DNA of 35,109 bases from Rhizobium sp. Q54 (GTDB lineage Bacteria; Pseudomonadota; Alphaproteobacteria; UBA828). Shown here in pieces: positions 1 to 35,109 of the stretch. Each line of letters starts with the position of its first letter. The stretch's first letter is position 1. Position numbers and translations under genes: made by a program. The stretch lies in contig CAMDDO010000031.1 of the NCBI GenBank assembly GCA_945892755.1, positions 1-35,109 of the forward strand, in the 5' to 3' direction. The notes below the pieces were generated by a model. The model worked only from the letters and a program-made list of their open reading frames with translations, was not told the origin of the DNA and searched no databases.

Positions 1-69
1 CGCCAGCGCGAGCGCCGACTTGCCGCTCGCGGTCGGCCCACCGATCACGATCAGTGCGTCGTCGATCAT
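1..69 (-). CDS. miaA: tRNA dimethylallyltransferase MiaA, N-terminal fragment
   Basis: Only the first 23 codons are inside the window, read leftward from an ATG at 69. They translate to a hydrophobic strand followed by GGPTASGKSALALA, the P-loop typical of MiaA (GPTASGKS). MiaA transfers a dimethylallyl group to A37 of tRNAs that read codons starting with U. The gene is divergent from serB, with 41 bp between the two chosen start codons. The identification rests on a very short but characteristic motif; another P-loop kinase is possible but less likely. Confidence 0.75.
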   Translation of the reverse strand, partial: MIDDALIVIGGPTASGKSALALA

Positions 70-110
70 TCGATTGTCATAGCCCGACGACAGCGCCAAG
101 ATCGCGCGCC

Positions 111-1010
111 ATGTCGAACTGCCTCACCCTCATTGCCGATCCCGCCGGACCGCGGCTGACGGCCGATCATCTCGGTGCGGCCCAGGACGCACTGGTGCGC
201 GCCGGCGCACGCTGCGGCGTGCCGGATTGGCTGGCGCCCGACATCGCCTGCGATCTGCCGTTTGCCGGTTCGTCGACGACCGAGGCCGAGCGCGTCGCGC
301 GCACAGCGCTGGCCGGCCAGAAGATCGATCTCGCCGCCCAAACCAATTCGGATCGGCGCAAGCGCGTGCTGGTCGCCGACATGGACTCGACCATCATCAA
401 TGTCGAGTGCATCGACGAGCTCGCCGACTTTGCCGGCATCAAAGCACGCATTGCCGCGATCACCGAGCGCGCCATGCGAGGCGAGCTCGATTTCGCCAGC
501 GCGCTCAAGGAACGTGTCGGGTTGCTCGCGGGCCTCCCCGAGGACGTCATCGAGACGGTCTGGCGCGATCGTGTCAGGCTCAATCCGGGCGCGCGCGAGT
601 TGGTGCAAACGATGCGCGCCGCGGGTGCGCGCACCTTCCTGGTCTCGGGCGGCTTCAAGCAATTTACCGCGCGCGTGGCCGAAGCCGCCGGTTTCGACGA
701 GGACCGGGCCAATCGGCTGATCATCGAGGGCGGTCGCTTGGCCGGCCGCGTCGCCGAGCCGATCCTGGGCGCGGAGGCCAAACTCGATACGCTGAGGGCA
801 AGCTGCGCGGCGCTCGGGCTCGGGAACGAAGCGGCGCTCGCGGTCGGCGACGGCGCCAATGATGCCGCCATGATCGAGGCCGCCGGCCTTGGTGTCGCCT
901 ACCGTGCCAAGTCGGTCCTTAAATCCGTGGCCAACGCGGTGATCGACCATGGCGATCTCACCGCGCTGCTTTACCTTCAAGGCTTCCGCCGCGCCGAGTT
1001 TCGACGCTGA
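111..1010 (+). CDS. serB: phosphoserine phosphatase SerB
   Basis: SerB hydrolyses O-phosphoserine to serine, the last step of the phosphorylated serine pathway, in the cytoplasm. The 299-aa product shows the HAD-superfamily motifs in order: DMDST at residues 90-94 (nucleophile Asp90, acid/base Asp92), SGGF around residue 182, and GDGANDAAM from residue 246 with Mg-binding Asp247 and Asp251. The stretch INVECIDELADFAG after motif I is typical of SerB. The first ~75 residues form the variable N-terminal domain. I chose ATG 111 because the protein then starts MSNCLTLIADP as in related SerB proteins. The longer frame from GTG 54 would overlap the divergent miaA start. No strong Shine-Dalgarno is visible. 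The gene converges on degP with a 15-bp gap. Confidence 0.93.
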   Translation: MSNCLTLIADPAGPRLTADHLGAAQDALVRAGARCGVPDWLAPDIACDLPFAGSSTTEAERVARTALAGQKIDLAAQTNSDRRKRVLVADMDSTIINVECIDELADFAGIKARIAAITERAMRGELDFASALKERVGLLAGLPEDVIETVWRDRVRLNPGARELVQTMRAAGARTFLVSGGFKQFTARVAEAAGFDEDRANRLIIEGGRLAGRVAEPILGAEAKLDTLRASCAALGLGNEAALAVGDGANDAAMIEAAGLGVAYRAKSVLKSVANAVIDHGDLTALLYLQGFRRAEFRR

Positions 1011-1025
1011 GGCAAGGCCGCGCGC

Positions 1026-2576
1026 TCATCCCTTGGGTGGCGCGGCACGCGGCTCGATCACCACGAACTCGCGTTGCTCGGCGCGCTCGCGCAGCACGAC
1101 CACCGGACCGTCGGGCACCCGCGCGCCGAGCGCGGCACGCACATCGTTCAGGCTGGCAATCGTGTGCCGATCGAGCTCGACGATCACATCGCCGGGCGCC
1201 AGATCGGTGTCATCGCCGCCGCCATCGTCGACCGACGTCACCACGACGCCCGACGCTTTGGGACCGAGGCCATAGCGCTGCCGCATCGCCGGATCGAGCT
1301 CGGCCAGTGTAACGCCGAGCAAGCCATAGGCTTCGGCCAGGCTCGGCGGCTCGGCGGGCCGACCCGTCGGGTCATCCGCGGGGGCGCCCAGCGACACCTG
1401 CTTTTCCTCATATTCCTCGAGGCGCGCGACCGCGATCTTCAGGAGCATCTCCTTGCGCTCGCGCCATATCACGATGTCGACCGTGCGGCCGACCTCGGTG
1501 TCGGCGGCGAGCCGCGGCAGCGTGCGCCGGGTGATGATCGGCTTACCGTCGAATTTAAGAATGACATCGCCGGACTTGATACCGGCGCTTTCCGCCGGGC
1601 CGCTCTCGATCACGCCGGCGACCAGAGCGCCCGTGATCTCCGCGAGTCCGAGCTTTCGCGCGAGCTCCTCGGAGACGGATTGAATCCGCACGCCGATCCA
1701 GCCGCGTCGCGTCGCGCCGAATTTCCTGAGCTGTTCGATGACCGGCTTGGCGATCGCGGCCGGCGTGGCGAAACCGATGCCGACGCTGCCGCCCGAGGGC
1801 GAGTAGATCAGCGTGTTGACCCCGATCACCTTGCCGTCGAGATCGAACATCGGGCCGCCCGAATTGCCGCGGTTGATCGGCGCGTCGGTCTGCAAGAAAT
1901 CGTCATAGGGACCCGCGTTGATGTCGCGACCGCGTGCCGAGAGAATGCCCGCCGAGACCGAATTGCCAAGACCGAAGGGATTGCCGATCGCGATCACCCA
2001 ATCGCCGACGCGCGCTCCATCGCTTTCGCCGAACTGGACATGCGGCAGCGGGTGGCCGGCTTCGACTTTCAACAGCGCCAGATCGGTCTTGCTATCGCGC
2101 CCGATCACCTTCGCCTTCAGCCTTTTACCATCGTGGAGCACCACGCTGATGTCGTCGGAATCGGCGATGACGTGGTTGTTGGTGACGACATGACCAGCCG
2201 CGTCGATGATGAAGCCCGAGCCAAGCGAGGCCGACGGCAGCATCCCTAATTCGCCGTCGGGCGGCACGCCCTCCGGAGCTCCGGGGGCGCTCTCGCCGAA
2301 ATACTCGAAGAACTCTTCGCCCGGCGCGCCGCGCGGAATCCGATCGAGATCGGAGCCGTCGTGCTCGCCCGCGGCACCGGGCGTTCTGATGGTCGAGGCA
2401 ATGTTGACCACGGCCGGCGTCAGGCGCTCGACCAGGTCGGCGAAGCCTTCGGCGGGCGGCGTCCGACCGAACGCAGGCGGCACCAGACCGAGCGCGACCA
2501 CCGCCATGAGCGCGATGACCAAAGCGAAGACGCCGCGACCCTGGCGCCCTAGAGCGAAGCCCATAGGAAAGGACAT
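1026..2576 (-). CDS. degP: DegP/DegQ-like periplasmic serine protease (Do family)
   Basis: This 516-aa protein is an HtrA/Do-family protease and chaperone that degrades misfolded envelope proteins. A hydrophobic segment at about residues 16-35 acts as signal peptide or anchor. The trypsin-like domain has the catalytic triad His135 (TNNHVI), Asp165 (TDLALL) and Ser239 (GNSGGP). Two PDZ domains follow, at about 285-385 and 415-505. Length and layout match DegP/MucD. I chose ATG 2576 because CGAGG lies 8-9 bases upstream and the protein then begins just before the signal sequence. The frame is open back to 2723, but that start would overlap hflC. It lies 106 bp downstream of hflC on the same strand, a common alphaproteobacterial arrangement that joins membrane-protein quality control to periplasmic proteolysis. 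Confidence 0.92.
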   Translation of the reverse strand: MSFPMGFALGRQGRGVFALVIALMAVVALGLVPPAFGRTPPAEGFADLVERLTPAVVNIASTIRTPGAAGEHDGSDLDRIPRGAPGEEFFEYFGESAPGAPEGVPPDGELGMLPSASLGSGFIIDAAGHVVTNNHVIADSDDISVVLHDGKRLKAKVIGRDSKTDLALLKVEAGHPLPHVQFGESDGARVGDWVIAIGNPFGLGNSVSAGILSARGRDINAGPYDDFLQTDAPINRGNSGGPMFDLDGKVIGVNTLIYSPSGGSVGIGFATPAAIAKPVIEQLRKFGATRRGWIGVRIQSVSEELARKLGLAEITGALVAGVIESGPAESAGIKSGDVILKFDGKPIITRRTLPRLAADTEVGRTVDIVIWRERKEMLLKIAVARLEEYEEKQVSLGAPADDPTGRPAEPPSLAEAYGLLGVTLAELDPAMRQRYGLGPKASGVVVTSVDDGGGDDTDLAPGDVIVELDRHTIASLNDVRAALGARVPDGPVVVLRERAEQREFVVIEPRAAPPKG

Positions 2577-2682
2577 CAAAGCAAACCTCGTCACCCGAGC
2601 GCGAAGCGCACCTGGCCCGATCAATTCAAGACCATAGGATACGCCCCTTGGCGAGGATAGCGCCACGCGCGGGGCTTGCGCC

Positions 2683-3579
2683 CTATGGCTTCGCCGCCGC
2701 GCCCGGCGGCGTGCTGCCAGCATGGCCGAAATACTGAAAGAATTCGCTATCGGGTGAAAGCACCAGGGTCGTGTCGCCCTGCTTCAAGGCCTCGCGATAG
2801 GCCTGAAGCGAGCGAAAGAACGCGAAGAATTCCGGGTCGCGCTTGAAAGCGTCGGAAAAGATCTTCGCCGCCAAGCCGTCGCCCTCGCCCCGCGCGATTT
2901 CGGCGTCGCGCCGGGCTTCGGCCAGCAACACCGTGCGTTCACGCTCGGCGCGCGAGCGGATGATCTGGGCCTCTTGCTCACCTTGGGCGCGAAACTCTTT
3001 CGCCTCACGCTCGCGCTCGGTCTGCATGCGGCGGAAAATCGCCTGGCTGTTCTCCTCGGGCAGATCGGCGCGCCTAATACGCACGTCGATCACTTGGATG
3101 CCCCAACCTCTGCTACCTTGGTTGACTTGTTCGCGAATATTCCGCATCAGGGCCGCGCGCTCGCCCGAGAGCACCGTAACCAGGGGCACCTGGCCCAGCA
3201 CCTGTCGAATGCTGCTGTTCAAGAGCGCCTTCAAACGGGTACCGGCGACATTTTCGGTGCCCAGGCGCTGGAAGAACTGAAGTGGATTGGTGATGCGGTA
3301 ACGCAGGAAGGCATCGACCACGAGGCGCTTCTGGTCGCCCAGGATGACCTCTTCGGCATCGCCATAGAATTCCAGCACGCGCTTGTCGAGATATTCAACG
3401 TTCTGAACGAACGGCGTCTTGAAATAGAGGCCGGGCTTTTCGACCACCGCGCGTGGCTCACCGAATTGGAGAAGAATTGCCTGTTCCTGTTCCTTGACTT
3501 TGAAAGTGGAGGCGAGCAGCAGGATGATCGCGACCAGGATCACGCCACCCGCGATCATCAATTTGGCGCGGGCGCTCAT
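2683..3579 (-). CDS. hflC: HflC, regulator of FtsH protease
   Basis: HflC is an SPFH/prohibitin-domain membrane protein that forms a cage with HflK around the FtsH protease and modulates its access to membrane substrates. The 298-aa product has one N-terminal transmembrane helix (about residues 7-25). The SPFH domain follows (FGEPRAVVEKPGLYFKTPF near residue 40) and then a long charged helical region rich in Glu and Arg (about 185-245). The start ATG overlaps the hflK stop by four bases (ATGA, 3576-3579), so translation is very probably coupled. Length is normal for the family. Confidence 0.95.
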   Translation of the reverse strand: MSARAKLMIAGGVILVAIILLLASTFKVKEQEQAILLQFGEPRAVVEKPGLYFKTPFVQNVEYLDKRVLEFYGDAEEVILGDQKRLVVDAFLRYRITNPLQFFQRLGTENVAGTRLKALLNSSIRQVLGQVPLVTVLSGERAALMRNIREQVNQGSRGWGIQVIDVRIRRADLPEENSQAIFRRMQTEREREAKEFRAQGEQEAQIIRSRAERERTVLLAEARRDAEIARGEGDGLAAKIFSDAFKRDPEFFAFFRSLQAYREALKQGDTTLVLSPDSEFFQYFGHAGSTPPGAAAKP

Positions 3580-4718
3580 TTCAAGCCTCCCGCGGCGCCT
3601 TCTTCGCGCCGCTTGATTTCCGGCAGTGGCAAATAGGGCACGACACCCTGTCCACCGCCAGCGCTCGGATCGATCAGCACCTTGTTCATACCTGAAAGGA
3701 TCTGCTCCATCGTTTCGAGATAGAGCCGCTTGCGCGTCACGTCGCTATTCACGCGATATTGCTCATAGACCGCGGTGAAGCGCTGGGTCTCGCCATTGGC
3801 GCGCGCCACGACTTCCTCGCGATAGCCGGCGGCCTCTTGCAGCAGCCGCTCGGACTCACCCTTAGCGCGCGGCAGAATGTCGTTACGGTAAGCCTCAGCT
3901 TCATTCTTTGCGCGCTCCTGGTCCGCGCGCGCCGCCTGTACGTCGCGGAAGGCATCGATCACCGCGTCCGGCGGATCGATTTTTTGCAACTCGACCTGAC
4001 CAACTTCGATGCCCGCGCTGTACTCATCGAGAATGCGCTGGGTGAGCTCCAAGGCCTGCGCCGAGATCGTGACCCGGCCTTCGGCGAGCGCGCTTTGTAG
4101 GGTCGATTTGCCGATCACCTCGCGCATCGCGCTCTCGGCCACATCCTTCACCATCTGATCCGGATTCCGCACATTAAAAAGATACGGCACGGGATCTTTG
4201 ATCTTCCAGAACACGGTGAAGTGGATATCGATGATGTTTTCATCCCCGGTCAGCATCAGGTTCTCGGTCGGCATCGGGCGGACCGGCGCGCTGCGCCCGG
4301 CGGCCCCATCGATGACGCTCCTGAAGCCGACTTCCGCGCGATTGACGCGCTCGACATTAACCTTGAGAACGGCTTCGAATGGACTTGGCAAATGGTAATT
4401 GAGCCCGGGCCCCGTTTTCTTGATCATTTCGCCAAATTGAAGAACGACGCCCAGTTCGCCGGGCTGCACGCGATAGAAGCCGCTGGCGAGCCAGATCGCG
4501 ACGCCGATCAGGACCAGCAGAAGAATGCCGCGCGTGCCCCGGAAGCCGGGCATCCATCGCTTGACGCGGTCCTGGCCGCGCCGGATGAGGTCTTCGAGAT
4601 CGGGCGGCCTGCCGCCACCGCCACCGCCGGACCCGCCGCCGCCGCTCGGCGGGCGACCCCACGGGCCTTGGCCGCCGCCACCTTGCCAGCCACCGCCGCC
4701 CTGATTAGACCAAGGCAT
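3576..4718 (-). CDS. hflK: HflK, regulator of FtsH protease
   Basis: HflK is the SPFH-domain partner of HflC in the FtsH-associated membrane complex. The 380-aa product begins MPWSNQGGGG and has a Gly/Pro-rich cytoplasmic segment to about residue 36. A DLEDLIRRGQDRVKRWMPG stretch typical of HflK comes next. One transmembrane helix follows at about 63-82, then the SPFH domain (VQPGELGVVLQFGE from about 84) and a coiled-coil region. ATG 4718 is preferred over the upstream TTG at 4763. It gives the canonical HflK N-terminus and has GGAGG/GGAG sequences just upstream. It is the first gene of hflK-hflC-degP and is divergent from mrp across 154 bp. Confidence 0.95.
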   Translation of the reverse strand: MPWSNQGGGGWQGGGGQGPWGRPPSGGGGSGGGGGGRPPDLEDLIRRGQDRVKRWMPGFRGTRGILLLVLIGVAIWLASGFYRVQPGELGVVLQFGEMIKKTGPGLNYHLPSPFEAVLKVNVERVNRAEVGFRSVIDGAAGRSAPVRPMPTENLMLTGDENIIDIHFTVFWKIKDPVPYLFNVRNPDQMVKDVAESAMREVIGKSTLQSALAEGRVTISAQALELTQRILDEYSAGIEVGQVELQKIDPPDAVIDAFRDVQAARADQERAKNEAEAYRNDILPRAKGESERLLQEAAGYREEVVARANGETQRFTAVYEQYRVNSDVTRKRLYLETMEQILSGMNKVLIDPSAGGGQGVVPYLPLPEIKRREEGAAGGLK

Positions 4719-4872
4719 CGCGCTCCATCCTCCGCCGTTACCGCCAGGGCCGACGCTTCCCAAGCGACCGGCACAGCCTTATATGTCACGCCGATGCGCG
4801 CGTGCAATGCGCCGAGCCCAGAAATCGGCGGCGCGACGCGAGCGATCGCCCTCAGCGTAGGAAGCCCCCGAC

Positions 4873-6003
4873 ATGGCCGAACCGAGTCGCGACGATGTTC
4901 TCGCCGCCCTTTCCCGCGTGATCGACCCCGATAAAGGTCGCGACGTGGTTTCGCTCGGCATGGTGCAGGGCCTCGTCATCCGCAACGGCCATGTCGGTCT
5001 CTCGCTCGAGATCGAGGCTAAAGACGCCGGACGCAAGGCACCGCTGCGCCAAGCCTGCGAGGATGCGGTGGCCAAACTAAAGGATGTGCTCTCGGCCACC
5101 GTCGTGCTGACCGCCGAGCGCGCGCAAGGCGCAGCCCCGGCTTCGCCCAGCGCACCCGGTCGTCCCGCCGCTGCCCCCGGCGCCCGACCGTCGCGCCCCG
5201 AACTGCCTGGCATTGAGGCCGTGATCGCGGTCGCCTCGGCCAAGGGCGGCGTTGGCAAATCGACCACTGCCGTCAACCTCGCGGTCGCCATGGCGCAACT
5301 CGGCCTCCGCGTCGGCCTCTTGGATTGCGACATCTACGGTCCCTCGATCCCGCGCATGATGGCGCTCTCCGGCCGGCCCGAGACGACCGACGGCAAGATC
5401 ATGATCCCGATGGAGAACCACGGCGTGCGCGTCATGTCGATCGGCTTTATGGTCGACGAGGACACGCCGATGATCTGGCGTGGCCCGATGGTCATGGGCG
5501 CGATCGAGCAAATGCTGCGCGATGTGCGCTGGGGCGAGCTTGACGTGCTGGTCTGCGACCTGCCGCCCGGCACGGGCGACGCGCAACTGACTATGGCGCA
5601 GCGCGTGCCCTTGTCAGGCGCGGTCATCGTCTCGACGCCGCAGGACATCGCGCTGCTCGACGCCGTGCGCGGCATCAACATGTTTCGAAAGGTCGACGTG
5701 CCCGTGCTCGGCCTGATCGAGAACATGAGCTATTTCGTCTGCCCGCATTGCGGCAAGCAGAGCGATATTTTTCATCATGGCGGTGCGAAGACTACCGCCG
5801 CGAAGCTCGGTGTCGAGTTCCTCGGCGAAATTCCGCTCGACATCGAAATACGCACGACCTCGGACGAAGGCCGCCCGATCGTGGTGGCGAACCCGAAAAG
5901 CGCGCACGCCAAAGCCTATTTAGCGATCGCGGGCCGCGTGCTCGACACCCTCAGAGGCGGCAGTCAGGCCAATCGCAAACCGCCCAGGATCGAGTTCGTG
6001 TAA
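4873..6003 (+). CDS. apbC: Mrp/ApbC iron-sulfur cluster carrier ATPase
   Basis: Mrp/ApbC (Ind1/Nbp35 family) binds and transfers [4Fe-4S] clusters to apo-enzymes using a MinD-like ATPase. The 376-aa product has an N-terminal MIP18/DUF59 domain (about residues 5-85) and an Ala/Pro-rich linker (about 85-112). The ATPase domain carries the deviant Walker A ASAKGGVGKST at 121-131, VLVCDLPPGTGD near 226-236, and the cluster-binding CPHC pair Cys290/Cys293. The ATG is preceded by AGGAAG about 10 bases upstream. It is transcribed away from hflK and ends before an intergenic inverted repeat that separates it from convergent thyX. Confidence 0.94.
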   Translation: MAEPSRDDVLAALSRVIDPDKGRDVVSLGMVQGLVIRNGHVGLSLEIEAKDAGRKAPLRQACEDAVAKLKDVLSATVVLTAERAQGAAPASPSAPGRPAAAPGARPSRPELPGIEAVIAVASAKGGVGKSTTAVNLAVAMAQLGLRVGLLDCDIYGPSIPRMMALSGRPETTDGKIMIPMENHGVRVMSIGFMVDEDTPMIWRGPMVMGAIEQMLRDVRWGELDVLVCDLPPGTGDAQLTMAQRVPLSGAVIVSTPQDIALLDAVRGINMFRKVDVPVLGLIENMSYFVCPHCGKQSDIFHHGGAKTTAAKLGVEFLGEIPLDIEIRTTSDEGRPIVVANPKSAHAKAYLAIAGRVLDTLRGGSQANRKPPRIEFV

Positions 6004-6041
6004 GGGGTTCAGGTCGCAGCGACCGCCACCAATGCCCAAAT

Positions 6042-6131
6042 CGTCATCCCCCGGCTTGACGGGGGATCCAGCTATCTTCGAAAGACTAAGGTGCCGCCGC
6101 CCTGGATGCCCCGCCTCCGCGGGGCATGACG
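6042..6131. repeat. intergenic imperfect inverted repeat (REP-like palindromic unit)
   Basis: A 90-bp segment between convergent mrp and thyX has long inverted arms. The left arm starts CGTCATCCCCCGG and contains GGGGGATCCAG. The right arm contains CTGGATGCCCCG and ends GGGGCATGACG. The arms are separated by about 30 bp. This architecture (cgtcat...ccag, then ctgg...atgacg) resembles dispersed palindromic repeats found between genes in many alphaproteobacteria. It may also act as a two-way terminator for the two convergent genes. No second copy was noticed in this window. Confidence 0.7.
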
Positions 6132-6155
6132 AAAGAAACGACGCGCGCCGCCGCG

Positions 6156-7178
6156 CTACTCCTCCCGCCCCAGGCGGTCCATCAGCTCGCGCCATTCGCG
6201 CACCGAGAGGCCGCTCTCTTTCTGGGTGATCTTCTCTCCTGCGACGAGCCGCTTGATCACAGAGAGTTCAAGCGCGGAAAGTCGCGCGCCACCCATTACA
6301 TAGTCCGCGAACGCCTCATAGCTGAGCGGCACCCAGCGCTTGACGATGTCCGCGATCACGTCGGCATAGACGCGGATTTCATATTGCGCGTGCCTGTCGG
6401 CGCGCAGGCTCAAGAAGTGCAGCAAATTGTGCAGGTCGGTCTTCCAATACCACTCGGTATAGAAATTGGTCGGCAGCACCATGCGCGCGAGCTCGCGCGC
6501 GAGCCCTTTCGCGTTTGGATCGATCGGCTCGCCGGCGTGCTCGTTCAAGAGCTTCTCGTAGTTCGTGTAGGCGCGCCGGCTCTCGGCCCGGATCAGGCGG
6601 ATCGCCTCGGCGGCTTCCTCGGGCGAAAGCCGATCGTCGCGTCCCTGCTTGTTGGTGCGCGATTGGGCGGCAAGGTGCTGAGCTTCGCGCTGGCGCCATT
6701 CATCGCCAAGGAGATCGGGCTGGTCGGCGTCCTCACGTAGCTTGGCGAGTCGCGTGTCGATGCCCTTTTCGTCAGGCACGTAGAACTCACGGCTGAGGAT
6801 CGAATAGCGCCCTGAATACTCGTTCACGTTCGCGGTGCGGTGTCTGATCCATTGGCGCGCGACGAAGATCGGCAGCTTGACGTGCAGCTTGATCTCGCAC
6901 ATCTCGAACGGCGTGGTGTGCCGGTGGCGCATCAAATAGCGGATCAGGCCGCGATCGGACGAGACCTGCGTGGTGCCCTTGCCGTAGGAGACGCGGGCCG
7001 CCTGCACCACCGCGCCGTCATCGCCCATATAGTCGATCAGACGCACGAAGCCGCGGTCGAGCACCGGCAGCGCGGTGTAGAGAATGTCCTCGAGCGCCGG
7101 CACATTGGCCCGCCGCGTCGGGTATTGGGCCTCGCGCAGCGCCTCGATCTCGTCCTGCCCGTCGCGCTCGTCCGCCAT
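6156..7178 (-). CDS. thyX: FAD-dependent thymidylate synthase ThyX
   Basis: ThyX makes dTMP from dUMP using methylene-tetrahydrofolate and FAD/NADPH. It replaces or supplements ThyA. The 340-aa product carries the ThyX signature [13 protein letters not shown] at residues 112-124, corresponding to RHRxxSxNExSxR, with Ala-Asn rather than the usual Ser. A second conserved block, [10 protein letters not shown], sits at 84-93. The protein has extra N-terminal residues and an insert compared with short ThyX proteins, as seen in other alphaproteobacteria. ATG 7178 has a purine-rich GGGGGAGG immediately upstream. The in-frame start at 7241 would leave an unusual basic extension. It is divergent from ssrA. 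Confidence 0.93.
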
Positions 7179-7235
7179 GCCCCTCCCCCGAATCGCGTGG
7201 CGGACTTTAACCTTCGCGGCGGGGGCCCGAAACCC

Positions 7236-7264
7236 TTTCAACCGGGCCTTTGTCCCCCTATATT
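7236..7264 (+). promoter_or_regulatory. putative promoter of the permuted tmRNA gene
   Basis: TTTCAA at 7236-7241 and TATATT at 7259-7264 are separated by 17 bp. A start about 7 bases after the -10 falls at about 7271, where a strong hairpin opens the RNA. The -10 matches consensus well; the -35 only weakly. This is inferred from spacing and position. Confidence 0.45.
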
Positions 7265-7270
7265 AGAGGA

Positions 7271-7556
7271 GCCGGCGGGCGACCGCCGGCTATGGCGATA
7301 AACGCTTCACGGAATAGGCGTAACGGACCCGGGGGCAGTGCCCGGCGCCTCCACCATCCCTCTCGAGGGCGGCGCACCGCGTCGGCTATGGGGGCGACAC
7401 AGGCTCGACGTGCGCAATAAAGGTGTAGTTTTTGCCCGGCATGGTTCCGCCGTTATCGGGCCATTCTAAAAGTGCCAATGATAATGAGATGGCGCTCGCT
7501 GCCTAGCGATAGGTAAGCGCGGTTCGGGGGGCACCGGGCAACAGAAGCCCCCCACT
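7271..7556 (+). ncRNA. ssrA: tmRNA, circularly permuted two-piece alphaproteobacterial type
   Basis: tmRNA rescues stalled ribosomes and adds a degradation tag. The order is permuted: the acceptor piece comes first and the coding piece second. The acceptor piece opens with the hairpin GCCGGCGG-GCGA-CCGCCGGC (7271-7290). It has a T stem CCGGG/CCCGG (7329-7333/7341-7345) and ends CGCCTCC-A-CCA at 7346-7356. After a ~33-nt intervening sequence the coding piece starts GGGGGCGACACAGGCTCGAC at 7390. Its first seven bases pair fully with CGCCTCC (one G-U). A pseudoknot-like helix GCCCG/CGGGC (7434-7438/7457-7461) precedes the tag frame. After the tag a GGGGGGC/GCCCCCC hairpin (7526-7532/7547-7553) closes the piece. 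The mature ends at 7271-7290 and after 7553 are estimates. Confidence 0.93.
7474..7506 (+). other. tmRNA tag-peptide reading frame (ANDNEMALAA-stop)
   Basis: Ten codons beginning GCC AAT GAT AAT and ending GCT GCC TAG encode ANDNEMALAA. With the alanine carried by the tmRNA itself the appended tag is AANDNEMALAA. The ANDN start and the small hydrophobic ALAA end match alphaproteobacterial SsrA tags and the ClpX-recognised C-terminus. There is no start codon because the ribosome resumes here, so gene finders miss it. Confidence 0.92.
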
Positions 7557-7600
7557 TCATGGGGACGTGTCCCGCGAATGGGCGCGTGGGGTGACGAAGC

Positions 7601-8122
7601 GTGAGCAAGGACTTGATCGGCTATGACAACCTGGTCGATGCCGCCTTGCGCGGCGTCGTTCGCCAAGCGCTAAGGAACGTCGCCGAACGTGGCATGCTCG
7701 GGGCGCACCATCTTTACATCTCGTTCCGCACCGGCGACCCGGGCGTCGAGATTCCTGAATTCCTGCACGAGCGCTATCCGGACGAGATGACCATCGTGCT
7801 GCAGCACCAATATTGGGGGCTCGATGCGGCGGACGACGCGTTTTCGGTCGTGCTCTCGTTCAACAAGGCGAAATGCACCTTGACCATCCCTTATGCGGCG
7901 ATCACCCGCTATGCCGACCCCGGCGTGAAATTCGGCCTGCAATTCACCGGCGCCGACGGCGCGGCGGGGGCGCACCAGACCCAAGGCAAGTCGCCCGAAG
8001 CGCTGCCCCCCGCCGCACGGCCCGAGTCAAATGCCACGCCGGCGGCCCCGGCCGGCTCCGACGCCCCTGCCGAATCGCCGGCGGAGAAGGTGATTCGGCT
8101 CGACAGCTTCCGCAAGAAGTGA
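7601..8122 (+). CDS. sspB: SspB-family ClpXP adaptor (alpha type)
   Basis: SspB tethers SsrA-tagged proteins to ClpXP for degradation. The 173-aa product begins MSKDLIGYDNLVDAALRGVV. It keeps the alpha-type SspB core to about residue 120, including HHLYISFRT, IPYAAITRYADPGVKFGLQF and similar strands. A Pro/Ala-rich flexible linker follows. The tail VIRLDSFRKK is basic-hydrophobic and fits the ClpX-docking peptide that ends SspB proteins. The start is GTG at 7601 with GGGGTGA about 9 bases upstream; no ATG fits. It begins only about 45 bp after the tmRNA coding piece, so the tag and its predicted adaptor are neighbours and possibly share a transcript. Confidence 0.92.
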   Translation: MSKDLIGYDNLVDAALRGVVRQALRNVAERGMLGAHHLYISFRTGDPGVEIPEFLHERYPDEMTIVLQHQYWGLDAADDAFSVVLSFNKAKCTLTIPYAAITRYADPGVKFGLQFTGADGAAGAHQTQGKSPEALPPAARPESNATPAAPAGSDAPAESPAEKVIRLDSFRKK

Positions 8123-8136
8123 GCCCGGAGCGGCTC

Positions 8137-8523
8137 GTGTCCGCCAAGCGCGCGCCGCGCCGCCCGCCGCCCGCCGCAGTGACGCGCCTGATCGAATATC
8201 TCGTGCCGCTCGGCGCGGTGACGGCGCGTGCCATGTTCGGCGGCTACGGTATCTATCTCGATGGCACGATCTTCGCGATCGCCGCCGGCGAGCAGATCTT
8301 TTTCAAGATCGATGATACCAGTCGCGCGCGCTATGAGGCGGCGGGGATGTCGGTGTTTCGGCCATTCGACGATCACACCGTTTTGCGCTCCTATTACGAA
8401 GTGCCGCCGACGATTCTCGGCGACGGCGGCTCGGTCCGCGAATGGGCTGCCGAGGCTCACCGCATCGCCCGCCAGCCCCGCGCCACCAAGGCCAGACGTC
8501 GCCTCCGACCCGGCCGCCATTGA
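8137..8523 (+). CDS. TfoX N-terminal domain protein
   Basis: The 128-aa product matches the TfoX_N family pattern: a basic N-terminus, LIEYLVPLGAVTARAMFGGYGIYLDG, IFAIAAGEQIFFKID, and a C-terminal YYEVPP block followed by a basic tail. Full-length TfoX/Sxy regulates competence in gammaproteobacteria. Stand-alone N-domain proteins like this one have no settled role. The start GTG 8137 has CGGAG about 6 bases upstream. It follows sspB by 14 bp and its stop overlaps the next start (TGATG), so the three genes are probably cotranscribed. Confidence 0.85.
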   Translation: MSAKRAPRRPPPAAVTRLIEYLVPLGAVTARAMFGGYGIYLDGTIFAIAAGEQIFFKIDDTSRARYEAAGMSVFRPFDDHTVLRSYYEVPPTILGDGGSVREWAAEAHRIARQPRATKARRRLRPGRH

Positions 8524-9191
8524 TGCCGCTCGATCCCACGCTTTTTGTCGGCTACATCATCGCGGCCGTGCTGATCGTGGTCTCACCCGGACCCGACACC
8601 ATGCTGATCTTGCGCTACACACTGGTCGGGGGACGGCGCGTCGGATTCGCCACGCTCTCCGGCGTGCAGATCGGCATCCTCGGTCACATCGCCGCCGCGG
8701 TGCTCGGCCTTTCGGTGCTGATCGTCTCGGTGCCGGTCGCGTTCAAGGCGGTGGCGATCGCGGGCGCCGCCTATCTTGCCTTCATCGGGTTCCAGGCCCT
8801 GCGCGCCGGCACGCTTCGCATCGCGCCCGACGCGGCGGCCGACGCGCTCGCGATCGGCCATGCCCGCGCCGTACGCGACGCGATCATCACGAATCTGCTC
8901 AATCCGAAAGTGATCATGTTGTTCGTCGCGCTGATGCCGAATTTCGTCGCCCCCGCGCGCGCCTCGGTGCCGCTGCAACTTGCCTTGCTGGGCGCGACCC
9001 TGATCGTGATCAACGTCGCTTGGCAGACCGGCCTGGTGCTCGCCGCCGATCGGTTGCGGCGCTGGCTTGGGCGCCTCTCCGTCCAGCGCGCCATCGCCAT
9101 CGTGACCGGTGTCGTCTTCATCAGCTTCGCCGTGCTGCTCTTGGTCGAGCACGTGCTGCCGGACGGCGACCGCCACGCGACCGGATCATGA
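8523..9191 (+). CDS. LysE/RhtB-family amino-acid exporter
   Basis: The 222-aa integral membrane protein has about six hydrophobic segments. It carries the LysE-family signature VVSPGPDTMLILRYTLVGGRRVGF near residues 20-42, then GAAYLAFIGFQALRAG and the NLLNPKVIMLFVALMPNF block. Members export amino acids or related metabolites such as lysine, homoserine, threonine or cysteine. The substrate cannot be read from the sequence. The start overlaps the TfoX-domain stop by one base, and its stop overlaps the next gene by four bases (ATGA), giving a tight operon. Confidence 0.9.
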   Translation: MPLDPTLFVGYIIAAVLIVVSPGPDTMLILRYTLVGGRRVGFATLSGVQIGILGHIAAAVLGLSVLIVSVPVAFKAVAIAGAAYLAFIGFQALRAGTLRIAPDAAADALAIGHARAVRDAIITNLLNPKVIMLFVALMPNFVAPARASVPLQLALLGATLIVINVAWQTGLVLAADRLRRWLGRLSVQRAIAIVTGVVFISFAVLLLVEHVLPDGDRHATGS

Positions 9192-10486
9192 CACGACGCT
9201 CGATCGAGAGTGCCGGCAGCGCGCCGCTCGAGCTGACCATCGATTCGCTCGGCGCGGGCGGCGACGGCATTGCGCACGAGGGCGCGCGCCGCGTCTTTGT
9301 TCCCTTCACCCTGCCGGGTGAACGCGTGCGCGCGGTGATCGACGAGGATACCGCCGAGGGCGCGCGCGCGCGCCTCGTTGAGCTTCTCACTGCGGCGCCG
9401 GAGCGCGCGGCACCACCCTGTCCTCATTTCGGCACCTGCGGCGGCTGCGCCCTGCAGCATCTCGACGACGGTCTTTATGCCCAAATCAAGACGGCGCGAT
9501 TAGTCGATGCGCTGGCCACTCGCGGCCTGCGCGATGTGCCGCTCGAGCCCTTGGTGCGCGTGCCGCCGCGCTCGAGGCGACGGGTGCGGCTCGCGGCCGT
9601 GGCCAGACGGGGCGTGGTCTCGCTCGGCTTTCGCGCCGCGCGCGGCCGCACCATCATCGATCTCGCGGTCTGCCCGATCATGACGCCCGCAATCGAGGCG
9701 GCGATGGCGCCGCTGCGTGAGGCTCTTGGCCCTGCGCTCAAGGGCGGCGCCGAAATCGAAATCGCCATCACCGAGACCGACAACGGGCTCGATGTGGTGC
9801 TCGCCGGCCTCGACCCGGGTTCATCCGAACGCCGCGCCACGCTCGCGACCCTTGCCCATGAATTAAGACTCGCCCGCCTCTCGGTCGCGGCCACAGGCAC
9901 CCGGCTAGCGGAACCTGTCGCAGTCCTCGCCGACCCCACGATCCGCTTCGCCGGCGTACCGGTCACGCTGCCGCCCGATGCGTTCGTCCAGGCGACGGCC
10001 GCCGGCGAGGCCGCGATCGTTGCGCGCCTGCTTGACGCGGCGAAGGGCGCCCGGCGCGCGGCCGATCTCTATGGCGGGCTCGGCGCGCTTGGCTTGGCGC
10101 TGGCGCGCGCTGGCCTCAAGGTCGAGGCCTTTGATTCGGCGCCCGAGACCGTGGCCGCCCTCCAGGCCGCGTTGCGCCGCGCCAATTTCGGCGATCGGCT
10201 GGGCGCGACGCGCCGCGACCTGGCGCGCGCACCGCTCGATGCCTCGGCGCTCGATAAATTCGATCTGGTGGTCTTCGATCCGCCCCGAGCCGGCGCGGCG
10301 GCGCAGGCAGCGCGGCTCGCCGCCTCGCGCGTCCCTTGCGTGGTCGCGGTCTCGTGCAATCCGGCGACCTTCGCGCGCGATGCCCGGCTCCTGATCGACG
10401 GCGGCTATAGGCCGGAACGCGCGATACCGCTGGATCAATTCCTCTGGTCACCCCATATCGAAATCATCGCCGTGTTCCGGCGTTGA
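9188..10486 (+). CDS. 23S rRNA (uracil-5)-methyltransferase, RlmD/RumA type
   Basis: The 432-aa product is a TrmA/RumA-class SAM-dependent RNA m5U methyltransferase. An N-terminal TRAM-like segment ([29 protein letters not shown], split over residues 15-43) is followed by the [4Fe-4S] ligands Cys78, Cys84, Cys87 and Cys162 in the classical C-x5-C-x2-C-x74-C spacing. The methyltransferase fold has [14 protein letters not shown], the FDPPRAG motif, and [10 protein letters not shown] with nucleophile Cys390. The HIE near the C-terminus supplies the general base. The cluster and length favour the rRNA enzymes (RlmC/RlmD) over tRNA TrmA. Which uridine it modifies is uncertain. ATG 9188 overlaps the LysE-family stop. 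Confidence 0.9.
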
Positions 10487-10494
10487 GGCTGGCG

Positions 10495-11931
10495 ATGGCC
10501 AAACCGAGAAGCCGCACCGAATCCGACTCGTTCGGCACGATCAAGGTGCCGGCCGAAGCTTATTGGGGCGCGCAGACCCAGCGAAGCCTGGAGAATTTCA
10601 GGATCGGCGGCGAGCGCATGCCGCTCGCGCTGATCCACGCGCTGGGCCTGGTCAAGAAGACGGCGGCGCGCGTCAATGCGCGGCTCGGCGTGCTCGAGCC
10701 CAGGCTCGCGCGCGCGATCGAGCGTGCCGCCGACGATGTGATCGAGGGCAGGCTCGACGAACAGTTTCCGCTCGTCGTGTGGCAAACCGGTTCTGGCACG
10801 CAGACCAACATGAACCTGAATGAGGTGATCGCGAACCGCGCCAATGAGCGGCTTGGCAAGGCGCGCGGGAGCAACGCTCCGGTGCACCCGAACGATCACG
10901 TCAATCGCGGCCAGTCCTCGAATGACAGTTTCCCGACCGCGATGCATATCGCCGCCGCGCTGGCGGTGACGGGTACGCTACGTCCTTCGCTCGTCCATCT
11001 TCACCAGACGCTCGATGCCAAGGCGCGAGCCTTCCGCGCGATCGTGAAGATCGGCCGCACCCATTTGCAGGATGCGACACCGATCACGCTCGGCCAGGAG
11101 TTCTCAGGCTATGCGGCGCAGGTCAGGAACGGCATCGCGCGGCTCGACGGCGCCATGCCCCGGCTCTGTTGGTTGGCGCAAGGCGGTACGGCGGTCGGCA
11201 CAGGTCTCAACACGGTCAAAGGCTTCGAGCGGGCGTTCGCCGCCGAGGTCGCGCGCGTGACCGGCATCAAGTTCAAGACCGCACCCAATAAATTCGAGGC
11301 CCTCGCGGCGCACGACGCGATCGTCGAGTTGTCGGGTGCGCTCAACGTCATCGCGGTTAGTCTGACCAAGATCGCCAACGATGTAAGGCTACTGGGCTCG
11401 GGTCCGCGCTCGGGGCTTGGCGAACTCATCCTGCCGGCCAACGAGCCGGGTTCCTCGATCATGCCAGGCAAGGTCAATCCAACCCAGGCCGAGGCACTCG
11501 CCATGGTCTGTGCGCGGGTTATAGGCAATCACGTCACCATCACTATCGCGGGCGCGAGCGGAGAGCTCGAGCTGAATGTGTTCAAGCCGGTCATCGCCGA
11601 TGCGTGCTTGCAATCACTTCGGCTGCTTGCCGATGCCGCGCGCAGCTTCGCCGACCACTGCATCAGAGGCGTCGAGGCGGACCGCGCCCAGATCGAGGAA
11701 CAGATGCGCCGCTCGCTCATGCTGGTCACCGCGCTCGCGCCCGCGCTCGGTTATGACAAGGCGGCGCAGGTCGCGCACAAGGCGCTCCACGACGGCACCA
11801 CGCTGAAAGACGCGGCACTGGCGCTCGGTCTGGTCTCCGCCCAGACCTTCGACCGCCTGGTCGACCCGCGTCGCATGCTCGGGCCGGCCGATGCCTCGAA
11901 GCGCCGGGCGCCGCGCAAACCCAGGAGATAA
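10495..11931 (+). CDS. fumC: fumarase class II (fumarate hydratase)
   Basis: FumC interconverts fumarate and malate in the TCA cycle without an iron-sulfur cluster. The 478-aa product shows family blocks in order: [69 protein letters not shown], and the signature [11 protein letters not shown] at residues 319-329. Length is normal. ATG 10495 is chosen over the TTG at 10483 because GAGG lies about 7 bases before it. It starts 8 bp after the methyltransferase stop and is followed 9 bp later by a small ribbon-helix-helix gene. Confidence 0.96.
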
Positions 11932-11940
11932 CGACCGGCC

Positions 11941-12195
11941 ATGGCGGCGATCGAGAAGCACTCGGTGGTGCTCGACGGGCACAAGACCTCGGTCTCGCTC
12001 GAACCGGCATTCTGGCGCGCGCTCGCCTGCATTGCCGCCGCCGAGGGCCGCTCGCTCAACGCCTTGATCGCGGACGCCGACAAGAGTCGCACCGGCAATT
12101 TGTCGAGCGCGCTCAGACTCTATGTGCTTGCCGATTATGAGCGCCGCCTGAAGGCGCTCGGTGCCCGATCCGCTATTCCGGAATTACCTGCTTGA
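11941..12195 (+). CDS. ribbon-helix-helix domain protein
   Basis: An 84-aa protein resembling the RHH_4 family that accompanies fumC in alphaproteobacteria. Residues 5-20 (EKHSVVLDGHKTSVSL) form the ribbon strand, then EPAFWRALACIAAAEGRSLNALIAD forms the two helices. The C-terminal half, with LSSALRLYVLADYERRL, is helical. Such proteins are presumed DNA-binding regulators, but the target is unknown. It begins 9 bp after the fumC stop. Its last 23 bp overlap the 3' end of the convergent AsmA-family gene. Confidence 0.85.
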   Translation: MAAIEKHSVVLDGHKTSVSLEPAFWRALACIAAAEGRSLNALIADADKSRTGNLSSALRLYVLADYERRLKALGARSAIPELPA

Positions 12196-15100
12196 GCAGA
12201 TCGCGCAAATCAGGGGTTCGGCGTTTCGGCCGTATCGGCGGTGGCGGCGGAATCGGCTCCGGCGCAAGCTCCTGAATCGGCTCGGGCCCGAGCTCCGGAA
12301 GGGCATTGAGAATGGTCTGCAGCGACGCTTCCGGAACTGGCGACGGAACCGGCCCGGGCGCTGACAATGGTTCCAGTTCCGGCGTCGGTTCCGGCGTCGG
12401 CTCCGTTATTGGTTCCGGTACCGGTTCAGGCGTTGGCTCCGGTGCAGGCGTCGGGTCAGGGGTCGGCTCCGGCGCGGCGACCGGCTCGGGAATCGGCTCG
12501 GGAATCGCTTCGGGCACCGGCGTCGGTTTGGGCGTGGGCGCCGGTTCAGGCTCAGGCACAGGCTCGGGTGCCGGCGCGGGTTCGGGCGCCGGGGCTGTCG
12601 CCGCTTCCGGTGGGGGCGCGCCTTCGACCGGCGCCGGCGCGTCCTCAACTGGTGCCGGCGCATCGGGATCGCCAAGTGCGCCGCGCAGCACCTTGTCGGC
12701 GAGCGTGCCGGGTTCCGCCTTGGCCCCTTTGCGCAATTTGAGCTTGATCCGCTCGTCATCGAGCAGGCGCCGTTTCAGCTTCTCGCCGATCGAGGCCAGG
12801 AGCGGATCGATGGTGAACTGTCGGTTCGGCCTGTCGATCGGGCCGAGGAAGCGCACGCCAAAGGGCGGCAGGCCGTCCGGCTCGGTGACCGTGAAGGTCG
12901 CGGTCATGTCGAGATGCCAGCGCGGCAGATCAGCCGCGCCAACAATGTCGCCGATCCCGGCATCCGCGACCGCGCGCATATCGCCGGTGCGAGCGACGCC
13001 ATTGGCAAGACGCACGGTTCCGTCGAGCGAGCTGATCCGTGTCCGACCGGATGAGAGCCCGCCGCGAATCAGGCCGCCGGCATCGCCGAGCTCAGCGAGC
13101 CCGCCAAGGCCGCCAAGCGCGCCCGCGACCGCACTGAGATCGACGCCTTCAAGCGTGCCATCGCGGCCGCGCACCACGATCTCGCCGGCGAGCGAGCTTA
13201 CGATGGCATGCTCGCTATTGCCGACGGCCTCCAGCCGACCTTCCAGTGTAACCCGGCCGGTCGCGGCGTTGGTTTTCCCGGTGGCGCGCAGCAGGGCGTC
13301 GATTTCGGCTTCGGCCAGCGCGAACTCAAGTGTGTAGTCGGGTCGCTCACCCGCGCTGAGCCGGCCGTGGCCCGATAGCGTGCCATCGAACAATCGCCCG
13401 CCGATGCGCGTGATGTCGAGCACGGAGTTTCTAAGCGCCGCCTCGAGGGTGAAACTTTCGGTCAACCAATCGCCGAGCCAAAGACGCTCGGTCTCTATCT
13501 TGAAGTCTCCGTCGATCCGGCCCAGCACATTGAGGTCGAAGGGCTCACGCGACCAGCGCGCCGCGCTTGTGGGCTCGGTCGCGTCGCCGCCGCGAGGGGT
13601 CCCGTCGACCGCCGCACCCCGCCCCGAACTCTCGATCGCCGCACTCGGCGCGCTGCCGTTTGCCGCACCATCGACCGACTTCGGCGCGGCCAACTCCGGG
13701 CTCTTCAGCGCGGCGCTGATGAACGGCCGCGCGTCACCCAGGCGCACCGTGATATCGCCTTGCAGTTCGGTCTCGCCATAGGCGAACGACTGGGCGTCGA
13801 AGACAAGCGCGCCGGTATCGCCACTCAAATGCCCGCGCAACGAGAGCGGCGTGGCGGCGACGGTGCGCCGCGCGGGTCGCGTGCCGAGCAGCGCACGAAT
13901 CGAATCATCGGTCGCGTCGGCCAGATCGAGATCGACCGCAAAGCGAGGCGCCGCGTGCATCGGCTCGACCTCGCCCTTGACTGTCAATCTCCCAGCCTCG
14001 GTCGAGAGTTGCCCATCGAGCGCGAGCTTGTCGGGCGTGCCCGACAAGTTGAGGCCGAGCGTCGATTGGCCGAGCGCATCGACACGGAACGAATCGCCGA
14101 AATCGAGCGCGCGCGCAAGCGACGTCAGCGAGGCGGCCGTGGCGTCGATCCGCGCCGAGAATTGCGGCGTCTCGCTATCGAGGCGACGCCCCTCACCGCT
14201 CGCCTTGAGCGAGACGCCGGCGGCATCCGCCACTCTGAGCTCGCCAATGGTCAACACCCCGTCACGCCAGAGCGGGTTGATTTCAACGCTACTGAGTTTG
14301 AGGTCGCGATAGCTCAGCGCACCGACGCTGAGCGTTCCGGCCACGTCATAGCCGGCGAGCAACGTTCCGCCTTCCGTGGCGGCCGGTGTCGCCGATTTCT
14401 CCCGATTGTCGGACATGCCTTCGGCGCTCGTGCCGGGCTCAGCCGCGTCCGCTCCCAACGCGGTGTCGACCCGCCGTAGATAGGCGTCGAGCGCGAGCCG
14501 ATCGAGGGTCAAATTGGCGGTAATCTGAGGTCGCGCCGAGACGGTATCCTCGGCGATCGAGAGCGAGCCGGAGATGGTCGAGCCATCGAGCTTGGCATTG
14601 AGGCGATGGATCAGCACCTCCGCCTCGCTCGCCTTAAGCTTGGCCGATAGCATGAGGCGGCGTAGCCGATCGGCCGGCACGCCGCCGAGATCGACGCCCA
14701 GCCAAGACGCCAGCGCGCGCAAATCATCGGCGCGCACCTCCAAGCCACCGTCGAAATTGACACGACCCTTCGGCGTGGCAAATCGGCCGGTGAGCGAGGC
14801 GTCGGCGCCACCCGGCAGCTCGGCGCTTGCCTGCTGCACGGTAATGACGCCCTTCTCAAGCGAGAGCAGCGCCTGCACCGCGCGAATGACCGAAGCGCGA
14901 TATTTGACCGCTTCGATGGTCAGATTGATCGAAGCGGTCAAGTCGGCCGGCAATTGGAGGCCTGCGCCGTCATCGGCGTCGCTCGGACCTGCGGCCGGCG
15001 AGATCGCCGCTTCCGGCACGCCGGGCTTGCGTTTTGCGGCTTTCTTGGGCGGCGGTTCCGCACCGCTCAAGACATCGAGGTCAAGGCTGTTCAGGTCAAG

Positions 15101-16120
15101 CACGAGGTCGAGCTGATTGGGTGTGCCGGAGGCATAGGAAGCGGCGCCCGAGGCCGAGGTCTCGCCGACCCGAAGCTGCAGCTCCTTGGCATCGAAGCGC
15201 ACGCTATCGCCGGAAACCGCAGCCGATAGCACGAACGGCTTGGCGAGATCCGGCGCGGGCTCGGGTAGCGAGATGCCGAACCGTTGCAGCGCCGTGCTGA
15301 AGTCCTCACCCTCGATATTGAGCGCCCCCACCGCCCGGCCGGCCTCGCGTTCGACCGAGCCCTCGAAGCTCAGCCGCGCGGCCGCCTCATCGAACCTGAT
15401 CGAGAGTGAAAGCGGCGTCGGGCTCGTACTTGTGGCGCGGCCTAGCACGCCGTCGAAACGGATCGGAGCCTCGCGCAGCTTCATGCTGCCGCGCGCCTGG
15501 TAGGGACCACCCTCCTCGCGCGCACTCACGGTCGCGTCGATGCTGTGCAGGTGCTCAACCCGCTGCGCGCGCGTGTCGCGATAGATCAGCGCGCCGTTGC
15601 GCAGTTCGACCGCCTGGATCCCCGCGGTGCCGACGCCGGTTGCCGCTCTGACCGAGCTTTCCGCGTCATGATCGGGTTTCGCCGGCGCAGACTCGGCGGC
15701 GTTCTCGGCCCCGCTTGGCGCGCCGGACGGCTTCGGTTCGAACTGCCAATTGGCATCACCATTGGGCAGGCGTTCGAGTTCGATCACGGGGTCGACCAAG
15801 GCGAGCTTGACCGCCTCGATACGTCCTCCGATCAGCGGCCCAATCGCCAATTCAAGGTCGAGGCGCTTGGCCCGCGCCATGTCGGCCACACTGGCGCCGG
15901 GCAAATTGGCCAGCCGGACGTCGCTGACCGCGATCCGCGGCACGGGCAGGAAGCGCACCTCGATCTCGCCGTCGATCGCGAGCTTTCGGCCAAAGCGAAG
16001 CTCGGCTCGTTCGGCGATGGTCGGCTTCAACCCGTCCCAGTCGATCAGGTACGGCGCCACGAACAAAGCGACAACCACCAACACGACGAACGCGGCGACG
16101 CCGTAAGCGAGCTTTATCAA
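12173..16120 (-). CDS. large AsmA-family protein with Pro/Glu repeat tail
   Basis: AsmA-family proteins are inner-membrane-anchored and linked to outer-membrane lipid transport and biogenesis. This 1315-aa member starts MIKLAYGVAAFVVLVVVALF, one transmembrane helix at about 5-27. The AsmA N-terminal signature follows (DWDGLKPTIAERAELRFGRKL and FLPVPRIAVSDVRLANLPG). A long beta-rich central part and a C-terminal AsmA-like domain (about 860-1100, TGRVTLEGRLEAVGNS) come next. The last ~150 residues are low-complexity PEP/PxP repeats, about residues 1150-1270, ending in a basic segment. The start is TTG 16120 with ACGAGG 7 bases upstream and no nearby ATG. The gene stands alone on the minus strand between fumC-RHH and DUF4169. 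Confidence 0.9.
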   Translation of the reverse strand: MIKLAYGVAAFVVLVVVALFVAPYLIDWDGLKPTIAERAELRFGRKLAIDGEIEVRFLPVPRIAVSDVRLANLPGASVADMARAKRLDLELAIGPLIGGRIEAVKLALVDPVIELERLPNGDANWQFEPKPSGAPSGAENAAESAPAKPDHDAESSVRAATGVGTAGIQAVELRNGALIYRDTRAQRVEHLHSIDATVSAREEGGPYQARGSMKLREAPIRFDGVLGRATSTSPTPLSLSIRFDEAAARLSFEGSVEREAGRAVGALNIEGEDFSTALQRFGISLPEPAPDLAKPFVLSAAVSGDSVRFDAKELQLRVGETSASGAASYASGTPNQLDLVLDLNSLDLDVLSGAEPPPKKAAKRKPGVPEAAISPAAGPSDADDGAGLQLPADLTASINLTIEAVKYRASVIRAVQALLSLEKGVITVQQASAELPGGADASLTGRFATPKGRVNFDGGLEVRADDLRALASWLGVDLGGVPADRLRRLMLSAKLKASEAEVLIHRLNAKLDGSTISGSLSIAEDTVSARPQITANLTLDRLALDAYLRRVDTALGADAAEPGTSAEGMSDNREKSATPAATEGGTLLAGYDVAGTLSVGALSYRDLKLSSVEINPLWRDGVLTIGELRVADAAGVSLKASGEGRRLDSETPQFSARIDATAASLTSLARALDFGDSFRVDALGQSTLGLNLSGTPDKLALDGQLSTEAGRLTVKGEVEPMHAAPRFAVDLDLADATDDSIRALLGTRPARRTVAATPLSLRGHLSGDTGALVFDAQSFAYGETELQGDITVRLGDARPFISAALKSPELAAPKSVDGAANGSAPSAAIESSGRGAAVDGTPRGGDATEPTSAARWSREPFDLNVLGRIDGDFKIETERLWLGDWLTESFTLEAALRNSVLDITRIGGRLFDGTLSGHGRLSAGERPDYTLEFALAEAEIDALLRATGKTNAATGRVTLEGRLEAVGNSEHAIVSSLAGEIVVRGRDGTLEGVDLSAVAGALGGLGGLAELGDAGGLIRGGLSSGRTRISSLDGTVRLANGVARTGDMRAVADAGIGDIVGAADLPRWHLDMTATFTVTEPDGLPPFGVRFLGPIDRPNRQFTIDPLLASIGEKLKRRLLDDERIKLKLRKGAKAEPGTLADKVLRGALGDPDAPAPVEDAPAPVEGAPPPEAATAPAPEPAPAPEPVPEPEPAPTPKPTPVPEAIPEPIPEPVAAPEPTPDPTPAPEPTPEPVPEPITEPTPEPTPELEPLSAPGPVPSPVPEASLQTILNALPELGPEPIQELAPEPIPPPPPIRPKRRTPDLRDLLKQVIPE
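12310..12665. repeat. degenerate Pro/Glu-encoding minisatellite inside the AsmA-family gene
   Basis: On the plus strand this stretch is a run of units such as GGTTCCGGC, GGCTCCGGTGC and GGCTCGGG with 6- and 12-base periodicity. On the coding (minus) strand it reads PEP, APEP, PAPEP and PTPEP repeats. The repeat could vary in copy number by slippage. The unit is degenerate rather than exact. Confidence 0.75.
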
Positions 16121-16181
16121 CTATCGACCTCGTCTCGAAAGTCGGGGCGCGCGGCGCCTTCGCCCGATACGGACAACTGGG

Positions 16182-16210
16182 TTAACACGGCGCTGTCTTT
16201 CCGCTAGCCT
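16182..16210 (+). promoter_or_regulatory. possible promoter for the DUF4169 gene
   Basis: TTAACA at 16182-16187 and TAGCCT at 16205-16210 have 17-bp spacing in the divergent gap between the AsmA-family gene and DUF4169. The -10 match is weak. Confidence 0.3.
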
Positions 16211-16280
16211 ATTCTATCTGTCCGAGCGCGCGGGGGAACAGGCAAGCTGGCCGGCGCAGCACACGGAAGGCATTTTCGTC

Positions 16281-16499
16281 ATGGGTGATGTCGTCAATCT
16301 GAACCAATATCGTAAGAAAGCCGAGCGCGCGGAAAAAGAGCAGCGCGCCGCTCTCAACCGGGCGCGAACCGGCCGCACCAAGGCCGATCGGCAGGTGACA
16401 CGCAATGACTCGAACCAGCGCGACGCCGGGCTCGAGGGCAAGAAACTCGATCGAAGCAGCGGCAAAGAACGCCCGGATGACGATCCGGAGCGGGCCTAG
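16281..16499 (+). CDS. DUF4169 family small protein
   Basis: A 72-aa highly charged protein starting MGDVVNLNQYRKKAERAEKE, the hallmark of DUF4169. It continues with NRARTGRTKADRQ and an Asp/Arg-rich tail. No transmembrane segment or catalytic motif is visible; it is probably helical and cytoplasmic. Function is unknown. In related genomes such proteins lie next to fumC and the ribbon-helix-helix protein. Here the large AsmA-family gene lies between them. GGAAGG sits about 10 bases before the ATG. Confidence 0.85.
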   Translation: MGDVVNLNQYRKKAERAEKEQRAALNRARTGRTKADRQVTRNDSNQRDAGLEGKKLDRSSGKERPDDDPERA

Positions 16500-16826
16500 A
16501 CGCACGATCGGCATTCCGCGATGCCCCCTGCGATGGACGGAGTCGAGCCCTCCGCGCTCCCGTGCACGCGCATTGATCGCGTCATCCAAGCGTGGATCGA
16601 TCATGGCGGTCACATGAGCGTGACCTATTGTGACTCGTTGCTAGAACGCGCGATTGCCGACCGATGCGGCGGAGCGGCTTGGCGCGCCGCTGGCGGCGCA
16701 TCGCTCGCTCCCCCCTCCGGCGCCGCTCGCTCGACCTTTCGGCCTCGGCCAAATCGGTGCGGAGCCGGCCTGACGCGGCGTGATTCAGCCGGTGCGACAC
16801 GGATTTCACGTTGGCCTTCTGGCGTG
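16500..16826. other. 327-bp gap without a convincing gene
   Basis: Open frames run through this stretch, but their translations are low-complexity Arg/Ser/Ala-rich and look like non-coding GC-rich DNA. I see no RNA gene or terminator I could defend. It probably holds the promoter of the pentapeptide-repeat gene. Confidence 0.5.
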
Positions 16827-17318
16827 ATGACCTTCTGCTTCGCGACCATATCGCTGCTTGCGCTCGGCGCCGGAATCGCCGCCGCCGCGTGCGGCGATGC
16901 GCCGGCACCCGGTGTCAATTGGCAGCGCTGCCTGCTCGACGGCGCGAAGCTCAGCCGACACGACCTCGAGGGCGCAATTCTGCGCGAGGCTTCATTGTCG
17001 CGAGCCGATCTGTCGGGCGCGGACCTCATGAGGGTCGACGCCCGGCGTACCAGATTCGTGACCGCGAACCTCGAAGGCGCCAATTTCGAAGGCGCTCGCT
17101 TGTTCGAGGCCGACTTTACCAAGGCGAAGCTGACCGGCGCCAATTTGCGCGACACCGATCTGCGCAACGCGCTTTTCTTCCGGGCCGATTTACGTACCGC
17201 CGACCTGACCGGCGCCAAGATCGGACGCACGGTGTTTCAGAAGGCGGATCTGAGCGGCGCGCTCTGGATCGATGGCAAGACCGTGTGCGCCGAGGGCTCG
17301 ATCGGCCAATGCAGCTGA
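16827..17318 (+). CDS. secreted pentapeptide-repeat protein
   Basis: A 163-aa product with an N-terminal signal peptide (MTFCFATISLLALGAGIAAAACGDA, split over residues 1-25). About 20 pentapeptide units of the A(D/N)LxX type follow from about residue 40: DLEGAILREASLSRADLSGA, then ANLEGANFEGARLFEADF and so on. These fold as a right-handed quadrilateral beta helix. A Cys pair, CLLDG early and CAEGSIGQC at the end, could form periplasmic disulfides. The exact start is uncertain: ATG 16827 gives a clean signal peptide but has no clear Shine-Dalgarno, and the frame is open upstream to 16521. No partner is evident. It lies 4 bp before the antiporter and is probably cotranscribed with it. Confidence 0.8.
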   Translation: MTFCFATISLLALGAGIAAAACGDAPAPGVNWQRCLLDGAKLSRHDLEGAILREASLSRADLSGADLMRVDARRTRFVTANLEGANFEGARLFEADFTKAKLTGANLRDTDLRNALFFRADLRTADLTGAKIGRTVFQKADLSGALWIDGKTVCAEGSIGQCS

Positions 17319-17322
17319 GCCG

Positions 17323-18903
17323 ATGAACACCTGGCCGATCCTGCTGCTGCTGCTCGGTGTCGCCGTCATGCTGGCCTGGGGCGCGCGGCGCGTTCATGTT
17401 CCAGTGCCGATCGTGCTCGTGATCGGCGGCCTTGCGCTCGCCTTCGTCCCCGGCCTGCCGGTGGTCGAGATCGACCCCCAATTGATGCTGCTTCTGGTCC
17501 TGCCGCCGATCCTGTTCCAGGCGGCGATTTTCATGCCGTGGCGCGAGTTCAGGGCGAATTTGCGCCCCATCTCGATGCTCGCGATCGGTCTTGTCGTGGC
17601 GACCACTGGTGCGGTTGCGATCGTCGCCGAGACGCTAATCCCGGGCTTTGGCTGGGGCGCCGCGTTCGTGCTCGGCGCGATCGTCTCGCCGCCCGACGCC
17701 GTCGCGGCGACGGCGATCTTCAGCCGCCTACGCATCAGTCGCCGCACCGTCGTGGTGATCGAAGGCGAAAGCCTGGTCAATGACGCGACCGGACTCGTGG
17801 TCTACAAATTCGCGGTCGCGGCCGTGGTGACCGGCGCCTTCTCGATCGGCGACGGGGCGCTCGAGTTCCTCGGCCTCGCGGCGGGCGGCATCGCGATCGG
17901 CGCCGTGCTCGGCTATGCCTTCATCGTCGTCAATCGCCGGATCGGCGACCCGACGATCGAGATCACGCTCTCGATCCTGTTCTCCTACGCGGTCTATCTC
18001 GCCGCGGAGTACGCCCATACCTCGGGCGTGCTCGCGGTGGTCGCCGCCGGTCTGATGCGCGGCTGGCATGCCCCCGAGGTTTTCTCCGCGCAGACGCGGC
18101 TGCGCGCCGCCACGGTGTGGGACACGCTCTTGTTCCTGCTCAACGGCTTCGTCTTCATCCTGATCGGCTTGCAGCTCCGGCAGGTGTTCGACGGTCTGCT
18201 CGGCTATTCATGGCACGAGCTTCTGCTCTACTCGCTCGCGGTCAGCGCGGTGGCGATCGCGGTGCGCCTGGCCTGGGTATTGCCGAGCGCCTATATCCCG
18301 CGCATCTTCTCGCGCCGATTGCGCGAGCGTGAGGCGCCGCTCGATTGGCGCAACGCCTCGATCATGGGCTGGAGCGGCATGCGCGGCATCGTCTCGCTCG
18401 CCGCGGCGCTCGCATTGCCCTATGTCACCGACGCCCATGTCTATTTCCCGCATCGCGATCTGATCATCTTCCTGACCTTCGTGGTGATTCTGGTCACGCT
18501 GGTGTTCCAAGGCCTGACCCTCGCGCCGTTGATCCGCTGGCTCGGCGTCGGCCTGGCCACGCAGCCTTGGGAGGAGGAGCATCTGGCCCGGCTCAAGATC
18601 GCCTTTGCCGCGATCGAGGAAATCGACCGACACGCCACCGAGGCAGGGTTGAACCCGGAGATGGTCGAGACCGTGCGCGCGGAATACGCCGCCCGGCTCA
18701 AGCGCGAGCGCCTGGTCGGGTTGACCGCCGGCGGGCTGGATGAGCCGACCCGGCGCTTGCGCCTGGCGGCGGTCGCCGCCGAGCGCCGCCGTCTCTTGAA
18801 GCTGCACCGCGAAAAGCAGATCGGCGACGAGGTGCTGCGCCTGGTGCAACACGAACTCGACATCGAGGAAGTGCGGCTGACGCCGCAATCGGCCCAGCAC
18901 TGA
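17323..18903 (+). CDS. CPA1-family Na+/H+ antiporter
   Basis: The 526-aa membrane protein has about 12 hydrophobic segments over the first 400 residues and a charged cytoplasmic tail of about 110 residues. Family motifs are FQAAIFMPWREFRANLRPI, SPPDAVAATAIFSRL (122 on), GESLVNDATGLV with the ion-binding Asn153/Asp154, and GWSGMRGIVSLAAALALP. These identify a NhaP/YjcE-like CPA1 sodium (or potassium)/proton exchanger used in pH and salt homeostasis. Ion preference is not readable. ATG 17323 lies 4 bp after the pentapeptide-repeat gene. Confidence 0.92.
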   Translation: MNTWPILLLLLGVAVMLAWGARRVHVPVPIVLVIGGLALAFVPGLPVVEIDPQLMLLLVLPPILFQAAIFMPWREFRANLRPISMLAIGLVVATTGAVAIVAETLIPGFGWGAAFVLGAIVSPPDAVAATAIFSRLRISRRTVVVIEGESLVNDATGLVVYKFAVAAVVTGAFSIGDGALEFLGLAAGGIAIGAVLGYAFIVVNRRIGDPTIEITLSILFSYAVYLAAEYAHTSGVLAVVAAGLMRGWHAPEVFSAQTRLRAATVWDTLLFLLNGFVFILIGLQLRQVFDGLLGYSWHELLLYSLAVSAVAIAVRLAWVLPSAYIPRIFSRRLREREAPLDWRNASIMGWSGMRGIVSLAAALALPYVTDAHVYFPHRDLIIFLTFVVILVTLVFQGLTLAPLIRWLGVGLATQPWEEEHLARLKIAFAAIEEIDRHATEAGLNPEMVETVRAEYAARLKRERLVGLTAGGLDEPTRRLRLAAVAAERRRLLKLHREKQIGDEVLRLVQHELDIEEVRLTPQSAQH

Positions 18904-18921
18904 CGCGGCTGGGCACGCCGC

Positions 18922-19047
18922 TCACGCCTCGGCCTGATGGATCACCACGCCGGTCAGCGCGTCGACGTCGCAATCCCATGGTTGGCGCACGATCGATCCT
19001 TGGCCGTCGTCCGACGCCGCGGGCGGCTGATTCGATTCGAAATTCAT
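18922..19047 (-). CDS. unrecognised 41-aa small protein
   Basis: A short frame with a strong ribosome-binding site: GGGGAG lies 8 bases upstream of ATG 19047. The 41-aa product begins MNFESNQPPAASDDGQ and ends LTGVVIHQAEA. The middle is WDCDVDALTG, with a single Cys and Trp. The N-terminal half is polar and Pro/Ser-rich; the C-terminal half is more hydrophobic and acidic. There is no transmembrane helix. I do not recognise a family. It runs opposite to both neighbours: its stop codon is 18 bp from the antiporter stop, and its start faces the helicase promoter region. The Shine-Dalgarno and normal codon use are the evidence that it is real. Confidence 0.55.
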   Translation of the reverse strand: MNFESNQPPAASDDGQGSIVRQPWDCDVDALTGVVIHQAEA

Positions 19048-19291
19048 GCACGTAACTCCCCTTTGACGAACGGCTTGAGTGGCCTCGGCCGCGGGCCCGG
19101 CCGGTCGCCGCGTCAGGACCAGTCCGGAATTGGTACGGCAGCCAGGATGGGAAAACCGAGCGACCATCGGAAGTGCCGAGCCCGCATCGATTTCATGCCG
19201 GGGCGGCATGGCGCGACCGCGGGCGTGCCTAAGCAAGGGTGCCGCGCCGCCCACCATGCTATAGTTCCGCGAATCGTACCATCCGGGTTTC

Positions 19292-21592
19292 ATGTCTGAT
19301 CCGTTCGACCTTTCAGGGCTTTCCGGCTTGGCCGAGGCACCCTCGCGCGGGGGCGCGCCCGCGCGCCCGGCGCCGACCTATTTGAGCACGCTCAACCCCG
19401 AGCAGCGCGCGGCTGTCGAGGCGGCCGAGGGCCCCGTGCTCGTGCTCGCTGGCGCCGGCACCGGCAAGACGCGCGTGCTGACCACAAGGCTGGCTCACAT
19501 CATCGATCAGGGCCTCGCCTTTCCGAGCCAGATCCTGGCGGTGACCTTCACCAACCGGGCCGCGCGCGAGATGATCGAGCGCGTCTCAAGGCTCCTGGGC
19601 CGCCCGGTCGAAGGCATGTGGCTCGGCACGTTCCACGCCATGGCGGCCCGCATTCTCCGCCGCCACGCCGAGGCGGTCGGCCTGCGCGCCGACTTCACCA
19701 TTCTTGACGCCGACGATCAGGTCCGGCTCCTGAAGCAGCTCTTGCAGGCGGCCGATATCGACGAGAAGCGGTGGCCGGCACGCATGCTCTCGATCATCAT
19801 CCAGCGCTGGAAGGATCGCGGGCTTGCCCCCTCGCGCGTCGGCGATACCGATGGCGCCGAATTCGCCAATGGCCGAGGCCAGAAACTTTATGCCGCCTAT
19901 CAGGAGCGACTGAAGATCGTGAACGCGGTCGATTTCGGCGATCTCCTGCTGCACAATTTGACGCTGTTCGGCGCCTTGCCCGATGTGCTGGCCGACTATC
20001 AGCGGCGCTTCCGCTATGTGTTGGTCGACGAATATCAAGACACCAACGTCGCGCAATATCTCTGGCTCCGTTTGCTCGCCCAAGGCCGTAGCAACATCTG
20101 TTGCGTCGGCGACGACGACCAGTCGATCTATGGCTGGCGCGGCGCGGAAGTCGGCAACATTCTGCGCTTCGAGGCCGATTTTCCCGGCGCCAAGGTGATC
20201 AGGCTCGAACGCAATTATCGCTCGACGGGCCATATTCTCGCCGCCGCTTCGGGCTTGATCGCGCACAACGCCGGCCGGCTCGGCAAAACGCTCTGGACCG
20301 AGGATACGGCGGGCGAACCAATCAAGATCAGCGGCGTATGGGATGGCGATGCCGAGGCGCGGCGCGTCGGCGAGGAGATCGAGCGGCTCTCGCGGCTCGG
20401 CGATCGGCGAAGCCAGATGGCGGTCTTGGTGCGCGCCGGCTTTCAGACCCGCGCCTTCGAGGAGCGCTTCCTCACCATCGGCCTGCCCTATCGCGTGATT
20501 GGCGGCTTGCGCTTCTATGAGCGCCAGGAGATTCGCGACGCGATCGCCTATATCCGCGTGCTGATGCAGCCTGACGACGATCTGGCCTTCGAGCGCATCG
20601 TCAATTTGCCGAAGCGCGGCCTGGGCGACACCGCGTTGCAGGCCGTGCACGGGCTCGCGCGCACGCGCGCCGTTTCGCTCTATCGCGCGACCGAGGCGCT
20701 GATCGAAACCGATGAGTTGAAGCCGAGGCCGCGCCAAGCGTTCGCCGATCTGATCGCCGCCTTCGCGCGCTGGCGCGCGGCGCTCGCCGCGACGCCCCAT
20801 ACCGAGCTGGTCGAGCGCATGCTGGATGAGTCCGGCTATACCGAGATGTGGCAGAAGGACAAGTCGCCTCAGGCGCCAGGACGACTTGAGAACCTGAAGG
20901 AGCTGGTCGCGGCGCTGGAAGAGTTCGAGACGCTCGGCGCATTCCTGGAGCATGTCAGCCTGGTGATGGACCGCGACGACGGCGCTGCCACGGACATGGT
21001 CAATATCATCACGCTGCATGGCGCCAAGGGGCTTGAGTTCAACACCGTCTTTCTGCCGGGCTGGGAGGAAGGCCTGTTCCCGCACCAGCTCGCGCTTGAC
21101 GAAAAGGGCGCCGCCGGGCTCGAAGAGGAACGCCGGCTCGCCTATGTCGGCCTGACCCGCGCAAGGCGACGCGCCCATATTCTGTTCGCGGCCAACCGCC
21201 GCGTCTATAATCAGTGGCTGAGCGCGATTCCTTCCCGCTTCATCGACGAGCTGCCGCCCGATCACGTCGAGCCCGATAGCGAATTGACCACGCGCGGCTA
21301 CGCCAAGCCCGCAGCGGAAGCGGATGACACGGCATCCGGCTGGCGCGGCGATCGCCAGATTAGGCTGGAGACCGCCGAGCGCATCGGTCGCGCCAGCGCG
21401 GCGCAGCTCACGATCCAAGCGCGTCCGACGCGCGCGGCCGCCGGCGCCAAGACGCTCGCGGTCGGCGCCCGCATCTTCCATCAGAAATTCGGCTATGGCC
21501 AAGTGCGAAGCGTCGATGGCAACAAGCTCGAGATCGCCTTCGACAAAGCCGGCACCAAGAAGGTGATCGACAGCTTCGTCACCGCCGTCTGA
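19292..21592 (+). CDS. uvrD: UvrD/PcrA-type SF1 DNA helicase
   Basis: The 766-aa protein is a superfamily 1A 3'-5' DNA helicase acting in nucleotide-excision and mismatch repair and in fork maintenance. Motifs in order: Q-motif LNPEQRAAV (34-42), Walker A GAGTGKT (54-60), motif Ia TFTNRAAREM, Walker B VDEYQDTN (D246-E247), GDDDQSIYGWRGA, RLERNYRST, the TLHGAKGLEFNTVFLPGWEEGLFP block, and VGLTRARRRAHI. The C-terminus (VGARIFHQKFGYGQVRSV...) is the Tudor-like PcrA/UvrD tail that contacts RNA polymerase in studied homologues. The Shine-Dalgarno before ATG 19292 is weak. It is followed 10 bp later by prmA. Confidence 0.94.
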   Translation: MSDPFDLSGLSGLAEAPSRGGAPARPAPTYLSTLNPEQRAAVEAAEGPVLVLAGAGTGKTRVLTTRLAHIIDQGLAFPSQILAVTFTNRAAREMIERVSRLLGRPVEGMWLGTFHAMAARILRRHAEAVGLRADFTILDADDQVRLLKQLLQAADIDEKRWPARMLSIIIQRWKDRGLAPSRVGDTDGAEFANGRGQKLYAAYQERLKIVNAVDFGDLLLHNLTLFGALPDVLADYQRRFRYVLVDEYQDTNVAQYLWLRLLAQGRSNICCVGDDDQSIYGWRGAEVGNILRFEADFPGAKVIRLERNYRSTGHILAAASGLIAHNAGRLGKTLWTEDTAGEPIKISGVWDGDAEARRVGEEIERLSRLGDRRSQMAVLVRAGFQTRAFEERFLTIGLPYRVIGGLRFYERQEIRDAIAYIRVLMQPDDDLAFERIVNLPKRGLGDTALQAVHGLARTRAVSLYRATEALIETDELKPRPRQAFADLIAAFARWRAALAATPHTELVERMLDESGYTEMWQKDKSPQAPGRLENLKELVAALEEFETLGAFLEHVSLVMDRDDGAATDMVNIITLHGAKGLEFNTVFLPGWEEGLFPHQLALDEKGAAGLEEERRLAYVGLTRARRRAHILFAANRRVYNQWLSAIPSRFIDELPPDHVEPDSELTTRGYAKPAAEADDTASGWRGDRQIRLETAERIGRASAAQLTIQARPTRAAAGAKTLAVGARIFHQKFGYGQVRSVDGNKLEIAFDKAGTKKVIDSFVTAV

Positions 21593-21602
21593 CCGGCCGC
21601 CG

Positions 21603-22517
21603 GTGAAGCCCTCGCCCTATCAGGTCACCATTAGGGTGCGCTACGGCGCCCTCGCCGCGCTCGAAGCCGCGCTCGAACCGCTCGCCGATGCGCTGCTCTC
21701 CGAGGCCATCGTCGAAGCTCACCCGCTTGAGAACCGCCCTGACGATGAGTGGCGGCTGCGCGCCATCGCACCGAACCAAGCGACCGCGAATCATCTCGCG
21801 GCGGTGGCGCGGCGCGTGCTCGCCGAGGTAAGGCGGCCGAGCGAGGGCATTGCGATCGAGGCGGTGCCCGAGATCGACTGGGTGGCTCATGTCGAGCGCG
21901 ACGCGCCGCCAATTGCCCTCGGGCGCTTCTTGATTTACGCCGCGCATCACGCGGTCGATCCATGCGGGCATGTCGGGCTCCGCATCGAGGCCGGACTGGC
22001 TTTCGGCTCGGGCCGCCATGCCACCACCCAGGGCTGCCTGCGTCTCATCGAGCGCGCCCGACGTCGTGGCCTTGCGGTCCATCGCGCCCTCGACCTCGGC
22101 GCCGGCTCAGGCATTCTCGCCATCGCCGTCGCGCATCTGTGGCACAGGCCGGTAATCGCCGCCGACATCGACCCGCTCTCGGTCGCGGCGAGCCGCCTTG
22201 CCGCCCGGGCCAATCGAGTCGGGACCCTGATCCACCCGGTGCGGAGCCGTGGTCTCGACGCGCGCGTCGTCGCGCGCGGACGCCCCTATGATCTGATCTG
22301 CGCCAATATCTTGGCCGGCCCGCTCGTCTTGCTCGCGCCGAAGCTCCGCCGCGTCCTCAGCCCCGGCGGCTTGCTCGTGCTGTCGGGCATCCTGGCGCGT
22401 CAGGAGGCGACCGTGCTTGCGGCGTATCGGGCGCAGGGGCTCGCGCTGAAGCGCCGCTTGATCGACGGTGATTGGACCACGCTGGCGCTCGCGCGCGGGC
22501 CGCGCGCGCTGATATAG
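21603..22517 (+). CDS. prmA: ribosomal protein L11 methyltransferase PrmA
   Basis: PrmA trimethylates several amine groups of ribosomal protein L11 using SAM. The 304-aa product has the N-terminal L11-recognition domain (about 1-95). The linker IDWVAHVERD leads into the family block GLAFGSGRHATTQG (131-144), SAM motif I LDLGAGSGILAIA (163-175), DIDPLSV and the ANILAGPL segment. The start is GTG 21603 with no strong Shine-Dalgarno. No ATG alternative preserves the N-terminal domain. It sits between uvrD and the aminopeptidase gene on the same strand. Confidence 0.92.
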   Translation: MKPSPYQVTIRVRYGALAALEAALEPLADALLSEAIVEAHPLENRPDDEWRLRAIAPNQATANHLAAVARRVLAEVRRPSEGIAIEAVPEIDWVAHVERDAPPIALGRFLIYAAHHAVDPCGHVGLRIEAGLAFGSGRHATTQGCLRLIERARRRGLAVHRALDLGAGSGILAIAVAHLWHRPVIAADIDPLSVAASRLAARANRVGTLIHPVRSRGLDARVVARGRPYDLICANILAGPLVLLAPKLRRVLSPGGLLVLSGILARQEATVLAAYRAQGLALKRRLIDGDWTTLALARGPRALI

Positions 22518-22564
22518 CCTCGCGGCCGGGCGAGCGCTAGATTGAGCCGCGCAAGGAAAAAATC

Positions 22565-24643
22565 ATGCCGACACGACGGGCCTCGAGTCTTTCGCCTGAA
22601 GCCGCGCTCACGGTGGCGCTCGACAAAGCCGGCATCCGCGCCGATGGCGCGGCGGTATTCGCGCTGATCAAGGGTGTCGCCGCCTCAGCCGACGAGAGGC
22701 ACGACGCCGAATGGCTCGCGCAGATCGCGCCGAAGCGCCCGGCCGTGCTCGACCGCAAACTCGCCGCGCTGAAGGACCGAGTGCGCCGCTCGATGGACCG
22801 CGCCGAAATGGCGGGTGCCGCGCCCGCGCGTCTGGCCGCGTTGCGGGCCGAGCTGCGCCGGCGCTCGCTCGACGGCTTTCTGGTTCCCTTGGCCGATGAG
22901 CATCAGGGCGAATATGTCGCGCGACGCGCGCGACGGCTGGCCTGGCTGACCGGCTTCACCGGCTCGGCCGGCATCGCGCTCGTGCTCGCCGAGCGCGCCG
23001 CGATCTTCGTCGATGGCCGCTATACCCTTCAGGCCGAGGCGCAAGTCGACGGCACGCTTTACGAGCGCCACCATCTGACCGAGGCGCCGCCCGAGCGCTG
23101 GCTTGCCGACCATCTGAAGCCGGGCCATCGCATCGGCTACGACCCTTGGCTGCATACCGAAGAGGGTCGCGCGCGCTACATCAAGGCCTGCAAGGCCGCC
23201 GGCGCGGCGCTCGTCGCCTGTGAAACCAATCCCGTCGACGCGGTCTGGTCCGATCAGCCACCGCCACCGCTCGCGCCCATCGTGCCACATCCGCTAGAGT
23301 TCGCGGGACGGCCAGCCGATGAGAAACGCAGCGAGATCGCCGACCTGATCAAGGCCGCGAAGGCCGACGCGGCGATCCTAAGCGCGCCTGAATCGATCGC
23401 TTGGCTCCTCAATGTGCGCGGCGGCGACGTGACCTGCACGCCGCTACCCCATGGCTTTGCCATTGTCGGCGCCGATGCTGCGGTCACGCTCTTTGTCGAT
23501 CCGCGCAAGATCGTGCGCGATTTGCGCAGTCATCTCGGCAATCAGGTCTCACTGGCCGCGCCAGATGGCTTCGGCCCCGCGCTCGATGCGCTCGGCGCAC
23601 AGCGCCGCGCGGTGTTGCTAGACCCCCAAGGCGCGCCATGTTGGGCCTTCGACCGGCTTTCAGCCGCCGGCGCAACCATCGTACGTGGCGCTGATCCGTG
23701 CGCGCGGCCGAAGGCGCGCAAGAACTCCGTCGAACTCGAGGGCGCGCGCGCCGCGCATCGCCGCGATGGCGCCGCGCTGGTGCGCTTTCTCGCCTGGCTC
23801 GAGCTTGCCGCGGCGCGGGGTACCTTGAAGGAGAGCGCGGCGGCCGCGCGCCTGTTCGCCGAGCGTCAAAAGAACGAGCGCTTCATGGGCTCGAGTTTCG
23901 AGACCATTTCAGGCGCGGGACCAAATGGGGCGATCGTGCATTATCGCGTGACGCCCGAAACCGACCGAACGCTCGAAGCGAACACGCTCTATCTGCTCGA
24001 TTCAGGCGGTCAATATCTTGACGGCACGACCGACGTCACCCGCACGATCGCGATCGGCAAACCCACGCCCGAGCATCGCGATCGTTTCACCCGTGTGCTC
24101 AAGGGCCATATCGCGCTGGCCCGCGCGCGCTTCCCCGCCGGCACCTCGGGCTCGCAGCTCGATGCGCTGGCGCGGCAATATCTCTGGCAAGCCGGTCTCG
24201 ATTTCGATCATGGCACCGGCCATGGCGTCGGCAGCTATCTCGGCGTGCATGAGGGGCCGCAGCGCATCTCGAAACTGCCCAACACGGTGGCGCTCGAGCC
24301 CGGCATGATCGTGTCGAACGAACCCGGCTATTACAGGACGGGGGCTTATGGCATTCGCATCGAGAACCTTGTGGTGGTGCAGGCGCTCGAGGGGCTCGAG
24401 GGCGCCGAGCGGCCGATGCGCGGCTTCGAGACATTGACGCTGGTGCCGATCGATCGACGCCTGGTCGACCCCGCCTTGATGAGCGCGGATGAGCTTGCCT
24501 GGCTCAACACCTATCACGCCTCGGTACGCAAGCGTCTCGCGCCGCTGCTCGAGGGATCGCCCGAGGCGCTGCGCCATCTCCGCCGCGCCACGCTGCCGAT
24601 CAAGCCCGGAAGGAAAGTCAATCGCGCGACGAAGCGGCGGTGA
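22565..24643 (+). CDS. pepP: Xaa-Pro aminopeptidase P (M24 family) with N-terminal extension
   Basis: The 692-aa product removes an N-terminal residue preceding proline. Two creatinase-N-type domains span about 85-235 (LAALRAELRRRSLDGFLVPLADEHQGEYV, WLTGFTGSAG) and about 245-385. The pita-bread catalytic domain then has the metal ligands Asp479, Asp490 (x10 spacing), His553, Glu586 (SNEPGYY) and Glu600 (RIENL). A C-terminal M24_C segment ends the protein. Bacterial relatives normally begin near the ALRAEL segment. Here about 80 extra residues of Ala-rich helical sequence precede it. AAGGA 8 bases before ATG 22565 supports the long form. The 3' end overlaps the convergent cytochrome gene by 26 bp. 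Confidence 0.9.
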   Translation: MPTRRASSLSPEAALTVALDKAGIRADGAAVFALIKGVAASADERHDAEWLAQIAPKRPAVLDRKLAALKDRVRRSMDRAEMAGAAPARLAALRAELRRRSLDGFLVPLADEHQGEYVARRARRLAWLTGFTGSAGIALVLAERAAIFVDGRYTLQAEAQVDGTLYERHHLTEAPPERWLADHLKPGHRIGYDPWLHTEEGRARYIKACKAAGAALVACETNPVDAVWSDQPPPPLAPIVPHPLEFAGRPADEKRSEIADLIKAAKADAAILSAPESIAWLLNVRGGDVTCTPLPHGFAIVGADAAVTLFVDPRKIVRDLRSHLGNQVSLAAPDGFGPALDALGAQRRAVLLDPQGAPCWAFDRLSAAGATIVRGADPCARPKARKNSVELEGARAAHRRDGAALVRFLAWLELAAARGTLKESAAAARLFAERQKNERFMGSSFETISGAGPNGAIVHYRVTPETDRTLEANTLYLLDSGGQYLDGTTDVTRTIAIGKPTPEHRDRFTRVLKGHIALARARFPAGTSGSQLDALARQYLWQAGLDFDHGTGHGVGSYLGVHEGPQRISKLPNTVALEPGMIVSNEPGYYRTGAYGIRIENLVVVQALEGLEGAERPMRGFETLTLVPIDRRLVDPALMSADELAWLNTYHASVRKRLAPLLEGSPEALRHLRRATLPIKPGRKVNRATKRR

Positions 24644-24989
24644 TATAGGCGATGATATCGGCGCGCGCCTGCGCATCGGGCAGCGGCTTCAAGACCATGG
24701 TGACCCCGGGGAGGTAGGCCTTGGGATCACGGAGAAATTCCTCGAGCCGCTCGGCCGTCCAAATGAAATCCGCCGCTTGGAGCGCGTCCGAATAACCGTA
24801 GCCTTCGGCGCTGCCGGCCTTTCGACCGATTACGCCATGGAGATTTGGCCCCCAACTATTGTGCTTGCCCGGCTTGAGCGGATGGCAACCCTGGCACTTC
24901 TTGTACAGCGTGCGCCCGCGCGCGACATCACCCTCAAGGCTTTCGGCGAGCGCTGGTGGGATCATGGCCACCGCAAGAATCGCGAGCAT
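24618..24989 (-). CDS. class I cytochrome c (c-552/c2-like)
   Basis: A 123-aa exported monoheme cytochrome c. A signal peptide (MLAILAVAMIPPALA) is followed by the heme-binding CQGCH (Cys32, Cys35, His36). KHNSWGPNLHGVIGRKAGS, typical of mitochondrial-type and c2/c-550 cytochromes, comes next, and Met98 in LPGVTM is the likely second axial ligand. It carries electrons in the periplasm between respiratory complexes. The chosen start gives the cleanest signal peptide. The frame is open to a GTG at 25121, and no strong Shine-Dalgarno decides. The gene converges on pepP with a 26-bp overlap. Confidence 0.87.
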   Translation of the reverse strand: MLAILAVAMIPPALAESLEGDVARGRTLYKKCQGCHPLKPGKHNSWGPNLHGVIGRKAGSAEGYGYSDALQAADFIWTAERLEEFLRDPKAYLPGVTMVLKPLPDAQARADIIAYITAASSRD

Positions 24990-25123
24990 GAAAGCGAACG
25001 TCGTCGCAGAGAGGCCGGCAAGGAGGGCGACTGATCGCCGATCGCCGCACGCCACAAGCGCCCTGGCGTGGGCCGTCCACACGCGCAAAAGGCACCAGAT
25101 CTCGCATCGCCTCGAACGCACGC

Positions 25124-25151
25124 TTGACCGCTCCGGACACCACGTTAGGGT
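25124..25151 (+). promoter_or_regulatory. putative tRNA promoter
   Basis: TTGACC at 25124-25129 and TAGGGT at 25146-25151 have 16-bp spacing. The -10 ends about 20 bp before the mature tRNA 5' end, a normal distance. The -35 is strong and the -10 weak. Confidence 0.5.
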
Positions 25152-25171
25152 GCGCCGAGCTTGGTGGATTC

Positions 25172-25248
25172 GGGCCCGTAGCTCAACTGGTTAGAGCCGG
25201 CCGCTCATAACGGTCTGGTTGCAGGTTCGAGTCCTGCCGGGCCCACCA
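25172..25248 (+). tRNA. tRNA with CAT anticodon, probably tRNA-Ile2 (lysidine type)
   Basis: A 77-nt cloverleaf with encoded CCA. The acceptor stem GGGCCCG/CGGGCCC is perfect. The D stem is GCTC/GAGC. The anticodon stem GGCCG/CGGTC (one G-U) encloses loop CTCATAA with anticodon CAT at 25206-25208. The T stem is GCAGG/CCTGC with loop TTCGAGT. A CAT anticodon can be elongator Met or the Ile2 whose C34 becomes lysidine. The variable and T-arm region (TGGTTGCAGGTTCGAGTCC) and the G/C acceptor stem look more like Ile2, but this is not certain. It is not initiator Met: that lacks this acceptor pairing. Confidence 0.93.
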
Positions 25249-25539
25249 CTCGCCACTGCGCGGAGAAGGCACCAGACTGTTGGACCCGGGAAGCGGCGGG
25301 TTTCTGGGGGATTGCGGACGTGCCGCGCAGAGGAGAGACGCTGTAATTTGTCTCTTTGCGCGGATGCTCGCACTTCGTCTCTGAAGGCGACCATCGGCGA
25401 CCCAACTATGGAGGCCACGACAGGCGATCGATGCGTCGGTTGCTGAGACCAGACTCACCGCGCATTCCAGCAAGCAGCCCGACTGAGGGCTGCTCGCGAG
25501 CCTGCAACGGACGTAGGCCGTTATCGGAGGACGCGGAGA
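25249..25539. other. gap downstream of the tRNA, start of accessory DNA
   Basis: About 290 bp between the tRNA and the first IS remnant. Short open frames occur on both strands. The minus-strand one (25183-25473) runs through the tRNA and is the familiar spurious translation over a tRNA. I saw no clear gene, terminator or copy of the tRNA 3' end. Confidence 0.5.
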
Positions 25540-25938
25540 GCTCAGTCACCGCTCATCTTACGGCGGAGTGGATCGCGTGCCAGAGCTCGGAATCGTTTCC
25601 TTGGGACCTGAGCCCCGCCACCTCATCCGCGACCGCGACGGCGCCTTCGGGCGATGGGCATTCGCGACCATCCAACGGCGCCGAGGTCACCTTGGCAGAA
25701 TGCTTATGCGGAGAGGTTGATCGGCTCGGTCCGAAGGGAATGCCTGGACCATGTGATCGTGCTCGGCGAAGGCCATTTGCGCCGAATCCTGAAATCTTAC
25801 GCAATCTACTATAACGAAGCTCGGACACATTTATCGCTGGGCAAGGACGCGCCTGCCGGCCGTTCGATTGAACCGTCCGGCAGGATCACCGCCCTTCCGA
25901 TCCTCGGTGGCTTGCACCATCGCTACTGTCGCATCTAG
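25540..25938 (+). pseudogene. IS transposase remnant, 3' part with frameshift
   Basis: This matches the C-terminal 40% of the transposase at 27632-28648. Upstream of about 25634 it reads TAHLTAEWIACQ in one frame. About 25 bp present in the intact copy (after CGCGACCGCGA) are replaced by a short different stretch. From 25654 the reading continues in another frame (MGIRDHPTAPRSPWQNAYAE... to LGGLHHRYCRI-stop). The first catalytic Asp and the whole N-terminus are missing, and the second is destroyed by the indel. The many substitutions against the intact copy suggest an older insertion. Confidence 0.88.
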
Positions 25939-25954
25939 TTTCCGGTAGGGACAG
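25939..25954. repeat. IS terminal inverted repeat (right end of remnant A)
   Basis: TTTCCGGTAGGGACAG, one base different from the 16-bp terminal repeat of the intact element at 28649-28664. It faces the adenylate cyclase gene. Confidence 0.85.
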
Positions 25955-26031
25955 GCCGCGCCTCGCCGTGCGGATCTTCTCGAGCAACTGATATAGATCG
26001 CGGATACGCATCGGAGTTGAGGTCGTACCGC

Positions 26032-27306
26032 CTACGGCTCAGAGCGCAATGATTCCTCGAGTTCTTCCTCAATATGCTTCAGTTCCTCGATCGCCTCACG
26101 GATGTTGCGGCTGTTCGCGATGCTGACCTCGACATGTTTGCCTTTGCGAGTCATTGGAATGTTCGTGATCCCCGCTTCTTTCAAAGCGTCTAGCCGATAG
26201 ACTCCCACCGGCCGCGAGAAACCCTTCGGTGTGATTTGTTCAACAAGAGTGCACTCAGCAACGTCCTCGATCAGAAGGCGTGTCGATTCACCCAAATAGA
26301 TAGTGTCGGCTTTGGCCACTGCCTGTAGGCGCGCCGCCATGTTCACAGGGCTGCCGAGGACCGTGTAGTCAAGGCGTTGGTCGGAGCCGAAATTGCCGAC
26401 CGTGCAATAGCCGGTGTTGATGCCCATGCGGACCTTGAGCGGCTTGGAGATGCCCTGGGACTGCCATACTCTCTGGAGCTCGGCCATGCGCTGACGCATG
26501 TGAAGCGCCATCTTGGCGCATCGTATAGCGTCGTTCTTGTCGCCCTCTGTTTCCGGATCGCCGAAAAAGACAAGGATTGCGTCGCCGATGAATTTGTCGA
26601 TCGTGCCGCCATGTTCGATCGCGATATTCGACATCTCGCTGAGGTACGTGTTGATCAATAAGGCGAGCCGTTCGGGTTCCATGCCGTCACAGATGTCGGT
26701 GAACCCCTCGATGTCCGAGAAGAAGACGGTCAGATTCTTTCGGGAAAAATTATCTCGGGTCTCCGAGGCACCTGAGAAAACCAAGCTGTAAATCTGGGGC
26801 GAGAGGTATTTGGCGAGTCGCTTGGCGAGGCTTTCCAGCTGCCGCGTCTTTTCCTGAATGACCTTGTTGTCCTGGATCTTCTCATCCAACAGGCGCTCGC
26901 GTTCTTTGCGCAGCTCGAATTCCGCTGTCCGATCGACGAATTGGCCCTGCACGCCATTGAGGTAGGAAAAGGTGTCGTCCTTGGTGCGCGTCGACAGGAG
27001 GGAGAATACGCGTTCTTTGCCATCTATTTTCAGCGGTATCTGCGGGATCAGGACTTTGCTATCCGTCGCCAACTTGTCGGAGAAGGACTGGATGAGCTCG
27101 CGATCGACGCCGAGCTGTTCGAGCACATCGAGGAAACAAGCATTTGAGACGTTCCCTAACACGGGAAAGAACAATCGAAAATTCTCGTTGACCTTTAAGA
27201 TGCGCAATTCCGAATCAGCGAAGTAGGCGGCGGTAACCGCATTGCGGAAATTGAAAAAGCTGATCTCGACGATGTTGGTGCGATCGAAGAAGTCTTCGAT
27301 TTTCAT
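26032..27306 (-). CDS. class III adenylate cyclase with PAS-like sensor domain
   Basis: A 424-aa predicted cytoplasmic enzyme making cAMP. It has a PAS-like domain (about 25-128, VTAAYFADSELRILKVNENF), a coiled-coil signalling helix (about 128-165, rich in Glu/Arg/Lys), and a class III cyclase domain (about 190-365). It also has an acidic helical tail. Catalytic residues are visible: metal-binding Asp198 (FFSDIEGFTD) and Asp242 (FIGDAILVFFG), adenine-selecting Lys238 and Asp313 (LDYTVLG), and transition-state Asn322 and Arg326 (VNMAAR). The Lys/Asp pair indicates ATP rather than GTP. ATG 27306 is the best start but its Shine-Dalgarno is poor; the frame is open to 27384. Base composition is visibly less GC-rich than the surroundings. 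It is bracketed by IS ends, suggesting acquisition. Confidence 0.9.
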   Translation of the reverse strand: MKIEDFFDRTNIVEISFFNFRNAVTAAYFADSELRILKVNENFRLFFPVLGNVSNACFLDVLEQLGVDRELIQSFSDKLATDSKVLIPQIPLKIDGKERVFSLLSTRTKDDTFSYLNGVQGQFVDRTAEFELRKERERLLDEKIQDNKVIQEKTRQLESLAKRLAKYLSPQIYSLVFSGASETRDNFSRKNLTVFFSDIEGFTDICDGMEPERLALLINTYLSEMSNIAIEHGGTIDKFIGDAILVFFGDPETEGDKNDAIRCAKMALHMRQRMAELQRVWQSQGISKPLKVRMGINTGYCTVGNFGSDQRLDYTVLGSPVNMAARLQAVAKADTIYLGESTRLLIEDVAECTLVEQITPKGFSRPVGVYRLDALKEAGITNIPMTRKGKHVEVSIANSRNIREAIEELKHIEEELEESLRSEP

Positions 27307-27484
27307 GTTCTGGATGTCCGAGAGCGTGACAAGAACCCTGTGGGTGGGCGCAGCCGACGAAGCGAACTTAAACCTGCGGCGCACACGCGTCCATCAAGGA
27401 TTAGGCACATTCCCATACGTCAAACGCAATCTGCTCGCTGCGCAACCCGAACCAGCATCCGGTCGAAGGCCGCTCATTGGTTCC
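27307..27484. other. upstream region of the cyclase gene
   Basis: About 180 bp between the cyclase start and IS remnant B. It should contain the cyclase promoter. No clear -10/-35 pair or operator was recognised, and no gene. Confidence 0.4.
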
Positions 27485-27530
27485 CTGTCCCTACCGGAAA
27501 CTAGATTCGACAGTAGCGATGGTGCAAGCC
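27485..27530 (-). mobile_element. IS remnant B: 46-bp right end, inverted
   Basis: The reverse complement of this stretch matches the extreme 3' end of IS remnant A: GGCTTGCACCATCGCTACTG, then TCGAATCTAG and the terminal repeat. It differs at one position. The terminal repeat (CTGTCCCTACCGGAAA, 27485-27500) faces the cyclase gene, so the two remnants point their outer ends inward at it. Confidence 0.85.
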
Positions 27531-27569
27531 GGCATCCGATGACGGCCGCCAAGACACCGGGATTTCCAG

Positions 27570-28664
27570 CTGTCCCTATCGGAAACCTCATCCGGGCTGG
27601 TAGGCGGCGGCTGAATCGGTAATCTGTCCCCATGTGGGATTTGCTGAACCTGCTAATCGGCGTTTTGGTTGCGACGTTCAAGCCGAGGGCGAGGCTCGAG
27701 GCCGAGATTGTCGTCCTGCGGCATCAGCTGAATGTCTTGCAGCGCACGGCTCCGAAGAGACCGAAGCTTACCAATCTCGATCGGCTGTTCCTCGTCTGGC
27801 TGTATCGGTGGTTTCCGGAGATATTATCGGCGGTGACGGTGGTTCGGCCCGAGACGGTCGTGCATTGGCACCGAGGCGGCTTTCGGCTTTATTGGCGCTG
27901 GAAATCCCGCTGTCTCGGCGGCCGTCCGCGAGTGCCGGTCGAGATCCGACGGCTCATCAAGGAGATGAGTTTGGCGAACCCGCTGTGGGGCGCTCCCCGG
28001 ATCCACGGTGAGTTATTGAAACTCGGCATCGAGATCGGTCAGACCACGGTCGCCAAATACATGGCCAGAGGCCGGCGGCCGCCGTCGCAGACATGGAAGA
28101 CCTTTCTCAAGAATCACGCTCCCGGGATAGCGGCTGTCGATCTCTTCGTTGTTCCGACCATTGGCTTCAAGATGCTCTATGCCCTGGTTGTCATAGGGCA
28201 CGATCGGCGCCAGTTGCTGTCGTTCGGCATCACAGCCCATCCCACCGCGGAATGGATGGCCGGCCAGATCACCGAGGCGTTCCCGTGGGACCAGGCCCCG
28301 CGCCATCTGATTCGCGACCGCGATGCGATCTATGGTGCGCCCGTCATGCGGCGGCTCCGGGCGATGGGCATCCGCGATCATCCGACGGCGCCGAGGTCGC
28401 CTTGGCAGAATGCCCATGCGGAGAGGCTGATCGGCTCGGTCCGACGGGAATGTCTGGACCACGTGGTGGTCCTGAGCGAAAGCCATTTGCGCCGAATCCT
28501 GAAATCGTACGGAACCTACTACAACGAGGCGCGGACACATTTGTCGCTGGACAAGGATGCGCCCGCAGGCCGCGTGATCGAACCCCACGGCAAGGTTATC
28601 GCCCTTCCGATCCTCGGTGGGCTGCACCATCGTTACTGTCGAATCTAATTTCCGATAGGGACAG
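27570..28664 (+). mobile_element. intact insertion sequence, 1095 bp, rve-type DDE
   Basis: The element is bounded by perfect 16-bp inverted repeats, CTGTCCCTATCGGAAA at 27570-27585 and its complement at 28649-28664. It contains one transposase gene. Flanks (TTTCCAG on the left, CCGGCG on the right) show no direct repeat. Two degraded relatives lie within 2 kb. The family is that of integrase-core transposases related to IS3/IS481; the exact IS name is not recognised. Confidence 0.9.
27632..28648 (+). CDS. transposase, integrase core (rve) DDE family
   Basis: A complete 338-aa transposase. The N-terminal part (1-100) is helical and basic with helix-turn-helix character (EIVVLRHQLNVLQRTAPKRP). 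A second helical segment, NPLWGAPRIHGELLKLGIEI, is typical of IS3/IS481-type enzymes. The catalytic core has Asp170 (AAVDLFVV), the RDRD block (Asp229/Asp231) and Glu264 (WQNAHAERLIGSVRRE) with about 34 residues before it, as in DDE integrases. The frame is undamaged, so the element could be active. The ATG lies 46 bp inside the left inverted repeat. A single frame means no programmed frameshift is needed, unlike classical IS3. Confidence 0.92.
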   Translation: MWDLLNLLIGVLVATFKPRARLEAEIVVLRHQLNVLQRTAPKRPKLTNLDRLFLVWLYRWFPEILSAVTVVRPETVVHWHRGGFRLYWRWKSRCLGGRPRVPVEIRRLIKEMSLANPLWGAPRIHGELLKLGIEIGQTTVAKYMARGRRPPSQTWKTFLKNHAPGIAAVDLFVVPTIGFKMLYALVVIGHDRRQLLSFGITAHPTAEWMAGQITEAFPWDQAPRHLIRDRDAIYGAPVMRRLRAMGIRDHPTAPRSPWQNAHAERLIGSVRRECLDHVVVLSESHLRRILKSYGTYYNEARTHLSLDKDAPAGRVIEPHGKVIALPILGGLHHRYCRI

Positions 28665-28787
28665 CCGGCGTGCGCGTCGACGACGCGATGGCCGAGCGCA
28701 TCCGCACCGGACTTGCCAACGGGCTCCGCGCCGGCTACGAGAAGCACAAGGGCGCGCTGATCGGCTCGAGCATCACGCCCCGAGATA

Positions 28788-28965
28788 AGGAGTCAAATCA
28801 TCGCCGACGCGGCGAGCTACGCGATCAAGCACTTCCCCGACGCGACCAAGCACTTCGGTGTCGAGAGGCCCGAGCAGCTCGCCGACCTCGCGGCGGCTCT
28901 CCTGCCCAAGGTCGAGGCGGAACAGCCGACCGCGCCCCCGACGGTCAGTCAAAAAAGGGATGGCA
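28788..28965 (+). pseudogene. degraded coding remnant beyond the IS (unrecognised)
   Basis: After the first remnant, coding character moves to another frame. Reading from about 28800 gives IADAASYAIKHFPDATKHFG, then VERPEQLADLAAALLPKVEAE, a plausible amphipathic helical protein. It may be a second gene whose start is damaged (AAGGAG at 28787-28792 is followed by ATC ATC rather than ATG), or the same gene after a frameshift. It fades out before the dehydrogenase stop at 28980. Composition and style are reminiscent of small phage proteins, but I cannot name one. Confidence 0.4.
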
Positions 28966-28979
28966 GAGCCCTCCCGCCA

Positions 28980-29768
28980 CTATCGGGCCGTCGTCCCGCC
29001 ATCTACGGGAAGAATTGATCCAGTAATGAAGCTCGCCGCCTCGGAGGCTAGAAACATCACGGCATTCGCTACATCGAGCGGCTTGCCGATACGGCCAATC
29101 GGAATGTGTGATCCCAGCCGTCTTAGTATTTCCTCCCGCGATAGATTGAGCTGCTGCCATGCAATCTCGGTCATCGGCGTGTCGACGTCGCCGGGGCAGA
29201 CCGCGTTGACCCGAATGCCGTCGCGGGCATGATCGATCGCCATCACCTTAGTGAGCATCGCGATGGCCGCTTTTGATGCGCTGTAGGCTGCAAGGCTCTC
29301 ATAGGCGATCAGGGCACACTCCGAGCCCATGTTGACGATGCACCCGCCTTTGCCCTGGGCCTTCATCTGCCGCACCGCGGCACGCGCCATAAAGAAGCTG
29401 CCACTCAAATTGGTGTCGATAAGGTGTCGCCATGCATCATCGCTGGTTTGATCAACGGTGCCGTTGAACACGACCCCGGCATTGTTGAATAAAATATCGA
29501 GGTGCCCGAATTCTCTGACGGTTTCGGCAACGAGCGCATCGCAATAGGACGCATTGGTAACGTCGCCGAGGCTCAGCTTCGCCAGCGCTCCGGAAGCGCA
29601 AATGGCGTCACGCACGCGGGCACCGCGACCAGCGTCTCGTCCGCTGATCATCACGGTCGCGCCATGCGCCGCAAACGCCTGAGCCGTACCCTCGCCGATA
29701 CCCGAGGATGCACCCGTAATGAGGACAACCCGGTCGGCGAAGGCATTCTTGGCAAAGAGAGACGTCAT
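28980..29768 (-). CDS. short-chain dehydrogenase/reductase (SDR) A
   Basis: A 262-aa classical SDR, an NAD(P)(H)-dependent oxidoreductase. It has the cofactor motif TGASSGIG (18-25), NNAG (95-98), Ser149, and the catalytic YSASK (Tyr162, Lys166), and ends with the GSILPVDGG segment. No Asp typical of NAD preference can be assigned with confidence: the second strand ends ISGRD, which leans towards NADP. The substrate is unknown. ATG 29768 has AAGG about 8 bases upstream. It lies 231 bp downstream of SDR B on the same strand, so it may be transcribed separately. Composition is a little less GC-rich than the core genes. Confidence 0.9.
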   Translation of the reverse strand: MTSLFAKNAFADRVVLITGASSGIGEGTAQAFAAHGATVMISGRDAGRGARVRDAICASGALAKLSLGDVTNASYCDALVAETVREFGHLDILFNNAGVVFNGTVDQTSDDAWRHLIDTNLSGSFFMARAAVRQMKAQGKGGCIVNMGSECALIAYESLAAYSASKAAIAMLTKVMAIDHARDGIRVNAVCPGDVDTPMTEIAWQQLNLSREEILRRLGSHIPIGRIGKPLDVANAVMFLASEAASFITGSILPVDGGTTAR

Positions 29769-29999
29769 CGAAACACCTTCATCTTAGGAACAGGGAAAGG
29801 CGTGCGGCGATCACTCAGCCATACAGCGTGAGGCGATCCCCAGTTGAGATTTTGGGGCGCTATCGTCGCCCATCAATCGTAGCGCGAACACTAGTAGGAG
29901 AGACGATGGCGATTCGGAAGGCGGCCATCCTCGCAAAAGGCTCAGTCAGTTAAGGATCCGTACCCGATCAAGACGATTCCCAGAAATCGGATCGGCCCA
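29769..29999. other. gap between the two SDR genes
   Basis: A 231-bp spacer. On the plus strand GGAGAG precedes ATG 29906, which opens a 15-codon frame (MAIRKAAILAKGSVS) ending TAA at 29951-29953. This could be a truncated start of a lost gene or chance. No terminator hairpin stands out. Confidence 0.35.
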
Positions 30000-30785
30000 T
30001 CACCAGTAACACAGACCCGCATCGACATTCATGGACTGGCCGGTGATGAAGCGGGCGCGCTCGCTTGCGAGATAAACCGCCATGTTGGCGACGTCCTCGG
30101 TCGGGATCAGCGCCCTCATCATGTTGGTACGCATGCCATCGTCATAGAGTTCCTCGAAGGGCTTTCCCGTCTGCTCGGCGATCGTGCGGAAGCAGTCCTT
30201 CGCCATATCGGTCTCAATCCAGCCCGGGCATATGGCATTGACCCGAATCTGCTCGCGCCCGACTTCCGCCGCAAGACACTTAGAGAGTCCTAGCAAACCG
30301 TGCTTTGACGAATTGTAAGCGGACCATTCGGCGTCTGCCGTCTTGCCGTTGGTCGATGCGACGAAAATGATGGAGCCGCCGCGTTTCTGTTCGATCATGC
30401 GCGGCAGGACGTGCTTCGCCACCAGAAACGGCGCCTTGAGGTTGACCGTCATGATCCGGTCCCACTGCGCCTCGTCCATGTCGACGACGCGGCCGAAATC
30501 GGCGATGCCGGCATTGTTCACCACGATGTCCATGCCGCCGAGGCGATCGATCGCGGCCTCGCACATGCGCTTGACCTGGCCCGAATCCGCGATGTCAGCG
30601 ATGGCCGGGAAGGCCTTGCCGCCGGCCTTTGCGATCTCGCCTAGGGTCTCGGCGGCGCGGCGCTCGTCGCGCGCGTGCACGGCCACGGTGGCACCTTCTC
30701 GCGCGAACGCGACAGCGATCGCACGGCCGATGCCGCTCGCCGCTCCGGTCACCAAGGCGCGGGCGCCCTGAAGCTGATTCGTCAA
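30000..30785 (-). CDS. short-chain dehydrogenase/reductase (SDR) B
   Basis: A 261-aa classical SDR. The cofactor motif TGAASGIG is at 13-20, NNAG at 90-93, Ser144, and the catalytic YNSSK at Tyr157/Lys161; the C-terminus is GQSMNVDAGLCYW. The ...AVHARDE second strand does not settle NAD versus NADP. An insert of about 15 residues (TIAEQTGKPFEELYDDGMR) after the PGW loop may shape the substrate site. The start is TTG 30785 with GGGAGG close upstream. It lies 51 bp after the flavoprotein gene on the same strand and is probably in its operon, where it may act on the aldehyde or alcohol produced by the amine dehydrogenase. That role is inference. Confidence 0.9.
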   Translation of the reverse strand: MTNQLQGARALVTGAASGIGRAIAVAFAREGATVAVHARDERRAAETLGEIAKAGGKAFPAIADIADSGQVKRMCEAAIDRLGGMDIVVNNAGIADFGRVVDMDEAQWDRIMTVNLKAPFLVAKHVLPRMIEQKRGGSIIFVASTNGKTADAEWSAYNSSKHGLLGLSKCLAAEVGREQIRVNAICPGWIETDMAKDCFRTIAEQTGKPFEELYDDGMRTNMMRALIPTEDVANMAVYLASERARFITGQSMNVDAGLCYW

Positions 30786-30836
30786 CGCTCCCTCCCCCGA
30801 CCAGCGCCGCGCCTTCGGCGCGGTCTCAGCCCGATA

Positions 30837-32915
30837 TCACGCCCTCACGCGCTCGAGTCGAACATGCTCCAGCTTGTAGGGCACGTCGCCCTTCGGCTCG
30901 GCATCGAGTTCGCGCGCGAAGCGATGGCCCTCGAAGACCGCGAACTGAATCGTGCTGGCGGCCACGCAATCGCCGATTCTCGCCAGCTTCTTGATCCCGG
31001 CCGCCTTGAGTTTCGCCGGATCGGCGGCAAGCTCCTTGTAGAGCTTGTCATTGGGCATGCGCGACGTGGTCAGCACCAGAGAGCGATAGCCAAGGTGCTG
31101 CCGCTTTTCACCGTAATAGACATTGGCGAGCTCCAGGCTGTTGTCGCCGATCGAGACGATGTTGTGATTGCAGATCAACTCGATGCCCATAGAGAGGACC
31201 CGGTTCATGATCTTCTCCATCTCGAGCGTGTATTCGGTCCAGCGCGAGAGCTCCATCAGCGGCGTCACGATGGTGACCTCGTGGCCAGCCGCCCTTAGCT
31301 TCTCCGCGATCACACCGCCCAAGTAATAATGATCGTCGTCGAACACCACGATGGGCCCTTCGAGCTCCTTGCCACTCATCACATCGTCGGGGGTATACAC
31401 GCGCTTGCCATTCCAGCCTGGAATCGGCTCGGCATTCGAATAGGAAACACCATCCCGGCGCCACCCCGCACCCGTGGCCACCACCACGACTTCGGCGCCG
31501 TAATCAAGCACGTCCTTCGCCGACAGGGTCGTGCCGGTATGCACCTCGACGTTCTTCATCTTCTCGATCTGAATCCGGCGATAGTCGCGCACGCGCCCCC
31601 AGGCGGCGAGGCCGGGAAGCTTGCTCTCGAGCGTGACGCGGCCACCGATCTCCGGTCGTGAATCAACCAGGTGAACGGTATAGCCGCGCTGCCCGAGCGC
31701 ACGTGCGCACTCCAAACCGGCCGGACCGGCGCCGACGATCAGCACGCCGTTGTCCGACGCCTTCTTCTCGATTTTCTCGGGATGCCAGCCGCGCCGCCAT
31801 TCCTCGCCGGCTGCGGGGTTCTGCGTGCAACGGAAGATCGCGCCAGTGTTCTCCGACGCGACACAGATGTTGCAGCCGATGCATTCGCGAATGTCTTCGT
31901 TGCGCCCCTCCTCGATTTTTTTCGGAAGAAAAGGATCGGCGATCGAGGGCCGCGCGGCGCCGATAAAGTCGGTGATGCCGCGCTGGATCTGAGATACCAT
32001 CGTGTCGGGCGAGGTGAAGCGCCCGACGCTGACCACGGGCTTCTTGGTCTTTTTCTTGACGAACGCGACATAGGGCTCCTGAAAGCCCTCGGGCGAAAAC
32101 CGCGAGGTCGAGGAGTCGTGCGACCAGTCACTGATGTTCACGTCCCAGAGATCGGGCAGATCGGCGAACATCTCGACCACCGCCTGGCCTTCCTCCTGCC
32201 AGGTGATGCCGTGCGAACCGCGCATCTCGTCGACCGCGAGGCGGAGCGCGACGGCGGCCCGATCGCCGACCGCCTCCTTGGTATCCTCCAGCATCTCGCC
32301 GATCAGGCGCGCGCGGTTCTCGACGCTGCCGCCATATTCGTCGGTGCGGTGATTGGTATGCGGCGACAGAAAATGCTGCGGCAGCGCGATGTCATGGCCG
32401 GCATAGACGTAGACGATGTCGAAGCCGGCGTTCACGGCGCGCTTCGCCGCGTCGACCTGCCAACGGCGAAACTCGCGAATATCCGCCTTGTCCATCTCGC
32501 GACCCATGATCGGGTCCCAGTTGTAATGGACCGGAAAGGAAGACGGGCCGAGCGGATACTCCTTGGTCTTCCGGTTGGAGAAGCCCAGGCCGTTGTGGGC
32601 AAGTTCGACCGCCGTCAAGACGTCGAACTTGTGCATCGTCTCGTTCCAGTCGCGAAGCTGCGTCACATGGTCGTCGTTCCACAGGCGGCGTTCGCCATAA
32701 GGCGCAGCGCACGAGGTCGGATGAATGGAACACTGCTCGGTCGAGATGACGGCCCAGCCGCCTTCCGCCTTGGTTTGCCGGTGCGCGATGTCGCCATGAT
32801 GCTCGGTGTAGCCCATCGCGTTGCAATGAGGCACCTGATAGAAGCGGTTCTTGGCGATCTTCGGGCCAATCTTCATGGGCGTGAAGAGCACGTCATATCG
32901 AGGATCGCGGGCCAT
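30837..32915 (-). CDS. TMADH/DMADH/histamine-dehydrogenase-like iron-sulfur flavoprotein
   Basis: A 692-aa FMN/[4Fe-4S] amine dehydrogenase homologue. An old-yellow-enzyme barrel (1-340) starts MARDPRYDVLFTPMKIGPK, very like trimethylamine dehydrogenase, with NRFYQVPHC where Cys31 matches the cysteine (Cys30 of mature TMADH) that binds FMN covalently. The cluster ligands are Cys345, Cys348, Cys351 and Cys363. A second nucleotide fold begins VLIVGAGPAGLE (391 on). Active-site Tyr171/His174 and Trp264/Asp267 are kept. Gln61 replaces TMADH Tyr60, and Glu355 replaces Trp355. Such enzymes oxidise amines to an aldehyde and a smaller amine, passing electrons to ETF. ATG 32915 has AGGGAG 6 bases upstream. 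Confidence 0.9.
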   Translation of the reverse strand: MARDPRYDVLFTPMKIGPKIAKNRFYQVPHCNAMGYTEHHGDIAHRQTKAEGGWAVISTEQCSIHPTSCAAPYGERRLWNDDHVTQLRDWNETMHKFDVLTAVELAHNGLGFSNRKTKEYPLGPSSFPVHYNWDPIMGREMDKADIREFRRWQVDAAKRAVNAGFDIVYVYAGHDIALPQHFLSPHTNHRTDEYGGSVENRARLIGEMLEDTKEAVGDRAAVALRLAVDEMRGSHGITWQEEGQAVVEMFADLPDLWDVNISDWSHDSSTSRFSPEGFQEPYVAFVKKKTKKPVVSVGRFTSPDTMVSQIQRGITDFIGAARPSIADPFLPKKIEEGRNEDIRECIGCNICVASENTGAIFRCTQNPAAGEEWRRGWHPEKIEKKASDNGVLIVGAGPAGLECARALGQRGYTVHLVDSRPEIGGRVTLESKLPGLAAWGRVRDYRRIQIEKMKNVEVHTGTTLSAKDVLDYGAEVVVVATGAGWRRDGVSYSNAEPIPGWNGKRVYTPDDVMSGKELEGPIVVFDDDHYYLGGVIAEKLRAAGHEVTIVTPLMELSRWTEYTLEMEKIMNRVLSMGIELICNHNIVSIGDNSLELANVYYGEKRQHLGYRSLVLTTSRMPNDKLYKELAADPAKLKAAGIKKLARIGDCVAASTIQFAVFEGHRFARELDAEPKGDVPYKLEHVRLERVRA

Positions 32916-33058
32916 GGTCATCTCCCTGAAATGAAGCCTCGGCGAGAATTTCCGATCGTGCCAACTTCTTGAGGCGGATCGACCGGACGCGACCAAGCGG
33001 GGCGCGCCTCGCAGCCACGCGAGGCACGCCATCGCTCAGTACGATGTAAACCGCGCGT
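32916..33058. other. gap between cupin and amine-dehydrogenase genes
   Basis: 143 bp on the minus-strand operon. It carries the AGGGAG ribosome-binding site of the dehydrogenase at its lower end. No hairpin strong enough to call a terminator was noticed. Confidence 0.4.
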
Positions 33059-33439
33059 CTAGGCGGCGAGCTTCGCTGCGTCGGGATCGTGAATGAAGAA
33101 GACCTTGCGGACCGTCTCCAGAATCTCCCAGACGGCAACTTCGCCCTTGCGGGTGTAGAAGATGTCGCCCGCCGTGTAGTTGTGGACCTTGCCGTTCTCG
33201 TCGGTGACCCGGAGCTTGCCCGCGAGCAGAGTGCAGATCTCATCACCCGGGTAGGTGTACTGGAACTTGCCCGGCGTGCATTCCCAAACGCCCGCCATGG
33301 TGCGCATTCCGAAGCCGCCGAGATCGAAGCGCCCCATGTGCGTCGGCTTGCCTTCGAGCACCTTGGCGAACGGCAAATCCTCCAGCCGCGGCCAAGGCAC
33401 GAGACCACCCTTATCCTTGAGTACCGTGTAGTCCAGCAT
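33059..33439 (-). CDS. cupin-domain protein (Cupin_3/DUF861-like)
   Basis: A 126-aa single-domain cupin. MLDYTVLKDKGGLVPWPRLE leads to the first cupin motif region (GVWECTPGKFQYTYPGDEICTLLAG). The second follows (VHNYTAGDIFYTRKGEVAVWEI). His residues normally binding metal in motif 1 are largely replaced (FQYTYPGDE), as in the Cupin_3/EutQ-like group, so catalysis is uncertain; a small-ligand-binding role is possible. ATG 33439 has AGGGAGAG 7 bases upstream, whereas the open frame extends to 33649. It is the first gene before the amine dehydrogenase. Confidence 0.87.
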   Translation of the reverse strand: MLDYTVLKDKGGLVPWPRLEDLPFAKVLEGKPTHMGRFDLGGFGMRTMAGVWECTPGKFQYTYPGDEICTLLAGKLRVTDENGKVHNYTAGDIFYTRKGEVAVWEILETVRKVFFIHDPDAAKLAA

Positions 33440-34040
33440 CACAAACTCTCCCTGAATTATCTGCTTGTTAGCCGTCCGACGAGACAAACAGATGTTCGAG
33501 CGACGACCAATAAACCTTGGCAGCCCCACACTTCGAACGCAATATCCAAAAAAGCGGGGCCGGCAAATCCGGTGGCCTGTTATTGCGGCCGCGTTGAGTT
33601 TGCCAGCACCGGCCGTCATTTCCGCGGAAGAGCTGGGCTGCCCATCCATCGGCCGGCCTATAGATTGACGGTATTATGCAAGCGGAGATCGCCGTCCCCG
33701 CACGCAAGAACAAACGCCGTCCTGACCCCGGCGGCCATGGACGAGATAACGACCGGACAAGCTTCCCGATACCGGGAGGGGATCGGAACCCTCGGCACGA
33801 CTTGAAGGGCCGATCACGGGGTCGCCGCACAGAGAGAGAGTGCATTGGGCGGCGAGTCCAATCAGAATAGGGCTGACAGGGATGCAGCGCGAGGCGGGGA
33901 GAGACCAGGAGATCAAGAAGCAGCGCCACGAGAGAGCCATCTCGAATTCTCTCATCGGGTCGCTGCCGCTCCATCCGCCTCGGGCCGCTGTCAACCGTCT
34001 TGAAGTTGGGCACGATCGTTAAGGAAAGGGAGAGACACAA
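33440..34040. other. 600-bp divergent intergenic region between cupin and ABC binding-protein genes
   Basis: Frames here have no family resemblance and no good ribosome-binding site. The region must contain the promoters of both divergent units. TTGACG near 33665 on the plus strand is a possible -35, but I see no convincing -10. CCCGATACCGGG near 33763 is a partial palindrome that could be an operator. AAGGGAG at 34027-34033 is the Shine-Dalgarno of the following gene. Confidence 0.45.
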
Positions 34041-35109
34041 ATGAGTGCGATCCGAAAATCCAGTGGCGTGGTGGGGGCAGTTCTCGCCTTGGGCTTGCTT
34101 GTGGGTGGAGCGCTGTCGCTGCCGATCGATCAAGCGCGGGCGGCCGACAAGGTCGGCGAGCCGATCGTAATCGGTTTCAATGCGCCGCTTTCAGGGCCAG
34201 TGGCCGGCTGGGGATTGCCGGGCCTGACAGGCTTGAAGATCTGGGCCGACTGGACCAACAAGGATGGCGGGTTGCTGGTCGGCGACACCCGCCACCCGAT
34301 CGAGATCCACCAGTTCGACAACGAGTTCGTGCCTAGCAAGGCGCTCCAGGGCGCCAAGCAGCTCGTGCTCGAGGAAAAGGCCAAGTTCATCCTCGATGTG
34401 GGCGGCGCGACCGCCGATACGCAGGTGCCGTTCCTGATGGAGAACGGGGTCTTCTACGCCAGCCTGACCACGACCGACATCAATCCCAATCGGAAATATG
34501 TGATCGCTGGCGAGGACGCCTTTCCGCGCGGCGAGATGATGCGCCAGCTTTACGTGAAGACGGTCTATCCCAAGGCGAAGACCTACGCCGTGATCTCGCA
34601 AGAGGATGCGGCCTCGTTCACGGGACAGGCCTGGGAAGTCGGCGCCGCCAAGGCCGCCGGCTGGCAGATCGTGCACGACGCGCATTTTTCGCCCGAAACC
34701 ACCGATTTCGCGCCGGTGGTGACCGCCATGCTCGCGACCAAACCGGATGCGGTGTCGCTCAACATCACCTGGCCGGACTTCATCCCGCCGATCATGGAGC
34801 AGCTTTATCACCAGGGCTTCGAGGGGCCGATCAACGCCAACTACATCGAATGGGCGGCCGTCCTGAAGAAGGTGCCGGCTGAATGGGCGGCGAAGGTGGC
34901 CGGCTTCGACAGTTACCCCACGATGGATGATCCGTGGTGGGGCAAGCCCTCGCTGCAGAGCAAGTTCGTCGAGGATTGGCAGAAGCGCTTCGGCAAGGGG
35001 GCGCCCGAGGACGTCAATGCGCCGATGACGGGCATCGACTGGCTCTACATGCCGATCGTGCAGGTTTGGGCGCAGGGTGTGCAGAAGGCGGGCACGCTCG
35101 ATCCCGACA
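34041..35109 (+). CDS. ABC transporter substrate-binding protein, Leu/Ile/Val type (partial)
   Basis: The gene runs off the window after 356 codons. It begins MSAIRKSSGVV with a signal peptide (hydrophobic 9-27, cleavage near QARAADKV). The periplasmic-binding fold of the branched-chain-amino-acid (Peripla_BP_6) family follows: IVIGFNAPLSGPVAGWGLPG, then QGAKQLVLEEKAKFILD and the central TYAVISQEDAASFTGQAWEV. The sensing pocket and substrate cannot be deduced. Strong Shine-Dalgarno AAGGGAGAG before ATG 34041. It faces away from the cupin-amine dehydrogenase operon, so it may import that operon's substrate; this is inference from context only. Confidence 0.88.
   Translation, partial: MSAIRKSSGVVGAVLALGLLVGGALSLPIDQARAADKVGEPIVIGFNAPLSGPVAGWGLPGLTGLKIWADWTNKDGGLLVGDTRHPIEIHQFDNEFVPSKALQGAKQLVLEEKAKFILDVGGATADTQVPFLMENGVFYASLTTTDINPNRKYVIAGEDAFPRGEMMRQLYVKTVYPKAKTYAVISQEDAASFTGQAWEVGAAKAAGWQIVHDAHFSPETTDFAPVVTAMLATKPDAVSLNITWPDFIPPIMEQLYHQGFEGPINANYIEWAAVLKKVPAEWAAKVAGFDSYPTMDDPWWGKPSLQSKFVEDWQKRFGKGAPEDVNAPMTGIDWLYMPIVQVWAQGVQKAGTLDPD

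Follow-up and report, generated by a model that had tools for sequence, protein, structure and literature searches.

A circularly permuted ssrA gene with a ten-residue tag in an alphaproteobacterial genome

Introduction

The ssrA gene specifies tmRNA, the ribosome-rescue RNA, which in almost all alphaproteobacteria has a rearranged, two-piece form. The tmRNA of E. coli, in contrast, is non-permuted, consists of a single RNA molecule and has more pseudoknots. The tag of Caulobacter tmRNA is longer than 10 residues, and tagged proteins are delivered to ClpXP by an adaptor, SspB. The processing of Caulobacter tmRNA into two pieces and its function have been described (PMC3985003, PMC11915505).

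The locus analysed here belongs to Rhizobium sp. Q54 (contig CAMDDO010000031.1); the whole stretch of DNA under analysis, 35,109 nt long, is referred to as the window. An initial annotation, made from the letters alone, had proposed that positions 7271-7556 of the + strand carry a permuted alphaproteobacterial ssrA with the tag ANDNEMALAA.

Results

Identification of the locus

When compared with Rfam by cmscan, the window gave a match to the alpha_tmRNA model RF01849 at 7232-7556, with a score of 239.3 bits (E-value 1.8e-68), i.e. well clear of the gathering score of 50 bits. The Infernal comparison that the initial annotation had suggested thus returned a full-length match (model positions 1-355 of 355). 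The newer general permuted tmRNA model, RF04321, matched 7294-7506 (137.5 bits). ARAGORN independently found a permuted tmRNA (tmRNA*) at 7264-7597, with the same tag followed by a stop. The two acceptor arms with a spacer of 20-50 bases between them occurred once in the window and in none of 100 shuffles. The span 7271-7556 proposed at the outset is a fair one: 7271 is the first base of an upstream hairpin and 7556 is the end of the model match.

The two pieces and the spacer

All the elements described below lie on the + strand. The RF01849 alignment places the upstream hairpin, 5' to the acceptor piece, at 7271-7290 (stem 7271-7275/7286-7290). The acceptor piece itself, as delimited by cmscan, the pair map and the pair counts, extends from 7294 to 7356. 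It contains the 5' strands of three long-range helices (7294-7298, 7304-7310 and 7319-7325), the T arm (7329-7333/7341-7345) and, at its end, the acceptor strand (7346-7352), the discriminator A7353 and an encoded CCA (7354-7356). A script check located CGCCTCC-A-CCA at 7346-7356, upstream of the GGGGGCG (7390-7396) that forms the 5' end of the coding piece, and so confirmed the permuted order. It also bore out the claim that the two ends pair over 7 bp with one G-U: the pairs run from 7346-7396 to 7352-7390, the single G-U being 7350-7392. The latter is the third acceptor pair, G3-U70 (G7392-U7350), present in 25 of the 25 aligned sequences; G3-U70 is an alanine identity element. The intervening segment, 7357-7389, is 33 bases long and varies in both sequence and length among relatives (alignment A1, columns 103-192); it is presumably excised, as the Caulobacter precedent suggests.

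The coding piece was delimited by cmscan and the alignment to 7390-7556, with an imprecise 3' end. Between 7409 and 7436 lie the 3' strands of the helices that join the two pieces, which pair, according to the RF01849 alignment, as 7294-7298/7432-7436, 7304-7310/7423-7429 and 7319-7325/7409-7414. Further downstream are the tag frame and a 3' stem-loop at 7526-7553 (GGGGGGC/GCCCCCC, strands 7526-7532/7547-7553).

The tag

Translation of 7474-7506 yields ANDNEMALAA and a stop, as announced by the initial annotation and as called by ARAGORN. The codons are GCC AAT GAT AAT GAG ATG GCG CTC GCT GCC TAG: the frame has an alanine resume codon (GCC at 7474), an ANDN start, an Ala-Ala end and a stop codon. 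The tag had also been described as shorter than those of the Caulobacter type, which is correct. Its length is nevertheless no oddity, ten residues being the commonest tmRNA tag length overall (PMC11915505) and that of all the tags read in the order, where ANDNEMALAA occurs in three genus members, ANDNEVALAA in 13, ANDNEIAIAA in two and ANDNEVAIAA in one. For the class, 60 loci with an ARAGORN call, a sample taken from the higher-scoring matches and hence not unbiased, gave tags of 10 (11 loci), 11 (5 loci), 12 (40 loci) and 13 residues (4 loci). Since 12 is commonest in the class sample and 10 overall, the tag is a short one by the standards of the class and not by those of bacteria. The notion that the central EM is unusual did not hold: the tag matches 111 genome stretches (see below), relatives carry EV or EI at these positions, and the EM pair is common. 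A text search of the literature for ANDNEMALAA and two similar tags found no papers.

Covariation and folding

The alignment used to assess the helices comprised 25 sequences: the window's own, plus 24 homologues drawn from its order and class. Across them, 97.2% of the helix cells were paired and 15 pairs changed on both sides, against a mean of 5.5 for shuffled alignments and 1-5 for slid controls. In the upstream hairpin, four of the five pairs varied on both sides, with 98.4% of cells paired; the long-range helices linking the two pieces had eight pairs with changes on both sides (pair counts), and the 3' stem-loop had three, with 100% of its cells paired. The seven acceptor-stem pairs were the same in all 25 sequences. 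As no variation among relatives was seen in this stem or in the T stem, covariation neither supports nor contradicts the two, and it is the other helices that carry the support. When the linear precursor was folded as a single strand, with a program that cannot model pseudoknots, its minimum free energy was no better than that of shuffles (z = -0.50); such a value may be met with a GC-rich RNA whose pseudoknots escape the program.

Distribution

The source genome, rated 100% complete, contains exactly one RF01849 match, so that a second ssrA copy was rejected. The same model was matched in 352 of 385 alphaproteobacterial genomes and, within the order, in 19 of 22 genomes (10 of 10 for those of good quality). 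Searched as a DNA pattern, the exact tag was found in 111 stretches of a public genome collection; among the 80 of these matches that were listed, the names are nearly all alphaproteobacterial, including Alphaproteobacteria, Rhizomicrobium, Zavarzinia and Micropepsaceae. ARAGORN found a tmRNA with ANDNEMALAA in 61 of the 111 stretches, and among the remaining ones all 18 loci that were scanned, some of them truncated where the stretch ends, matched RF01849 or RF04321. Two of the 111 (L047, from the metagenome-assembled genome Baikal-deep-G55, and L109) are the public records of two genus relatives, both with the identical tag.

Two peculiar cases were encountered. At L061:5440-5982 (CP070634.1), a permuted tmRNA match obtained with RF04321 only (51 bits) spans 543 bases, over twice the usual span; this is perhaps due to a long insert in the spacer or to a misjoined match. 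The other, L010:3470-3573 (CAJWKQ010000262.1), is the end of an alphaproteobacterial tmRNA on a contig from a bin named Verrucomicrobiales; the contig was probably mis-binned.

Genomic context

About 45 bases past the end of the tmRNA match (7556) starts sspB (7601-8122, + strand), which codes for an alphaproteobacterial SspB adaptor of 173 aa (Pfam PF04386, 128 bits; PDB 2qaz, 'SspB Protein', E-value 1e-31) resembling the crystallised SspB-like proteins 2qas/2qaz and 2nys. The upstream neighbour, thyX (6156-7241, - strand; PF02511, 190.6 bits), is divergent, has an uncertain start codon and is outside the system. In the order, all 19 loci have sspB immediately after ssrA, on the same strand, and thyX divergent upstream; in the class, sspB lies downstream of ssrA at 34 of the 40 loci that were retrieved together with some 1.5 kb of downstream sequence. 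A promoter and terminator scan returned no + strand site, and no sigma-70-like promoter on that strand. Elsewhere in the same genome are smpB (PF01668, E-value 1.2e-57, at G000:C107), clpX (E-value 3.7e-200) and clpP (E-value 3.9e-81). With ssrA, smpB, sspB, clpX and clpP all present, the genome has, on paper, the complete system.

Two other features of the window were recorded. The 752-codon frame at 8228-10486 (+ strand) has RNA uracil-methyltransferase domains (TRAM and tRNA_U5-meth_tr) only in residues 335-746; its first 330 codons are without Pfam match, and its true start may therefore be internal. A tRNA-Met (CAT) was found at 25172-25248 (+ strand) by ARAGORN and the Rfam tRNA model.

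Discussion

The permuted ssrA identity of the locus, tag included, follows from the agreement of two independent programs (Rfam and ARAGORN) with each other and with helix covariation. The gene at 7271-7556 is real, correctly identified and ordinary, of a kind already known.

Two other readings have to be weighed. The locus could be a decayed or non-functional ssrA remnant, the working tmRNA being encoded elsewhere. No evidence in favour of this was found: the score of 239 bits is indeed lower than the best of the class (313 bits), yet it is like those of the order relatives. The uniqueness of the RF01849 match in a genome rated 100% complete, the intact state of the acceptor stem, T arm, CCA, resume codon and tag frame, and the presence of the same tag in two genus relatives already largely refute the remnant reading, to which we grant next to no credence. 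Barely less improbable is the proposal that the gene is permuted in the DNA and that its RNA functions uncut, as a single continuous molecule. The shortness of the intervening segment would suit it, but alanylation requires a free 3' CCA, hence a cut after 7356; the spacer, moreover, is poorly conserved and of variable length, and the homologous Caulobacter RNA is, according to the literature, in two pieces.

That the locus is the alphaproteobacterium's only ssrA, circularly permuted like those seen class-wide, is in our opinion practically certain; its two-piece processing, alanylation, tagging and degradation we infer by homology to the Caulobacter system. On that model, a single precursor would be transcribed, acceptor half first, and processing would remove the 33-base segment, probably through RNase P cleavage at 7390 together with a 3'-end pathway that spares the CCA at 7354-7356. 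The two resulting RNAs would stay joined via the acceptor stem and the long-range helices, and the product would be charged with alanine by virtue of G3-U70. Together with SmpB, the charged tmRNA would then enter stalled ribosomes and append A-ANDNEMALAA to the nascent chain, a tag that SspB and ClpXP would recognise.

The outcome is that a housekeeping RNA is cleanly annotated and that the genome is seen to rely on the rescue system usual among alphaproteobacteria, with a short tag. Of modest use is the observation that ssrA and sspB are often neighbours, on which the titles and abstracts searched gave nothing; an earlier description elsewhere is possible. The conserved same-strand placement might reflect co-transcription, with one transcript yielding both the RNA that makes the tag and the adaptor that reads it, a proposal that we make tentatively and hold to be rather unlikely.

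Among the known systems, the E. coli one-piece tmRNA (RF00023) has in common with this locus G3-U70, a tag of 10 coded residues and the ALAA end of that tag (ANDENYALAA in E. coli). The permuted tmRNAs found in Micropepsales and further alphaproteobacteria, such as that of Rhizomicrobium electricum DSM 21034 (L023), combine the identical ANDNEMALAA with the RF01849 architecture and differ by a diverged spacer and sequence, sspB being sometimes missing from the fetched stretch. The Caulobacter crescentus ssrA, the type example of RF01849, shares the order acceptor piece, spacer, coding piece, as well as the T arm, the G3-U70 acceptor stem, the encoded CCA, a tag starting with ANDN and the presence of sspB in the genome. 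No difference in architecture was seen between the two; what sets the present gene apart is its tag of 10 coded residues, ending in ALAA.
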